DNA from: Synechococcus sp. PCC 6312
GTDB lineage: Bacteria > Cyanobacteriota > Cyanobacteriia > Thermosynechococcales > Thermosynechococcaceae
Assembly (NCBI RefSeq): GCF_000316685.1
Contig: NC_019680.1
Coordinates: forward strand, 2,357,501-2,421,500
Length of the DNA: 64,000 nucleotides
Direction: 5' to 3'
Part shown: piece after piece, positions 1-64,000 of the stretch
Layout of the letters: each line of letters begins with the position of its first letter
How positions within the stretch are numbered: the stretch's first letter is position 1
Made by a program: the position numbers and the translations under genes
The notes under the pieces: model-generated
What the model saw: the letters and a program-made list of their open reading frames with translations, nothing else
Told to the model about the DNA's origin: nothing
The model's database searches: none

Positions 1-210
1 GACTGCTCTATGGCGTTACTCATTTAGGCTTCTTATTGGGACAAGTCAGGAAATACTATATGGGTGCAGTTCTTTAAAGATTTTGACTCTCTCAGAACAG
101 TCTGCGTAACTATACCCCGGAATCTCCTGGCCAGTCAGACGCGTTTTCCCCTGCCCTTAGCTATCTCCGACGGATAAACCCAAGCGGTCAAAATCTTGGG
201 ACTAGCCCTT

Positions 211-906
211 TTAAGTTGTGGAGCTTTTGAAGAAATGAAAACTTGAGGGCGGGGCTGAGGGTTGAGGACTGGGCGGGGCTGATTGACTTAAAGCCCAAAT
301 TAACAAACTCCCCAAAACAACTCCGGCTGCAATCCCTCCAACTCCCACTAGCCAGTATTTAGACAGTGATGGAGAACTTACATCTGGACTAGGTTCTACT
401 AGGGTGACAACTGGCGGCGGCGGTAGAGAAGTATCTTTACGGACAACCGTTGGATCAACTTCAAAGGGTTCACCGACTAAAGTTTCGGTTCCGGTCAGGG
501 GGATAGACTTAATGCTTTGGAAACGAATCTGCTCCAGATATCTAATAAACTCTGCCTTAGCCATGGTCAACACTTCATAGGCAATCTTGACATCGCTGCC
601 CAGGCGAATCTGATCCCCATGCAACAAATTGTGGGTCTTAGAGCGGGTTCCATTGACAAAGACACCGTTAGCACTGAGGCGGCCACGGGCATTTCCATCC
701 ACTAGACGATAGTGATATCCATCACCACCCTGTTTAGGCAGTCGTAAAAGGAGGGCGTGTTGTCGGGAGATATCGGGAGCCTCAACCACAATGGCATTAG
801 ATTTATCTCTGCCAATAGAGTAGGTTGCGGACTGGAGGTGGAGGGTGCGTTTTCCCTTTAAGTCTTGAATGATTAACACATGATGTTCCGTTGCCGGCTG
901 ACTCAT
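211..906 (-). CDS. FHA domain protein with C-terminal membrane anchor
   Basis: An FHA domain occupies about residues 25-110, with the family signatures SIGR, ISRQHA and GVFVNG that form the phosphothreonine-binding face. A Pro/Val-rich linker follows, then one hydrophobic segment (about residues 184-207) and a short Pro/Ser-rich tail. The product is probably an inner-membrane protein with a cytoplasmic phosphopeptide reader. I chose the ATG at 906 because the upstream in-frame ATG at 945 would overlap the preceding gene by 23 bases and adds a non-FHA leader. It follows the 923-1273 gene closely on the same strand, so the two may be cotranscribed. The kinase partner and physiological role cannot be read from the sequence. 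Confidence 0.85.
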   Translation of the reverse strand: MSQPATEHHVLIIQDLKGKRTLHLQSATYSIGRDKSNAIVVEAPDISRQHALLLRLPKQGGDGYHYRLVDGNARGRLSANGVFVNGTRSKTHNLLHGDQIRLGSDVKIAYEVLTMAKAEFIRYLEQIRFQSIKSIPLTGTETLVGEPFEVDPTVVRKDTSLPPPPVVTLVEPSPDVSSPSLSKYWLVGVGGIAAGVVLGSLLIWALSQSAPPSPQPSAPPSSFHFFKSSTT

Positions 907-922
907 AATATTCTCAATGGGC

Positions 923-1273
923 TTATAGGCCTGACACGCTACCAATAAGCTCCCAGTTTCGTTCTTCAGTAAGGGCTTGCCGGACTTGACGATAAATTTG
1001 GGAACAATGATTATTACGGCTCAAGGGTAGTTCTTCATTCTTAAAGACAACGTTCACGCGAGTGATTTCTGGCTCAACCGGAACATCATTAATCAAGATT
1101 TCCACAGTTACCAATTGAGCAAGAGCCGAGCGGCCTGGAACTTCTCGAGCGACCAGATAATCTTTATCTTGATGCAATACTTCTAAATCACAGGCCCGTA
1201 AGGCATCGGCTAATTCGTCCTGAACTTGCTCCTTCGGAAGAGCGACTGTTAGGTTGTGGGTATAACGAGCCAT
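923..1273 (-). CDS. Conserved hypothetical protein, 116 aa
   Basis: A compact soluble protein of 116 residues with no signal peptide or membrane segment. The composition (mixed charged residues, no low complexity) and normal codon use suggest a real gene. I recognise no named domain; it resembles small conserved hypotheticals of cyanobacteria. It sits 16 bases upstream of the FHA gene on the same strand, so the pair is probably one operon. About 270 bases separate it from the divergent tmk gene, room for promoters of both, but I see no convincing -35/-10 pair there. Confidence 0.75.
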   Translation of the reverse strand: MARYTHNLTVALPKEQVQDELADALRACDLEVLHQDKDYLVAREVPGRSALAQLVTVEILINDVPVEPEITRVNVVFKNEELPLSRNNHCSQIYRQVRQALTEERNWELIGSVSGL

Positions 1274-1542
1274 AAAATAAGGAACTCAGAAGAACAGCGA
1301 TGGCATTGTTGAGACGGACTTGCAGCTAACTTAAATAATAACCAAGGTTACCGGAATTGGGTACTAAATCTAATGTCTAATTAGGTCGGCTTGTCAAGAT
1401 ACTTATTATTTATCCTCTAATCATTCTCTGGTGATTGTCCAGGCCTGATTGTGTTCTGCGTTACGCGTTTAAGAAATTTCAGTCTGCTCTGTGGCACTCT
1501 ATCATAGTTCAGTGAGTTGAACGGATATTTCAGGGATGCAGG

Positions 1543-2247
1543 ATGACGATGGGTAAACAGATTCCCGGTCGTTTTATTGTTTGGGAAGGGGGTGAGGGGG
1601 CGGGCAAAACGACTCAAATTGGCCTCACCCAGGCCTGGTTGCAGGAATCTGGCTGGTCAGAGGCCTTACAAACCCTTGTCCCACAGTTAACGCCAGTGAT
1701 TCTGCTGACTCGCGAACCAGGGGGAACCGCCCTAGGTCAACACCTGCGTCAACTGTTGCTCCATAGCCCCACGGATATTGCCCCGGCCTGTGAACTGTTG
1801 CTCTACGCTGCGGATCGGGCCCAACACTTAGCGGAAAAAATTATGCCCCATCTCGATGCCGGGGGATTGGTACTCTGTGATCGCTTTACGGATTCTACGG
1901 TGGCTTACCAAGGTTATGGGCGGGGCCTGGATTTAGGGATGATTCACCAACTCAATCAAATTGCTACTGCTGGCCGGCAACCGGATTTAACTCTCTGGCT
2001 GGATGTGACTCCAACTCAAGGCCTGGGCCGGGCAGAAAAACGCTCTGGCAGCCAAGATCGCATGGAACAGGCCACCTTAGCGTTTCATCAACGAGTCCAC
2101 CAGGGATTTACGCAACTGAGTGGCCTGGCCCCGGAGCGGATCAAGCGCATTGATGCTAACTGCCCCCAGGCCGAGGTAACTGCCCAAATTCAATCGTGCT
2201 TACGAGATGCACTGCGCCAATGGTATCCCCAGATTTCAGCCCCGTAA
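1543..2247 (+). CDS. tmk: Thymidylate kinase
   Basis: Phosphorylates dTMP to dTDP in dTTP synthesis. The P-loop GGEGAGKTT lies at about residues 16-24, followed by the TREPGGT substrate motif, the DRF motif and the YQGYGRG region characteristic of bacterial Tmk. At 234 residues it is slightly longer than the usual 205-215, with a small insertion after the P-loop helix (around residues 35-50). The start at 1543 is the first ATG; a second in-frame ATG lies two codons later at 1549. The 3' end overlaps holB by 28 bases, which suggests translational coupling. The tmk-holB pairing is a common bacterial arrangement. Confidence 0.95.
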   Translation: MTMGKQIPGRFIVWEGGEGAGKTTQIGLTQAWLQESGWSEALQTLVPQLTPVILLTREPGGTALGQHLRQLLLHSPTDIAPACELLLYAADRAQHLAEKIMPHLDAGGLVLCDRFTDSTVAYQGYGRGLDLGMIHQLNQIATAGRQPDLTLWLDVTPTQGLGRAEKRSGSQDRMEQATLAFHQRVHQGFTQLSGLAPERIKRIDANCPQAEVTAQIQSCLRDALRQWYPQISAP

Positions 2248-3143
2248 TTGGTCAACTCCAGGCCCGAGAACTCCTCGAACAAGCTTTTGTGCGGCAACGG
2301 ATCGCCCCGGCCTATTTGTTTGCTGGGCCTCCAGGGGTCGGCAGAGCTTTAATGGCGCGGCAACTCATCCGCTCGCTGCTGGGGACTTGCCATCAATCTT
2401 TGGCCAATCACCCGGATCTGCTCTGGCTCCAGCCTACCTACCTACAAAACAACAAACTTTTAACCGCCGCTGAACTGATCGCCCAAGGTCAGAGCTTACC
2501 CAAAACCCGTCCCCAAATCCGCCTCGAGCAAATTCGGCAGTTAAGTCGGTTCCTGAGTCGTCCCCCCTTGGAAGCTCCCCGGTCGGTGGTGGTGATTGAA
2601 CAGGCGGAAACCATGGCTGAAGGGGCCGCCAACGGACTCTTAAAAACCTTAGAAGAGCCTGGCCTGGCTACCTTAATTTTGATCGCCCCTAGTGAAACAG
2701 CCCTTTTGCCCACCTTAGTGTCCCGCTGCCAACGGATTCCCTTTTATCGCCTCACTGCGAGTCAAATGAGCCAAGTTCTCCACCAGGCCGGGGCCAGCGA
2801 AGTTTTAGGGTTTCCCCCCTTGGTGGAATTAGCGGCTGGCAGTCCGGGAGCGGCGATTACCCATTGGCAACAGTGGCAAACTATTCCTAGCGAACTCCGC
2901 CAGGCCTGTTTAGGCTTAACACCCCCTATTTCTCTCCGACAAGGACTAGAGTTGGCCCGTGAGATTAGCCAAGGCCTGGACGTGGAATCACAAATTTGGC
3001 TCTTGGATTTAATGCAACAAACCCTTTGGCAAAACCACCGAAATATCCCTGATGTGCAACGATTAGAAGCCGCCCGCCAACAACTCAAACAATATGTCCA
3101 ACCCCGCTTAGTTTGGGAGGTCGCCATGATTGGATTTACCTAA
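2220..3143 (+). CDS. holB: DNA polymerase III delta prime subunit
   Basis: Clamp-loader subunit of the replicative polymerase. It has a RuvB/RFC-like AAA+ fold: IGQ near the N-terminus, a Walker A-like GPPGVGRA at about residues 36-43 in which the P-loop Lys is replaced by Arg, the sequence LLKTLEEP and a following SRCQRI box typical of delta prime and gamma subunits. The four-Cys zinc module of E. coli-type proteins is reduced here to a single Cys (LLGTCHQS), so it probably binds no zinc. The ATG at 2220 gives a start right at the conserved domain; an upstream ATG at 2196 adds eight residues buried in tmk. Overlaps tmk by 28 bases. Confidence 0.9.
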   Translation: MVSPDFSPVIGQLQARELLEQAFVRQRIAPAYLFAGPPGVGRALMARQLIRSLLGTCHQSLANHPDLLWLQPTYLQNNKLLTAAELIAQGQSLPKTRPQIRLEQIRQLSRFLSRPPLEAPRSVVVIEQAETMAEGAANGLLKTLEEPGLATLILIAPSETALLPTLVSRCQRIPFYRLTASQMSQVLHQAGASEVLGFPPLVELAAGSPGAAITHWQQWQTIPSELRQACLGLTPPISLRQGLELAREISQGLDVESQIWLLDLMQQTLWQNHRNIPDVQRLEAARQQLKQYVQPRLVWEVAMIGFT

Positions 3144-3154
3144 ACCCAACGTCA

Positions 3155-3399
3155 TCCTCAGCCCCTGAAACAGGTGTTATTTCCCGATACGGTTAACGGT
3201 TTATTAGTGCGACCAATCAAGATGAAGAAAGCTCAGGAATTGATTCACCGACCATGAAGATAATATCGTACATATGGTGGTGGAGCATTTGATTTGTTTT
3301 GTGAAAATATTTAAGATTATGCTAGAGAGATTCCGCCTTTCAAAATCTCGATATGATTCAATTTTTCTGACGGTATGCGGATTGGTGAGATTGAGATGA
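3155..3399 (+). pseudogene. Decayed DDE transposase C-terminus
   Basis: There is no intact gene between holB and the cyclase gene (3144-3634). From 3244 to 3399 one frame reads through 51 codons to TGA and contains VVEHLI, VKIFKIM, ERFRLS and LTVCGLVRLR. This is the pattern of the C-terminal helix of IS5/DDE_Tnp_4-like transposases, in which a Glu next to His precedes a KIFRI..ERFR..LTICGLVR-type block. Just upstream, another frame (3155-3258) encodes 34 residues ending KKAQELIHRP, probably the preceding part after a frameshift. No terminal inverted repeats are evident. The rest of the spacer (3400-3634) is AT-rich and I see no gene in it. Confidence 0.6.
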
Positions 3400-3634
3400 G
3401 GCTGTTTGGAGTTGGGATTCGTTAAATCTTAAGGGTGTGAGGCAAGTATTATGGTTTATAACCAACATTGATGGTCAATGAACTGGCAATAGGGACTGAA
3501 AAGCACTGTAAAGTCGTTGTTTTTGAGCATGGTCTGACATTCTTTAATATGGCTAAAATCTATGTCCCCCATAGATTATACGTTCTTGGAAATGTTTACT
3601 AGCTCTAGCCTAGACTAAGAAGTTGAGTTAGGTT

Positions 3635-5713
3635 TTACGGATTTGGTGATTGGATATTCCCAGCAGTGACCATTGGCCGGTTTAGGGTTGTTCCAGGCCG
3701 GGGCAGGGTGGGTAAGGTTTGTTCGATCCGGGGTTGGCCAACAGAATAGGTGAGATCATAGCTCCAACAGAGTAACCGAAACCAAACCTGAGGAAATTTT
3801 GGCTCTAACCAGGCCTGACTCTTTCTGATTAATCCCGGCACCCAGGCCCCAAACAAGGCATTCAAAAACGCCGCCCAAGTAAAGGTAAAGTAACTCCCCA
3901 ACCAACGGGCCATATCCCAAGGGCCGACCATATCCCAAATCCAATAGAGTAAGCCCGGATTTTTCCAAGCCGCGGTGATCGCCATCCGATTAAACGGCCA
4001 CCAGCCGGCCCGATCCTTAATAAACCGATCCGCCAACTCGGGTGATTCCCCCGCCAAAATCCCAAAAAAGGTATTCAGCATGGCATTGACGCGGTTGGGG
4101 GGTAAATTCCGCCCGGTGGGCACCATCATCCCGCGGGAAAATAGCCAAGTCACGGCCGTATTACTTTGGAAGGCCCGAATTTGATTGAGTTGCTCAGACT
4201 GTAAAAGATCGTGTTTGAGGGCTGTTTGGAGCAGATCCGTCAGGCGGGGCAAATTCCGCACCAGGGAGCCAAACCCGGTAAACACCAAGGGAGATTGTAA
4301 GGAGGCGGCATCCCCAATGGTCACGAGGCGATCAAAGGCAATGGTGCGGTCTTGGCGATACAAGCTAAAGTGTCCGGGAATGTAGCCAAAGGTGGGTTTA
4401 ATCCAGGCCAGGTCATCTAAATCACAACGGCGGTATTCCGGCAAAATCTCGAAAAAGTCCTCATACATCTCCAACAGGGAACCGGGATTATCGGGATGGA
4501 CTTTGTGATAGTGGAATAAATAAATTGTCAGTTCATCCCCCGCTGCCGGAAACAGTTCCCAAATGAGTTGCCGCCCCCGTGATAAATCTCCATGACTGTT
4601 CAAGACATCGCCGTAGTCAGCATCCCAAACTTGCGGATCTAGCCCGGAAATAATTGCCCCGACTGTTGGACAAACGCTATCAAAGGCCCGCCCGCCGTTC
4701 AGTTGCCAAGCAATTGGGGAAGCGGTACCCATCGCATCGACCAAGAGTCGTCCAGTTGCCCTTTGGGCTTGATTTGTCGGCCGATGGGTGGCTTGAATCT
4801 GGATTGCATTGGGGTGAACGGTGGCCTTGATAAATTCGGTTTCGTCCCAAATTTCTCCCCCGGCCTGGCGGAGTTTCTGCCCACAGAGTTGGAGAAAGCG
4901 GCTGGAGTCGAGGGCAATATTGAGGACGGTGGGCGTATGGAGAATCGGGGCCTGGCACTGTTTAGGGGTAGTCGCTGAGAAAAACTGGTTAAACCCATCG
5001 ACATACTCGCGGGCAATGATGCTGGCAAATTCCGCCGCCGTGAACAGGCCTAGATCAATCAGATGTTGAAACTCCGCCCGCGAAATATTCCATTCCCGAT
5101 TCATCCGGCCAAAGGGCAACCGCTCTAGTAACAAAACCCGATAGCCTAAACGGGCCATCACGGCCGCATGGACAACCCCCAGCGCGCCACCGATATAAAT
5201 CAGGTCAAAATTGGGCGTTTCGGCCAGTTCGGAAGATTGACTGACAACCTGCTGGGGAGCCTGGGGATGACGAACGCCTTGCCGCCAGCGTTGCTCCCAC
5301 CAATAAACTCGTTGCAGATCCGCTTCCCCATTGGGCATTTGTTGAAAATATTTAACCGTGCGGGGATAAAACGGCTCTAGGGCAGTAAAAATCGAGTTTT
5401 GGCTGAGATCAATTTCGGGTGGCTCTGGGTGTTGGAGTGGAAAAGCGGTGTGCAGAGATTTTTTCAGGTGTTGAAGCAAAGATGACTCTTGCGGAACCGG
5501 ACTTTGACCCCAACGAAAGACTTTTAAGTAGGTGGTGCGTTGGAGTGACCAAGCAAAAACGGACAGTTCTGATGCCGTCCCCGGAAATTGCCAGCGAATC
5601 CCAGCGGTCGTGGCCTGAATTTGCCCCGCAAAAGGCTGAAATTGGGACTGCAACCAGGCCTGGACATCTGTGGTGACGGGGGTTGGAACTTCGAGATAGA
5701 GAATTTCTTGCAT
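3635..5713 (-). CDS. cruA: CruA-type lycopene cyclase (flavoprotein)
   Basis: A 692-residue FAD-dependent protein. After an N-terminal region of about 165 residues comes a Rossmann start (YIGGALGVVHAAV, then an acidic strand end LLER), the block FGRMNREWNISR diagnostic of the CruA/CruP family, a TIGDAAS flavin motif near residue 470 and an aromatic-rich C-terminus likely to associate with membranes. CruA enzymes cyclise the ends of lycopene to give gamma- or beta-carotene in many cyanobacteria. I favour CruA over its paralogue CruP because of the length and the GGALGVVHAA wording, but the distinction is from memory. Transcribed alone, with a decayed transposase downstream. Confidence 0.75.
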   Translation of the reverse strand: MQEILYLEVPTPVTTDVQAWLQSQFQPFAGQIQATTAGIRWQFPGTASELSVFAWSLQRTTYLKVFRWGQSPVPQESSLLQHLKKSLHTAFPLQHPEPPEIDLSQNSIFTALEPFYPRTVKYFQQMPNGEADLQRVYWWEQRWRQGVRHPQAPQQVVSQSSELAETPNFDLIYIGGALGVVHAAVMARLGYRVLLLERLPFGRMNREWNISRAEFQHLIDLGLFTAAEFASIIAREYVDGFNQFFSATTPKQCQAPILHTPTVLNIALDSSRFLQLCGQKLRQAGGEIWDETEFIKATVHPNAIQIQATHRPTNQAQRATGRLLVDAMGTASPIAWQLNGGRAFDSVCPTVGAIISGLDPQVWDADYGDVLNSHGDLSRGRQLIWELFPAAGDELTIYLFHYHKVHPDNPGSLLEMYEDFFEILPEYRRCDLDDLAWIKPTFGYIPGHFSLYRQDRTIAFDRLVTIGDAASLQSPLVFTGFGSLVRNLPRLTDLLQTALKHDLLQSEQLNQIRAFQSNTAVTWLFSRGMMVPTGRNLPPNRVNAMLNTFFGILAGESPELADRFIKDRAGWWPFNRMAITAAWKNPGLLYWIWDMVGPWDMARWLGSYFTFTWAAFLNALFGAWVPGLIRKSQAWLEPKFPQVWFRLLCWSYDLTYSVGQPRIEQTLPTLPRPGTTLNRPMVTAGNIQSPNP

Positions 5714-5823
5714 TTTGTTTCAATCACACCCGAAAGGACTTGACAGACCGAGGAAATACAGTAAACTTCCAAATACTTAGTTTAAGAGAGTTTACAAATT
5801 TCTCATAATTGCTGCCCACACCT

Positions 5824-6057
5824 ATGCATTATCCCATTCCTGGCAATCTCGCGGAAATGACTGAACTAGATCGTCAGCCGGTTAATGCTGAGTTGGTGGC
5901 CGCAGCCATTGCCGGGGTGGTGAAAATGGCCCGGGATCAGGGACAAACTTTAGAAATGTTGCAATTAGAAGTTTTGGCAGAGGACTATTTATTAGATGCG
6001 ACCACGCGCCGCTGGCTCAGTGAGTTGGTGGGCCAGGCCTGGGAAACCTGTCTTTAG
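5824..6057 (+). CDS. Small conserved hypothetical protein
   Basis: A 77-residue soluble acidic protein, predicted largely helical, with no membrane segment and no domain I can name. I chose the ATG at 5824 (MHYPIPG); an upstream TTG at 5809 would add five residues and has no better ribosome-binding site. Its size and the phrase MLQLEVLAEDYLLD, followed by a Trp-containing C-terminus, look like a small family widespread in cyanobacteria that lies beside unrelated genes. It is divergent from the cyclase gene. Confidence 0.6.
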   Translation: MHYPIPGNLAEMTELDRQPVNAELVAAAIAGVVKMARDQGQTLEMLQLEVLAEDYLLDATTRRWLSELVGQAWETCL

Positions 6058-6257
6058 ACATTTTTCTAACTCCAAAGTTTAATTCATCACTGAGTCGGGG
6101 TAGGAAACTCAAACACTAGGGGCTACTGGTTCTGCTGAGAGAAGATAGCTGAGTTCTGACTATCTGAGATAATCTAAAGGCGATGAATCATCTTAGCTAC
6201 CAGGCCTGGGGGGTTGGAGTTGGGATGGGGTAATTCTCAGGTGTGAGGAAATAGAGT

Positions 6258-7070
6258 ATGTATGACCAACAGGGTAGTTCTAACGCATTAGAGCGCCGAA
6301 ATTATCAAGTCAGTATTGGCTTGTTTTTGGGGGAAGGCTGGCAGATTATTAGCCAAAATGTGGGTGGATTCATTGGCTTTTTTGTCATTAGTTTCATCAT
6401 CAGCATTGTCTTGAGCAATATCCCTGGCGGCGCGCTGGTGAATGGTTTTGTTTCTGCGATTCTCGTGGCTGGTAATTATATTGTTGGCTTCAAGCTTCTC
6501 CGGGGGCAACCCACTTCTTTTGGAGACTTCTTCACTGGTTTTCAGGGTAATCGCTTTCTACCTATTCTCTTAACCAGCTTGCTGACTGGGTTATTTTCAG
6601 GCATTTTTAGCATTTTAGCGGGCATGGCCTTTGTGGTTGGCTTTCTGCCCTCATTTCGTTCCTTGCTAGAGCGGATACAACTGGAAGAAGCGACCCCAGA
6701 TCCAGAACTCGATCAAATTGTTAACTTTCTCCAACGCTTACCGGAAATTCCCGCTGGTGTGACGCTAATCCTCATTATCCTAGGTATTATTCTCCTGATT
6801 CCCGCTATCTATCTGGGCGTGGCCTATACCTTTGCTGTCCCGTTAGTGGTGGAACGGCGGATCGAATTTTGGGCCGCCATGGAAGCCAGTCGGAAAACCG
6901 TGACCCATCAGTGGTTTGTCATCTTTGGCTTATTGTTTGTGCTTGGCTTAATCAACTTTGCCGGGGCTTGCCTCTGTGGCCTAGGGTTATTGGTAACTGT
7001 TCCCCTCAGTTATGGGGTGATTGTGGCAGCCTACAATAATATTTTTGGGCTATCGGATCAGCCTATTTAA
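6258..7070 (+). CDS. Polytopic membrane protein of unknown function
   Basis: A 270-residue integral membrane protein with about five or six hydrophobic segments (roughly residues 30-60, 60-85, 95-130, 168-200 and 215-262) separated by a hydrophilic loop near 135-160. Gly-rich helices and the AMEASRK...HQWFVIF segment resemble the glycerophosphodiester-phosphodiesterase membrane domain or DUF975-like families, but no catalytic motif is present, so I assign no function. The ATG at 6258 is preceded by GTGAGGAAAT, a plausible ribosome-binding site. Its end overlaps the convergent rsmA gene by 8 bases. Confidence 0.7.
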   Translation: MYDQQGSSNALERRNYQVSIGLFLGEGWQIISQNVGGFIGFFVISFIISIVLSNIPGGALVNGFVSAILVAGNYIVGFKLLRGQPTSFGDFFTGFQGNRFLPILLTSLLTGLFSGIFSILAGMAFVVGFLPSFRSLLERIQLEEATPDPELDQIVNFLQRLPEIPAGVTLILIILGIILLIPAIYLGVAYTFAVPLVVERRIEFWAAMEASRKTVTHQWFVIFGLLFVLGLINFAGACLCGLGLLVTVPLSYGVIVAAYNNIFGLSDQPI

Positions 7071-7925
7071 GCCGATTTAATTGTCCCTGCCCGAACAGAA
7101 GTAGCTTGTCTGAGGAGACGGATTCCAGGCCAGCTTGGTCTAACCAATTGCTTAATTGAATCCAGGTTTTTAAGTCTAGATTCTCGGCTCTAGTTTGGGC
7201 AGAAATATTTAAATCTTGAAAGGCGTTGAGAAGAACGTCCCGCGCCACCCGGCCCTTGAGGGTATTGATCAACATTTTCCGGCGGGTGGCAAAGCCCAGT
7301 TGAATTAACTCATCTAATAATGGGGGGCAATCACAGGGAATCGGCGGGGCCTGGGGAGTGAGGCGAATGACAGTAGAATCTACTTTGGGGGGTGGGAAAA
7401 AAGCCGTTGGCGGAACGTGGCAAATTTTTTCAGGCTTGGCTAAATACTGCACCCGTAAGGACAAGGCTCCATAGGCTTTATCGGCAGGACTGGCTAAAAT
7501 GCGGCTGGCGACCTCGGCCTGGGTCAGTAAAACGAGGGATTCAAAGGGTAGGGCCTGGGGGTGACTAATAGTTCCCAAGAGCTTGATTAAAATCGGCCCG
7601 GTGATGTTGTAGGGAATATTGGCGACAACTTTATTCGGCTTGGGGTCAGGTAGGGCCGCTAAATCTAATTTGAGGAAATCTGCCAGAATTAGATTCCAGT
7701 TGGGGTGAGTGAGGGTTGTGGTTAGGGCCTGGTACGCGTCTCGATCCACTTCCACACTGGTGACTTGTCCGGCGGCGGCCAAAAGGGGGCGCGTTAAAAC
7801 TCCTGTGCCTGGGCCAATTTCCAAGACATGATCCTCAGGGGTTAAGGCCCCGGCCTGGAGAATTTTGCCCAAAACCCGCGAACTCTGTAACCAATGCTGC
7901 CCAAACCGCTTTTGCGGCCGTACCA

Positions 7926-7926
<1 letters not shown>
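7063..7926 (-). CDS. rsmA: 16S rRNA dimethyladenosine transferase
   Basis: Dimethylates two adjacent adenines in the 3' terminal hairpin of 16S rRNA during small-subunit maturation. The N-terminus has the family signature RFGQHWL, the AdoMet-binding motif EIGPGTGVLT (about residues 36-45) and the catalytic NIPYNI motif (about 103-108), where N..PY positions the target base. The length of 287 is normal. It lies directly after eno on the same strand, with the eno stop and rsmA start sharing one base (TAATG), which indicates translational coupling. The usual older name is ksgA. Confidence 0.95.
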
Positions 7927-9254
<1,328 letters not shown>

Positions 9255-9313
9255 TTACTCTGAACTATCCAGTTCCCAGTGCAGTTATCCCAAAACTCTT
9301 AAGCATTACCTAA

Positions 9314-9880
9314 TTAATCCTCAGGAGTCAGGGTTTGGCCGCGCCGTTTGCGAGCCTCTAGGGCCTGGGCAATTAAATCCAACAGGCCTGGGGCTTCATT
9401 TTGAATCGTTAACAGTAACCGCTCACCCACCGCCAAATCATCACTGGAATTTTCTGGCACAGCCATCATGATTTCTTTCACCTTAGGGATAGTCGTATCA
9501 ACAATTTCCACCAAAGCGGTTAAGCAACGGTAGAATTGGCGTTCCGTCAAGGTGCCATCCTCAAGGGGAAACTCAATAATGGCCCGAATCTCCCCATCAG
9601 AGGCATCGTATTCCCATTGGAGCATCTTGGTTTCCCAGGAAATCCCCAGCAGGGTTTGTAAAATTACTTCTTTGTAGGCATGGTGCTGAACCCCAGGCAA
9701 AATATCGGGGGCGAATAGCTTAAAAAACTCCCCCTCTTCGTCCAATTGAATCACGACCACAAACCGATCTAAGTTATCTCCCGTTACCCCGGTAATAATT
9801 TGGTTGTAAGCCGCATCCAGTTTGTAATTGAGGTTGTGATGATCCAGATATTGGGCAATTTGGGTCAGGGTGATGGCCAT
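9314..9880 (-). CDS. YbjN-like domain protein
   Basis: A 188-residue acidic cytosolic protein. The N-terminal half (helix followed by strands such as RFVVVIQLDEEGEFFKLFAP) and the ...EIRAIIEFPLEDG..T..QF.RCL.ALVEIVD pattern match the type III secretion chaperone-like fold of the YbjN family, which in cyanobacteria occurs as small stand-alone proteins of unknown role. There is no enzyme motif. It stands between ald and eno on the same strand, with spacers of about 100 bases on either side, so it may have its own promoter. Confidence 0.7.
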   Translation of the reverse strand: MAITLTQIAQYLDHHNLNYKLDAAYNQIITGVTGDNLDRFVVVIQLDEEGEFFKLFAPDILPGVQHHAYKEVILQTLLGISWETKMLQWEYDASDGEIRAIIEFPLEDGTLTERQFYRCLTALVEIVDTTIPKVKEIMMAVPENSSDDLAVGERLLLTIQNEAPGLLDLIAQALEARKRRGQTLTPED

Positions 9881-9979
9881 TCTTCAATCTCCAGGCCGGT
9901 TTTTCTTTACCCTATCACCATCCTGGCCTGGCCTTTTTTTGGGGTTGATCTAAATTTCTGGAGATGTTTGGCGATCACC

Positions 9980-11074
9980 TCAAAGGAGATCCGGAAACTC
10001 TTTATGGAGGGCGGGGTGGATCAGACGCTGATTTTGGACATTGATGCCCAGGCCCAGGCCCCGATCTTGGTCACAGGCCTCGATCCCGAGATCTGCTAAT
10101 TTCAAGACAAAGGGCAAGGTACTATTGGTCAAGGCCTGGGTGGCCGTGCGGGGAACAGCTCCGGGCATATTCGGGACACCATAGTGAACGACCCCTGCTT
10201 CTACATAGGTGGGTTGAGAGTGGGACGTTGGTCGGAGTGTTTCAATACAGCCCCCCTGATCCACCGCCACATCCACAATCACCGATCCCGGAATCATCTG
10301 CTGCACCAGGCCCCGTGAGACTAAACAAGGCGGTCGCTGGCCTGGAATTAAAACCGCCCCAATCAGTAAATCAGCCGTGGGCATGACTTGAGCTAGGGCA
10401 TTTGAGGTGCTGTAGAGATAATTTACCCTTGCTCCAAAGAGAGTTTCTAAGTAGCACAGCCGCTCAACATTGACATCAAAAATCGTCACATTGGCCCCAA
10501 ACCCCACCGCAATCCGAGCCGCCTCAGTCCCCACTACCCCACCGCCCAAGATCACCACATGGCCAGGTTGGACACCGGGTAAGCCACTGAGTAATATCCC
10601 CCGCCCTCCTTGAGAACGCTCTAGAAACCGGGCCCCAAACTGCACCGCCAATCGTCCGGCAATCATGCTCATGGGGGTTAAGAGGGGAAAACTGATTTGG
10701 CCACCTCGCTCCCGTTCCACCGTTTCATAGGCAATGGCAGTCAAGTCGGTTTTTAAGAGGGTTTCAGTTAGGTCTCGATTAGCGGCTAAGTGTAAGTAGG
10801 TGAATAAAATCTTGGGAAGTGTTAAAAAATTATACTCACTCGCGAGGGGTTCTTTGACCTTAATGACCATCTCCTGATCCCAGGCCTGGGCCGCAGTCAA
10901 AACAATGGTGGCCCCAACCGCTTGATAATCTGCATCCCTAAACCCAGAACCCAGACCCGCACCCGATTCCACAAATACCTGATGCCCTCGCTCCTGTAAA
11001 GCTTGAACCGATGCCGGACTTAAACCCACGCGGAATTCCTGGTCTTTGATTTCTTTGGGTAAACCGATATTCAT
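9980..11074 (-). CDS. ald: Alanine dehydrogenase
   Basis: NAD-dependent oxidative deamination of L-alanine to pyruvate and ammonia, or the reverse. The 364-residue protein starts with the family block GLPKEIKDQEFRVGLSP, has the substrate Lys in MVIKVKEPL, a His in YLHLAANR, and a dinucleotide fold starting GGGVVGTEAARIA (about residues 174-186) ending in the acidic TIFDVN. The C-terminal PNMPGAVPRTAT segment is diagnostic for Ald rather than pyridine nucleotide transhydrogenase alpha. It lies alone between the DUF3172 gene and the YbjN-like gene. Confidence 0.95.
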   Translation of the reverse strand: MNIGLPKEIKDQEFRVGLSPASVQALQERGHQVFVESGAGLGSGFRDADYQAVGATIVLTAAQAWDQEMVIKVKEPLASEYNFLTLPKILFTYLHLAANRDLTETLLKTDLTAIAYETVERERGGQISFPLLTPMSMIAGRLAVQFGARFLERSQGGRGILLSGLPGVQPGHVVILGGGVVGTEAARIAVGFGANVTIFDVNVERLCYLETLFGARVNYLYSTSNALAQVMPTADLLIGAVLIPGQRPPCLVSRGLVQQMIPGSVIVDVAVDQGGCIETLRPTSHSQPTYVEAGVVHYGVPNMPGAVPRTATQALTNSTLPFVLKLADLGIEACDQDRGLGLGINVQNQRLIHPALHKEFPDLL

Positions 11075-11119
11075 AACAGGCCTGGAGGGATTGAGTGGAA
11101 GACGATGAAGGGCAGATGC

Positions 11120-11659
11120 CTAGAAGTTATTGGTTTCGGAAGGATTATTCCCTAACCCCGGCATTCCCAAAAACAAATTTTGATCGGCATTGCTCTGATA
11201 GATACAGTTAATTTTGGGGGAGTTTTCGATAGAGCCAGTAAAACCAAAGGTATTCAAGCGTTGCCGACATTCTCGCAGCTGATCCCCTGTGATCAATTTC
11301 CGTTGCTCCAGTAAACCAATATTGTTGGCCCGCACCACACAGCCCGGTTGCATCACGGGTTGAGAGACAAAGACATTAAAGGGGTTAAACGTGACAAACA
11401 CCCGCGAATCCACAACAATGGCACTGGCTCCATATTGGACACAGAGTTCGGGATTAGGGGCACTTTGGTCAATGAACTGGGTTGAAGCTACATTTTCCGG
11501 GTTCAAGGTCGTAGTTTTACTAAAGGCCACGCCAACGCCAATCCCGAGAATAAATACGCCTCCCAACACCGCTAAAGTCGTGGAATTCATCGGAGAGGTA
11601 GAAGCAGCAGAACGGGTCGGACGGGGGGGCACGTTGCGGGGTGGGGGACGACGGGGCAT
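11120..11659 (-). CDS. DUF3172 family membrane-anchored protein
   Basis: A 179-residue protein with a Pro/Arg-rich cytoplasmic N-terminus, one hydrophobic segment (about residues 28-47, TTLAVLGGVFILGIGVGVAF) and a soluble domain with three or four Cys. The soluble part (CVQYGASAIVVDSRVFVTFNPF, then PGCV.R..N...L) is the pattern of DUF3172, a family restricted to cyanobacteria and plastids. Function is unknown. It is divergent from the ArsA-like gene at 11809. It may be cotranscribed with ald, which begins 45 bases downstream. Confidence 0.75.
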   Translation of the reverse strand: MPRRPPPRNVPPRPTRSAASTSPMNSTTLAVLGGVFILGIGVGVAFSKTTTLNPENVASTQFIDQSAPNPELCVQYGASAIVVDSRVFVTFNPFNVFVSQPVMQPGCVVRANNIGLLEQRKLITGDQLRECRQRLNTFGFTGSIENSPKINCIYQSNADQNLFLGMPGLGNNPSETNNF

Positions 11660-11808
11660 AGGCCTAAAACTGAAACTAACCTGATAATGCTACTCCAGTA
11701 TGCCCTGCCAATGGGTTGTTTGGGGATCAGTCCGGGTTCTAGGAGTGATTATGAACAAGCTGCAAAATTTCTTTACAATGAGAGGGCAGTAACGCGGTTG
11801 CAACCCTA

Positions 11809-12990
11809 ATGCGTGTAATTTTAATGACCGGAAAAGGTGGTGTCGGGAAAACGTCTGTGGCGGCGGCAACGGGGTTACGGTGCGCGGAATTGGGCTATAA
11901 AACCCTCGTGTTAAGTACCGATCCAGCCCACTCTCTGGCGGATAGCTTTGATCAGGAATTGGGCCATATTCCAGCCCAGATCAGTCCTAATCTTTGGGGT
12001 GCGGAACTCGATGCGCTGATGGAGCTGGAAGACAATTGGGGGGCTGTCAAACGCTACATTACCCAGGTTTTACAAGCGCGGGGTCTGGAAGGGGTACAAG
12101 CCGAGGAGTTAGCCATTCTGCCAGGGATGGATGAGATTTTTGCCTTAGTCCGGATGAAACGCCATTATGACGAAGGCCTCTATGAAGTATTGATTATTGA
12201 CTCTGCCCCCACGGGAACAGCCTTGCGACTCTTGAGCCTCCCGGAAGTGAGTGGCTGGTATATGCGGCGGTTCTACAAGCCCTTACAACGGATGTCGGTA
12301 GCCCTGCGCCCATTGGTGGAACCCATTTTTAGACCCCTGGTGGGATTTTCCTTGCCCGATCAAGAGGTGATGGATGCTCCCTATGAATTTTATGAGCAGA
12401 TTGAAGCCTTGGAAAAAGTGCTAACGGATAATACTGTAACGTCAGTCCGGCTCGTGACCAACCCTGAAAAAATGGTGATCAAGGAGTCTTTGCGGGCCCA
12501 TGCCTACCTGAGTTTGTATAACGTGGCAACGGATATGGTGGTGGCTAACCGAATTATTCCCGATACGGTCAGTGATCCATTTTTTACCCGTTGGAAAGAG
12601 TCCCAGCAGCAATATCGTCAAGAAATTCATGATAATTTTCGCCCCTTGCCCGTTAAAGAAGTGCCGTTGTTTGCCGAGGAATTGTGTGGGTTAGAGGCTC
12701 TCCACCGTCTCAAAGATACCCTTTATGCCAATGAAGACCCAGCCCAGGTCTATTACAAGGAAAATACGATTCGCGTCATTTCCGACCAAGGAGAATACAG
12801 CCTGGAGCTTTATTTGCCGGGAATTCCCAAGGAAAAAATTGAACTGAACAAAAACGCAGATGAGTTAAATATCCGGATTGGCAATCATCGCCGGAATATG
12901 GTGTTGCCGCAGGGGTTGGCCGGGATGCAGCCCGTGGGAGCCAAGATGGATGAGGACTATTTGAAAATTCGTTTTGCCAACGCCTCGTAG
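11809..12990 (+). CDS. ArsA/GET3-like ATPase with C-terminal Hsp20-like domain
   Basis: A SIMIBI-class ATPase of 393 residues. The deviant Walker [10 protein letters not shown] lies at residues 7-15, switch motifs STDPAHS and [12 protein letters not shown] follow, and the last 80 residues (from about 312, [18 protein letters not shown] to the end) form a beta-sandwich like small heat-shock proteins (the ArsA_HSP20 domain). Known relatives are GET3 and bacterial ArsA; without an arsenite pump nearby it is more likely a protein-targeting or chaperone-type ATPase than an arsenical pump subunit. This domain order is standard in cyanobacteria. The lipase-like gene follows after 17 bases on the same strand. 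Confidence 0.85.
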
Positions 12991-13007
12991 GTTCAGGTCT
13001 GGTGCTT

Positions 13008-13709
13008 ATGTCTCTCCCTGTGGTGATTTTGCCAGGCTATTTAGCGGGTGCAGATGATTATATTCCGTTGCAGAACAGCCTCTTAGCCTTGGGGATTTTG
13101 GCCAGGATTGTGCCTCTCCGGGGACAGGATTGGTTAGTCACCATTGGCGGCCGGCCTGTAACTCCGATTTTGAATCAATTAGCGGCCACAGTGGCTCAGG
13201 TGCAGGCAGATTCCGGTAGTGAACAGGTAAATATCATTGGTCATTCGGCGGGGGGCTGGATTGCCAGGGTTTATTTAGGGGATCAACCTTACTGCGGCCA
13301 GGCCTGGGATGGGAAACGTTATGTTAAAACCCTCGTCAGTTTAGGCACTCCCCACACCAGTCAGGAACGTTGGACGAAGAAAAACCTGGATTTTGTCAAT
13401 ACCACCTACCCAGGGGCCTTTTATGACCAGGTGCAGTATGTCTGTGTGGCGGGCAAAGCCATTTATGGACAAAATACTTGGCCCTTGGAGCGTTGGTTTA
13501 CCTATCAAAGCTATCAACTCACCTGTGGGGAGGGCCAGGCCTGGGGAGATGGAGTCACGCCCGTAATTTCAGCCCATTTAACCGGAGCAGAAAATATCAC
13601 CCTAGAGGGAGTCCTCCATGCCCCGCGCAGTCGTTCCCGTGATTGCCCCAATGCTCCTTGGTATGGCTCTGAAACCATCATCCCGGCCTGGGTGAACGCG
13701 CTCCTTTAG
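13008..13709 (+). CDS. Lipase-like alpha/beta hydrolase
   Basis: A 233-residue alpha/beta hydrolase. It starts with the oxyanion-strand VVILPGYLAG, has the nucleophile elbow GHSAGG at about residues 80-85, an Asp in the GDGVTPV segment and a His near the C-terminus (GVLHAPR), which together form a plausible Ser-Asp-His triad. It resembles PGAP1-like or triacylglycerol-lipase-like proteins of cyanobacteria. No signal peptide, so it acts in the cytoplasm or at a membrane surface. I prefer the ATG at 13008 (MSLPVVIL) to the GTG six bases upstream. It is probably cotranscribed with the ArsA-like gene. Confidence 0.8.
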   Translation: MSLPVVILPGYLAGADDYIPLQNSLLALGILARIVPLRGQDWLVTIGGRPVTPILNQLAATVAQVQADSGSEQVNIIGHSAGGWIARVYLGDQPYCGQAWDGKRYVKTLVSLGTPHTSQERWTKKNLDFVNTTYPGAFYDQVQYVCVAGKAIYGQNTWPLERWFTYQSYQLTCGEGQAWGDGVTPVISAHLTGAENITLEGVLHAPRSRSRDCPNAPWYGSETIIPAWVNALL

Positions 13710-13725
13710 AACTCTGGATCCGGGG

Positions 13726-14739
13726 CTAAAATTTGGGGCAAAATCCCATGGCCTGGCGAACTTGAGAGAGAGTTTCTTGAGCCAACGTCTCGGCCTTGAA
13801 TCGGCCCTGCTCCAAAACCTCTGCTAAATAGCTCTGGTCAGACATGATTTCCTGATAGCGGGCCTGGATTGGGGTGAGTGCGGCAATGATCGCATCCGTG
13901 AGTAAGGGTTTGAACTGGCCCCAGCCCATTTCGGCACAGTCGGCAGCTACTTTTGCCTTGGGTTGATCGGTCAGCACCATGTAAAGCCCCAGCAAATTGT
14001 GACATTCTGGCCGTGATGGATCATCAAAAACCAGGCCCCGGTGGGGATCGGTTTTGCAACGCTTAATTTTCTTCCGAATTTCATCAGGGCTATCTAGCAA
14101 GTTAATCCGGCTCAGTTCTGAAGGATCGGACTTAGACATTTTTTTAGTCCCATCGGTTAAGCTCATCACCCGCGCCCCCTCAGTCCGAATTAAAGGCTGG
14201 GGAAGTTTCAGGACCGGATTGGCCTCGGAACCAAACAGATAATTGACGCGCACGGCAATATCGCGGGTGAGTTCTAGGTGTTGTTTTTGATCCTCGCCCA
14301 CGGGCACCAGATCGGCCTGGTAAAGGAGAATATCAGCAGCCATCAAAACTGGATAATCCAACAACCCGGCACAAACATTTTCACCCTGCTTAATGGCTTT
14401 TTCCTTGAACTGGATCATATCTTCCAGCCAATTCAGGGGGGTAATGCAGTTCAGCAGCCAAGTGAGTTCCGCATGGGCCGAGACATGGGATTGAATAAAG
14501 ATCTGGGCGTGAGCCAAATCAATGCCACAGGCCAGGTAGAGGGCAGCCACTTTCCGGGTATTTTCAGCCAGGGTTTTGGGGTCGTGGGGAACCGTAATGG
14601 CGTGTAAATCCACCACACAAAAGTAGTTTTCATAGTTGGCCTGGCCGGCGACCCAGTTGCGAATCGCCCCTAAATAGTTCCCTAAATGCAAGCTGCCCGT
14701 TGGTTGAACTCCAGAAAGAACCCGTTGTTTGGTGGTCAT
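13726..14739 (-). CDS. trpS: Tryptophanyl-tRNA synthetase
   Basis: Class I aminoacyl-tRNA synthetase charging tRNA-Trp. The HIGH-equivalent is PTGSLHLGNYLGA at residues 12-24 and the KMSKS loop is present as KKMSKSDPS near residue 200. The GEDQKQHLELTRDIA block, also canonical, contacts the substrate. The 337-residue length is normal. It is convergent with the lipase-like gene, from which it is separated by only 16 bases, and is followed upstream on the same strand by nth 125 bases away. Confidence 0.97.
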   Translation of the reverse strand: MTTKQRVLSGVQPTGSLHLGNYLGAIRNWVAGQANYENYFCVVDLHAITVPHDPKTLAENTRKVAALYLACGIDLAHAQIFIQSHVSAHAELTWLLNCITPLNWLEDMIQFKEKAIKQGENVCAGLLDYPVLMAADILLYQADLVPVGEDQKQHLELTRDIAVRVNYLFGSEANPVLKLPQPLIRTEGARVMSLTDGTKKMSKSDPSELSRINLLDSPDEIRKKIKRCKTDPHRGLVFDDPSRPECHNLLGLYMVLTDQPKAKVAADCAEMGWGQFKPLLTDAIIAALTPIQARYQEIMSDQSYLAEVLEQGRFKAETLAQETLSQVRQAMGFCPKF

Positions 14740-14864
14740 GACGCTGGTGGGTGGTGGATCAAGTGAATCAATAGTGAAGGGCTGGTGATGGTGAGATTTG
14801 TATGGTTAGCCAAACCTTGCGACCCTTGATTTTACGGCCTCTCGGACTGTATTGGCTGGGGCAA

Positions 14865-15584
14865 TCAGGAACCATCTGTAATTTTCCTTGGGTTGGGAGC
14901 AGGGGGCGGTGGGTCAAAGCGGGGCGGTTGGGGTTTTGGGGCGGTGGGACAGAGATCAGCTAAATCACATTGGTCACAGAGGGGTTTACGGGCATTACAG
15001 ATGGCACGACCATGATAAATCAACCGAATTGACCAGTTTTCCCAGTCGGGTTGGGGCAATAAGCGCATTAAGTCCCGTTCAATTTTGATCGGTTCTGTCG
15101 CTTTGGTCAGGCCCAGGCGTTGACTCAGGCGTTTGACATGGGTATCAACCGTTACGCCCATATTGATGCCATAACCATGGGCCAACACCACATTGGCTGT
15201 TTTGCGGGCCACACCGGGTAAGGTCAACAGGTCTTCCATCACCTGAGGAACTTCTCCCCCATAGATCGTGACAATCCGCTGACAGGCCCCTTGGATGTGC
15301 TTGGCTTTGTTGCGATAAAATCCGGTCGAGCGGATTAAGGATTCAATCTCTAAAATATCGGCACTGGCCAAGGCCTGGGCATCAGGGAAACGGGCAAACA
15401 ACGCTGGGGTCACTTGATTAACCCGCTCATCTGTACATTGGGCGGAGAGGATGGTCGCCACGAGTAATTGGACAACCGTTTCATAGTTCAGGCTACAGGT
15501 GGCATCGGGATACAAACGCTTCAGGCGAATCAGGAGTTCAAGGGCCCGTTGTTGATTGGCTGAGAGTTTGCGGGTGATGGCCAT
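14865..15584 (-). CDS. nth: Endonuclease III (DNA glycosylase/AP lyase)
   Basis: Base-excision repair enzyme removing oxidised pyrimidines. The helix-hairpin-helix LPGVARKTANVVL (about residues 124-136) is followed by the catalytic Asp in GVTVDTHVKRL. The iron-sulfur cluster motif C-X6-C-X2-C-X5-C is complete near residues 205-221 (CNARKPLCDQCDLADLC). The catalytic Lys is in the second-helix region before the HhH. A Pro-rich tail of about 20 residues extends beyond the core. It shares its strand with trpS downstream and the small membrane protein upstream. Confidence 0.96.
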   Translation of the reverse strand: MAITRKLSANQQRALELLIRLKRLYPDATCSLNYETVVQLLVATILSAQCTDERVNQVTPALFARFPDAQALASADILEIESLIRSTGFYRNKAKHIQGACQRIVTIYGGEVPQVMEDLLTLPGVARKTANVVLAHGYGINMGVTVDTHVKRLSQRLGLTKATEPIKIERDLMRLLPQPDWENWSIRLIYHGRAICNARKPLCDQCDLADLCPTAPKPQPPRFDPPPPAPNPRKITDGS

Positions 15585-15610
15585 AGCAGCAGGGATGGAG
15601 TGATGATTAG

Positions 15611-15988
15611 CTATTCGCGAATGTCTAAGGTATCAAGATCAATGGCCTGGGACCCCCCTTGAGCGAGTAGGCTGAGGAGTTTACCCAATTGCGACCAAAT
15701 TAAGGCTCCGGTTCCCAAGGTCAAAATGAAGGAGACAATGCCACTCAGCCAGAGGGGAAACCCATAGATAGACAAACCAGATGCAAGGAAAGAGCAGACC
15801 CCGCCACAAATACCCAAATAAGGAACAAAGAGTTGCCCCCCTTGGAGTTGGCTGAGGATTCGAGTCGAGCGCGTCCGTGACCATTCTCCTACCCGTTCTT
15901 TTAGGGTAATTTCAAAGGCCCGACCACAGGCGATGGCGGCAACCAGACTAGCAACCAGTAAAAAATAGGGCGGCTCGATATACCCCAC
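15611..15988 (-). CDS. Small membrane protein of unknown function
   Basis: A 125-residue protein with an N-terminal hydrophobic segment (about residues 8-24), a basic stretch with KERVGEW and RTRSTR, then two further hydrophobic segments (about 53-78 and 80-105) and an acidic C-terminus. I recognise no family. It is on the same strand as nth, 26 bases upstream of it, so it may share its transcript. The 350-base region to the divergent peptide precursor at 16343 holds a candidate promoter (see 16267-16286) but no other gene that I can see. Confidence 0.6.
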   Translation of the reverse strand: MGYIEPPYFLLVASLVAAIACGRAFEITLKERVGEWSRTRSTRILSQLQGGQLFVPYLGICGGVCSFLASGLSIYGFPLWLSGIVSFILTLGTGALIWSQLGKLLSLLAQGGSQAIDLDTLDIRE

Positions 15989-16266
15989 AACCCACTCCTT
16001 AAAATTTAATAAAGATAGTTAATGATTCTTTACTAAGGGTACAGCAAGATTCACCCCAATTCGGAGGAGTTTTGTCCAAGCTGACCGGGTAAGTCCTCTG
16101 TCATTAAACTAACCAGAAAAGTAACCAACTCTGGGCTTGGATATTTTAGACATGAGTTAGTCTGATCCACCAGGAATCCCTACTGAAATCCCTTCCTTGG
16201 GAGAGTTGATACTTCGTTCTAAAACTTCCACTCCTGCGCGACCAATAATCCTGGGCCAACACAAAC

Positions 16267-16286
16267 GGGTTAACCCAGTCTATAAT
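16267..16286 (+). promoter_or_regulatory. Candidate promoter/operator of the peptide locus
   Basis: A perfect 10-base palindrome GGGTTAACCC (16267-16276) sits four bases upstream of a consensus -10 hexamer TATAAT (16281-16286). The predicted transcript start would be near 16293, giving a leader of about 50 bases before the precursor ATG at 16343. The -35 region is weak, which would suit activator- or repressor-controlled expression. The palindrome lies where a repressor would block polymerase. This is inference from position only. Confidence 0.45.
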
Positions 16287-16342
16287 GCAACCGATGTAGT
16301 AAATTGAGATTGTCTTCTAGAGCAGTTGGGTTGTGGCGCGCT

Positions 16343-16642
16343 ATGCCAAATGAAACAAATAGAGTGACTCATGGCACAGCCAGTTTATTGTTTTTGTTGA
16401 CGCTCCTAAATGCCAATTCTGCCAATGCCACGGTTAACCAGGCCGAGACCTTAGTTCCTTCCCCAACTATCCCGGCCCGTTTAGCGGCGGTGCGACAACA
16501 ATTAGAGACGGCTAAGCAGCTTGCCCCCACAAGTTCAGGTGTGTTTCAGGAGAATTTACACTTGGCGGCCTGGGAAGATAGTTGGGTGAATTTTAATGAT
16601 GGAGCCTATTGGGAAGATATTTGGTCAGACTTTAGTAATTAG
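16343..16642 (+). CDS. Putative cyclophane-type RiPP precursor peptide
   Basis: A 99-residue secreted-looking peptide immediately before a radical SAM/SPASM maturase. Residues 13-30 are a hydrophobic signal-like segment ending in ANA, residues 35-73 a hydrophilic leader (RLAAVRQQLETAKQ) and the last 23 residues a core dense in aromatic-X-Asp/Asn triplets: WED 77-79, WVN 81-83, FND 84-86, WED 90-92, WSD 94-96, FSN 97-99. Such triplets are what three-residue cyclophane-forming enzymes crosslink. The leader looks like the precursors of GRRM/OscA-type systems, but the usual Gly/Arg-rich repeat tail is absent. The ATG at 16343 is preferred to the TTG at 16304. Product structure and role are unknown. 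Confidence 0.75.
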   Translation: MPNETNRVTHGTASLLFLLTLLNANSANATVNQAETLVPSPTIPARLAAVRQQLETAKQLAPTSSGVFQENLHLAAWEDSWVNFNDGAYWEDIWSDFSN

Positions 16643-16696
16643 TCAGTTATTAGTCAGTCATTAGTCATCTTTCAGGTACCTTAAATATCCCTTGAA

Positions 16697-17869
16697 ATGC
16701 TTATTTCTTCAACAGAGTTGGCAACCTTTGGCCCATTTCGACTGGTGATCATTCAACCAACGCCTTTTTGTAATATTAACTGTGATTATTGTTATCTACC
16801 TGACCGTCAATCCCGGCAGATTTTAGATTTAGATTTAATTGAACCGATCTTTACTAATCTCCTCCAGAGCCGGTTTTTGGGGCAGCACTTTACGGTCTGC
16901 TGGCATGCAGGCGAACCGTTGGCCCTTCCAGTAGCGTTTTATGGCCAGGCCCTTGAAAAAATTAACCAAATCCAGGCCCGTTACCCAGATGTTGACTGCC
17001 TGATTACCCATGCCCTGCAAACCAATGGCACCTTAATTACCCCAGCCTGGTGTGAGTTATTTCAGAAGTACCAAATCTCAGTCGGTGTCAGTATAGATGG
17101 CCCCGCTTTTTTACACGATGCTCACCGGCAAACCCGCACTGGCCTGGGAACCCATGCAGCAACCCTGCGCGGCATTCAGCATCTCCAGGCCTGGAACATT
17201 AACTTTCATACGATTACCGTCCTAACCCAAGAAACCTTACACCATCCCCAGGCCCTCTTTGACTTCTTTTGGGAGGCAGGAATTCATAATATTGGGTTTA
17301 ATGTTGAGGAAATTGAAGGAGCCCATGCTCAATCCAGTTTGCAAGGGGATACAGAAGAGTTATATCTCGAGTTCATGGAAACATTTTGGCACCTAACCAA
17401 ACAAACCCAAGGAAAATTGAAGGTACGGGAATTTGATCGAATTAGTGAGTGTCTCTATACCCAAAAACAGCTATCCCGGAATCAGTTGTGTACCCCCTTT
17501 GCAATGGTCAATATTGATGTGAATGGTAACTTTTCCACCTATTCACCGGAATTGTTAGGCATGACCAGTGATGATTATGGGCGGTTTATTCTAGGCCATG
17601 TTCAGACGGATTCCTTTGAGGCTGCTTGCTTCACCCCGAAGTTTGCTCAAATCTATGCCGATATCCAGGCCGGGGTAGTCGCTTGTCGAGACAGTTGTGA
17701 TTATTTTGATATCTGTGGTGGGGGCGCGCCTAGTAATAAGTATTGGGAACATGGAACCTTTCAAGCGACAGAAACTCTCCATTGCCGCTACACGCAAAAA
17801 TTGCTCCTAGATTTGATTTTGGCTGATGTAGAAAAGAGCCTAGGGCAAGCAACAGTTAAATTCCCATAG
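16697..17869 (+). CDS. Radical SAM/SPASM peptide maturase, GrrM/OscB-like
   Basis: A 390-residue radical SAM enzyme. The AdoMet-binding cluster motif C-X3-C-X2-C is C25, C29, C32 (CNINCDYC). A WHAGEPL block follows, as in the GrrM family, and the SPASM region near the C-terminus has CRDSCDYFDICGGGAPSNKY plus a final HCRY Cys, binding auxiliary iron-sulfur clusters. Relatives crosslink aromatic side chains of precursor peptides to the beta-carbon two residues on. It begins 54 bases after the precursor stop, on the same strand, and no transporter or protease follows. ubiA lies 215 bases downstream and appears unrelated; I see no gene in that spacer. Confidence 0.88.
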   Translation: MLISSTELATFGPFRLVIIQPTPFCNINCDYCYLPDRQSRQILDLDLIEPIFTNLLQSRFLGQHFTVCWHAGEPLALPVAFYGQALEKINQIQARYPDVDCLITHALQTNGTLITPAWCELFQKYQISVGVSIDGPAFLHDAHRQTRTGLGTHAATLRGIQHLQAWNINFHTITVLTQETLHHPQALFDFFWEAGIHNIGFNVEEIEGAHAQSSLQGDTEELYLEFMETFWHLTKQTQGKLKVREFDRISECLYTQKQLSRNQLCTPFAMVNIDVNGNFSTYSPELLGMTSDDYGRFILGHVQTDSFEAACFTPKFAQIYADIQAGVVACRDSCDYFDICGGGAPSNKYWEHGTFQATETLHCRYTQKLLLDLILADVEKSLGQATVKFP

Positions 17870-18084
17870 AAATCTCCCCCAGGCCTGGGTTTAATGCTCC
17901 CCAGATACTGCGCGAGTCCTTGGCGATCTAAGAATTTCGAGCGAAAAATAATTCTTGCCCAACTCATGCCCTCTAGAACACATCGGTAAATTCAGCTTAA
18001 AATTTGTTTACAGACCAGATTGATCCTGTCCCAAATTAGGGATAAAGGGATTAGTTTCTTCTCTAGTTTTGTGGCGGTGATATT

Positions 18085-18978
18085 GTGCTGGATACTCCCC
18101 CTGTCCCGACAAATTCCTCTCCCACCTGGATCGCGATCCTTAAGCTATTGCGCTGGGACAAGCCGGCCGGCCGCTTCATTTTGATGATTCCGGCCCTGTG
18201 GGCAGCGGTGTTGGCGAGTCGAGGCTTACCACCCCTAGGTTTAATCCTGATGATTGTGATTGGAACGTTTGCGACCAGTGGGGCCGGCTGTGTGGTGAAT
18301 GATCTCTGGGATCGGGATATAGACCCCCATGTCCAACGGACTAAACAACGCCCCTTGGCCAGTCGGCGGCTTTCGGTCTTGATCGGTCTGGTGGTGGCCA
18401 CAGTCGCTTTTGGGCTGGCCTGGGGCGTGGCGTTATATTTGAATCCCCTCAGCTTTTGGTTAGCCGTGGCCGCCGTTCCCGTAATTATTGCCTATCCCCT
18501 GGCGAAACGAGTTTTTCCCTTGCCCCAATTGGTGCTGTCCTTGGCCTGGGGGTTTGCGGTCTTGATCAGTTGGACAGCAGTGACAGGGACCTTAGAAATT
18601 GCCACTGGTTTACTTTGGGCAGCGGTCGTGGCCTGGACAATGGGGTTTGATACGGTCTATGCCTTGGCGGATCGGGAGGATGATCGGCGCTTAGGAATTA
18701 ACAGTAGTGCCTTATTCTTTGGCTCCCAGGCCCCGAATGCGATTGCTGGGTTTTATGGATTGACCGTCCTATTTTTAGGGATATTGGGTTGGACACAGGG
18801 CCTGGGCTGGGGGTTTGGACTGACTTTGACGATTGCTACTTACTTTTGGCTCAAGCAATATCTGCAATTGCGCTATCCCCAATTACCCCCTCAACGTTAT
18901 GGCGAATTCTTCAGCGAGAACGTCTGGATTGGCTTCTTACTCTTGGCGGGAATGGTCTCAGCCTGTGCCTTCTCCTAA
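18085..18978 (+). CDS. ubiA: UbiA-type 4-hydroxybenzoate polyprenyltransferase
   Basis: An integral membrane prenyltransferase of 297 residues with about eight hydrophobic segments. Both Asp-rich Mg-diphosphate motifs are visible: NDLWDRDID (about residues 72-80) and DREDDRR (about 196-202). In cyanobacteria this protein attaches a solanesyl chain to 4-hydroxybenzoate in plastoquinone synthesis; I infer the same here from the DKPAGR motif and family length. The start is a GTG at 18085. The following 281-base spacer to the peroxiredoxin gene contains no gene that I can recognise. Confidence 0.88.
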   Translation: MLDTPPVPTNSSPTWIAILKLLRWDKPAGRFILMIPALWAAVLASRGLPPLGLILMIVIGTFATSGAGCVVNDLWDRDIDPHVQRTKQRPLASRRLSVLIGLVVATVAFGLAWGVALYLNPLSFWLAVAAVPVIIAYPLAKRVFPLPQLVLSLAWGFAVLISWTAVTGTLEIATGLLWAAVVAWTMGFDTVYALADREDDRRLGINSSALFFGSQAPNAIAGFYGLTVLFLGILGWTQGLGWGFGLTLTIATYFWLKQYLQLRYPQLPPQRYGEFFSENVWIGFLLLAGMVSACAFS

Positions 18979-19259
18979 GGGAAAAAAACCTGTTTTTCTA
19001 GGACTAAATGGATTGATACTTATTGATGAGGAGTGGGTTTTCTGCCTTGGAACTCAGAAACAGATTGTCAGTCAGTTAGCCCTTGTTAAAAAAAAGCAGG
19101 CAGATCAGAAACCTAACTCAAAGTAGATTTCCAATCTGTCCAAAAGATAAGCTCCGAGGTAGGGAGGATAACAACTCGACGTTTGGGAAGCTCCCTCAGG
19201 CAAGCGTAACAATTCCCTTAATGTCTAGGTTTGTCGCCCTTCAATCAATGTCCCTGGGC

Positions 19260-19697
19260 CTAATATCCCAAGTCCTTGAGAATATCTGTGGCGTGGGTAT
19301 CGGTTTTGACGCTGGTATAAACATGGCTAATGGTGCCAGTGCTGTCAATGACATAGGTAACTCGCTTGGCATAGCCGCCGCCATCCACGTCATAGGCCGT
19401 CATGATGGACTTGTTAACATCGGCCAGTAGGGGAAAGGGAAGGTTAAACTTTTCCGTGAATTTTTGATGGGAAGCCTCATCGTCACCGCTGACCCCCAAG
19501 ACGATAATATCTTTACCCTGATAGGCGGAGTAATTATCCCGAAAACTACAGGCCTCTTTGGTGCAGCCCGGCGTATCATCCTTGGGATAAAAGTAAAGAA
19601 TCACCGTTTTACCGGCAAAGTCGCTTAAGGAGACGGTATTACCCTGAGTATCTTTGGTTGTGAAGGCAGGGGCTGGAGTCCCAACGGTTAATGCCAT
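19260..19697 (-). CDS. bcp: Thioredoxin-dependent peroxiredoxin (PrxQ/BCP)
   Basis: Reduces hydrogen and organic peroxides using thioredoxin. The peroxidatic Cys is in DDTPGCTKEACSFRD and the resolving Cys five residues later, the atypical 2-Cys PrxQ pattern. The ATG at 19697 (MALTVGTPAPAF) starts exactly at the domain; an in-frame upstream ATG at 19742 would add 15 unconserved residues. The resulting 145 residues fit cytosolic PrxQ proteins. It is transcribed toward ubiA and convergent with it. Confidence 0.93.
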   Translation of the reverse strand: MALTVGTPAPAFTTKDTQGNTVSLSDFAGKTVILYFYPKDDTPGCTKEACSFRDNYSAYQGKDIIVLGVSGDDEASHQKFTEKFNLPFPLLADVNKSIMTAYDVDGGGYAKRVTYVIDSTGTISHVYTSVKTDTHATDILKDLGY

Positions 19698-19882
19698 AGG
19701 AGAAATATCCTTGAAATGATCACCTCTCTTAGTGTGACGCACTTTGGGAAGTTCCTCAGGGTGAATCTATTTTTCGCAGATCGGCATCATCCCCAGGATC
19801 AAAAGCCAAATGAACCAAACCTGCGGGGAAGCAGTCTTTAATCTATGTAGGCTTTGATGAGGCAACCCGCTTGATCGACACC

Positions 19883-20476
19883 ATGCCCCAGGTTGACTAT
19901 GGCCCGGTTGATGATTGTCTAGGGGAAACAGCAGTAGCAGATCCAGATTGGGAGATTATTCTCTCGATTTTGGCGGGACAACCGTCACAATTTCGGCTGC
20001 TTTATCGGCGGCATCAGCAACGGGTTCGGGCGTTGCTCTTTCAACTCTGTGGCCCCTCTGCTCTGGATGATTTGGTGCAGGAAGTTTTCTTACGGGCCTG
20101 GAAAGGTTTACCCCGCATGGAACACCGGGCCAAATTCACGACTTGGCTCTATCGGATTACCTGTAATGTTGCCAGTGACTTCCGCCGCCAGGCCGGGAAA
20201 CGTCGCCAACAAGCTGAAACGCTCCAATACCAGGCTCACACGCTCACCCCAGCTCCTGATTTGTCGGATCTCCATTACCAGGATTTGGTTCAGCGGGGTC
20301 TAGCTGTGTTGAAAGCAGATCAACGGACTGTCCTAGTACTCCACGATCTGGAAGGGTTAGCCCAAAAAGATGTCTCGGAAATTTTGCGGATTCCGGTCGG
20401 TACAGTTAAATCACGCCTGTTTCATGCCCGCCAGAGCCTGCGCCAGTTCCTATACCAGGAGGGGATCGCTCTATGA
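19883..20476 (+). CDS. ECF-type RNA polymerase sigma factor
   Basis: A 197-residue sigma factor with region 2 (FRLLYRRHQQRVRALLFQLCG...DDLVQEVFLRAWKGL, about residues 35-75) and region 4 (LVLHDLEGLAQKDVSEIL, then VGTVKSRLFHARQSLR, about 145-185), without region 3, as in extracytoplasmic-function factors. It probably directs a stress regulon in the cell envelope. Its stop codon overlaps the start of the putative anti-sigma gene in an ATGA junction, and a Spy-like periplasmic gene follows. An upstream TTG at 19871 would add only four residues. Autoregulation is likely for this group but I cannot point to the promoter. Confidence 0.9.
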   Translation: MPQVDYGPVDDCLGETAVADPDWEIILSILAGQPSQFRLLYRRHQQRVRALLFQLCGPSALDDLVQEVFLRAWKGLPRMEHRAKFTTWLYRITCNVASDFRRQAGKRRQQAETLQYQAHTLTPAPDLSDLHYQDLVQRGLAVLKADQRTVLVLHDLEGLAQKDVSEILRIPVGTVKSRLFHARQSLRQFLYQEGIAL

Positions 20477-20817
20477 TGCCCCCAGAGGACACCCACTCGT
20501 CCCAGTTGCGCCAATTTCTGCGCCGCCATCAGCCCGTGCCTCCCCCTGCCTTAGGTCATTTAGAAATGCAGATTATGGGAAAAGTCCTCAATGAGGCTCC
20601 AACTCGGCAAGGGCAGCGGGTCTGGTTCTGGGGCCTGTTGAGTTTGCTGATTGTGGGCAGTGGGGGCCTGGTAACGACTCAACTGCTCCGGCCACAAGCT
20701 CTAACAGCGAGCGAACTTTCCGAGTTGGATATCTATGTGGCAGATCGTTGGGAATCTCTGTTCAGCACCGCTGAAGAACCCACGCCCACTACAATTTTTA
20801 GTCCGTCTCTGGACTAA
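20473..20817 (+). CDS. Putative membrane-bound anti-sigma factor
   Basis: A 114-residue single-pass protein. The N-terminal cytoplasmic part (about residues 1-48) is followed by one hydrophobic segment (about 49-68) and an acidic outer domain. There is no zinc-binding HxxxCxxC motif. Its identity as an anti-sigma factor is inferred from its position: the start ATG overlaps the sigma stop by four bases (ATGA), and the size and topology fit. A second ATG immediately follows at 20476. Confidence 0.7.
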   Translation: MMPPEDTHSSQLRQFLRRHQPVPPPALGHLEMQIMGKVLNEAPTRQGQRVWFWGLLSLLIVGSGGLVTTQLLRPQALTASELSELDIYVADRWESLFSTAEEPTPTTIFSPSLD

Positions 20818-20846
20818 TCATGTTTATATTTTATGAGGACATTCCT

Positions 20847-21320
20847 ATGTGGAAAAGAAACACATCTCTTTGGGTCTTGGCAGCTATTTTAGCGATGCCT
20901 GGGACTAGTCTCATTCCCGCCTTTGCCCAGGACAGTTCACCCTCTCCCGTGATTCCTAATCGCCCAAGCCGACCAAATCGCCCGAACTTGAACTTGACCC
21001 CTGAGCAAGCGAGTCGTATGCAGGCTGTCCGGGAGAAGTATAAGGGCCAGATGACCCAAGCTCGGGAACAATTAAAACAAGCTCGGACGGAACTGCGGCA
21101 ACTAATGGTGAATGGTGCATCTGAAAGCCAGGCCCGGGCTAAGTTTCAACAGGTACAACAGCTAGAAAGCAAAATGGCAGAATTGCGCTTCCAAACCATG
21201 CTGGAAATTAATGCTATTCTTACCCCCTCCCAACGGCAACAACTGGCCAGCCAAATGGAGCAACGGACAGGGAGGAATCGTCTCCAACGGTTGGAGGGGC
21301 AACCGGAGCAGGGAATGTAG
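20847..21320 (+). CDS. Spy/CpxP-like periplasmic protein
   Basis: A 157-residue exported protein. It has a signal peptide (MWKRN, hydrophobic core, then PAFA cleavage before QDSS), a Pro/Asn/Arg spacer, then long helices with two LTP-type elements (LNLTPEQASRMQ and ILTPSQRQQL), the LTXXQ signature of the Spy/CpxP family. Known relatives are envelope chaperones or metal-stress sensors. The ATG at 20847 is preceded by GAGGACATTCCT; an ATG nine codons upstream would spoil the signal peptide. Third gene of the sigma/anti-sigma module, so plausibly its target or sensor. Confidence 0.8.
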   Translation: MWKRNTSLWVLAAILAMPGTSLIPAFAQDSSPSPVIPNRPSRPNRPNLNLTPEQASRMQAVREKYKGQMTQAREQLKQARTELRQLMVNGASESQARAKFQQVQQLESKMAELRFQTMLEINAILTPSQRQQLASQMEQRTGRNRLQRLEGQPEQGM

Positions 21321-21364
21321 AATTCAGAACTGAACTAAAGTCCCTTCTAAGTTGGGTTTGGTAA

Positions 21365-21445
21365 TGCGGATGGCGAGACTCGAACTCGCAAGGCAAAGCC
21401 ACACGCCCCTCAAACGTGCGCGTATACCAATTCCGCCACATCCGC
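21365..21445 (-). tRNA. tRNA-Leu (GAG)
   Basis: Reading the minus strand from 21445, the acceptor arm GCGGATG pairs with CATCCGC at the other end, followed by discriminator A. A D-arm TGGCGGAATTGGTA, an anticodon arm CACGT-TTGAGGG-GCGTG with anticodon GAG, a long variable arm typical of leucine tRNAs, and the T-arm GTTCGAGTC are present. The CCA end is not encoded. Confidence 0.92.
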
Positions 21446-21497
21446 ATTCAAGGCAGTCTCTAGCATACCGCAAATCTTTCCTTTGATCCCCCTACCC

Positions 21498-23747
21498 CTA
21501 CTTCCTGAGATTGCGCCGTTTGACCTGCCGCCATGTCCGGTAGAGTTCGGGTAGATTGGCAATCTGTTGTCCATACCGCCAGGCCAGGTATGCACTGGTA
21601 ATCTCCCTCAGGGCTGCTTGGAGAGTTAGCTGTACCCTTGGCGGTGTGGGCTGAGATTCTAGGGTTGCTAAATATTCCCAGGGGGTTTGACTGGGGCGTT
21701 TGGGAAATCCCTGCATGGCCAACGAATCTAAAACCTCTTGGTATAGACGCTCCATCGGTGGAAGTTTGGCTAACCGTTGTCGATAGACCAGGCCTCGCCC
21801 ACTTAACCAGAGCAACCAGGCCAAGACAACAACTCCCAGAACGACTAGACTTCCCTGGAGAACCCCACCAATGCCCTCGGAAAATAAGCCTAGGAACCAC
21901 CGCCAGGCCTGGTCAAGGAGCGCAAAAATATTAGCAAAGCCAGTGGTCACTGGGGACGGTAACCAGCCCGCGACCCAATTCCAAAACTGTTGGAGGACGG
22001 TAAAGGTCTGATCAACTTCTAAGGATGGGGGATGGAGATCATGGCCGGGAATGGGGTCAAAGGTAAACCAACCCTGACCAGGGAAAAATACTTCCGTCAG
22101 GGCATAGGCATCCGTATTTTTAACGATGTATAGACCCGTGAAGGGATTAAACTCCCCGGTTCCCAGGCCCGTGACCAAGCGCGCTGGCATCCCCAAACTC
22201 CGCACCATCAGGGTTAAAACCGTTGAGAAGTGATCGGGATAGCCCCCTTCCGCGGCCAAGAATGCGGTGGCTAAATCTTCCCCAGGTTTGAGGGGCGGTA
22301 GTTCTGGCTGAATCCGATAGCCTTGTTTGAGGGCCTGGGTTAAAAAGAGGACTTGTTCATAGGGGTTTGTCCGAGGTTGTTCAGCTTTCGCTAACAGAGC
22401 TTGGGCCTGGGCACGCAGTTTTGGCGCAATGGCCGGTGGCACTTGCAGATAAATATCCCGCATAGCTTTGCTATAGGTGCTACTGGCGCGACCCAGGCGG
22501 GTCCGGTCACGAATGGGGACTTGGGAGATGACGCTATAGGTTAAGCCTTCCGGTAAAGTTAACGGGGCGCGCAATCCACCTTCAGGATCGTAGGCAATTT
22601 CTTGGGTGGGGAAAAAGACATCCTGGGCCTGGGCTAAATTGGGAATCAGGTTACTAAACTCGGAAACAACGGTATAGGTTTGGATGACTTCCCGCGTATT
22701 GCCGAGGGGGTTGTTATGGGGTACCACAAAACGAAACGACCAGGCCGGACGTTGAAGGATCTCCGCCGCATCATTCCGACTCAGCCGCCAGCCCTGCCCA
22801 GTATATTCATCAAAAGCCATCACCCGCCAAAACCCTGGGGCCTGGGAGCGGACTCGCAAAATCTCCTTAGGTGTCAGGCTGCCCCGCAGGTTTTGATTGA
22901 TTTCGCTACCAAAGCCATAGTAAAAGTCAGGGCTAAAACGAACATCCCCCAGTTCCCCATTCACCCCATTGCCCCTCGTCCCGGCCCCTTGCCCGCTGAC
23001 ATAGCCCGGATTGGTGACATTGGTCTGATTGAATTGCCCCTGGACTTCAATGTTGGCACTGACGGGTAAATTGCGAATTTGATAGCCCGGTAAACGGGGT
23101 AAAACGGCAAAGACCACCATTCCCAGGCCAAGCACCAGCGCGAGGGTAACGATCCATTGGCGGCCGACTTGGCGTATTTGTTTGCGGGAAACCCCTAGGC
23201 TTTGAATAGATTGAGTCATCAAACCCAGACGTGACCGATAATCTAGAACAAGTACGGGCAATGCCACGGCCAAAAAAAGCAGTAAAAACAGCCCAAAGAG
23301 CATTGTCTGGCTCAGAGTTGCCGCCACTCCAATCAAAATCAACCCAATCACCATGGAGTAGCCCAAATCTTTCCGGCGAGGTAGGTCAAAACTATGGAGG
23401 ACTTGCAGTTGAATCAGTAACTCGGTCAGCAGCATCCGGGAGTCTTGGGCAAAGCGGGCTAATTGACCAATAAACAAGACCAAGGCCAGAATCATGCCCA
23501 TGGCAATCAAGAACTTGGCCCCGATATTGGGTCGCCGCCGCATTCGCCAACTCCAGGCCCCACCGAACAGACTAAGGGGAACGGCCCAGAATGCATGACT
23601 CGTTTCAGCCGCAATGTCTGTAGCCAGAATCCCAATTATCACTAAAACCTGGACGGCCAAGCGCAACAGGAGGGACTCTTCCACCTCTACCGGCCTAGAT
23701 TGGGGCAGTTTTGGTAATCTCAGGCTAAGGCTCTTAAGTCCAGACAT
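21498..23747 (-). CDS. TgpA-like transglutaminase-fold membrane protein, catalytic Cys and His absent
   Basis: A 749-residue protein with an N-terminal membrane domain of about six to eight segments (residues 27-220, DUF3488-like), a long periplasmic domain with a transglutaminase core, and a C-terminal membrane segment (about 625-650) followed by a cytoplasmic DUF4129-like tail. In active members the core reads GGYC..F and DAH. Here it is GGYPDHF, with Pro504 in the Cys position, and NTDAYA, with Tyr548 in the His position; the later FDPIPG Asp is kept. Hence it probably lacks amidase/transglutaminase activity and may act structurally in the envelope. Confidence 0.85.
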   Translation of the reverse strand: MSGLKSLSLRLPKLPQSRPVEVEESLLLRLAVQVLVIIGILATDIAAETSHAFWAVPLSLFGGAWSWRMRRRPNIGAKFLIAMGMILALVLFIGQLARFAQDSRMLLTELLIQLQVLHSFDLPRRKDLGYSMVIGLILIGVAATLSQTMLFGLFLLLFLAVALPVLVLDYRSRLGLMTQSIQSLGVSRKQIRQVGRQWIVTLALVLGLGMVVFAVLPRLPGYQIRNLPVSANIEVQGQFNQTNVTNPGYVSGQGAGTRGNGVNGELGDVRFSPDFYYGFGSEINQNLRGSLTPKEILRVRSQAPGFWRVMAFDEYTGQGWRLSRNDAAEILQRPAWSFRFVVPHNNPLGNTREVIQTYTVVSEFSNLIPNLAQAQDVFFPTQEIAYDPEGGLRAPLTLPEGLTYSVISQVPIRDRTRLGRASSTYSKAMRDIYLQVPPAIAPKLRAQAQALLAKAEQPRTNPYEQVLFLTQALKQGYRIQPELPPLKPGEDLATAFLAAEGGYPDHFSTVLTLMVRSLGMPARLVTGLGTGEFNPFTGLYIVKNTDAYALTEVFFPGQGWFTFDPIPGHDLHPPSLEVDQTFTVLQQFWNWVAGWLPSPVTTGFANIFALLDQAWRWFLGLFSEGIGGVLQGSLVVLGVVVLAWLLWLSGRGLVYRQRLAKLPPMERLYQEVLDSLAMQGFPKRPSQTPWEYLATLESQPTPPRVQLTLQAALREITSAYLAWRYGQQIANLPELYRTWRQVKRRNLRK

Positions 23748-23836
23748 GGCGAAAATTCAATTCTATCGGGCAGCAAATAGCTTTAGTATAGTTAACCAGC
23801 TTGGCCTCACTACATCCCCGTTCCTCACCCTAAAAT

Positions 23837-24514
23837 CTATCCAGGCCAATGGGGGGAAGCATTAAACTGTTGAATTTTCCAGAGAGTGGTGTTCAAAGGA
23901 CGACTGGGGTCATTGACAAAATCCAAGTGGGGTAAGGAGATGTCCAACTCAAACCAGGCCGTGGGGCCAACCTGAATCTGCCAGACCTTATCACATCCCA
24001 AAATCACGCTGAGGAGATACTGCAAAAAACCAGCATGACTGACGAGCCAGAGGTGATCTTGATCTTCAACTTGGGTTAAGAGGTTATGCCAAAGCCTTGC
24101 CGCCCGCTCATTGATTTGGGTTGGGGTTTCGGCCTGGGGAATGGGGAGCCAATCGAGTTGCGATTCCAGTTGTTGGCAGAGTTCAGGATAGGTCGCAGTG
24201 GCTTCAGTCCAGGTTAAGCCTGTCAAAATGCCTACACTGATCTCCCTTAAGTCTTCAAAAGTTTGCACCGCGGCCTGGGGTTGCTGCTGAGTGGCTCTGG
24301 CTAGGATTTGAGCAGTCTGGCTGGCCCGTTGCAGGGGACTGGTTAAAATCTGGGTTGGTGCGGGGGAATGGACCCATAAATAGGAATTGAGGGCCTGACT
24401 TTGCTGGATACCGATAGGGGTTAACGGGGGATCACTACAACCCAGCATTCGACCCTCTGGATTTCCTTCAGCTTCACCGTGGCGGATCAAAATGAGTTTC
24501 ATGAGCCAAGACAT
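23837..24514 (-). CDS. Histidine phosphatase family protein
   Basis: A phosphoglycerate-mutase-fold enzyme of 225 residues. The N-terminal RHGEAEGN contains the phosphorylated His, an LTSPLQRASQTA element the second Arg, and VSHAGFL near residue 160 the second catalytic His. Members dephosphorylate varied substrates (for example alpha-ribazole phosphate or sugar phosphates); nothing in the context decides which. Either the ATG at 24514 or that at 24502 (MKLILIRHGE) could start it; the second begins right at the domain and is equally plausible. Confidence 0.88.
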   Translation of the reverse strand: MSWLMKLILIRHGEAEGNPEGRMLGCSDPPLTPIGIQQSQALNSYLWVHSPAPTQILTSPLQRASQTAQILARATQQQPQAAVQTFEDLREISVGILTGLTWTEATATYPELCQQLESQLDWLPIPQAETPTQINERAARLWHNLLTQVEDQDHLWLVSHAGFLQYLLSVILGCDKVWQIQVGPTAWFELDISLPHLDFVNDPSRPLNTTLWKIQQFNASPHWPG

Positions 24515-24661
24515 GACCTCTATCTATCATCGCTACTGATTTCTGATTATTTCTGACTTTGATGGATTTCAACGATTTTAGTTATCTCGTCAGCCTACTT
24601 CTATTCAGTCAGTCAGGGCATCAATCGAGTGGCATAGACAGTGATTTCTCGGAATTTTGGT

Positions 24662-24940
24662 TTAGGAGTCCAGACTGAGGCGGTCTATGGCGTTTTTGGC
24701 CGCTTTTAGGCTAGACCCCGTGATCAATCTATATTCCTTAATGGCTTCGATGTTTTTTCTTTGTCGGACTAGCTCTAACAGGTGTTCCCGTTGGCTCCTT
24801 GAAAGCTCTAAGCTGGCAAACTCACTCCCATCCGGCTCAATCCGATTTAGACGAGTTGTATTCCGACTCAAGAAAAACGCTAAACCGGCCAAAGTCAGTA
24901 AAAATAAAACACCAACCCCAAAAATAATTGTTAAAGTCAC
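24662..24940 (-). CDS. Membrane-anchored protein with L7/L12 C-terminal-like helix pair
   Basis: A 92-residue protein with a single N-terminal hydrophobic segment (about residues 3-24) and a soluble C-terminal part. The stretch NIEAIKEYRLITGSSLKAAK resembles the C-terminal domain of ribosomal protein L7/L12, where an EAIK.YR..TG..L.EAK motif is typical; this fragment also occurs in small unrelated proteins. There is no ribosomal context. The 248-base spacer to nblA holds no gene I trust. Confidence 0.6.
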   Translation of the reverse strand: MTLTIIFGVGVLFLLTLAGLAFFLSRNTTRLNRIEPDGSEFASLELSRSQREHLLELVRQRKNIEAIKEYRLITGSSLKAAKNAIDRLSLDS

Positions 24941-25188
24941 AGGGCAAACTCCTGAAGGGATGAAAGGGTGAGGAGCAATATCCCGATTATGGAGTGGGGT
25001 CTTTCAGAACTGTATCACCAGTAAAAGTCAAGAACATTGATGGAGTCAAATCTAAACCTTAAAAACATGAAAAATACTAAAAAAGTAAATACTCAATCGA
25101 GAGAAAGGTTCACCCCACATCCCCGGCCGGTGTCCCGTTTGCGAGAATCCAGCCTGAGCCTTGAGGTTGACCTAAACAGTCCATAGAA

Positions 25189-25374
25189 CTACGCCGCGCG
25201 CTTAATCAAAGAGCGAATGACGTTATCCTTCATCATCAACAGCCGTGAGGCCTGGAGCAATAACTCCTTAGCCTGTTGCTGGGTCATTTCGCCGACCTGT
25301 TCCTCCATCAGCCGCATTTGAAACTGCTGTTCAAAGGTGAGTTCGACACTGAGTTCGGGTAGCATTGAGTCCAT
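25189..25374 (-). CDS. nblA: Phycobilisome degradation protein NblA
   Basis: A 61-residue protein whose central part, ELTFEQQFQMRLMEEQV, then QQQAKELLLQASRLLMMKDNVIRSLIK, is the NblA pattern. NblA is a small helical adaptor that delivers phycobilisomes for proteolysis during nutrient starvation. I chose the ATG at 25374, preceded by AGAGGAGATAACT, a strong ribosome-binding site; an upstream ATG at 25446 would add a non-homologous hydrophobic stretch. A candidate promoter lies just upstream (25409-25437). Confidence 0.85.
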   Translation of the reverse strand: MDSMLPELSVELTFEQQFQMRLMEEQVGEMTQQQAKELLLQASRLLMMKDNVIRSLIKRAA

Positions 25375-25408
25375 AGTTATCTCCTCTGAGGACGTATTGC
25401 CAACTTGT

Positions 25409-25437
25409 ATTACAAAGTGTAACAAATATATTGACAA
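25409..25437 (-). promoter_or_regulatory. Candidate nblA promoter with overlapping palindrome
   Basis: On the minus strand a -35 hexamer TTGTCA (25432-25437) is followed after 17 bases by TGTAAT as -10 (25409-25414). A perfect inverted repeat TTACA-N3-TGTAA (25410-25422) overlaps the -10 element, a position suited to a repressor. The leader to the nblA ATG would be roughly 30 bases. I do not recognise the cognate regulator; it does not match the NtcA consensus GTA-N8-TAC. Confidence 0.5.
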
Positions 25438-25638
25438 CGTTGCCACTTAATGGATAACACTCACTCCCTTGAGATTTTGTTCAAAATGAACATTTACTCA
25501 AAAAACTCAGGTGATTTCCTGGGAACTTGGTCGTTTTACGCCCGAAAGCCTTGAACTATTAGCAACGAAGCTGATTTATAAGAATTTCTTAAATCAAAAT
25601 AAACTTTGCTTATAAACACCCCCATCAGCCCCCGTTAT

Positions 25639-26355
25639 CTACAGGGTGACTAAAACAACAGTGATATTGTCTCTCCCCCCGCTGTCTTTAGCCGCATCCA
25701 CTAGATTTTTGGCAGCCTCGGCTTGGTTTGGATCACTCACATAAATTTCTAGGAGTTCTTCTGTAAGTTCTTCGGTTAAGCCATCAGAGCAGAGTAAAAA
25801 TCGGTCTCCGGCCTGGACTTGAATGGGTTCAATATCCACCGTCATTAAGTCTTCCCGCCCGAGGCATTGGGACAGGACGTGTCGCCAAGGATGATGTCGG
25901 GCTTGTTCAAGGGAAAGGGTTCCTAAACGCACGGCCTGGGCAATCCAGGTGTGGTCTTCGGTGACTTGGGCCAGTTTGTTATCCCGCCAATGATAGATGC
26001 GCGAGTCACCCACATGGGCGCACCAGGCCCGCTCGCCATCTAACAGCAACACTACGGCCGTTGTGCCCATATCTGACTGTTCAGCTTGATTCAGTTGTTC
26101 AGCCAAAATGGCCTGGTTGGCGGCGAAAAACGCATCTTTAAGGGTTTGGACAGGATCGAATGGCTGATGAGCTAAGTTCTTCTCTAAATGCTGACTAATT
26201 TTTTCAACCGCTAGCTGACTCGCCACTTCACCGCCGATATAACCACCCATGCCATCGGCCACAATAAAGAACCGTCCTTGGGGGTCATCTAACCAGAATG
26301 AGTCTTGATTGTTTTTGCGAACCAGCCCAGTATCCGTCAGCCCAATAAATTTCAT
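25639..26355 (-). CDS. PP2C-type Ser/Thr protein phosphatase
   Basis: A 238-residue PPM phosphatase. Metal-binding motifs are seen as [14 protein letters not shown] (first Asp block), [44 protein letters not shown] and [10 protein letters not shown], covering all ligands of the two-metal centre. It is cytosolic and probably reverses Ser/Thr phosphorylation. The downstream ABC1-kinase gene (26413) is on the same strand, transcribed first, with a 57-base spacer; a functional link is possible but not shown. The 264-base spacer to nblA contains only the nblA promoter as far as I can tell. Confidence 0.93.
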
Positions 26356-26412
26356 CGTCTCAATGCGCTCACCTTTTCTTTATTAACCATAAACTGCGAG
26401 CCTGGCATTAGA

Positions 26413-28188
26413 CTAAAACATCCGGTCATATTTATCAATGCGTAACAACAGGCGAATATAGGCAACTGCCACCCAGGCCACGACTGCTGCGGCTAAAACG
26501 GCTAACCAGATAAATTGATTGACGACTAAGATGGTTGCAGCCAGGGTAAAACTACCAATCAAGATCGTGTAATTCAGCCCCAAATTGGTATTACTGATCC
26601 GCCGTAGAATCCGATCACTTTCCACGGAGCGCACCCGTAACCGCAAATCCCCACTTTCCAGCTTGTCTAAGGTATCTTCTAATCGGCGGGGTAACCCGAG
26701 GGCGGAATTTCCCATCTGAGCAGCTTGGCGACTCAATTCCGAGAGGAGATTATCATTGTCGGAAAAATTACTATTAGTCATAAGTTGTGTCGCAAAAGGT
26801 TGAGCAACCTGCATAAAGTTAAAGTCCGGATCCAAGCCCTTGCCGACACCCTCTAGCGTGGAAAAGGCCCGCATGACAAAGGTAAAGGTTGCCGGAAATC
26901 GAAAGGGTTGGTCATAAGCAATTTCATATAAATCATCGCTAATCTTAGCTACAGACTGGACTTCAAAGGGCTGATCCATGAAATTATCCAGCATATACTG
27001 AATCGAACGGCGCACCGGGCCCATGTCATCCGTAGGCACTAAAGCTCCCAGTTCAACCAAGGACTGTACCACTTGATCACCATTGCGCTGGGCAATTCCC
27101 ATGAAGGTTTTCAAGAGCTTGTCCCGGGTAACGGGCTGAACAGTCCCCATCATGCCAAAGTCATAGAAAATTAATTGCCCATTGGGACTTACGGCAATAT
27201 TGCCTGGATGGGGATCTGCATGAAAAAAGCCATTGTCCAAAAGTTGGTGGAGATAGGCCCGCGCTCCCAATTGGGCGAGTACTTTCCGATCTAGACCCGC
27301 AGCTTCAAGGGCTTCGTAGTGGCTAATTTTAATCCCTGGCATATATTCCAAAGCCAAGACCCGGGGGGAGGCATAGCGCCAATAGACCCGCGGCACCATG
27401 ACCCAATCCATGGCTCGGAAATTGCGGCGAAAGGTATCGGCATTGCGCCCTTCGTTGAGATAGTCAATTTCTTCGTAGAGGATACGGCAACACTCGTCAT
27501 AAATGCCCATCCAGTCGCGCCCGCGCCCCCAACTGGGATGATTTTGGAAGTAGCGGGCAATCCCTTTGAGAATGTCGAGGTCAATGGCAAATAGCTGACG
27601 TAAGCCCGGCCGTTGCACTTTGACAACCACTTCTTCGCCAGATTGCAATTGGGCTTTATGGACTTGGCCTAAACTAGCTGCTGCCAGGGGAATCGGGTCG
27701 AAACTCCGAAAAAGTTCCGGGATGGTGCGGCCAAAATCCTCTTGGATGATCTGCGAGACCTGTTCGTAACTGAAGGCCGGGACTCGATCTTGAAGTTTGG
27801 AGAGTTCTTCGACATATTCTGCTGGAAACAGATCGGCTCGGGTTGAAAAGAGTTGACCGAGTTTAATAAAGGTGGGACCCAGGTCTAAAAAGGTGTCTCG
27901 AATCCAAATGGCTTGCTTCCGTCTGCGGGTGGTGCGTTTTTCATCACTCATGCCCCCCGGATAGCTCCAGGCCTGGCCCAGTCGCCACCGCCGAAAGAGA
28001 AACTGCCAAACAAAAGACCAAATATCAATGAAGCGCCGTTTCCGGGAATATTTCTGCCGATTCCAACGATAGGCTTTTTGGGTTGGCATTAGCCCGACAG
28101 TAGTTTCCGGCGGCACAGACACAGCGATTCCTTCTTCTAGGGGCAGTGACTCCTGTTGCGAATTGTAACGAACTTCGGCGGCTGTCAC
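26413..28188 (-). CDS. ABC1/UbiB family atypical kinase
   Basis: A 591-residue member of the ABC1/ADCK family linked to quinone metabolism. The KxGQ motif ([13 protein letters not shown], near residue 104), the Ala-rich loop [11 protein letters not shown] replacing a Gly-rich loop, HADPHPGN and YDFGMMG (Asp-Phe-Gly near 335) are present. Two hydrophobic segments near the C-terminus (about 545-580) indicate membrane anchoring. In cyanobacteria and plastids this family affects plastoquinone and prenyl-lipid levels. It starts one base after the end of the 28190-28492 gene on the same strand, so the two are cotranscribed. Confidence 0.92.
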
Positions 28189-28189
28189 A

Positions 28190-28492
28190 TTAAGCTTGGC
28201 GATAATTCAACAGGGCAGACCGTAAGCGGGCAATTTCGGCTCGTAATTCATCAATGGTAGCTTGCAGGTCTTGGCTGGGTTCGCTGCTGGGGCTGGTGGT
28301 GGCGACTTGGCTGGCTACGGTTTCGGCCCGTTCCATGACTTGCCCAGTAAATTGCCGTAACCGTTCCCGCTGTTCAGCATCAAATTTGCCTAATTCACTG
28401 AGAATATCCGTTAGGCAGTGGGTGGCATTTTCCCGTAAAACTTCAGCCGCAGCCCGGCCGAGAAAAAATGCATGGAGGGGAGATTGACTCAT
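28190..28492 (-). CDS. Conserved hypothetical protein upstream of the ABC1 kinase
   Basis: A 100-residue cytosolic protein: an N-terminal AFFLGRAAAEVLREN helix, then a helical FDAEQRERLRQFTG segment and a C-terminal coiled coil (LRAEIARLRSALLNYR). It resembles a small cyanobacterial/plastid family without known function. The ATG at 28492 (MSQSPLH) is used; an upstream ATG at 28528 adds a Cys-rich leader unlike the rest. It ends one base before the ABC1 kinase gene, which suggests a related role. Confidence 0.65.
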   Translation of the reverse strand: MSQSPLHAFFLGRAAAEVLRENATHCLTDILSELGKFDAEQRERLRQFTGQVMERAETVASQVATTSPSSEPSQDLQATIDELRAEIARLRSALLNYRQA

Positions 28493-28558
28493 GAATTTCC
28501 TATCACAACGCTCAAGGCAAACGCCCAAATTATAACCTGTTCCGCCCGTTGGCTGCTT

Positions 28559-29290
28559 TTAGGCTCCCTCGTAATTGACAATCCGGGCAAAACTACTGGC
28601 CTGGAGACTGGCTCCCCCCACCAATGCGCCATTGATTTCCGGTTGGGCCATAATTTGATCGATGTTTTGGGGATTGACGGAGCCACCGTATTGGATTGTG
28701 ACTTCGGGATTCTTTAACTGACTACGAATCATGCCAATGACCCGATTAGCCTCGGTATCAGCGCAGGTATCCCCTGTCCCAATGGCCCAGATTGGTTCAT
28801 AGGCAATGACGAGGTTGGTTGGATCAATGCCCTGGAGGCCAATTTCAAGCTGGCTCATAATATGGGTTTCGGTTTCGCCCGCATCCCGTTGAGCTTTACT
28901 TTCGCCCACACAAAGAATTGGGGTTAAGCCATGGGCCTGGGCGGCTTTCAGGCGTTGATTGACGGTGGTATCGGTTTCACCAAAATATTGCCGCCGTTCG
29001 CTGTGGCCAATCACGACATAACGCACCCCCATTTCCGTCAGCATCGGGGCCGAGATTTCACCTGTAAACGCACCTTGGTCTTGCCAGTGGACATTTTGCG
29101 CCCCTAGCTGCACCCGGCTGCCATGAAGATTCTTGGATAAACAGAGCAAATCGGTAAACGGGACACAGAGGACGACTTGACGGGTTTCGGGGGTGATATC
29201 TAAGGAAGGTAAAAATTCATGTAAAAACTCGACCGCCTCGGCCTGGGTTTTATACATTTTCCAATTACCAGCAATAATAGTCCTAGGCAC
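28559..29290 (-). CDS. tpiA: Triosephosphate isomerase
   Basis: Interconverts dihydroxyacetone phosphate and glyceraldehyde 3-phosphate in glycolysis and the Calvin cycle. The Lys in NWKMYK, His in VIGHSERRQ and catalytic Glu in [11 protein letters not shown] are all present, with the phosphate-binding YGGSVNPQN and GALVGGASL loops. The length of 243 is normal. It is transcribed alone; 66 bases separate it from the downstream 28190 gene. Confidence 0.98.
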
Positions 29291-29462
29291 TGACGTTTAC
29301 TATCCTGAAAAATAACGTTTGCAATGATTCCCGCAACACGAAATCAAGGCTTGAGAGACCTGATGGGGTTGGTTTTCGGGATTTGTGTAGAATTAGTTTA
29401 CGCTGCCATGGCTTTCTTTCCCTAATAATTTTTCAAGCTTTATCCATTTCTACCTCCCCCCT

Positions 29463-30134
29463 ATGCATCCCGAACTTGAATCTGTTCCGCTCCAGTCTCT
29501 GCCAGGCCAACCGAGTCTTGCCCCACTGATCATGACACCTCCCCGCCAGGCCAGGGTCGAGCGCAAAACGGGGGAAACGGATGTCTTGGTCAATCTGAAT
29601 TTAGATGGCAGCGGCGGGGCGGACAACCATACAGGGATTCCATTTTTAGACCATATGTTGGATCAAATTGCCTCCCATGGCCTGGTGGATGTGCAAGTTC
29701 AGGCGACCGGGGATTTACACATTGACGACCACCACACCAATGAAGATGTTGGGATTACCCTGGGAATGGCGTTGGATCGGGCGTTGGGAGATCGGCGGGG
29801 AATTCAGCGATTTGGCCACTTTGTTGCCCCCTTAGATGAAGCCTTAGTTGAGGTGGTCATGGACTTTTCCGGGCGGCCCCATTTGACCTATGGCCTGGAG
29901 ATTCCAACTCAGCGGGTGGGGACTTACGATACTCAACTGGTACGAGAATTTTTCGTGGCGGTTGTCACCCAGGCCCGGCTCACGCTCCATATCCGTCAAT
30001 TAGATGGGATTAACTCTCACCACATTATTGAAGCCACATTCAAAGCCTTTGCCCGCGCCTTACGCATGGCTGTTGCTCCCGACCCGCGTCGCTTACAGAC
30101 CATTCCCAGTTCTAAAGGGATTATTCAAGCTTAG
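29463..30134 (+). CDS. hisB: Imidazoleglycerol-phosphate dehydratase
   Basis: Sixth step of histidine synthesis. The metal-binding His clusters [20 protein letters not shown] and [12 protein letters not shown], the [11 protein letters not shown] block and the C-terminal [19 protein letters not shown] are canonical for the monofunctional enzyme. From 29463 the protein is 223 residues with a 30-residue N-terminal extension. An ATG at 29532 (MTPPRQARV) would give the usual 200 residues, so the start is uncertain. It is divergent from tpiA. Confidence 0.96.
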
Positions 30135-30226
30135 GTGAGGTTGGGCAGGAAACCCAAAAGGGAATCCCCAAGACTCAGGGCCTGTGATATTCTAGAAGTC
30201 CCAATGGTAAAGAGCCATTTTCCAAT

Positions 30227-30298
30227 GCGGGTGTAATTCAGTGGTAGAATGCAAGCTTCCCAAGCTTGACGTCGTGGGTTCGAGTCCCATCGCCCGCT
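30227..30298 (+). tRNA. tRNA-Gly (CCC)
   Basis: The acceptor arm GCGGGTG pairs with CGCCCGC; the D-arm contains TTCAGTGGTAGAA, the anticodon arm CAAGC-TTCCCAA-GCTTG gives anticodon CCC, and the T-arm is GGGTTCGAGTCCC. CCA is not encoded. A run of T follows the 3' end. Confidence 0.92.
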
Positions 30299-30411
30299 TT
30301 TTGCGTTTATTTTTCTGAAACTTGAACTCTGCTTAAACCTAAGTTTTGCAAGTAAAATTACACCGGTCTCAAAAAGTGGGGACAATGGTAGGGAAGGGAG
30401 TAGGAAAGATT

Positions 30412-31431
30412 ATGACTACTGCGGTTCGGGTTGAACATTTGAAAAAATCCTATGGGGCTGTCCAGGCCTGTCGGGATGTCACCTTTACGATTGAACCTGG
30501 GGAAATTTTCGGACTTTTGGGGCCCAATGGGGCGGGTAAAACAACGACATTACGCTGCTTATCCACGCTGACCCAGGCCGATGCCGGGATTTTAGAAATC
30601 GCGGGGACAGATGTGGGGCAATTTCCCAAATTAGTCCGGCAAAAACTCGGCTATGTGGCCCAAGAAGTTGCCTTGGATAAGGTCTTAACGGGGCGGGAAC
30701 TCCTACAACTCCAGGCCGCGATTTATCATTTACCGTCTGCTCAAATTGCCTCACGAATTAACAAAATTGTTGATGTCCTTGGCCTGGGGGAATGGATTGA
30801 CCGCAAATGTGGCACCTATTCCGGCGGGATTCGGAAACGTTTAGACCTCGCCGCGGGCCTGTTGCATCAACCCCAAGTTTTGATTTTGGATGAGCCGACT
30901 GTGGGCCTGGATATTGAAAGCCGGGTGGTAATTTGGGACTTTTTACGACAACTCCGCCAAGGTGGAATCACTGTTTTATTGACAAGTCATTACCTGGAAG
31001 AAGTAGATTTACTAGCGGATCGAGTTGCAATTATTGATCAAGGCCAGGTCATTGCCTCGGATACACCTCAGGCCCTGAAGGATCAAGTGGGTGGGGAACG
31101 GATTACGTTACGGATTCGGGAATTTACCTCAGACCAAGAAGCCAATCAGGCCAAGGAACTCATTCAAGGCATAGACTTTGTGCAAACTGTCATTATCAAT
31201 GCAGCCCAAGGTAACTCCCTGAATTTGGTCATTCAATCCAATCCCAATGCTCTGAGTGCGATTCAAACGACTCTCGCCCAGGCCAACTTGCCGATTTTTG
31301 GGATTGCCCAGGCCCGCCCTAGTTTGGATGATGTGTATTTGGCTGCTACGGGTAAAACCCTCATGGATGCTGAATTAGCGGCCGTCGGGAAACGGGATGA
31401 GAAAAAAGAGCGAAAACAGAATATGCGCTGA
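30412..31431 (+). CDS. ABC-2 type transporter ATP-binding protein
   Basis: A 339-residue ATPase of the DrrA/CcmA type, with Walker A GPNGAGKTTT, Q-loop region, signature YSGGIRKRLDLA, Walker B LILDEPTVGLD and the switch His in LTSHYLEE. About 90 extra C-terminal residues form the domain usual in this subgroup. Such ATPases energise drug, lipid or polysaccharide export together with an ABC-2 permease, but none is next to it: recJ follows. The ATG at 30412, preceded by AGGAAAGATT, starts at the domain; upstream in-frame ATGs at 30346 and 30385 add up to 22 residues. Confidence 0.88.
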   Translation: MTTAVRVEHLKKSYGAVQACRDVTFTIEPGEIFGLLGPNGAGKTTTLRCLSTLTQADAGILEIAGTDVGQFPKLVRQKLGYVAQEVALDKVLTGRELLQLQAAIYHLPSAQIASRINKIVDVLGLGEWIDRKCGTYSGGIRKRLDLAAGLLHQPQVLILDEPTVGLDIESRVVIWDFLRQLRQGGITVLLTSHYLEEVDLLADRVAIIDQGQVIASDTPQALKDQVGGERITLRIREFTSDQEANQAKELIQGIDFVQTVIINAAQGNSLNLVIQSNPNALSAIQTTLAQANLPIFGIAQARPSLDDVYLAATGKTLMDAELAAVGKRDEKKERKQNMR

Positions 31432-31545
31432 AATCCCCAGGCCTGGGATTCAAGAGATTTTTTCCTTTGCCGTGATGAAGAATACGGTCGTTTTTGAGAT
31501 TTGCTCTGATACTGGATCTGATAAGAGTTTTTTGATTCCAATTTC

Positions 31546-33897
31546 ATGGCCAGTCTTCCCAATCAACGTTGGCAAATTCACCCCCCGGCCTCGCAGGCTC
31601 AGGCGATTGCCCAGGCCCATGATCTCAGTCCGATTGTGGCTCAACTCCTGATTAATCGCGGCCTAACCAACACTGAAGCCATTCAAGGGTTTCTCAATCC
31701 CCAATCTCTCCATTTGCCTGCTCCCAATACCGCCTTTGCCGACTTGGATATTGCCGTAGAACTGTTGCGCCAAGTGATTATGAAGGGGGAGAAAATTGCC
31801 ATTTGCGGAGATTATGATGCCGATGGGATGACCAGTACAGCCCTACTGTTGCGAGCTTTACGGGCCGTGGGGGCCACTGTGGATTATGAAATTCCCAGTC
31901 GGATGCAGGAGGGCTATGGCATTAATCACCGGATTGTGGAGGACTGTCATCGGCGCGGGGTCAAGGTGATTCTGACCGTGGATAACGGGATTGCCGCCCC
32001 TGGCCCAATTGCCCTGGCCCGCCAACTGGGATTAATTGTCATCATCACGGATCATCATGATTTACCGCCAGAACTGCCCCCAGCCCAGGCCATCCTCAAT
32101 CCCAAACTCTTACCAACCGAATCTCCCTATGCGGTTTTAGCCGGAGTTGGGGTGGCCTATATCTTAGGGATCAGTGTCGCCCAGGCCTTTGGCCAAATGA
32201 AGGATTTAGTCCGGCCACTGTTGGAGCTTTGTACCCTGGGAACGATTGCGGATTTGGCCAGTCTGACGGGAGTGAATCGCCGCTGGGTGCAACGGGGCCT
32301 GGTCACGATTCCTCAATCCACCTTAGTTGGAATTCAAGCCTTAATGACGGTGGCAAAATGTCGGCCCGAAGATAATGCGGCCCTAAAACCAACCGCCGTG
32401 GGATTTCGTTTGGGGCCACGGATTAATGCCATTGGCCGGATTGGGGATCCCCAGGTGGTGATTGATTTATTGACCACAGAGGAGCCGCTCCAGGCCCAGG
32501 CCCTGGCCGAAATTTGTGAGGAAACCAATCGCCGCCGCCAAGAATTAACCGAAAGCATTACCGCCGAAGCCATTGCTCAAGTTGAAGCGGCCCAATTGGA
32601 TTTACTGGCAAAGCGGGTATTAGTCCTCGTCAAAGTGGGTTGGCATCATGGGGTGATTGGGATTGTTGCCTCTCGGTTGGTGGAGCGGTATGGTGTGCCC
32701 GTGTTCATTGCCACCGAAGAAGGTGAGACTCACCTGCGCGGCTCGGCCCGCGGGATTCCGGAATTTGATGTCTTTGCCGCGTTGCAATATTCCGGGGACT
32801 TACTGGAAAAATTTGGCGGACATCGGGCGGCGGGGGGCTTTAGTCTGGAAAAAGTGAAACTCTCGGACTGGCGGAAAAGGCTCGCCGAATTTGCTAATCA
32901 ATGCCTGCAACCGGAACATCTCAAGCCCTTGATTGCCCTCGATGCCGAGATTCCCCTGAGTGAGATTACCCTTGACCTTTGGCAGCAACTCCAGGCCCTG
33001 CAACCCTGTGGACTAGGCAACCCAGAACCCCTCTTTTGTAGCCGGAATGTCCAAGTCCAAGAGCAACGCCTCTTTGGCCCCAATCAAACCCATCTGATGC
33101 TGACCCTGACCCAACCCGCACCCCAAACGGGAGAATTGATCTCTCAAAAAGCCAAGGCCTGGAACTGGAGTAGTTATTACCCCCTCCCCGCTGAGGTTGA
33201 TGTGGCTTACACCCTGGAAGAAAATACCTGGCAAGGCAACACCACCCTAGAACTCCGTTTAGTCGGCGTACAATCTGCGGCTTCTCCCCTAGCCAAAGGA
33301 AAACCGAAAACTGCCAATCGGACTAGCCTTGGAGTCAATCCCTCGGCCAATCACCCCAATTTAATCGTCCAATGCCCTGAACCGCCGACCTATCCCCGCC
33401 CCGCCGCTTGGCTAGAGTTAGAGGATCTGCTGAGGCTCCTGGCGACCCTGAATGGCCGAGTCCTTCTCTATGGGGATCAATGCCCCTACATTTCCACCCA
33501 ATCTACGCCCGCCCACATTGACTACGACCGCCCCCACCAGGCCTGTGACACCTTTTTGCTTTGGAACCTACCCCCCTCGCTGACCCATTTACGTTGGTTA
33601 CTCGCTAAGGGCCAACCCCAACAAGTCTATGTCCGCAACCAGGCCCCGAGCCTCCCCACCGCCACAGAGTTAAAAATGAAACTTAGTATCGCCCTCAGTC
33701 AATTAGATGGAAATACGGTCAATCTCCTGGCCTGGGGCCAAACCCACTGGGTCGCACCGTCAACGATTGTGGCCGCTTTACGGGAATTGGGCCATGACTG
33801 TGAAGGCTATCGGGCCACCCTGGGCCTGGAACAAGAACTGAATCGGCTTTCCCGTTGGTATGCTTATACCCCCGCAGAACTAGCCCAACTCAGCTAA
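31546..33897 (+). CDS. recJ: Single-stranded-DNA exonuclease RecJ
   Basis: A 5'-3' exonuclease of recombination and mismatch repair. The DHH-family motifs are CGDYDADGMTS (about residues 87-97), VDNGIAAP, the name-giving DHHD (about 168-171), and the DHHA1-domain GGHRAAGGF near 425. At 783 residues it is about 200 longer than the E. coli protein; the extra C-terminal region (beyond about residue 560) is a cyanobacterial extension of unknown role. A 114-base spacer separates it from the ABC ATPase gene. Confidence 0.96.
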   Translation: MASLPNQRWQIHPPASQAQAIAQAHDLSPIVAQLLINRGLTNTEAIQGFLNPQSLHLPAPNTAFADLDIAVELLRQVIMKGEKIAICGDYDADGMTSTALLLRALRAVGATVDYEIPSRMQEGYGINHRIVEDCHRRGVKVILTVDNGIAAPGPIALARQLGLIVIITDHHDLPPELPPAQAILNPKLLPTESPYAVLAGVGVAYILGISVAQAFGQMKDLVRPLLELCTLGTIADLASLTGVNRRWVQRGLVTIPQSTLVGIQALMTVAKCRPEDNAALKPTAVGFRLGPRINAIGRIGDPQVVIDLLTTEEPLQAQALAEICEETNRRRQELTESITAEAIAQVEAAQLDLLAKRVLVLVKVGWHHGVIGIVASRLVERYGVPVFIATEEGETHLRGSARGIPEFDVFAALQYSGDLLEKFGGHRAAGGFSLEKVKLSDWRKRLAEFANQCLQPEHLKPLIALDAEIPLSEITLDLWQQLQALQPCGLGNPEPLFCSRNVQVQEQRLFGPNQTHLMLTLTQPAPQTGELISQKAKAWNWSSYYPLPAEVDVAYTLEENTWQGNTTLELRLVGVQSAASPLAKGKPKTANRTSLGVNPSANHPNLIVQCPEPPTYPRPAAWLELEDLLRLLATLNGRVLLYGDQCPYISTQSTPAHIDYDRPHQACDTFLLWNLPPSLTHLRWLLAKGQPQQVYVRNQAPSLPTATELKMKLSIALSQLDGNTVNLLAWGQTHWVAPSTIVAALRELGHDCEGYRATLGLEQELNRLSRWYAYTPAELAQLS

Positions 33898-33917
33898 TCA
33901 CAGGAACAAATTACTGA

Positions 33918-34556
33918 CTAAAAAGATTGCGGCACAAAATTAGCAGGTATATCCAAGGAAAAAACTTCATCTTGAATCCGGGCCACATAAATCCCTTCTT
34001 GTAAAATCCGCTCCCGTAACTCTGGCCCCATATCCACCGCTGCCAAAATCCCATAGAGTTGCTTGCCTTGATGTTCTGGAAAAAACTGACGAAAACGGCT
34101 GAGGAGATTTTTTAACTGGGTCAGGGCCTCTTCTCGGGCATGGCTTTTAACTTCGACGACATACACGGCATTCACGTCCCCATTGCTATAGGCGAGAACA
34201 TCAATTTCAATATGCTGTCCCCCTTTGCTGACCCGAACACTGGGGCTAATCACCTCCAGGCCAAATTGGTCTCGTAAAATCCGCTCCATTGAGGGTAAAG
34301 CTAAACCTTCTGTAAAACTGCCAAACTTAGCCCCCAGTCCCCCAATTTGTTTGCCGAGTTCTCGCAACTGTTGACCGGTTTCTTTCAGCTGTTGACCGGT
34401 TTCTCTCAGATGGCGGTCGGTTTCTCTCAGATGGCGGTCGGTTTCTTTTAACTGGCGATCGGTCTCTTGTTGGGATTGCTTTAATTCTTGTTGAGACTCA
34501 GCTAGGTCTAGGAGAATTTGCCAAATATCTTCAGCAGCAGTGGAGGTTGTTGTCAT
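33918..34556 (-). CDS. DUF3782-like coiled-coil protein with PD-(D/E)XK nuclease-like core
   Basis: A 212-residue protein in two parts. Residues 15-65 are a coiled coil of near-perfect heptads (ETDRHLR, ETGQQLK and similar; see the repeat at 34368-34468). The rest has IDVLAYSNGDVNAVYVVEVKSHA, the D...EVK arrangement of PD-(D/E)XK nucleases. Cyanobacterial relatives with this architecture are common and uncharacterised; they often vary in repeat number. It is convergent with recJ, whose stop lies 20 bases away. Nuclease activity is not demonstrated by the sequence alone. Confidence 0.75.
   Translation of the reverse strand: MTTTSTAAEDIWQILLDLAESQQELKQSQQETDRQLKETDRHLRETDRHLRETGQQLKETGQQLRELGKQIGGLGAKFGSFTEGLALPSMERILRDQFGLEVISPSVRVSKGGQHIEIDVLAYSNGDVNAVYVVEVKSHAREEALTQLKNLLSRFRQFFPEHQGKQLYGILAAVDMGPELRERILQEGIYVARIQDEVFSLDIPANFVPQSF
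34368..34468 (-). repeat. Tandem 21-bp repeats encoding heptads
   Basis: Five consecutive units of 21 bases encode seven-residue heptads of the coiled coil. Two neighbouring units are near identical (core GTTGACCGGTTTCTTTCAGC) and the next two are another near-identical pair (core TGGCGGTCGGTTTCTCTCAG). Unit-wise gain or loss would change coiled-coil length without shifting the frame. Confidence 0.8.
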
Positions 34557-34772
34557 TGGAGTTTGGCCTGGACAGGATACAGCTTGATCCTAAACCAAGA
34601 ACCCCAGCACAATTCAGGCTGTCTTCTCAATTCATCGTTCAAAGAATGAATAGGTCGAATTGCCAGACGGATTTGATCAGACAATCTCGGAAGCATCTCC
34701 AGCCTACATCTCGTCAAAATAGGTCATGTTATATTCCTAAGGCTAGATCCATTCCTCAACCTGTGAAAATCA

Positions 34773-34979
34773 ATGACTGCTGCTGAACTTGCTGCCTATA
34801 TGGAAGCCACCGATAAAATTGCCCAGCCCTGGTTACTAGCCCAGTTGCGCCTGACCAAACTTCAAGAGCAACGCAGCGAACTATCCCCGGAAGTCTATGC
34901 CCAGGCCCTGGCAGATATTCATGGGGATTTGATGCGCTTAGGGGAGTGGTGGCATGAACAGGAAGAGGATGTTTTTTAG
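34773..34979 (+). CDS. Small hypothetical protein, 68 aa
   Basis: A 68-residue soluble acidic helical protein ending in two Trp and an acidic tail (WWHEQEEDVF). There is no recognisable domain. It is convergent with sufB, whose stop codon lies only 15 bases away. In the preceding 216-base spacer (34557-34772) I see no gene. Gene status rests on its codon use and compact position. Confidence 0.5.
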   Translation: MTAAELAAYMEATDKIAQPWLLAQLRLTKLQEQRSELSPEVYAQALADIHGDLMRLGEWWHEQEEDVF

Positions 34980-34993
34980 GGTCTTAGCCAGAA

Positions 34994-36430
34994 TTAACCA
35001 ACGCTGCCTTCTAGTTTCAAACTCAATAGCCGATCAGCTTCCACTGCAAATTCCATCGGTAACTGGTTAAAAACATCCCGACAAAATCCACTAATCATCA
35101 TCGAAACCGCATCCTCGGCGGAAATACCTCGCTGGGCAAAGTAAAATAACTGGTCTTCGCCAATTTTGGAGGTGGAGGCTTCATGTTCGACTTGGGCCGT
35201 GTGATTTTGAACTTGAATATAGGGAAAGGTGTTAGCCCCGGCCTGGTCACCAATCAACATTGAGTCGCATTGGGAATAATTACGGGCTCCAATCGCCTTT
35301 GGCCCCATCTTCACCAGGCCCCGGTAACTATTTTGGGAACGCCCTGCCGAAATCCCCTTAGAAATAATTGTGCTGCGGGTGTTTTTGCCCACATGAATCA
35401 TCTTGGTACCGGTATCCGCTTGCTGACAGTTATTGGTCAGGGCAACTGAGTAAAATTCACCAACCGAATGATCACCAATCAAGACACAACTGGGATATTT
35501 CCAGGTAATCGCTGAGCCGGTTTCCACTTGTGTCCAAGAGATTTTCGAGTTTTTGCCCTGACATAAACCCCGCTTGGTGACAAAGTTATAGATTCCCCCC
35601 TTGCCATTGACATCCCCGGCATACCAGTTTTGCACCGTAGAATATTTAATTTCCGCATTGTCAAGGGCCACCAATTCTACCACTGCGGCATGGAGTTGAT
35701 TTGTGTCAAACATCGGCGCGGTACAGCCTTCTAAATAGGTAACAGAAGCTCCCGACTCAGCAATAATTAAAGTCCGCTCAAACTGCCCAGAATCTCCGTT
35801 GTTAATCCGAAAATAGGTGGACAAGTCCATGGGGCATTTGGTGTCTTTGGGGATATAAACAAAGGAGCCATCACTGAACACGGCTGAATTGAGCGCGGCA
35901 AAAAAGTTATCACCCACGGGAACGACACTACCAAGATATTTCTCGACTAATTCTGGGTAGTCATGGACGGCTTCGGAAATGGAGCAAAAAATTACCCCAT
36001 GCTTGGCTAAGTCTTTCCGAAAGGTGGTCGCAACAGACACACTATCAAAGACTGCATCTACGGCAACATTGCTCAAGCGTTTCTGTTCCGAGAGGGGAAT
36101 CCCTAACTTTTCAAAGGTCTCCAAGAGTACCGGATCTACCTCTTCCAGGCTATTCAACTTGGCTGCTTGCTTGGGAGCCGAATAGTAAATAATGTCTTGG
36201 TAGTTAATCGGCGGGTAATGAACATGGGGCCAAGTGGGTTCGGTCATTTGTAACCATTGCCGATAGGCCTTGAGACGAAACGCCAACATAAATTCTGGTT
36301 CATTCTTTTTGGTAGAAATGAGGCGGATCACATCTTCATCCAGGCCCCGTGGAATGGTTTCCGACTCAATCTCGGTGACAAAACCATACTTATAGGGTTG
36401 ATTAACAAGGGACTGAACCGTAGCAGACAT
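34994..36430 (-). CDS. sufB: Fe-S cluster assembly scaffold protein SufB
   Basis: Core subunit of the SUF iron-sulfur assembly complex. The 478-residue protein has the SufB beta-helix blocks [30 protein letters not shown], and [10 protein letters not shown] with the conserved Cys, and the C-terminal [19 protein letters not shown]. In cyanobacteria sufB normally heads sufBCDS. Here sufC, sufD and sufS do not follow: the next gene downstream is an unrelated small gene on the opposite strand. Upstream and divergent is sufR, with SufR boxes between them. Confidence 0.97.
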
Positions 36431-36505
36431 GCGAGTGTTCTCTTTGGGAATTCAAGCAGTGGACAAGTAACTAAGCCGGATCGGGAAAATGGTAGGATAA
36501 TTAAA

Positions 36506-36555
36506 CAACAAGAAAGTTTTCTTAATCCTATGCTAATTTAGCAACATCTTTGTTG
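36506..36555. promoter_or_regulatory. SufR-binding sites between sufB and sufR
   Basis: A perfect CAAC-N6-GTTG inverted repeat, the SufR operator described in cyanobacteria, lies at 36542-36555 (CAACATCTTTGTTG). A second, imperfect copy CAAC-N6-GTTT is at 36506-36519. Two sites of unequal quality in a sufR-sufB intergenic region match what is known from Synechocystis. They suggest repression of sufB and autorepression of sufR when SufR carries its iron-sulfur cluster. Confidence 0.8.
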
Positions 36556-36630
36556 TCAAAGTCAAGGTTGCCGTTGCCCTGTTCCCTGGTTGTCCTAGTG
36601 GTTTTACCCCTTCTAATTCTCTAACCTGCT

Positions 36631-37299
36631 GTGTCCATTACCCTCACGACTAAACAGGAAATCCTTGATTATCTCTTACATCAGGGCCAGGCCTCAGCCC
36701 AAGAGTTAGCCCAGGCCCTAGCTGTCAGTCCCCAGGCCATTCGCCGACACCTGAAGGATTTAGAAGAAGAACAGTTAATCCGCTATGAAGTGCAAGCCAA
36801 TGGTGTGGGTCGCCCCCATAATCATTATTCCCTGACGGATATTGGCCGTGACCGCCTCCGTACCCTGCCCAATACCACCCCTGGCCGCAATGAATTTGCC
36901 CTCGAGCTTTTGGATACCCTGACCGAAACCTTGGGGCAGTCCCAAATGGAAGAGATTCTTCATCAACAATGGAAACGCAAAGCCGCCATCTATCTCCAAC
37001 AACTAGGAGAGCAGCCCTTGATGGAGCGGTTAGCTGGCCTGGTCAAGCTGCGACAAAGCGAGGGGTATCGAGCCGAATTTTTTCCGGTGGATTCGGATCA
37101 TCAGCCGCCTAAAAAATTCGTCCTGACAGAGTATAACTGTGCCATTGCCAATGTGGCCAAAGCCTTTCCCTCTATCTGTGATCATGAATTGGAGATGTTT
37201 GCCGCGGCCTTGCCGGATTGTCAGGTGACGCGCACCCACTGGTTGGTTAATGGGGAACATCGCTGTGGCTATTTAATTGCTTGGGCGGGATTGGGGTAA
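36631..37299 (+). CDS. sufR: Fe-S-sensing transcriptional repressor SufR
   Basis: A 222-residue regulator with an N-terminal DeoR-like winged helix (EILDYLLHQGQASAQELAQA..VSPQAIRRHLKDL) and a C-terminal domain with conserved cluster-ligand Cys in EYNCAIANVA, SICDHE and PDCQV, ending in GEHRCGYLIAW. It binds an iron-sulfur cluster and represses suf genes. The start is a GTG at 36631. It is divergent from sufB with SufR boxes in the 200-base spacer. minD follows 51 bases downstream. Confidence 0.93.
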   Translation: MSITLTTKQEILDYLLHQGQASAQELAQALAVSPQAIRRHLKDLEEEQLIRYEVQANGVGRPHNHYSLTDIGRDRLRTLPNTTPGRNEFALELLDTLTETLGQSQMEEILHQQWKRKAAIYLQQLGEQPLMERLAGLVKLRQSEGYRAEFFPVDSDHQPPKKFVLTEYNCAIANVAKAFPSICDHELEMFAAALPDCQVTRTHWLVNGEHRCGYLIAWAGLG

Positions 37300-37350
37300 A
37301 CTGAATTAGCTAAATTTTTCCAATTGACTTAAGGATTCTGGCACAGGTTC

Positions 37351-38154
37351 ATGGGGCGCATTATTGTCATTACGTCGGGCAAAGGCGGGGTCGGCAAAAC
37401 CACAACCAGTGCAAATTTGGGCATGGCCCTCGCTCGACAGCAAAAATCTGTAGCCCTGATTGATGCTGACTTTGGTTTGCGGAATTTAGACCTGCTTCTG
37501 GGCCTGGAAAACCGGGTGGTTTATACCGCCATTGATGTCTTAAGCGGCCATTGTCGGTTGGATCAGGCTCTGGTGCGTGATAAGCGACAGAATCAACTTG
37601 TTCTTTTACCTGCTGCCCAAAGCCGCACTAAAGAAGCGATTACCGCCGAACAAATGCGCCAATTAGCTGGAGCCTTAACCAAAAAATTTGACTATGTGTT
37701 GATTGACTGCCCTGCCGGAATTGAAGGGGGGTTTCGCAATGCCATTGCCCCAGCCCAAGAAGCGATTATTGTCACAACTCCCGAAATTGCTGCGGTGCGT
37801 GATGCGGATCGGGTGATCGGCCTCCTAGAGGCTAACCGAATCCACAATACTCAACTGATTTTGAATCGGCTGCGGCCGGCGATGGTAAAAGCTAATGACA
37901 TGATGTCGGTGTCAGATGTGCAGGAAATTCTCTCGATTCCGCTCTTGGGAATTGTCCCAGAAGATGAAAAAGTGATTGTTTCTACAAACAAAGGTGAACC
38001 CCTCGTCTTGGCAGAATCCCTTTCCTTAGCCGGTCAGGCCTATGTGAATATTGCCCGGCGGATGGGGGGAGAAACCGTAGAATTTTTGGACCTACAGGGA
38101 GAAAGTGACGGGATGTTTGCCAGGCTGAAACGGCTACTCACCAGGAAGCTCTAG
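37351..38154 (+). CDS. minD: Septum-site-determining protein MinD
   Basis: Membrane-cycling ATPase that positions the division septum. It has the deviant Walker [16 protein letters not shown] near residues 10-24, the [10 protein letters not shown] switch and the C-terminal amphipathic membrane-targeting helix ([13 protein letters not shown]). The 267-residue length is normal. minE follows after two bases, but no minC lies upstream; sufR is there instead. Confidence 0.97.
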
Positions 38155-38156
38155 CC

Positions 38157-38471
38157 ATGATTACGGATCTCTTAGAACGGATTTTTCCCCGCCAGCAAAC
38201 CAGCCGTCAACAGGTCAAGCAACGCCTGAAACTGGTACTAGCCCACGACCGCTGTGATCTCAACCCCGAAATTCTCGAGCACCTTCGCCAAGACATTCTA
38301 GAAGTCGTTTCCCGCTATGTGGAACTGGATTTAGATGCCCTAGATTTTTCCCTAGAGTCGGATCAACGCACCACAGCTTTGATTGCCAACTTACCGATTC
38401 GGCGGGTCAAACTCCCAACACCTACTGAAGAGAGTCCCGTCCCGATGCAACCCGATGGCTTGGAGCTTTAA
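38157..38471 (+). CDS. minE: Cell division topological specificity factor MinE
   Basis: A 104-residue MinE with an N-terminal helix, the anti-MinD segment ([22 protein letters not shown]) and the C-terminal dimer domain ([13 protein letters not shown]). It stimulates MinD ATPase activity and sets the site of division. It directly follows minD in the same operon. The spacer to the next start (38507) is 35 bases. Confidence 0.94.
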
Positions 38472-38506
38472 GGTATCCCTTGCCATCACAATTGGAGCAA
38501 ATCACG

Positions 38507-38623
38507 ATGTTAGAAGCGACAGAATCCCTTGATTGGCCCAGCTTGATTGCCGGAGTTTTAGCCGGATTAATTATCTTGGGGGGTATGACAATGATGTTTA
38601 CCACGGTCTGGACACGCAAGTGA
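38507..38623 (+). CDS. 38-residue single-span membrane peptide
   Basis: A short gene not listed by length-based calling: ATG at 38507, stop TGA at 38621-38623. The product has a short acidic N-terminus (MLEATESLDWPSL), one hydrophobic helix rich in Gly (about residues 13-31) and a basic end (WTRK). A GGAG sequence at the proper distance precedes the ATG. It ends in a GTGA overlap with the permease gene, so the two are translationally coupled. It resembles no photosystem or NDH small subunit I know. Confidence 0.55.
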   Translation: MLEATESLDWPSLIAGVLAGLIILGGMTMMFTTVWTRK

Positions 38624-39462
38624 TTGGCAAGGTCCGCGCTACATACCTGCTTGCAACCGTCATTACCTATGCCATCCTTGGCCTGGTGGCGGTGGGGATG
38701 CTTCTCCCTTTGATTTGGCTAGTGAGTACAAGTTTTAAGTCTGCCGCTGAAAATATTTTTGCCTTCCCCCCCCAATGGTGGCCCCAGTCCCCGACTCTGG
38801 CTAACTTTCTCACCGTCTGGCAAACAAATCCTTTTGGGCAATATCTTTGGAATAGTACGCTTGTCGCAGTGCTGACGGTGATCCTGAATCTTTTCACCTC
38901 AGCCTTGGCGGCCTATCCCTTGGCAAGATTGGACTTTCGGGGCCGGGATACTATTTTTGCCTTGGTGCTGGCCACGATTATGATTCCGTTTCAGATCGTC
39001 ATGATTCCCCTCTATATCCTGGCAGTTCAGTTAGGGCTGAGAAATACCTATTTAGGGATTATTTTTCCAGCGATTGCCTCGGCCTTTGGGATTTTTCTGT
39101 TGCGCCAGGCCTTTCAGGGGGTTCCCAAAGAGTTGGAAGAAGCGGCCCGTTTAGATGGGTGTTCGGAGTTGGGGTTGTGGTGGTTTGTGATGATCCCTGC
39201 CATTCGCCCGGCCTTAGTGACATTGGCGATTTTTGTCTTTATCGGGGCCTGGAGCGATTTCCTCTGGCCGCTGATTGTTTTAGACCAACAGGAACTCTAT
39301 ACCTTACCCATTGGGGTGGCTACCCTAGCTGGGACATTTTCGTTGGATTGGCGATTGATTGCGGCTGGTTCGGTAATTTCGATTGTGCCGGTGCTGATCG
39401 TCTTTTTACTACTGCAACGCTATATCATGCCCTCCCAGGCCAGCAGCGGTCTGAAAGGATAG
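38620..39462 (+). CDS. Carbohydrate ABC transporter permease, MalG-like
   Basis: A 280-residue binding-protein-dependent transport permease with six hydrophobic segments, beginning with LLATVITYAILGLVAVGMLLP. The EAA loop is EEAARLDGCSELGLWWFVMIP, matching the MalG/CUT1 group that moves sugars. I start it at the GTG at 38620, overlapping the stop of the 38-residue peptide by four bases; an ATG at 38533 would overlap that gene in another frame and add unrelated residues. No MalF-type partner, ATPase or binding protein is adjacent, so they must be encoded elsewhere. Confidence 0.85.
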   Translation: MIGKVRATYLLATVITYAILGLVAVGMLLPLIWLVSTSFKSAAENIFAFPPQWWPQSPTLANFLTVWQTNPFGQYLWNSTLVAVLTVILNLFTSALAAYPLARLDFRGRDTIFALVLATIMIPFQIVMIPLYILAVQLGLRNTYLGIIFPAIASAFGIFLLRQAFQGVPKELEEAARLDGCSELGLWWFVMIPAIRPALVTLAIFVFIGAWSDFLWPLIVLDQQELYTLPIGVATLAGTFSLDWRLIAAGSVISIVPVLIVFLLLQRYIMPSQASSGLKG

Positions 39463-39491
39463 GGCCGTTTCCTAAATGTCCCCAGTCAAGC

Positions 39492-40010
39492 TTATCGAGT
39501 TACTTCTGAAGCCGGAATCTGGATTGAACCATCTCCACAGGCCAGAGCATAGGGGGGTTGGCTCGGATCGGCTCCACGGATAATCCGCGGGTCAGCGGGT
39601 CGGATTTGCCCAGATATTTGATTTTGACAAATAATCGTGGTGACTTTTTGACTGCCATCCGGGGCTAAAAATGCCCCGCCGACATAGGCTTTCAATCCAG
39701 TTGCGTTGGGAGCAGTCGTGGGAATGACATAGCTATAGGCGGCTTCGGTGGTGGTTCGCACCGCATAGTCAAAAGTAGCGGGTAAGGTTGCGCCCATATA
39801 TTGCTGAATACTGGGAACATCCGCCAGCCATTGCCCATTTTTTTGAAACACTGTCCGCTGGGTTTCGGTTATGTTAGCCACCGCATAAAGACCTTCCTGT
39901 TGAGCAATCTGGGCCTGGGTTTGAGCCAATGTTGCTGGGGCCATTCCACCCAGAATACTGAGAGCGGAGGCAAAACAGACGATCTGGGCACGACTGGGGC
40001 GACTTACCAT
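39492..40010 (-). CDS. Exported type IV pilin-like G/H protein
   Basis: A 172-residue protein with a classical signal peptide (to about ATLAQ, residue 30) instead of a prepilin N-terminus. The mature part (FQKNGQW, TFDYAV, TEAAYSYVI..., GLKAYVGGAF, ITTIICQ) resembles the globular domain of cyanobacterial pilin-like G/H proteins, with conserved Cys in IICQ and ALACGDG. It probably acts in the periplasm or envelope, not as a pilus subunit. The ATG at 40010 follows AGGAAG; a TTG two codons upstream is unlikely. It is convergent with the permease gene. Confidence 0.55.
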   Translation of the reverse strand: MVSRPSRAQIVCFASALSILGGMAPATLAQTQAQIAQQEGLYAVANITETQRTVFQKNGQWLADVPSIQQYMGATLPATFDYAVRTTTEAAYSYVIPTTAPNATGLKAYVGGAFLAPDGSQKVTTIICQNQISGQIRPADPRIIRGADPSQPPYALACGDGSIQIPASEVTR

Positions 40011-40188
40011 GAGCAAACTTCCTGAATGACAGAGTTGAATTTCCTAAATTGTATGCGGACAGGGCCAGGCCAAAAAGAACTGCTAATTTTAGCCTAGGAA
40101 GACTTTTTATGATCCTGGAACCTTAATAAAAGTTTTACGAATTCTGATAAAGTATTACAAAAGTTAAGAATATATATCTGGAATTTTC

Positions 40189-41178
40189 ATGAGCCTATTG
40201 GTTGTTGGCGCGACTGGCACTCTGGGGCGGCAAATTGTCCGGCGTGCTCTAGATGAAGGGTTATCAGTGCATTGTCTTGTCCGCAATCGGCGCAAAGCTG
40301 CATTTTTGAAGGAATGGGGGGCGCATCTGATCCCTGGGGATATTTGCGAACCCGAAACCTTACCACCAGCCTTAGAAGGAATAACCCAAGTCATTGATGC
40401 TGCCACAGCTCGCGCCACCGATAGCCTCAGTATTAAAGATGTCGATTGGCAAGGGAAAATCAACCTGATCCAGGCCTTAGAAAGGGCTAACATCCAGCGA
40501 TACATCTTTTTCTCGATTATGGCAGCGGCGGACTATCCCCATGTGCCCTTAATGGACATTAAATATTGTACTGAAAAATTTATTCAAGAATCCACGCTGA
40601 ACTATACCATCTTGCGCCCCTGCGGATTTTATCAAGGCTTAATTGGTCAGTATGCGATCCCCATTTTGGAAGGGCAGTCGGTTTGGTTGGTGGGCGAAAA
40701 CACGCCTCTGGCTTACATGGACACCCAAGACCTGGCTAAGTTTGCCATCCAGGCCCTCAAGTCTCCCGCCACCGAACGCCAAAGTTATGATTTAGCCGGG
40801 CCCAAGGCCTGGGGGTCAGAGGATATTGTCCGAGTTTGTGAACGTCTGTCTGGAAAAACGGCCAAGATTACCCGGATTCCCCTGGGCTTACTACGCTCAA
40901 CTCGGAACGTGGTCTCTTTCTTTGAGTGGGGCTGGAATGTTGCAGATCGGCTTGCGTTTACAGAAGTGATTGCGACTGGCAAACCCCTCAACTGTTCCAT
41001 GGACAATACTTATCAAGCCTTTGAATTGGCCCCAGAAGCAACTTTAACCCTGGAAGCCTACATGCAGGAATATTTCAGCCGGATTATGCGTAAACTCAAG
41101 GAACTAGACTACGAAAAAAGCAAGCAGAAAAAACAATCCCGCAAGCGTAGCCCATTCAAATCCTCCAACGCGCCCTAA
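40189..41178 (+). CDS. ycf39: Ycf39 photosystem II assembly factor
   Basis: An atypical short-chain dehydrogenase of 329 residues. The N-terminal NAD(P)-binding motif VVGATGTLGRQIVRRAL is intact, and the signatures LRPCGFYQGLIGQYAIPIL and AYMDTQDLAKFAI match Ycf39/HCF244. That family binds pigments with Hlip proteins and supports D1 synthesis and photosystem II reaction-centre assembly. The C-terminus is strongly basic (KSKQKKQSRKR). nadK follows 21 bases later on the same strand. Confidence 0.93.
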   Translation: MSLLVVGATGTLGRQIVRRALDEGLSVHCLVRNRRKAAFLKEWGAHLIPGDICEPETLPPALEGITQVIDAATARATDSLSIKDVDWQGKINLIQALERANIQRYIFFSIMAAADYPHVPLMDIKYCTEKFIQESTLNYTILRPCGFYQGLIGQYAIPILEGQSVWLVGENTPLAYMDTQDLAKFAIQALKSPATERQSYDLAGPKAWGSEDIVRVCERLSGKTAKITRIPLGLLRSTRNVVSFFEWGWNVADRLAFTEVIATGKPLNCSMDNTYQAFELAPEATLTLEAYMQEYFSRIMRKLKELDYEKSKQKKQSRKRSPFKSSNAP

Positions 41179-41199
41179 AACCCTTGGTACAGAGCAATT

Positions 41200-42132
41200 G
41201 TGAAAGCAGGGATCATTTACAACGAAGCCAAACCAGCGGCCGCCGATCTGGCCATTGAGATCAGGGACAAACTGGAGAGTTGGGGCTGGCAGGTTGGCAT
41301 GGCCACAGGAGTCGGTGGGATTTTAGGCTATTCCCGGCCCGATAGTCCCGTTTGTCATACCCCCATTGATTGTTTAACTCCGCCGGGATTTGATGCCGAG
41401 ATGAAATTTGCCTTGGTCTTAGGCGGGGATGGCACTGTTTTATCTGCATTTCGGCAACTTGCGCCCTGTGGTATTCCTCTCTTGACGATCAACACCGGCC
41501 ACATGGGATTTTTGACCGAAGCCTATGTTGAAGAGGTGCCCCAGGCCCTTGAGCAGTTGGTCAGTGGTCAATACACCGTAGAAGACCGAACCATGTTAAC
41601 CGTGCAGGTAATTCGCAAAAATGGCTGTAGCAATCCTGATGGGGTGGTGATTTGGGAAGCACTCTCGCTCAATGAGATGGTTTTACACAAAGAACCGTTA
41701 ACAGGGATGTGTCACTTTGAGGTGGATGTGGGGTCGCACGAGCGGGTGGATATTGCCGCAGATGGGTTAATTCTCTCTACTCCAACAGGTTCCACGGCCT
41801 ATGCGTTGTCGGCGGGCGGCCCAGTGATTACGCCCGGAGTTAATGTCTCCCAACTGGTGCCAATTTGTCCCCATTCTTTAGCGGCCCGCGCCCTCGTTTT
41901 TGCCAATACGGAACCGGTGCGAATTTATCCGGCTAACCCCTTTCGCCATTTAATTATGGTTGTGGATGGGAATGCCAGTTGCTATATCCAGCCGGAAGAT
42001 CAAGTCTTTGTCAGTCGCTCTCCCTATGCTGCCCGGTTTATTCGCTTGCGGGATCCGGAGTTTTTCCATGTTCTCCGTCAGAAATTAGGGTGGGGGTTAC
42101 CGCATAGTGCCAAACCCAGGCCCGGGGAGTAA
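41200..42132 (+). CDS. nadK: NAD kinase
   Basis: Phosphorylates NAD to NADP. The [11 protein letters not shown] motif near residue 78, the [10 protein letters not shown] block and the [16 protein letters not shown] block are characteristic. The length of 310 is normal. The GTG start at 41200 lies 21 bases after ycf39, suggesting one transcript. Its end lies 4 bases from the convergent GAPDH gene. Confidence 0.95.
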
Positions 42133-42136
42133 TTTT

Positions 42137-43144
42137 CTATCCAAGCTGGACAACCTTTTGGGCGAGTTCCACCATCCGATTTGAGTAGCCCCATTCATTG
42201 TCATACCAGGCCAGGATTTTGACCTGAGTCTCATCCACCACCATGGTTGACAGGCCATCAACAGTTCCAGAACGGGGGTCGCGGCAATAATCCACAGAGA
42301 CTAGGGGACGTTCTTCATACCCCAGAATACCTTGGAGAATCGTTTCGGCAGCCGTTTTCAGGAGTTGATTCACTTCATTAACCGTGGTGGGTCGGGCCAC
42401 TTCAAACACACAATCCGTTAAGGATGCATTCAGCAAGGGAACCCGCACCGCCAGGCCATTCAGTTTCCCCAAGAGTTCCGGATAGATCATCCCAATGGCC
42501 GTTGCTGATCCAGTCGTGGTGGGAATCAAAGACATCAAGGTAGAGCGGGCCCGGCGCAGATCTTGATGGGGGGCATCCACAACCACTTGGGTATTTGTCG
42601 CGTTATGGAGGGTGGTAATTAAACCATGCTCAATTCCCAGGCCCTCGTGAATGACTTTGACAATGGGGGCTAAACAATTGGTGGTACAGGAGGCGGCGGT
42701 GAGTAAATGATGCTCAGTTGGGTTATAGAGATGATCATTTACCCCCATGACAATGTTCAAGGCCTGGGATTTGACAGGTGCGGCAACAATCACCTTCTTC
42801 ACCCCCTGCTCAAAATAGGTAGCCAGTTGCTCGGGTTGGCGAAATTTACCGGAAGATTCTAAAACCAGATCAATCTCTAATTCTTGCCAGGGGACAGCCG
42901 CCGGGGTAGCAAACTCAGAAAAGCTCAGGGCCCGATCCTTAATCCAAACTTTCTCCTCTTTGTCCGTCACCTCTGCTGGCCAAATCCCCTGCACCGAGTC
43001 AAACTTGAGCAAATGGGCCGCAGTTTCTACTCCGCCCTTAATTTCATTGATATGGACAAATTCCAACTCTGGCCGGCCCCACCCTGCCCGTAATGCCAAA
43101 CGTCCAATCCGGCCAAAGCCATTAATCCCAACTCGCCAGGCCAT
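42137..43144 (-). CDS. Glyceraldehyde-3-phosphate dehydrogenase, ArsJ-associated type
   Basis: A 335-residue GAPDH with NAD-binding [17 protein letters not shown] and catalytic [11 protein letters not shown]. The N-terminal half, [13 protein letters not shown]...[12 protein letters not shown], and [10 protein letters not shown] are wording I associate with the arsenate-detoxifying GAPDH partnered with the ArsJ exporter, which makes 1-arseno-3-phosphoglycerate, rather than with the glycolytic or photosynthetic enzymes. A perfect ArsR-type operator lies 45 bases upstream (43189-43204), which supports that reading. arsJ and arsR are not adjacent within this window. The ATG is preceded by GTGAGGAAAGCCC. 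Confidence 0.85.
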
Positions 43145-43188
43145 GGGCTTTCCTCACGTACATACAACTACTCGACTGAGTTCAATAT

Positions 43189-43204
43189 ATCAAAAAAAAT
43201 TGAT
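43189..43204 (-). promoter_or_regulatory. ArsR-type operator ATCAA-N6-TTGAT
   Basis: ATCAA, six bases, TTGAT: an uninterrupted palindrome that extends one base further on both sides (TATCAA...TTGATA). The same sequence, ATCAA-N6-TTGAT, is the ArsR operator described in Synechocystis. On the minus strand it overlaps the likely promoter of the GAPDH gene (a TATATT -10 candidate adjoins it). This would place the gene under arsenite-responsive repression. Confidence 0.65.
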
Positions 43205-43254
43205 AAGACTAATCCCCCTAACCCTTGGATGCCCTTGTCGCTGTTGACAAGTAA

Positions 43255-43419
43255 CTCAGCATCAATGAAAACCAATACTATCTGGAGTCGGAAGACTTTT
43301 TCTATCAAGACAATCAGGGTTTGCTTGGCGATGCTGCTGCATTTGTGAAGTGGGCGAATAATTACCGCCACTATCTGGCCCTGCACCATGAAGGAGAACA
43401 ACGACTGTCTTACCATTAG
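43255..43419 (+). pseudogene. Orphan protein fragment without a start
   Basis: Between the GAPDH and deaminase genes one plus-strand frame encodes 54 protein-like residues (ENQYYLESEDFFYQ, DNQGLLGDAAAFVKWANN, YRHYLALHH) ending in TAG at 43417-43419. It is preceded directly by an in-frame TAA and contains no start codon. The composition is that of a globular protein, so it is probably the C-terminal stump of a decayed gene. I do not recognise the family. The rest of 43145-43505 holds the GAPDH promoter region and nothing else I can identify. Confidence 0.45.
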
Positions 43420-43505
43420 TGAGGTCAGCACCAGTTTTAGATGATGAACCCTGACCCGTATCTTTATGATTTAACGAAAGTCTGAAGCAAGTTCTAGGCC
43501 TGGGC

Positions 43506-43991
43506 TTAATACTGCACTCGATCAGATTTTTCCTGATAGCGCTTCCAGACAGCGACAGACTCTTCCCGTAAAATTTCCGAGTGGGGAATTCTTCGCTCCA
43601 TCGGTGGTTTTGCCAAGTCTTCGTAAATCGCTGTGTCGTCAAAGTCCCCATACTTGAGGGCATCTTCACAATGGGCAGCAAAGACAATGCGATCAATTCT
43701 GGCCCAAAAAGAAGCTGCGGCACACATTGGGCAGGGTTCGGCACTGGTATAGAGCGTACAGCCGCTTAGATCAAAGGTATCGAGAACTTTACAGGCCTTG
43801 CGAATTGCCTCCATTTCCCCGTGCCAGGTTGGGTCTTTTTCCGCAACCACATGGTTATAGCCCTCGGCAATAATTTCGCCATCTTTGACAATGACTGAAC
43901 CAAACGGCCCGCCTGTACATTCAATTAAAGCTGCCCGTTCACTGAGCGCAATCGCCCGGCGCATAAACTTTTCGTCATCGGCCTGGGGCAT
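43506..43991 (-). CDS. Nucleoside deaminase, guanine-deaminase-like
   Basis: A 161-residue zinc-dependent deaminase with WHGEMEAIRKA (zinc His and catalytic Glu) and TSAEPCPMCAAAS (two zinc Cys). The preceding GGPFGSVIVKDG and the C-terminal region ERRIPHSE match the CDA-fold guanine deaminases better than tRNA adenosine deaminase TadA. It would turn guanine into xanthine. The ATG at 43991 (MPQADDEK) is preferred to a TTG six bases upstream. Confidence 0.85.
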   Translation of the reverse strand: MPQADDEKFMRRAIALSERAALIECTGGPFGSVIVKDGEIIAEGYNHVVAEKDPTWHGEMEAIRKACKVLDTFDLSGCTLYTSAEPCPMCAAASFWARIDRIVFAAHCEDALKYGDFDDTAIYEDLAKPPMERRIPHSEILREESVAVWKRYQEKSDRVQY

Positions 43992-44130
43992 AGTCAAAGT
44001 CCATTAAATCGTGTGAATATCTAAATCAAATCATAGGATTATTTAGGTTTAGGGAGTAGATTTAGACATGATCATTCATACAAGGCCTTCAGAATCTCTA
44101 ATCGGTAGCTGTTTTTTCCTGGTTTAACCT

Positions 44131-45081
44131 ATGATTCTGCCCCAGCCAACGGCCGCAGCAGTTGCCTTAATTTCCTTTCAAATTAAATCAGGATGTTTGG
44201 ATGATTATCAAAGCTGGCAAGAGCAAGTCAGTCAAACCCTGGCCCGCTATCCCGGTTTTTTGGGACATGAAGTACTTCCCCCCAGGCCTGGGATTCAAGC
44301 CGATTGGGTGGTGATTTTTCGATTTCGCACCCTAGAAAACCTGGAACAATGGTTAAATTCCGCTGAACGGGAAGCACTGCTGAAAACAACAACGGAAATA
44401 TTTATTGCTCCTGCAAAACAACAGATTTTACTGACTGATAACCGCCCCGGCCAGTTGGTTTCGGTTATTTTTACAAATCGGGTTAAGCCGGGTTACGAAC
44501 AAGCCTTTCAAAAGTGGCATGAAAAGGCAACCGTTGTCCATCGGCAATTTTCCGGATTTGTCAGTTTTGATTGTTTTCCGCCCCATTACGATACTGAGCA
44601 CGAATGGGTAGATGTGGTTCAATTTGACAGCCCAGATCACTTAAATGCTTGGCTAGCCTCACCGCAGCGTCAGAAACTCCTCAAGGAATTAGAGCCGTTG
44701 GTGGAATCCTTTGAAGTCCGGCCTGTGGTTAGCAGTTTTGCTGGTTGGTTTCCTGCCCGCGTCAATTCACCCACCCCGACCCCGCCCCCGGCCTGGAAAC
44801 AAGCGATTGCCGTCATCTTGTGCCTTTACCCGACAGTGATGATCATTAACTTAACCATTGCCTCTTATTTTCCCCGCCCCCTAGCAACAAGTATGCTCTT
44901 GGGTAATATCATTAGCGTTGTCTTTTTGACCTGGCTGGGGATGCCCTTTGTTAATCAAAAGCTGCAAGGGTGGCTACGACCTCAACAACCCAGTGTTAAA
45001 ACGGATTTAATCGGGGCGATTACGGTTGGCCTGGTGGTTGGAATAATTTGGTTAATGTTCTATAAACTAACAGTCGTTTAA
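44131..45081 (+). CDS. Tandem ABM-domain protein with C-terminal membrane segments
   Basis: A 316-residue protein with two copies of a ferredoxin-like antibiotic-biosynthesis-monooxygenase fold (about residues 10-100 and 108-200; each with F....G....Y..W and a PGF or FSGF...PP block), followed by a Pro-rich linker and two or three hydrophobic segments (about 222-245, 250-275 and 293-316). The family is found in cyanobacteria and proteobacteria and its function is unknown. Most ABM proteins are small soluble enzymes, so the membrane anchor is notable. It stands alone. Confidence 0.75.
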   Translation: MILPQPTAAAVALISFQIKSGCLDDYQSWQEQVSQTLARYPGFLGHEVLPPRPGIQADWVVIFRFRTLENLEQWLNSAEREALLKTTTEIFIAPAKQQILLTDNRPGQLVSVIFTNRVKPGYEQAFQKWHEKATVVHRQFSGFVSFDCFPPHYDTEHEWVDVVQFDSPDHLNAWLASPQRQKLLKELEPLVESFEVRPVVSSFAGWFPARVNSPTPTPPPAWKQAIAVILCLYPTVMIINLTIASYFPRPLATSMLLGNIISVVFLTWLGMPFVNQKLQGWLRPQQPSVKTDLIGAITVGLVVGIIWLMFYKLTVV

Positions 45082-45191
45082 TATTCATCCAGAGAGCCGC
45101 AATGTTAGACCAATTGGGTTGATGTTAGAGTTTAGGTTGATGTTAGGGTTGTATCCCAAGATTAATAATTATCTGAGCTCTGTAATTCATC

Positions 45192-45770
45192 ATGCGCTCT
45201 CCCCTCGGCACAATCATCTCAACACCTATTTCCCTCGAAGAATTTAGGCAGATTTGTGCGGCCCGGCCCAACTTACGATTGGAGCGTGATCCTCAAGGTG
45301 AGTTAATTCAAATGGCCCCCGCCGGGAGTGAAACTGGGCATCGTAACTTTGAATTGGCGGGGCAACTCTGGGCCTGGAATCGGCAATGGGGCTTGGGTGT
45401 AGCGTTTGATTCCTCGGCTGGCTTTTTCTTACCCAATGGGGCGGTGCGCTCCCCTGACCTGGCCTGGGTGTCTTTAGAGCGGTGGCAAAAATTAACAGAT
45501 GCAGAAAAACAAGGCTTTGCCCCGATTTGCCCGGATTTTGTTTTGGAACTGGCTTCCCCCTCTGATAACCTCCCCTTACTCCAGGCCAAGATGTCAGAAT
45601 ACATTCAAAATGGAGCGCGTCTAGGTTGGTTAATTGTCCCGTCATTGTCCCAGGCCTGGGTGTATCGTCCCGGACAAGCTCCTTTACAACTTGAACGACC
45701 AACCCAACTCCTTGGGGATGATGTGTTACCGAATTTTGTTTTAGACTTAACGGATCTCTGGGATTCTTAA
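45192..45770 (+). CDS. Uma2 family (DUF820) putative endonuclease
   Basis: A 192-residue member of the Uma2 family, very expanded in cyanobacteria and related to PD-(D/E)XK nucleases. The [13 protein letters not shown] block carries the Asp, and [32 protein letters not shown] holds the Glu and the helical segment that follow. It is followed 11 bases later by metH on the same strand. Functions of Uma2 proteins are largely unknown. Confidence 0.88.
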
Positions 45771-45781
45771 CCGTTAAATTT

Positions 45782-48700
45782 ATGACCTCTGCATTCCTTG
45801 ACCGTCTTCATAGCCCCAACCGGCCCGTCATTGTTTTTGATGGAGCGATGGGAACCAACCTACAAGTGCAAAACCTGACAGCAGAAGACTTTGGCGGCAA
45901 AGAGTACGAAGGCTGCAATGAATATTTAGTCATGACCAAACCAGAGGCCGTGGCTAAGGTACATCGGGATTTTCTCGCTGCTGGGGCGGATGTGATTGAA
46001 ACCGATACCTTTGGCGGCACTTCAATTGTTTTAGCCGAATATGACTTGGCGGATCGGGCTTACGAGTTAAATAAAACTGCGGCTGAGTTAGCAAAAAAAC
46101 TCACTGCGGAATTTTCCACACCGGAAAAACCCAGATTTGCCGCCGGTTCCATCGGGCCTGGGACGAAACTCCCCACGTTGGGTCATATTGACTACGATAC
46201 GCTCCAAGCAGCCTTTGCCGAACAAGCGCGGGGCCTGTGGGATGGTGGGGTGGATTTATTCCTCGTAGAAACCTGTCAGGATGTCCTGCAAATTAAAGCG
46301 GCCCTGAATGGAATTTTGCAAGTATTTGAGGAAAAACAAGATCGCCGCCCGATTATGGTGTCCGTGACGATGGAGCAACAGGGAACGATGTTGGTGGGTT
46401 CCGAAATTGGCGCGGCCCTGACGATCCTCGAACCCTACCCGATTGATATTTTGGGCTTGAATTGTGCCACAGGCCCCGACTTGATGGCCGATCATATTCG
46501 CTATTTAACGAAACATTCCCCCTTTGTCGTCTCTTGTATTCCCAATGCCGGATTGCCGGAAAATATTGGCGGCCATGCTCACTACAAACTCACGCCGATG
46601 GAGTTGCGCCTAACTCTGAGTCGGTTTGTCGAAGATTTGGGTGTTCAAGTTATTGGTGGCTGTTGTGGGACGCGTCCGGATCATATCCAGGCCCTGGCCG
46701 AAATTGCCCAAACCCTGACTCCAAAAGAACGCCACCCTGAAATTATTCCCGCCGCCGCTTCGATTTATAGCCCCCAACCCTACGATCAGGACAACTCGTT
46801 TTTAATTATTGGCGAACGCCTCAATGCCAGTGGCTCAAAAAAATGCCGAGATTTACTCAATGCTGAGGCCTGGGATGGATTAGTCGCCTTAGGCCGGGAA
46901 CAGGTGCGGGAAGGGGCGCATATTCTTGATGTGAACGTGGACTATGTTGGCCGGGATGGGGTGCGGGATATGCACAATCTGGTTTCCCGCCTCGTTACCA
47001 ATGTCACCTTGCCCCTGATGCTCGACTCCACGGAATGGGAAAAAATGGAGGCCGGTCTTAAGGTTGCGGGTGGGAAATGCCTCCTCAACTCCACCAACTT
47101 TGAAGATGGGGAACCCCGATTTTATAAAGTCCTAGAACTGGCCAAAACCTACGGAGCTGGGATTGTCGTGGGGACGATTGATGAAGAGGGAATGGCCCGG
47201 ACTGCTGAGAAGAAATTTGCCATTGCCCAACGGGCCTATCGCGCCGCCTTAGAGTTTGGTATCCCAGCCCATGAAATTTTCTTTGACCCCCTGGCTTTAC
47301 CCGTTTCGACGGGGATTGAAGAAGACCGCGCCAATGGCCTGGCTACCATCGAATCCATTTGCCAAATGCGTCAGGAATTACCCGGCTGTCATATTTTATT
47401 GGGGGTTTCCAATATTTCCTTTGGCTTAAATCCGGCGGCGCGGCAAGTCTTGAACTCAATGTTTCTCCATGAAGCGATGCAGGCAGGGATGGATGCTGCG
47501 ATTGTCAGTGCCGCCAAGATTTTACCATTAGCCCGGATTGAACCCGACCATCAACAGCTTTGTCAGGATTTAATTTACGACCGACGGGAATTTGATGCCG
47601 ATGGGATTTGTATTTATGATCCTCTGGGGAAATTGACAGACGTTTTTGCGGGGAAAACGACGAAACGGGATCGCACCCAAGATGCCGCCTTGCCGGTTGA
47701 ACAACGCCTAAAACAGCACATTATTGATGGGGAACGGATTGGCTTAGAGGAACAATTACAGAAGGCCTTAGAAACCTATCCGCCCTTAGAAATTATCAAT
47801 ACATTCCTGCTCGATGGGATGAAAGTCGTGGGTGAATTGTTTGGCTCTGGGCAAATGCAACTTCCCTTTGTGCTCCAGTCGGCGGAAACCATGAAAGCGG
47901 CGGTGGCTTTTTTAGAACCGTTCATGGAAAAACAGGATGTGGGCAGCAATGGCAAGGGGTTGTTTATTATTGCCACGGTCAAAGGGGATGTTCACGATAT
48001 TGGCAAAAACTTAGTGGATATTATCTTGACTAATAATGGCTATCGCGTCATCAACTTGGGGATTAAACAGCCGGTCGAAAACATCATTGCCGCCTACGAA
48101 GAACACCAGGCCGACTGTATTGCCATGAGCGGGTTATTGGTTAAATCCACCGCCTTTATGAAAGAGAACTTAGAGGTATTTAACGAGCGAGGGATTACGG
48201 TTCCGGTGATTTTAGGGGGAGCTGCTTTAACACCTAAATTTGTCCATGAAGATTGCCAGCGGGTCTATCACGGTCAGGTGATTTATGGGAAAGATGCCTT
48301 TGCGGATCTCCACTTCATGGATCAACTCATGCCCGCCAAAGCCAAACAAAATTGGGATGATCAGCAGGGGTTTTTAGATCAAGTGAATGGTAATGGTCAT
48401 AAAAAAGCTAAAGAAACAATTGATCCGGATGCCGATGAATCAAACGCCCCAGTGATTGAAACGCCAGAAGATACAACTCGCTCAGAATTTGTCACGCTAG
48501 ATATTTCCCGACCTAACCCACCGTTCTGGGGAACTCAAGTTTTAACGCCCAACGACATTGATCTGGAAGAAATCTTTTGGTATTTGGATTTACAGGCCCT
48601 GATTGCTGGTCAATGGCAATTCCGCAAACCGAAAGAGCAATCCCGCGAAGAATACGATCAGTTTTTGAGTGAAAAAGTTTATCCAATTTTAGAGACTTGG

Positions 48701-49339
48701 AAACAGCGGGTAGTTGCTGAGAACTTACTCCATCCCCAGGCCGTGTATGGGTATTTTCCTTGTCAATCAGTCGGTAATTCACTCCAAATTTATGATCCCG
48801 AACTGATCAAACTTGGGCAAACCCCAGACTCTCCCATTGCCACCTTTACCTTTCCCCGTCAACGTTCTGGCCGCCGCTTCTGTATTGCTGACTTTTTCTT
48901 ACCTGGGTCATCCGGTCAGTTTGATGTCTTTCCGATGCAGGCCGTCACAGTTGGACATATTGCCACCGAATTTGCCCAATCCCTCTTTGCCAGTAACCAA
49001 TACACCGATTATTTATACTTCCATGGCCTGGCAGTTCAGGTGGCCGAAGCCTTAGCCGAGTGGGTTCATGCTCGGATTCGTCAGGAGTTAGGGTTTGGGG
49101 AATTTGACCCGGATAATATCCGTGATGTCTTAGCCCAACGCTATCAAGGCTCTCGCTATAGTTTTGGTTATCCGGCCTGTCCCAACATTCAAGATCAATT
49201 CAAGCAACTGGAGTTACTGGATACGGCTCGGATTGATCTCTATATGGATGAAAGCGAACAAATTTATCCCGAACAATCCACGACAGCGATCATTGCCTAT
49301 CATCCCCAGGCCAAGTATTTTAGTGTTTCTAATAAGTGA
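45782..49339 (+). CDS. metH: Cobalamin-dependent methionine synthase
   Basis: Transfers a methyl group from 5-methyltetrahydrofolate to homocysteine through cobalamin. The 1185 residues comprise the homocysteine domain (about 1-325, with GLNCATGP and [10 protein letters not shown] zinc Cys), folate domain (about 340-620, starting [11 protein letters not shown]), B12-binding domain (about 640-870, His ligand in GDVHDIGKN near 735) and reactivation domain (about 905-1185). An acidic linker separates the last two. I see no cobalamin riboswitch in the short upstream spacer. The next gene on this strand after the cassette island is acs. Confidence 0.97.
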
Positions 49340-49388
49340 TGAGAGAGTAACTGATTATGTCATTTCTGACGGTTACAACGATCTACTG

Positions 49389-49487
49389 GATGAATTTGTT
49401 GCTAATGCGGTGATTAATAGCCAGGCCGAGTATGAACATCTCTATGCCCAGGCCAGCCCCCAAAACCCTTTGAGCCAAAACTGCTAA
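49389..49487 (+). pseudogene. Decayed copy of the acs 5' end (copy 1)
   Basis: Fifty bases after metH a frame reads [21 protein letters not shown] before diverging into an unrelated tail and a stop at 49487. Residue for residue this is the acs segment [21 protein letters not shown], codons 20-40 of the intact gene at 53847. The DNA is collinear over about 65 bases with a handful of substitutions. The start codon and leader of acs are missing here. It marks the metH-proximal border of the cassette island. Confidence 0.8.
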
Positions 49488-49514
49488 TGCTGAACTACAG
49501 TAAAGCCAGGCCTG

Positions 49515-49525
49515 GGATAAAAATC
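49515..49525 (+). repeat. Direct repeat GGATAAAAATC, left copy
   Basis: The 11-base sequence GGATAAAAATC occurs at 49515-49525 and again at 50250-50260, in the same orientation, on either side of the DUF433/DUF5615 cassette. Each copy follows a fragment of the acs head or an AGGCCT motif. It may be a relic of the insertion junction. A chance match is possible given the AT-rich sequence. Confidence 0.4.
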
Positions 49526-49536
49526 TGAAAAGTCAT

Positions 49537-49896
49537 TTAAGATAAAGGCCTTCTTAAACGATGACCATTAGAATCAATAACGATAAAAGCACCAGTAAGT
49601 TCTTGTTCAGAATAGTTTTGGATAACTCTTTCAAGTTCAGGGTGGATTGAATTGATTTTGGATAGTAAAGCTCGCAGATAAAGTACACCAGAGCCTAAAC
49701 CTTTAACAAAAACCAGATTGCCATAATCTCGATCTCGTGTAATCAAAATACGGTTTTGTCCTTGGGCAGTCTGAAGAATTTGTTCATCGCTGGCCTGGGA
49801 TAGACCGAGTTGCGAAACTAAGACAACATCATTTCCTAGCCCGATCAAAAATCTAGCTGTCAAGGCATAAACATCTTGGTCAAGCAGGAATCTCAC
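49537..49896 (-). CDS. DUF5615 PIN-like protein, putative toxin
   Basis: A 119-residue protein with a DUF5615 PIN-like fold: RFLLDQDVYALTARFL with the first Asp pair, then ILITRDRDYGNLVF with the central acidic group. It probably acts as an RNase. It begins two bases after the DUF433 gene on the same strand, the standard arrangement for this toxin-antitoxin-like pair. Confidence 0.78.
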   Translation of the reverse strand: MRFLLDQDVYALTARFLIGLGNDVVLVSQLGLSQASDEQILQTAQGQNRILITRDRDYGNLVFVKGLGSGVLYLRALLSKINSIHPELERVIQNYSEQELTGAFIVIDSNGHRLRRPLS

Positions 49897-49898
49897 AA

Positions 49899-50123
49899 CT
49901 AAGCTGAGGCAAGGTGAATTTCTTCAGATGCGACCAGGGCGATTGCATACCGTAGGCAGGCCTGGATATCCTCAATTTCAAGATCAGGATAATAGTCTCC
50001 GACAATTTCAGAAAAGGAAACTCCTTCATTCAATAGTTCCAGGATACTTTGCACCGTAATACGTGTTCCAGCGATACAAGGCTTGCCAAAATGGACTTGA
50101 GGATCAACTTTAATTTTTTCCAT
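49899..50123 (-). CDS. DUF433 protein, putative antitoxin
   Basis: A 74-residue DUF433 protein with the family signatures GKPCIAGTRITVQSILELL, SFSEIVGDYYPDLEIEDIQACLRYA. It is predicted to be a DNA-binding antitoxin and is transcribed first, followed after two bases by the DUF5615 gene. AGGTGAGATTTT upstream of the ATG may serve as the ribosome-binding site. The pair forms the first cassette of the island between metH and acs. Confidence 0.8.
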   Translation of the reverse strand: MEKIKVDPQVHFGKPCIAGTRITVQSILELLNEGVSFSEIVGDYYPDLEIEDIQACLRYAIALVASEEIHLASA

Positions 50124-50220
50124 AAAATCTCACCTACTTTCTTCCTGTTTCTACAATTCTGGCAGAGTTTAGTTAAAGTTGGTGAAGAAACCGATTTCTT
50201 GTGTGTCAATAAATTTCGAG

Positions 50221-50250
50221 CCAGGCCCAGGCCAACCCCAAAGCCGTTTG
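50221..50250 (+). repeat. Short remnant of the acs head (copy 2)
   Basis: CCAGGCCCAGGCC followed by AACCCCAAAGCCGTTTGG aligns with the acs segment for AQAQA.PETFW (codons 39-49 of the intact gene), with several substitutions in about 30 bases. The match is modest, and CCAGGCC is common in this genome, so I treat it as a probable, not certain, remnant. It lies just before the second GGATAAAAATC at 50250-50260. Confidence 0.45.
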
Positions 50251-50355
50251 GATAAAAATCCTAGAAAAATAATCCCATAACTTCCAGGCCTGGGGTAGGA
50301 TGCTCAAAATTACTTAAAATAAAGGAAATCTTACTCCTTGAGGGGTAATAAAACA

Positions 50356-50562
50356 ATGAGACAAGTGATTGTATATCGAGATGAAGATGGCTACTGGATT
50401 GCGGAATGTCCAAGTCTTAAGGGTTGCGTCAGCCAGGGCAAGACTAAAGAAGAAGCCTTAACCAATATCAAGGATGCAATCTCAGGTTATGTTGCGGCAT
50501 TAGAAGAGGATGGCTTAACCGTTCCAGAAGAAACGTTTGAAACATTTATGGCAGTTGTGTGA
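50356..50562 (+). CDS. hicB: HicB family antitoxin
   Basis: A 68-residue HicB of the short type, with the partial RNase H-like fold (QVIVYRDEDGYWIAECPSLKGCVSQGKTKEEAL) and a C-terminal part ending ETFMAVV. Its stop overlaps the start of the truncated hicA by four bases (GTGA). Normally HicB neutralises the HicA mRNA-interferase; here the toxin is a stump, so HicB may be a leftover or have another role. The start at 50356 (MRQVIV) is the ATG nearest the domain. Confidence 0.85.
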   Translation: MRQVIVYRDEDGYWIAECPSLKGCVSQGKTKEEALTNIKDAISGYVAALEEDGLTVPEETFETFMAVV

Positions 50563-50657
50563 GCAAGCTACCGAGTATTTCAGGTAAAGAGTGCATAAAA
50601 GCTCTACAAAAAGTTGGACTTTACCAAAAATCAGGATGGAAACACAGAAATGTCTAA
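50559..50657 (+). pseudogene. hicA: Truncated HicA toxin
   Basis: A GTG at 50559, overlapping the hicB stop, opens a frame of 32 codons reading VSKLPSISGKECIKALQKVG, a textbook HicA N-terminus, but the frame ends at TAA (50655-50657) after SGWKHRNV. A whole HicA needs about 70 residues, including the double-stranded-RNA-binding sheet and the catalytic His that normally follows the first helix in a GSH motif, which are lost here. The methyltransferase start ATG at 50650 lies inside this stump. Confidence 0.78.
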
Positions 50658-51537
50658 GGTTATTGCATTTGGATGGTACGGAGGTAAATACTCACACCTT
50701 GATTGGTTACTTCCACTTTTGCCGCAAGCAATCCACTACTGTGAGCCGTTTGGCGGCAGTGCTGCCGTACTACTTAATCGCTTACCCTCTCCAATTGAGA
50801 CATATAACGACATTGATGGCGAGGTAGTTAATTTTTTTCGTGTTCTTAGAGATCAATCTGACGAGTTAATAAAGTTAATTGGACTTACCCCTTTTTCAAG
50901 AGAGGAGTTGAGGATTGCAGTAGAAGAGTCGCTGAACAGTGTTTCTGACTTAGAGCGAGCTCGTCGGTTTTTTGTCAGGGCCCGACAAGTTAGAACGGGA
51001 CTAGCACAAACAGCCAGTGTAGGGCGTTGGGCTCACTGCAAAATGACAAGTCGTTCTGGTATGGCAGGAGCAGTATCTCGATGGCTAGGTAGTGTAGAGG
51101 GATTATCTGAAATTGTCCAGAGGCTTCTCCGAGTCCAAATCGAGTGTGCATCGGCAATCGAGATTATACAGCGCTATGACAGCGAAAAAACCCTTTTTTA
51201 TTGCGATCCCCCTTACCCGCATGATTCCCGATCTGATAAAAATGCTTATGGCTTTGAAATGAATGATTCAGAACATCGAGAATTAGCAGATGTACTCAAA
51301 AATGTGAAAGGTAAAGTTGCACTATCTGGCTATCACTGCAAACTAATGAACGAACTATATAAAGACTGGGACTATATTGAATCTCCTCCTAAGAAAGCTC
51401 ACTCTACCAATACACGAACTGATAATCTTAAGCAAGATCGAACAGAAGTACTTTGGGTAAACTATAAAATTAAAAAACAGGGAGTTACAGAATGTCAGAG
51501 CCATCAGAAATCCTTGAAACTGCTCTTCAGCGAGTAG
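50650..51537 (+). CDS. D12-class N6-adenine DNA methyltransferase
   Basis: A 295-residue Dam/D12-class enzyme from the ATG at 50650. It has the AdoMet motif CEPFGGSAAVLL, the acidic NDIDGEVVNFFRVLR motif and the catalytic DPPYPHDSR. It presumably protects host DNA from the overlapping endonuclease, whose gene begins at 51492, 46 bases before its end. The sequence is AT-richer than neighbouring housekeeping genes, which suggests transfer. An in-frame ATG at 50614 would lie inside the hicA stump and is unlikely. Confidence 0.88.
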   Translation: MSKVIAFGWYGGKYSHLDWLLPLLPQAIHYCEPFGGSAAVLLNRLPSPIETYNDIDGEVVNFFRVLRDQSDELIKLIGLTPFSREELRIAVEESLNSVSDLERARRFFVRARQVRTGLAQTASVGRWAHCKMTSRSGMAGAVSRWLGSVEGLSEIVQRLLRVQIECASAIEIIQRYDSEKTLFYCDPPYPHDSRSDKNAYGFEMNDSEHRELADVLKNVKGKVALSGYHCKLMNELYKDWDYIESPPKKAHSTNTRTDNLKQDRTEVLWVNYKIKKQGVTECQSHQKSLKLLFSE

Positions 51538-52613
51538 TCATAAACTTACAGAAAGTCATTGTATTAAATAATCAGATCAGACAAAAGTGTGAGTACATTT
51601 CTAATAACCTTAGTAATCGTGCTGGAGTTAGACTATTAATGTCTTGTCTTCTTGCCAAAATTCATAATCCAGAAGTTGATATCAGAAAACCATATACACA
51701 AATCGGAGGAAAAGATTCTTTTTCTGGTCGAACCTATGACGAACAGTATATTACAGCTTTTATCAATAAATACAATTTACCTTGCAACACTACAACTGCC
51801 TTTTTAACCCCAGCATTAAGGAATCGAAATGAAACTTTAGTCCAAGGTTTAAATCTGGTTGGTAGGCCTCCTCAACTCTACACATATGCTCTTGATTTAC
51901 TGGATGATGTTTATAGCAATCGAATCCTTGCAAGTGATCTGCTGGCTGAAGTTATCCGTTTACTAATAATTCTCAGAGATCAAAGACAACAGAGAATCAA
52001 AGAACTTACGCAAGCATTGGAAACGACAAAAGATGCAATTCCTCTTTCTTCAGAAGATATTATTAAACTTATTGAGCAACATTTAAGTCTAAAAGGAACT
52101 AGCCGACTTCCTGTTCTGATTGTTGCCGCAGCTTACAGTGCTGCCCAGAAATATTTGGGAGAGAGAGTAGTTGCACTTCAATCTCATAATGCTGCTGATT
52201 CTCAAACTGGAGCAATTGGAGATATTGAGATTACCCTTGTTAACGATAACAAAGTAATTACAAGTTATGAAATGAAAGATAAGCGTGTGACAAAGGAAGA
52301 TGTAGATCGTGCTTTAAAAAAGCTTAGTGTTATTCAGAATAAACCTGATAATTATATTTTTGTTACAACAGATGAGATTGTATCAGAAGTACGAAATTAT
52401 GCGTGCTCTTTATATTTGGAGACTAATGGCATAGAATTTGTGATTCTTGATTGTATAGGTTTTATTAGGCATTACTTACATTTATTCCATAGATTACGCA
52501 CTAGCTTTCTTCAAGAGTATCAAAAATTGATTCTTGCCGAACCAGAAAGTTCTATAAGTCAACCTGTTAAAGAGGCTTTTCTTTCAATGCGTCATGCAGC
52601 AGAAGCAGAATAA
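51492..52613 (+). CDS. SacI-family-like restriction endonuclease
   Basis: A 373-residue protein that I assign to the restriction endonuclease SacI family: NRAGVRLLMSCLLAKIHNPEVDIRKPY, SFSGRTYDEQYI, NLPCNTTTAFLTPALRN and GRPPQLY are the phrases I associate with that family. Near residues 245-265 GDIEITLVND...SYEMKDKRV may form a D...E-x-K nuclease site. Recognition sequence unknown; the adenine methyltransferase partner argues against SacI specificity itself. Its start overlaps the methyltransferase gene by 46 bases in another frame. AT-rich, like its partner. Confidence 0.65.
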   Translation: MSEPSEILETALQRVVINLQKVIVLNNQIRQKCEYISNNLSNRAGVRLLMSCLLAKIHNPEVDIRKPYTQIGGKDSFSGRTYDEQYITAFINKYNLPCNTTTAFLTPALRNRNETLVQGLNLVGRPPQLYTYALDLLDDVYSNRILASDLLAEVIRLLIILRDQRQQRIKELTQALETTKDAIPLSSEDIIKLIEQHLSLKGTSRLPVLIVAAAYSAAQKYLGERVVALQSHNAADSQTGAIGDIEITLVNDNKVITSYEMKDKRVTKEDVDRALKKLSVIQNKPDNYIFVTTDEIVSEVRNYACSLYLETNGIEFVILDCIGFIRHYLHLFHRLRTSFLQEYQKLILAEPESSISQPVKEAFLSMRHAAEAE

Positions 52614-52755
52614 GATTGTAGGTTAACTATTGAATACACCAGTGGATTTATGTCATGTAAGTAATTTTTATCTAAATTAGCGATAGTGAGTGTGCTTAAT
52701 AAGCATTGGGAATTTTTGTAGTCATCTATCACTACTGACGTTCCCTCAAGTCAAC

Positions 52756-52985
52756 TCCTGTCCTAGGATAGAAAAATTAGCCTGATTGCAGTTGCCCTAT
52801 GGTTTCCACGCCTATTGAGTCCGTCCTCAACGAACACCGCAGCTTTGCCCCACCAGAAGACTTTGTTGCCAATGCGGTGATCAACAGCCAGGCCGAGTAT
52901 GAACGCCTCTATACCCAGGCCCAGGCCAATCCCGAAACTTTTTGGGCAGAACTTGCAGAAAAAGAACTCTACTGGTTCCAGGCCT
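52756..52985 (+). repeat. 230-bp copy of the acs leader and 5' end (copy 3)
   Basis: 52756-52985 is collinear with 53804-54033 over exactly 230 bases without indels; by eye, a dozen to twenty substitutions. It includes about 43 bases upstream of the ATG and the first 62 codons of acs. The copy ends inside GGTTCCAGGCCT, right at the AGGCCT palindrome, where acs continues GGG and this copy continues AGAATAG. The lack of any frame disruption suggests a recent event. Confidence 0.95.
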
Positions 52986-52987
52986 AG
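52799..52987 (+). pseudogene. acs: Truncated acs open frame
   Basis: The open frame of copy 3 starts at an ATG with the same context as acs ([21 protein letters not shown]...) and ends after 62 codons at TAG (52985-52987). Its peptide corresponds to the N-terminal cap of acetyl-CoA synthetase without any catalytic part. It may be transcribed, as it keeps the leader, but cannot be functional as an enzyme. Confidence 0.85.
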
Positions 52988-53038
52988 AATAGTAAAGAGA
53001 GTTGAGCAATTGCTGCAAAACTAGTCCCCAAGAATCCT

Positions 53039-53365
53039 ATGACAAGTTTTCAAGTCAAGAGTGGCATTAATCTTCCCATGGATCAGATTTCGGAATTTTG
53101 TCAAACATGGCAGGTCACTGAACTGGCAATCTTTGGTTCTGCTTTGCGTGAAGACTTCCATGTCAACAGTGATATTGATATTTTAATTACCTTTTCTCCA
53201 ATAGCCAAACGAGGTTTAAGGGAAACATTTAAAATGCGGGATGAACTACAAAGAATCTTCAATCGAAAGGTTGATTTAATTGTCAAAGCTGCCTTAGAGC
53301 GCAGTGAAAACTATTTGAGACGTAAAAAAATCTTAGAATCAGCCCAAATTATCTATGCAGCGTGA
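53039..53365 (+). CDS. mntA: MntA-type nucleotidyltransferase antitoxin
   Basis: A 108-residue minimal nucleotidyltransferase with FGSALREDFHVNSDIDILITF, the GSx(R)...DxD catalytic motif. MntA proteins AMPylate a Tyr in the partner HEPN toxin HepT and so silence it. Its end overlaps hepT by 11 bases. It is the last cassette before acs, 52 bases after the end of the copied acs head. Confidence 0.88.
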   Translation: MTSFQVKSGINLPMDQISEFCQTWQVTELAIFGSALREDFHVNSDIDILITFSPIAKRGLRETFKMRDELQRIFNRKVDLIVKAALERSENYLRRKKILESAQIIYAA

Positions 53366-53687
53366 TCAAGAATCCCTGATTGACATGGCAAATGCGATAA
53401 AACGAATTCTCCAATATACGGACAGAATTAGCGAGTCGGAGTTAGCCAGCAATAATGAAAAATTATCGGCAATTCTCTATCAAATTATCATTCTGGGGGA
53501 AGCCACTAACCGACTCTCGCCCAAGCTCCGACAAGAATATTCAGAAATTCCTTGGCGAGAAATAGCCGGAATGCGAGATGTCATTGTCCATGAGTATGAT
53601 CAACTTGACTTTGATGTCATTTGGGATGTGGTTTCTCATAGGCTACCAGAACTACTAACAATGATTAATATTTTGATCGTTGAATAG
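53355..53687 (+). CDS. hepT: HepT-type HEPN toxin
   Basis: A 110-residue HEPN (DUF86) protein with the RNase motif R-X4-H-X-Y as MRDVIVHEYDQL near residue 74. HepT toxins are RNases that MntA neutralises by AMPylation of the Tyr, which is present here. The gene overlaps mntA by 11 bases. The 159 bases between its stop and the acs ATG contain the acs leader from 53804. Confidence 0.88.
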   Translation: MQRDQESLIDMANAIKRILQYTDRISESELASNNEKLSAILYQIIILGEATNRLSPKLRQEYSEIPWREIAGMRDVIVHEYDQLDFDVIWDVVSHRLPELLTMINILIVE

Positions 53688-53846
53688 TACAATGATTTGT
53701 CTGAGGCCAGCATTCAGAGATATTCACAGCCAATAATTTACACCTACTAAAACTGGCATTTTCCTGTCATTCTTCGTGTGGAGATGAGTTCCATTTGGTA
53801 AAGTCCTGTCCTAGGATGGAAAGATTAGCCTGATTGCAGTTGCCCT

Positions 53847-55817
53847 ATGGTTTCCACGCCCATTGAGTCCATTCTCAACGAACACCGCAGCTTTGCCCCA
53901 CCGGAAGACTTTGTTGCCAATGCGGTAATCAACAGCCAGGCCGAGTATGAACGCCTCTATGCCCAGGCCCAGGCCGATCCGGAAACCTTTTGGGCTGAAT
54001 TAGCAGAAAAAGAACTCCACTGGTTCCAGGCCTGGGATCACGTTCTCGATTGGCAGCCACCCCACGCTAAATGGTTTGTTAACGGCAAAATCAACATTTC
54101 CTACAACTGCTTAGATCGCCATCTCACCACCTGGCGCAAGAACAAAGCAGCCCTAATTTGGGAAGGCGAACCGGGAGACTCTCGCACCTACACCTACGCC
54201 CAACTCCATCGGGAAGTTTGCCAATTTGCCAATGTCCTCAAGCAACTCGGGGTCACCAAAGGGGATCGGGTCGGGATTTATATGCCGATGATTCCCGAAG
54301 CAGCCATTGCCATGTTGGCCTGTGCTCGGATTGGTGCGCCCCATAGTGTCGTGTTTGGCGGATTCAGTGCCGAAGCCCTCCGAGATCGCCTTAATGATGC
54401 CCAGGCCAAAGTGGTGATTACAGCCGATGGGGGTTGGCGCAAAGATGCGATTGTACCCTTAAAAGAACAGGTGGATAAAGCCCTTGACGGTGATCTCGCC
54501 CCTTCTGTGGAGAATGTTCTGGTTGTCCAGCGCACGAAACAAACCATCCCCATGTTGCCCGGCCGCGATCATTGGTGGCATGACCTGCAAAAAGGTGCGA
54601 GTGCCAATTGTCCGGCGGAACCCATGGATAGCGAGGATATGCTGTTTGTCCTCTATACCTCTGGTTCTACGGGGAAACCCAAAGGCGTGGTTTATACAAC
54701 GGGCGGCTATAACCTTTATACCCACATGACAACCAAATGGGTGTTTGACCTCAACGATACAGATACGTTTTGGTGTACCGCTGATGTCGGTTGGATTACG
54801 GGTCATAGTTATATCGTCTATGGGCCGCTGTCTAATGGGGCCACAACCATCATGTATGAAGGCGCACCGCGGGCCTCGAATCCCGGCTGTTTTTGGGATG
54901 TGATTGAAAAATATGGCGTGACGATTTTCTATACCGCTCCCACGGCAATTCGGGCCTTTATCAAAATGGGTGAACATCTGCCCCAGGCCCGCAACCTGAC
55001 CTCATTACGTCTTTTAGGCACAGTGGGCGAACCGATCAACCCCGAGGCCTGGATGTGGTACCACCGAATCATTGGTCAAGAGCGCTGCCCGATTGTGGAT
55101 ACTTGGTGGCAAACAGAAACTGGCGGCCACATGATTACCTCACTCCCTGGAGCCATTCCCGCTAAGCCTGGATCTGCCACGAAACCCTTCCCTGGAATTT
55201 TGGCCGATGTCGTGGATTTAGACGGCAATCCTGTGCCTGATAATGATGGCGGTTATTTAGTCGTGCGATACCCCTGGCCGGGAATGATGCGAACCGTTTA
55301 TGGCGATGATGATCGTTTCCGGCGTACCTATTGGGAACATATTGCCCCGAAAGATGGAAAATACCTCTATTTTGCTGGGGATGGAGCCCGGCGAGATGAG
55401 GATGGCTATTTCTGGGTTATGGGCCGGGTGGATGATGTGATTAGTGTCTCAGGGCATCGCTTGGGAACGATGGAAATTGAATCGGCCTTGGTCTCTCACC
55501 CGGTTGTGGCAGAGGCGGCAGTTGTCGGTAAACCCGATCCGGTGAAAGGGGAAGAGATTGTTGCCTTTGTCACCTTGGAGAATAACGTCACCGTAGATGA
55601 GAATTTAGTCAAAACCCTGAAGCAGCACGTTGTCAGTGAAATTGGGGCGTTGGCCAGGCCAGGTGAAATTCGCTTTAGTGATGCCCTGCCCAAAACCCGT
55701 TCTGGCAAAATTATGCGGCGGTTGTTGCGGTCGTTAGCGGCTGGCGAAGAAGTGACTGGAGATACCTCAACCTTAGAAGATCGCTCGGTGCTGGATAAAC
55801 TCAGACAGGGTAGCTAA
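53847..55817 (+). CDS. acs: Acetyl-CoA synthetase
   Basis: Activates acetate to acetyl-CoA through acetyl-AMP. The 656-residue protein has the ANL family motifs [13 protein letters not shown] (phosphate loop), [34 protein letters not shown], the hinge [11 protein letters not shown], and the acylation-site Lys in [12 protein letters not shown]. The first 62 codons and leader are duplicated at 52756-52985, and shorter pieces at 49389 and 50221. A typical cyanobacterial Acs would be about this length, so this copy is the intact gene. Confidence 0.97.
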
Positions 55818-55843
55818 CAGCAGATCAAGCCAGAGAATCTTAA

Positions 55844-56220
55844 TCATTCACTATTCAAATTAGCTTGTTCAATTTCGAGATACATGGCTTCTAGTCGGGT
55901 GCGGTTGAGTTCCGTGGGATTGGCGAGGAAGGCGAGGATTGCCAAATCGCGTCAAGTTTGGAGTTTAGCTTGTCTAGCTTCTCCATCTCGCGCTCGGTTT
56001 CTTTCAACCGCTGCCAAATATCCAATCCACCCCCTAAAGCCAAAATCCACCACAGCCATCCCGATGGTGGCGATGAATATCCAGAAGCTCCATTGTCGGA
56101 GGGTGTTTGGGGGAAGGTGGGCGGCAAGTCGGTTGCGTCATAAAATCTTAAAGCAGCGGTGGCAGCGATGAGGACAGTTAGTAGGGTTGGGGGAATCAGG
56201 GAGATTAATGTTGCTTTCAT
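55844..56220 (-). pseudogene. Frameshifted paralogue of the 60359-60835 membrane protein
   Basis: The frame from 56220 encodes an N-terminal hydrophobic segment with ALRFYDATD, a second segment (GWLWWILALGGGLDIWQ) and a coiled coil, then shifts near 55955 into SSPSSPIPR. In the -1 frame, immediately after a TGA, the sequence continues RDLAILAFLANPTELNRTRLE...LEIEQANLNSE to TGA at 55844. This matches the end of the protein at 60359-60835 (RDIAFGTVLIDPSDENREKL...). One missing base explains it, so the intact protein would be about 125 residues. Confidence 0.65.
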
Positions 56221-56256
56221 TGTGCCATCTTCCCCAAGGCACTGTTAAATTTTGCT

Positions 56257-59200
56257 TTAGCCGATACGATGGCCTGGGGGTAGAATCATTTCACCTGTGA
56301 CATAGTTATGCCACATGGCCTGGTAAGCAGCTTCTACTTCTTTTGTAAAACCTTTCGCATCCCATAAAGGAGCAGAATAGCGGGCACGGCGGAGTTTTTC
56401 AGCTACTTTGCGGCGGAGTTCATGATCCGTGCCAAACTTGATTCCCCATTCAACATATTCCTCATCTGTCCAAGCGATACCTTCTTCTACACCAGCGTTT
56501 TTCAAAAAGGTGTAACTATTCCGGGCAGCAAACTGTTGACCAACGCGAGTGACTAGGGGAATTCCCATCCAGAGCGCTTCAAGGGTTGTGGTTGCGCCAT
56601 TGTAAGGAAAGGTATCTAAAATAACATCGGCAATTCCCAAGTTAGCTCGATGAATCATGGAAGTTGAGTCAGGTTTAAGAAAGCGTAATTGACTTGCAGA
56701 CAAACCAATTTCAGATGCAATAGAATAAAACGATTCCTGTATAGAAACTTGATCAGCAAAGCCTTTAATCAAAAAGAAGCTATTGGGAACATTTTTAATG
56801 ATTTGCAGTTGCAGGGACATCGTATCAGGATGTCTTTTCTGTCCGCCTTGGCTACTTAAGAAAATAATTACATCATTGGGAATATCTAAATCATGACGCT
56901 TAAGAGTTGCTAGGTGAACTTCAAAGCCATCGACACTGATATAGCTATTGGGAAGTCGCCACAGTTTTTCAAAATAATAATCTTGAGCCTCATTCCCAAG
57001 GACATAGTGATCAATCAGAAAGTAATCAATCTCTTTTAGGCCTGGAGCATTAAACCCTAACCAACATACTTGTATAGGAGCAGGCTTTAAGCACATGACA
57101 GCCGTAGTAATATCATGAGTAATACTATCAAGATCAATTAAAATATCAATCTCATCTTCAGCAATTTGACGAGCCAGTTCTTCAAAGTCAGTATGGCCAA
57201 TAAAATAATGATCACAAATTCGTTTGTACCATTCACATACTGGATCTCGGTCGTTATTTAAGACATCAATAATATATAAATATATCTCAAATTTCTCATG
57301 ATTGTGTTGAGTCATTAAGCCACTAGCCAGCCAACCAACGGAATGGGTTCTAAAGCAGTGGGAAATATAACCAATTTTTAGTGTTTTTGTTTGTTGAGTT
57401 TGCTTTGTGGAGATGTGAATTTTGGGTGTAAAACCTTGAGAAATAGAGTTATTAGCGATTGATAATTGACACAGGCTAGAAACTTGACTTAGGAGAGTTT
57501 GGCGATTAGTTAAATCATCAGACATATAATAGTGAACAAAACTCATAACAATCAGGTGAAGTGGCTCGTGATAAGTAAGGGGGTTGTCATCTTTTCCCGA
57601 AACCAATTGAGTGAGTAATTTGATTTGGTCTTGATAGGTAATTAAAGCTTCCTGCCAACGTCCACCGAATTTAAGCAGGTAGGAAAGTTTTTTTGCATTT
57701 GTAATTGCTTGAGAGGCAAGAGTATGACATTCAGCCAGTGCTTGGTTAATTAACAAGAGAGCGTTACTCAGATCATCACTAAAGAAATAAACCTCTGCCA
57801 TAAAATACAACGAAGCATAACTGCGCCTACAAATCGTCAGGTAAATATCTCCATATTTATAGGTGAATGACTTTTTTTCATAATATTTTCTGCTTGTGTT
57901 GATTATTTCTTTTATAGTATTAGCTATATCAAGTGAATTATGTTTCCAAGACGAAATCATTTCGAGAATTTCATAGGTACTTTCTTCAAGAGGCATCACT
58001 TCAGCCAAAACGTTAATTAATTTCTCTAATTCCAGGTAAGTTTCATCTGTCAGTTCATTTAATTCGCAGTTTTTCAGTTTACTTTTAATTTCACCTAATA
58101 CTTGGGTAATATAGTCAAGATCGTATTCATGGGTTAGTAGGATATTTGCTATAGTTATTAAATTATTAATGTTACTTGAGTCAAATTCCCGGACATAATT
58201 TCGTAATGCTATGGCAATGTCAATATTTCCCAGGCCATGTTGTTGATTAGCTGTAAAAACTAATTGATCTACAAGAGTGGAAACCCAAGTTTGGTAATCT
58301 TCCGATGACAGTTCGGCCAGGGCAACAGACCAGAGCAGTTGAGCTTCGCTTTCTTGACCATTGAGAATTAGGGCAATACCAGCTTCTAAGTAAAGTTCTA
58401 AGTTGTGGGGCTGCTTTTCAAGTTCTGATTCATAAAGGCTGATGAGATAGGTATATTTTTGGTGGTCTCTATAAAACTTAGCTAAGGCTTGCCAATTTAG
58501 TCGAGAATGATGCCGATCTTCAAGAATTGATTGCAGCCATGATTCCCACTCTTTTGCTCTGATAGTCCAATTATGATTGAGTTTAATGTATTTTATTTGT
58601 TGATTTAACTTTTGGTATAATTCATCTTGATAATTAGTATCTTGAATATTTTTTAAGATAGTCACCAGGGCCTGGGTAAATTGTTGTTTATAGATTTGCC
58701 AATCATCACTAATGGGAATGAGAGTCGCAAAGCCAGCTGTAGTTTCGGGTAATGCCCCCAAGTTGCTAGTAATGACATGACAGCCAGAGGCCATCGCTTC
58801 CATAACGGCAATGCAACCTGTTTCAGGAAATGTATTGGGGTAAGCAAGAATGGCAACGTTTTTTAGATGTTCTGCAAGCTCTGGTTGGGGTACAGAGCCA
58901 ATGTATTCTACTCCAGGAATTTCATGGCAGCGTTGATATAGTTCTACATAGGGATCTTGCTCTAAAGTGCTATCAATTTGATATACTTTCAGGCTGGAGA
59001 ATACTTGCAATTGACAATTTTTGAATTGAGCATAAATATTTGGAAAAATATCTAATAGTAGTTCCAATCCTCGAAAAGGTGTGCTGGTATAGGCTAGTTT
59101 GATAGGGGTAATTTTTTTAAGTGAAATAGATTTTTTTGAGCTAAAAGTCTTGAGAAATATTGGTGCAGCGCAATTTGGAAAAACAGTAGTTTGTTCAGAC

Positions 59201-59643
59201 ACTAAGTTAAATTTCTTAATGTATCGTAAACGTTGCCATTGACTAACAAAAACAATTTGGTCATAAAGACTAGCAAGATTAGGATCACTTAGTGCTTGGA
59301 TTGCTGGTTGATCTGCATCATGACCTGTCCACAAAATCAAGTGAGTTTTAAGAGGCAGTATTTCTCTTAGAAAATTAGTTTTGTTTGCATCATTAATAAC
59401 AATAAAAAAGTCTAAATCTAACGCAATAAAAATACTTTCATTGACAAGATAGATCGGAATACAGGTGACACCATAAGATTGATGAAGGATTTTAGTATGG
59501 TTAATAAGATAAATTTCATGTCCAAATTTAACCAATTCCATTGCCAAATAACAGAGAGCCGACTGTGTGCCACCAAGAGGATGACTCTGAACAGACTCAA
59601 TCGTATAATCCCACCCAATGGCATCAAAGAAAGCAATTCGCAC
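56257..59643 (-). CDS. Bifunctional GT4-TPR-GT41 glycosyltransferase
   Basis: A 1128-residue cytosolic protein. Residues 1-375 are a GT4-like glycosyltransferase (FFDAIGWDY...GGTQSAL, VFVSQWQR, TPFRGLELLL, and PNTFPETGCIAVMEAMASG). The middle (about 380-750) is helical with TPR-like repeats. From about 755 the sequence is like SPINDLY/OGT enzymes: IGYISHCFRTHSVGW, PIQVCWLGF, ILDTFPYNGATTTLEALWMGIPLVTRVG. The OGT half normally adds GlcNAc-type sugars to Ser/Thr. A pilin gene lies 105 bases upstream on the same strand. The gene is AT-rich relative to neighbours, which suggests transfer. Confidence 0.85.
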   Translation of the reverse strand: MRIAFFDAIGWDYTIESVQSHPLGGTQSALCYLAMELVKFGHEIYLINHTKILHQSYGVTCIPIYLVNESIFIALDLDFFIVINDANKTNFLREILPLKTHLILWTGHDADQPAIQALSDPNLASLYDQIVFVSQWQRLRYIKKFNLVSEQTTVFPNCAAPIFLKTFSSKKSISLKKITPIKLAYTSTPFRGLELLLDIFPNIYAQFKNCQLQVFSSLKVYQIDSTLEQDPYVELYQRCHEIPGVEYIGSVPQPELAEHLKNVAILAYPNTFPETGCIAVMEAMASGCHVITSNLGALPETTAGFATLIPISDDWQIYKQQFTQALVTILKNIQDTNYQDELYQKLNQQIKYIKLNHNWTIRAKEWESWLQSILEDRHHSRLNWQALAKFYRDHQKYTYLISLYESELEKQPHNLELYLEAGIALILNGQESEAQLLWSVALAELSSEDYQTWVSTLVDQLVFTANQQHGLGNIDIAIALRNYVREFDSSNINNLITIANILLTHEYDLDYITQVLGEIKSKLKNCELNELTDETYLELEKLINVLAEVMPLEESTYEILEMISSWKHNSLDIANTIKEIINTSRKYYEKKSFTYKYGDIYLTICRRSYASLYFMAEVYFFSDDLSNALLLINQALAECHTLASQAITNAKKLSYLLKFGGRWQEALITYQDQIKLLTQLVSGKDDNPLTYHEPLHLIVMSFVHYYMSDDLTNRQTLLSQVSSLCQLSIANNSISQGFTPKIHISTKQTQQTKTLKIGYISHCFRTHSVGWLASGLMTQHNHEKFEIYLYIIDVLNNDRDPVCEWYKRICDHYFIGHTDFEELARQIAEDEIDILIDLDSITHDITTAVMCLKPAPIQVCWLGFNAPGLKEIDYFLIDHYVLGNEAQDYYFEKLWRLPNSYISVDGFEVHLATLKRHDLDIPNDVIIFLSSQGGQKRHPDTMSLQLQIIKNVPNSFFLIKGFADQVSIQESFYSIASEIGLSASQLRFLKPDSTSMIHRANLGIADVILDTFPYNGATTTLEALWMGIPLVTRVGQQFAARNSYTFLKNAGVEEGIAWTDEEYVEWGIKFGTDHELRRKVAEKLRRARYSAPLWDAKGFTKEVEAAYQAMWHNYVTGEMILPPGHRIG

Positions 59644-59682
59644 GGGTGCTGCCTAATTTCTAATACAACCTATTCTAATCAT

Positions 59683-59707
59683 AAAAAAAGCCAGAACCAC
59701 TGGTGGC
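59683..59707 (-). terminator. Possible rho-independent terminator after pilA
   Basis: On the minus strand GCCACCAGTGGTTCTGGC followed by TTTTTTT can form an imperfect hairpin before a U tract. It lies between the pilA stop (59749) and the glycosyltransferase start (59643), so it could limit read-through into the latter. The stem is short and not perfect. Confidence 0.35.
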
Positions 59708-59748
59708 CTGACTCATCGGAAATAATAGTGAATTTTTAGCAATCGGCT

Positions 59749-60213
59749 CTATGTACAAGTAGGAGGAGTGCCACTAGGATTGGTAGTAACCATGACTGTA
59801 CTTGATGTTATACCATCAGTTGTAGCTGTAGCGCACCCAGAAACAGATTTGTCTGTAGCAGTATCCGCAGCTGTAAAACCAACACTACCAATTGTGGCAG
59901 TCCCTGTACCAAAGGCGACAGTATAGCCAGTAGGGTTACTCAGTGTACCGATTTTGAGTTCGGTAGTACTAGAAGCAAAGGTAGGTGCCTCTAAACGATA
60001 GGCTTGTTGGGCTCGGTTGATTGCGCCAGCTTGGGTTTGAGCACCGGCAAGACGGGCTTTACTGGCTTGGTTCAACATGGAGGGCAGGGCGATGGCAGCC
60101 AAAATCCCGATGATGATGACCACAACCAAGAGTTCCACAAGGGTGAAACCTTCATTGGCTTTTTTCTTGGAGAGCAAGTGTTGTAGAAACTTGGCTTTGA
60201 GTTCAGTTTTCAT
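59749..60213 (-). CDS. pilA: Type IV major pilin (PilA-like)
   Basis: A 154-residue prepilin with a 22-residue leader ending in ANEG, cleaved before Phe at FTLVELLVVVIIIGILAAIALP, the class III signal with Glu5. The globular part is Ser/Thr-rich and ends with two Cys (SGCATAT and PPTCT) that may form the D-loop disulfide. It would form pili for motility or DNA uptake. The Ser/Thr-rich tail and its neighbour, an OGT-like glycosyltransferase, hint that it may be glycosylated. Confidence 0.92.
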   Translation of the reverse strand: MKTELKAKFLQHLLSKKKANEGFTLVELLVVVIIIGILAAIALPSMLNQASKARLAGAQTQAGAINRAQQAYRLEAPTFASSTTELKIGTLSNPTGYTVAFGTGTATIGSVGFTAADTATDKSVSGCATATTDGITSSTVMVTTNPSGTPPTCT

Positions 60214-60358
60214 GAGGGCTATAACTCCTTAGTTCGGTTAACTTTCCCCTTCAGAAGCTACTTTACCCACTTGCCTCACTTCCCATAACATCCTGCTTCA
60301 AAATTCCTGAAAACCTGATTAATAAATGACTTTAATTTTAATGTTATTAAAAAAATAT

Positions 60359-60835
60359 TCAAAGGTTGTCTTTGTATTCATCAATGACCGCTAGGACTCG
60401 GCGCAGCTTTTCCCGATTCTCGTCACTCGGGTCAATCAGGACGGTTCCGAATGCAATATCTCTTTCAGCTTCAACTCTAGCTCGGCGAGCCGCTTGTTCT
60501 TTTTCCTCAATTCTTCTAGCTCGTTCTCGCTGCTCTTCCTCAACTCTTCGCTGCTCTTCCTCAACTCTTCGTTGTTCTTCTCTAGCCAAGCGGTCTGTTT
60601 CTCGATTTCGATTGTTCCACGCTTCGCACGAGCTTTGCTCTACAACGCCGAAATTAACCAATGTAGCCAAGAGGGCTGCCACAGTGAGTCGGTTGCTCCA
60701 GATTCGTGGGTCGGGGATGATGCCGAGGATGGAAAAGTCTCTTTCATCGTAGAACCTCAAAAATGCAATGCTAATGACTAAAACTGTTACCGCCGTGCCT
60801 GGGGCTAGGGCCAGAAAGTTAATCCAGATCCGCAC
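60359..60835 (-). CDS. Membrane-anchored coiled-coil protein
   Basis: A 158-residue protein with two N-terminal hydrophobic segments (about 5-25 and 50-68), the motif FLRFYDERD between them, and a charged coiled coil (EEQRRVEEEQRRVEEEQRERARRIEEK) ending in ENREKLRRVLAVIDEYKDNL. The DNA of the coiled coil has repeated 21-base units around 60532-60580. It is a full-length relative of the broken gene at 55844-56220, and the two bracket the glycosyltransferase and pilin genes. Function is unknown. Confidence 0.7.
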   Translation of the reverse strand: MRIWINFLALAPGTAVTVLVISIAFLRFYDERDFSILGIIPDPRIWSNRLTVAALLATLVNFGVVEQSSCEAWNNRNRETDRLAREEQRRVEEEQRRVEEEQRERARRIEEKEQAARRARVEAERDIAFGTVLIDPSDENREKLRRVLAVIDEYKDNL

Positions 60836-60998
60836 AAAGCTAGTCGTTCCTTACAAGCTATCTTTAATCTTTATAGTCGCGCAACAATTCCAAAACCCGT
60901 TGTAGCTTTTCCTTTTTAGATGTTAGGGTTGGCTCAATGGATCCTCACTAGTTTGGATCATGTCTCTGCCTCCCTCACCCCCAACGTTTGCTTAAAAC

Positions 60999-62417
60999 AT
61001 GAGTGCTTTACCAAGTTTGTCTGATTCATCAACTGCAATGCCTGAGCCCGGCCAGACTTTACCCCGTTGGAAAGCTGGAGAGATATTGGAAATAACAATT
61101 ACGGATTTGAGTTCGACTGGGGATGGCCTGGGGCGGTGGGATGAGCGAGTTATTTTTGTGCCGGATACTGTGCCAGGGGATCGAGTGCAATTACGGCTCA
61201 ATCATGTCAAACCCCGCTATGGCTATGGCAACCTTTTAGAATTACTTTCTCCAGGCCCTGCACGAGTTCGACCAGCTTGTATCGTGGCTGATAAATGTGG
61301 CGGGTGTCAGTGGCAAACGGTGGGCTATGACTTACAAATTGCGGCCAAACATGAACAGGTGAAATCTGCCTTAGAACGGATTGGCAAGTTTCAACAAGTC
61401 CCCCTCGACTCGATTATTCCTGCCCCACAAGCTTTAGGCTATCGAAATAAGGTGAGTTATCCCTTGGCGTTTCATAAAGGGCAGGTACAAGCTGGGTATT
61501 ACCGTAAAGGCAGCCATCGGATTGTCAACTTAAATCAATGTCCGGTTCAGGATGTCCGCTTAAATCCCCTCCTGGCCGGGGTCAAATTAGATATTCAAGA
61601 CCAGGCCTGGAGCATTTATAACGAACTAGATCACACCGGGGCGTTACGGCATTTGGGGTTACGGATTGGGCGGCGGACGGGAGAAATACTTTTAACTCTG
61701 GTTACGGCTTCTGATGATTTACCGGAATTATCCGAACAGGCGGCGGTGTGGATGGCCACTTATCCAGGCCTGGTGGGGGTCTGTCTGAATTACAACTCTC
61801 AGCCAGGGAATCAGATTTTTGGCCCCGAAACAGAGTTAATTACCGGACAGGCATCTATTTGGGAACAGTTTGCTGGCCTGGAATTTGTCATTAATGCCAC
61901 CAGTTTTTTTCAAGTCAACACAGAGCAGGCAGAAGTTCTGGTGGAGATGATTAAAAGGGAATTGAATCTCTCCCAAACCGAAACGATTTTAGATGCTTTT
62001 TGTGGAGTGGGAACCTTGAGTTTACCCCTAGCCACCCAGGCCCGGGCCGTTGTTGGTGTGGAAATTAGTCCAGCTACAGTCGCCCAGGCCCAGATCAATG
62101 CTCAAATCAACCAGATCACCAATGCCGAATTTATTGTGGGAGATATGGCGACTTGGATACCGGCGGCGGATTTACATCCCGATATTATTTTGTTAGATCC
62201 ACCCCGGAAAGGCTGTGATCCCCAAACTCTTGCCTGTCTAGAAACCTTAGCGGCTCCCCGGATTGTCTATGTCAGTTGTAACCCGGCCACCTTAGCCCGA
62301 GACCTGGATCAGCTTTGTCATCAGGGAGCCTATGAACTGACCAAGACACAACCCCTTGATTTCTTCCCCCAAACCGCCCATGTGGAAACTGTGGCCTTCC
62401 TGCGCCGCCGGAACTAA
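60999..62417 (+). CDS. rlmD: 23S rRNA (uracil-5-)-methyltransferase, RlmD-type
   Basis: A 472-residue RNA m5U methyltransferase. It has an N-terminal TRAM-like domain (about 25-85), iron-sulfur Cys in CIVADKCGGCQWQ and a later Cys, the AdoMet motif DAFCGVGTLSLPLA (about 330-343), and a catalytic YVSCNPATLARD segment near the C-terminus. Whether it modifies U1939 (RlmD) or another site cannot be read off the sequence. The AEC transporter gene follows after 3 bases, so the two are probably one operon. Confidence 0.9.
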   Translation: MSALPSLSDSSTAMPEPGQTLPRWKAGEILEITITDLSSTGDGLGRWDERVIFVPDTVPGDRVQLRLNHVKPRYGYGNLLELLSPGPARVRPACIVADKCGGCQWQTVGYDLQIAAKHEQVKSALERIGKFQQVPLDSIIPAPQALGYRNKVSYPLAFHKGQVQAGYYRKGSHRIVNLNQCPVQDVRLNPLLAGVKLDIQDQAWSIYNELDHTGALRHLGLRIGRRTGEILLTLVTASDDLPELSEQAAVWMATYPGLVGVCLNYNSQPGNQIFGPETELITGQASIWEQFAGLEFVINATSFFQVNTEQAEVLVEMIKRELNLSQTETILDAFCGVGTLSLPLATQARAVVGVEISPATVAQAQINAQINQITNAEFIVGDMATWIPAADLHPDIILLDPPRKGCDPQTLACLETLAAPRIVYVSCNPATLARDLDQLCHQGAYELTKTQPLDFFPQTAHVETVAFLRRRN

Positions 62418-62420
62418 ATC

Positions 62421-63395
62421 ATGACCGATGCCCTCGTTGCCAGCTATTTGCCCCTGATTACCTGGATTGGCCTGGGGATGATCGGCTGTCGGTGGCTGCC
62501 AGGGATGATTCCTTACTGGTTGGGGCGAGGTTTGTATTGGCTGGGGGTTCCCATTGAGGTGTTTAGCCTAGTCCGCCAAACCGATTTTAGTCAGATGATT
62601 GGCCTAGTGCCGGTGTTTGCCCTCAGTACCTTAGCGGTGGGGTTTGTGGTGGCCCAATTTAGTTACCCCCTCCAGCGGCGGTGGTTTATTCCCCAATGGT
62701 TAAGGGTGAACCCGACCCAGGCCAGTTTGTTTTTACCCGTAGCTGAGGAGCGGGCCTATCGAGGTAGCTATCTCCTGGCCTCGGTGTTAGGCAATACGGG
62801 ATTTGTCGGTTTAGCGATTGCGATTCAAGTCATGAGTCCAGAATATTTGGGCTGGGCGGTCTTTTTTGCCGTGACTCAAAATGTAATTGGCACCTATGGC
62901 TGTGGGGTTTTAATTGCCAGTTACTATGGGCGGGCTACCCAGGGCTGGACACAACTTAAGGACTTAGCAACAGTACCGAGTTTATGGGCATTTCTCCTGA
63001 GTATGGCTTTGCGATCCGTAGAATTTCCAACTGGCTTGGAAACTGCGCTGAATACCGAAGTTAATCTTGTGATTCCCTTGGCTTTTATCTTGATTGGCAT
63101 TCGCCTCAGACAATTACCCAATTGGCAGTCGTTGAAGTTAGCCCTCTTACCAACCTTAATTAAAGTCTTGATTTTGCCCCTATTGATGGGCGGTCTGGCC
63201 TGGGGCGTGGGTTTACATCGGGAAGCGATCTTTGCCATTGTCCTGATGGCGGGAACTCCGACTGCATTTGCGGCCCTGATTTTGGCAGAGGAGTACGAAC
63301 TCAACCGCGACATTACCACCAGCAGCATTGCCCTTAGCACAATGGGGATTTTAGCCCTATTACCCCTATGGTTACTGATCCTTGAAAAAGCCTAG
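62421..63395 (+). CDS. AEC family (auxin efflux carrier-like) transporter
   Basis: A 324-residue integral membrane protein with about ten hydrophobic segments in two halves, the AEC family arrangement. The GNTGFVGLAIAIQ segment in the middle and the RLRQLPNWQSLKLALLPTLIKVLILPLL...LMAGTPTAFAALILAEEYELN part near the end are typical. Family members export organic acids or auxin-like compounds; the substrate here is unknown. It begins three bases after the rlmD gene. Confidence 0.85.
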   Translation: MTDALVASYLPLITWIGLGMIGCRWLPGMIPYWLGRGLYWLGVPIEVFSLVRQTDFSQMIGLVPVFALSTLAVGFVVAQFSYPLQRRWFIPQWLRVNPTQASLFLPVAEERAYRGSYLLASVLGNTGFVGLAIAIQVMSPEYLGWAVFFAVTQNVIGTYGCGVLIASYYGRATQGWTQLKDLATVPSLWAFLLSMALRSVEFPTGLETALNTEVNLVIPLAFILIGIRLRQLPNWQSLKLALLPTLIKVLILPLLMGGLAWGVGLHREAIFAIVLMAGTPTAFAALILAEEYELNRDITTSSIALSTMGILALLPLWLLILEKA

Positions 63396-63488
63396 GCTTG
63401 CCTCCGATTCAATCGGACTGAGAGATGATCCTCAATCGTCTGTTGCATGTCACAATACAAAGCAATCAGTTTCTAAGGAGAACTTCCC

Positions 63489-63716
63489 TTGGCCCATACA
63501 ATTGTCACCGAAACCTGTGCCGGGATTGCCGATTGCGTGGAAGCCTGTCCGGTGGCCTGTATTCATCCGGGGCCTGGTAAAAATACGATGGGTACAGATT
63601 GGTATTGGATCGATTTTGCAACCTGTATTGACTGTGGAATTTGTTTCCAAGTCTGCCCAGTTGAGGGAGCCATTGTCCCTGAAGAGCGGCCCGAACTCCA
63701 AAAAACCCCAGCGTAA
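63489..63716 (+). CDS. Two-cluster bacterial-type ferredoxin
   Basis: A 75-residue ferredoxin. The N-terminal cluster motif is C10-X5-C16-X3-C20-X3-C24 (CAGIADCVEACPVACIH), the second CIDCGICFQVCPVE. The first motif, with X5 rather than X7 spacing, could hold a [3Fe-4S] or [4Fe-4S] cluster; the second is a standard [4Fe-4S] site. The start is a TTG at 63489, preceded by AAGGAGAACTTCCC. A LivF-like ATPase gene begins 10 bases after its stop. Confidence 0.9.
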   Translation: MAHTIVTETCAGIADCVEACPVACIHPGPGKNTMGTDWYWIDFATCIDCGICFQVCPVEGAIVPEERPELQKTPA

Positions 63717-63725
63717 GTCACTCAG

Positions 63726-64000
63726 ATGGCAGAACCCCTCTTGGTCGTAGAATCCGTCTATGCAGGCTATGTAACAGATTTAGATATTCTTCAGGGAATT
63801 AACTTTCAACTTTTTCCCCAAGAACTCGTGGCTGTCATTGGCCCGAATGGGGCGGGAAAGTCAACCCTCGGGAAAACAATTGCGGGACTCTTATCACCCC
63901 GGCAAGGCAAAATTACGTTTCAAGGGCAAGACATTACTCAACTGCGGCCGAACCAAATTGTCCAACGGGGAATTGCCTATGTACCTCAGATTGCCAATGT
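63726..64000 (+). CDS. LivF-like ABC transporter ATP-binding protein (partial)
   Basis: The start of an ABC ATPase, cut by the window edge. The 91 visible codons include Walker A GPNGAGKSTLGKTIAGLL and a Q-loop region (GIAYVPQIANV). The short N-terminus ahead of the P-loop and the QRGIAYVPQ phrase fit the LivF/NatE type that transports branched-chain or neutral amino acids. It starts 10 bases after the ferredoxin stop, so a shared transcript is likely. Confidence 0.85.
   Translation, partial: MAEPLLVVESVYAGYVTDLDILQGINFQLFPQELVAVIGPNGAGKSTLGKTIAGLLSPRQGKITFQGQDITQLRPNQIVQRGIAYVPQIAN

Follow-up and report, generated by a model that had tools for sequence, protein, structure and literature searches.

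A short gene in the 64-kb window (the whole stretch of DNA that was analysed) encodes a peptide with an acidic C-terminal core, and the gene that follows it encodes a radical SAM protein. This raises the question of whether the two genes form a RiPP cassette and, if so, whether its core belongs with the Gly-rich substrates of the GrrM/OscB family or departs from them. We estimate a probability of roughly 0.8 that the locus is a two-gene triceptide-type RiPP cassette, in which the enzyme would bind the leader and install up to six rings in a peptide that would be exported (Table 1).

Table 1. Coordinates of the cassette features in the window; L003 is the orthologous locus in genome G017.
Feature	Position	Strand	Basis
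Precursor peptide gene, 99 aa plus stop	16343..16642	+	ORF; L003 ortholog with matching start and core
Signal-peptide-like N-terminus (MPNETNRVTHGTASLLFLLTLLNANSANA), possible cleavage after ANA	16343..16429	+	Sequence reading; GrrA-type precursors similar
Helix-like leader motif TIPARLAAVRQQLETAK, candidate enzyme recognition site	16466..16516	+	Leader HMM
23-residue core WEDSWVNFNDGAYWEDIWSDFSN, six aromatic-X-Asp/Asn triplets	16571..16639	+	Sequence and 21/23 identity with L003
Core repeat unit 1, WEDSWVNFND	16571..16600	+	Shares 5/10 aa and 22/30 nt with unit 2
Core repeat unit 2, WEDIWSDFSN	16610..16639	+	Identical in L003
GrrM/OscB-family radical SAM peptide maturase, 390 aa	16697..17869	+	TIGR04261; PF04055; AlphaFold2 model
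Radical SAM cluster motif CX3CX2C (C25, C29, C32)	16769..16792	+	Kept in 124/126 aligned relatives; gaps in the other two
C-terminal auxiliary-cluster cysteines C330, C334, C340, C363	17684..17785	+	Kept in 125/126 aligned relatives; gap in the other

The precursor terminates in ...LAAWEDSWVNFNDGAYWEDIWSDFSN followed directly by the stop codon, with residues 77-99 constituting the core. The first-pass annotation had described six aromatic-X-Asp/Asn triplets within 23 residues, in a core that is acidic, short, poor in Gly and ends at the last triplet, and all of these features were recovered. The triplets WED, WVN, FND, WED, WSD and FSN do not overlap, each core Trp and Phe residue has Asp or Asn at position +2 (Asp in 4 of 6), Gly accounts for 1 of the 23 residues, the charge is about -6 and the open reading frame stops at FSN. 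Tyr89, the sole remaining aromatic residue in the core, has Glu at +2. Six triplets were reached in 16 of 200,000 shuffles of the core, and no other 23-residue stretch in the six frames of the window contains four or more, stretches overlapping the core being excluded. Two features go beyond the first-pass annotation: the signal-peptide-like start of the leader, and a two-fold repeat within the core, in which a three-triplet unit occurs twice with GAY in between and neighbouring triplets are 0, 1 or 3 residues apart. The mass of the core is 2881.16 Da as a free peptide and would be 2869.06 Da with six rings. The ATG codon at 16343 is in frame with a TTG codon upstream at 16304; we assigned the start to the ATG because the relative in L003 begins similarly (MPNNNG.., as compared to MPNETN.. 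in the window). An 11-bp repeat, AGTAATTAGTC, is present in three copies at 16634-16667, from the last core codons to beyond the stop codon, and a similar AGTAAT-rich sequence is located 3' of the core in L003.

The leader resembles those of the GrrA family. A comparable hydrophobic start is present in GrrA-type precursors, and the motif TIPARLAAVRQQLETAK agrees with the ..VEARLSRIxxxLRE.. pattern of GrrA leaders. The window leader obtained a modest score of 17.3 bits with an HMM built from 60 other leaders, as compared to 15.2 bits for the top of 3,991 scored shuffles. The signal-like N-terminus suggests that the peptide is exported following modification. Despite the family-like leader, the precursor falls outside the GrrA/OscA1 model TIGR04260, with a score of 19 bits that is below the cut-off of 31, and the core lacks the Gly-rich repeat of these precursors. 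The L003 precursor gave no match to this model.

The first-pass annotation had also placed a GrrM/OscB-like maturase beside the precursor, and this assignment is borne out. The maturase reading frame begins 54 bp 3' of the precursor gene and its product matches TIGR04261 over the full length (positions 1-363 of 363) with 541.3 bits, as compared to a cut-off of 310 and to far lower scores for TIGR04496, TIGR04269 and NF041707. AmcB was the next best family, with a score below its own cut-off, and a PF04055 match was also obtained. The AlphaFold2 model has a mean pLDDT of 91.8, and the closest solved folds are anSME (Z 34.0) and the leader-bound ChlB complex (Z 33.2). The window enzyme is thus a member of the GrrM/OscB family. 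Triceptide precursors are recognized by such triplets beside an enzyme of a cyclophane-forming family, and the window precursor has six triplets and an adjacent GrrM.

We searched 29 genomes of the order and 390 genomes of the class Cyanobacteriia for related loci, and identified a single orthologous gene pair, L003 in G017, a genome of another genus. The enzymes are 69% identical and the whole precursors 54% identical, while the core in L003, WEDTWINFNDGAYWEDIWSDFSN, is identical at 21 of 23 residues and retains all six triplets, including FND. The first-pass annotation had named the loss of the triplets in homologs as an outcome that would speak against its reading; since all six are conserved in the sole ortholog found, the reading held up in this computational test. 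In this one comparison, between the window and L003, dN and dS for the core were estimated to be 0.04 and 0.75, respectively, and dN for the enzyme to be 0.25. The excess of conserved codons in the core is weak, with 18 of 21 codons identical and 14.1 expected (P about 0.03), and is given no weight here. An in-frame TGA noted in L003 proved to be its ordinary stop codon.

The acidic cassette is rare, but intact and conserved, with a nearly invariant core in just one other genome found. In a search with a precursor profile, the WED core was identified in 2 of the 390 genomes (the window genome and G017), and the precursor co-occurs with a close enzyme (69% identity) in these same two genomes. 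GrrM-type enzymes with E-values of 1e-60 or better are present in 64 of the 390 genomes, of which those outside the two are at most 57% identical to the window enzyme. Remote precursor matches (L089-L093) had E-values of 0.002-0.01, all with scores near 20 bits and mostly within long open frames. A contig scan with exact 8-residue patterns recovered 61 loci, all with at most 53% identity; these patterns are insensitive, and as all of them are missing from the known ortholog, absence in that scan means little. A viral scan recovered no relative.

Both genomes contain a second, Gly-rich system at a separate locus. In the window genome it consists of two Gly-rich precursors and a GrrM that is 52% identical to the window enzyme, and in G017 of a Gly-rich precursor, a GrrP-like protein and a GrrM that is likewise 52% identical. 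The acidic cassette is therefore an additional, second system in these genomes. Since the pairing of enzyme and precursor in the window rests on adjacency, the presence of Gly-rich precursors and a second GrrM in the same genome allows for another explanation, namely that the Gly-rich precursors of the second locus are the substrates of the adjacent enzyme, or that the core is left unmodified and functions as an acidic peptide after export. We consider this to be highly improbable. The order of the precursor and enzyme genes is identical in the window and in G017, although no flanking genes are shared between the 18 kb fetched from G017 and the window, which shows that the pair stays together. 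Moreover, the two enzymes form a fully supported clade (100/100 in a 57-row enzyme tree) apart from the enzymes of the Gly-rich loci of both genomes, and Asp or Asn at +2 is kept for all Trp and Phe residues.

We examined whether acidic cores occur elsewhere in the family. The first-pass annotation had stated that known systems carry Gly/Arg-rich repeats, which is too strong, as Gly-poor, Asp-rich cores are present in the cyanobacterial loci L095, L116 and L127-L129. The L095 core, FDDFDDFDDFDDSPGFDDVFFDDFDDFADSWIDD, is paired with an enzyme that is 57% identical to that of the window, the L116 core, WNDWGPWDDWNDW.., is of the WNDWNDW type, the L128 core begins WNDWNDWSNW.. and those of L127 and L129 are of the WDDWNDW.. 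type. Cores in the fetched loci were read by looking for aromatic-X-Asp/Asn, and because the scan itself sought this pattern, the result is not a demonstration that Asp/Asn is conserved. Like the window locus, these five have Gly-poor, mostly acidic cores with near-contiguous triplets and enzymes outside the Gly-rich clade, but their repeat units are different, their enzymes are at most 57% identical to that of the window, and some have Pro/Asp-rich tails past the last triplet. The core at L095:1438-1749, beside a GrrM gene, is extremely acidic (FDDFDDFDDFDD.., charge -17) and exceeds that of the window in this respect. Across lineages, the charge of GrrM precursor cores ranges from about -17 to +13, with Lys-rich, strongly basic cores in the L151-L157 group. 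At L172:6022-6294 (genome G147), a precursor with a GrrA-like leader (21.5 bits) is located beside a GrrM gene and ends in ..EEWKKGPYDKSL, without an aromatic-X-Asp/Asn core; either a different kind of core or a frameshift in the gene could account for this.

In the 57-row tree, one clade with a support of 96/98 unites the labelled Gly-rich cyanobacterial loci; a few rows in and around this clade are without an identified precursor, and the enzymes of the Gly-poor or acidic cyanobacterial loci branch outside it. The enzyme of the FDDFDD system in L095 groups with those of the window and L003 with weak support (69/83). More than one GrrM match was obtained in five of the 390 genomes (G000, G017, G175, G351 and G366), each of which carries one or more Gly-poor, Asp-rich cores. 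Of the genomes with a single match and an identified core, the main example of a Gly-poor one is L113. As the five genomes come from two families, the association between multiple copies and Gly-poor cores is a lead only. Precursors from L095, L116, L128, L129, L102 and L113 scored below the TIGR04260 cut-off or gave no match (L127 was not scanned), and the three Gly-rich precursors tested all passed.

An acidic, Gly-poor core is thus unusual but not unique, and the window core is an uncharacterised variant that stays within a known class and does not define a new one. The locus shares with OscA/OscB (GrrA/GrrM) the adjacent precursor and enzyme genes, the aromatic-X-Asn/Asp triplets and a signal-like leader with an RLxxI/VxxxL motif. 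It differs in that the core is Gly-poor and near-contiguous, with a charge of -6 and 4 of 6 triplets ending in Asp, and in that the precursor scores below TIGR04260 and the enzyme lies outside the Gly-rich clade. The triceptides of XncB, MscB/FxsB, YxdB, HaaB and YhhB are similar in their three-residue cyclophane chemistry and SPASM-type radical SAM enzymes, but involve other enzyme families, motifs and hosts. No description of an acidic core was found in our literature search; the primary triceptide papers were outside its reach and may hold one.

For OscB, a review lists crosslinks from C7 of Trp to the beta-carbon of Asn or Asp, and for XncB or OscB a crosslink from C4 of Phe to the beta-carbon of Asn, with Phe-X-Asp absent from the OscB linkages named (PMC11002830). 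Third-position Asp is thus already documented for OscB. Five of the six core triplets (the four Trp triplets and FSN) are of the reported kinds and FND would be an extension, so that the core is consistent with a triceptide in which up to six cyclophanes, each of three residues, are formed. We propose that the leader is bound by the adjacent enzyme, probably via the RLxxVRxxL helix, and that the enzyme generates a 5'-deoxyadenosyl radical. Hydrogen would be abstracted from the beta-carbon of the third-position Asp or Asn in each triplet, and this carbon would be joined to the ring of the first-position Trp or Phe. The product would contain up to six non-overlapping rings, all six lowering its mass by 12.09 Da, with a Gly-Ala-Tyr linker between two units of three rings each, and after export of the modified peptide the leader would be removed.

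Modification could also be partial, for example at the Trp triplets only, with Phe-X-Asp or packed neighbours left open, which would yield a mixture or fewer rings. We regard this as a serious minority possibility, given the lack of Phe-Asp among the reviewed OscB crosslinks and the close packing of the window triplets, those of Gly-rich cores being more widely spaced. Against it, all six triplets including FND are kept in the ortholog, and directly adjacent triplets occur in other GrrM cores as well. It is improbable that a different bond, at another ring position or Asp carbon, is formed on the Asp-rich triplets to give a non-standard triceptide, as the OscB Trp-X-Asp crosslink via the beta-carbon has already been reported. 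In favour of such a bond are three positions at which the enzymes of the window and L003 share residues that are unusual among the 126 aligned relatives: C265, which is otherwise found only in the L095 enzyme paired with FDDFDD; Y282, which is rare and also present in that enzyme; and R296, where half of the other relatives have Asp. The residues typical of the family at these positions are N, F and D, respectively.

The neighbourhood of the cassette (a tRNA synthetase, an endonuclease III-like protein, a UbiA prenyltransferase and a peroxiredoxin) does not point to a role, and the cassette is not flanked by a protease, transporter or GrrP gene. The window genome has two matches to GrrP (TIGR04262), both away from the cassette. 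No promoter or terminator above chance was found at the cassette. Elsewhere in the window, at 19871-21320, a gene for an ECF-type sigma factor precedes a small ORF and a gene for a Metal_resist/LTXXQ (Spy/CpxP-like) periplasmic protein. It is conceivable, albeit rather unlikely, that the acidic groups of the exported product serve to bind cations or basic surfaces. Tentatively, and at less than even odds, all six triplets would be crosslinked into a compact acidic peptide of two three-ring units with the same layout, the enzyme would come from a lineage of GrrM proteins, including that of the FDDFDD system, specialised for Gly-poor cores rich in Asp, and the polyanionic triceptide, once exported, would differ in role from the Gly-rich ones of the same cell.

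These results show that cyanobacterial GrrM systems are not confined to Gly-rich substrates, with some lineages having short, acidic and packed cores, and that the curated precursor model TIGR04260 misses all of the acidic or Gly-poor precursors tested. The small, near-spacer-free core lends itself to testing Phe-Asp crosslinking and the number of adjacent strained cyclophanes that a single enzyme can install, and the presence of two GrrM enzymes with very different cores in one cell makes it possible to test directly whether specificity lies in the leader or in the core.
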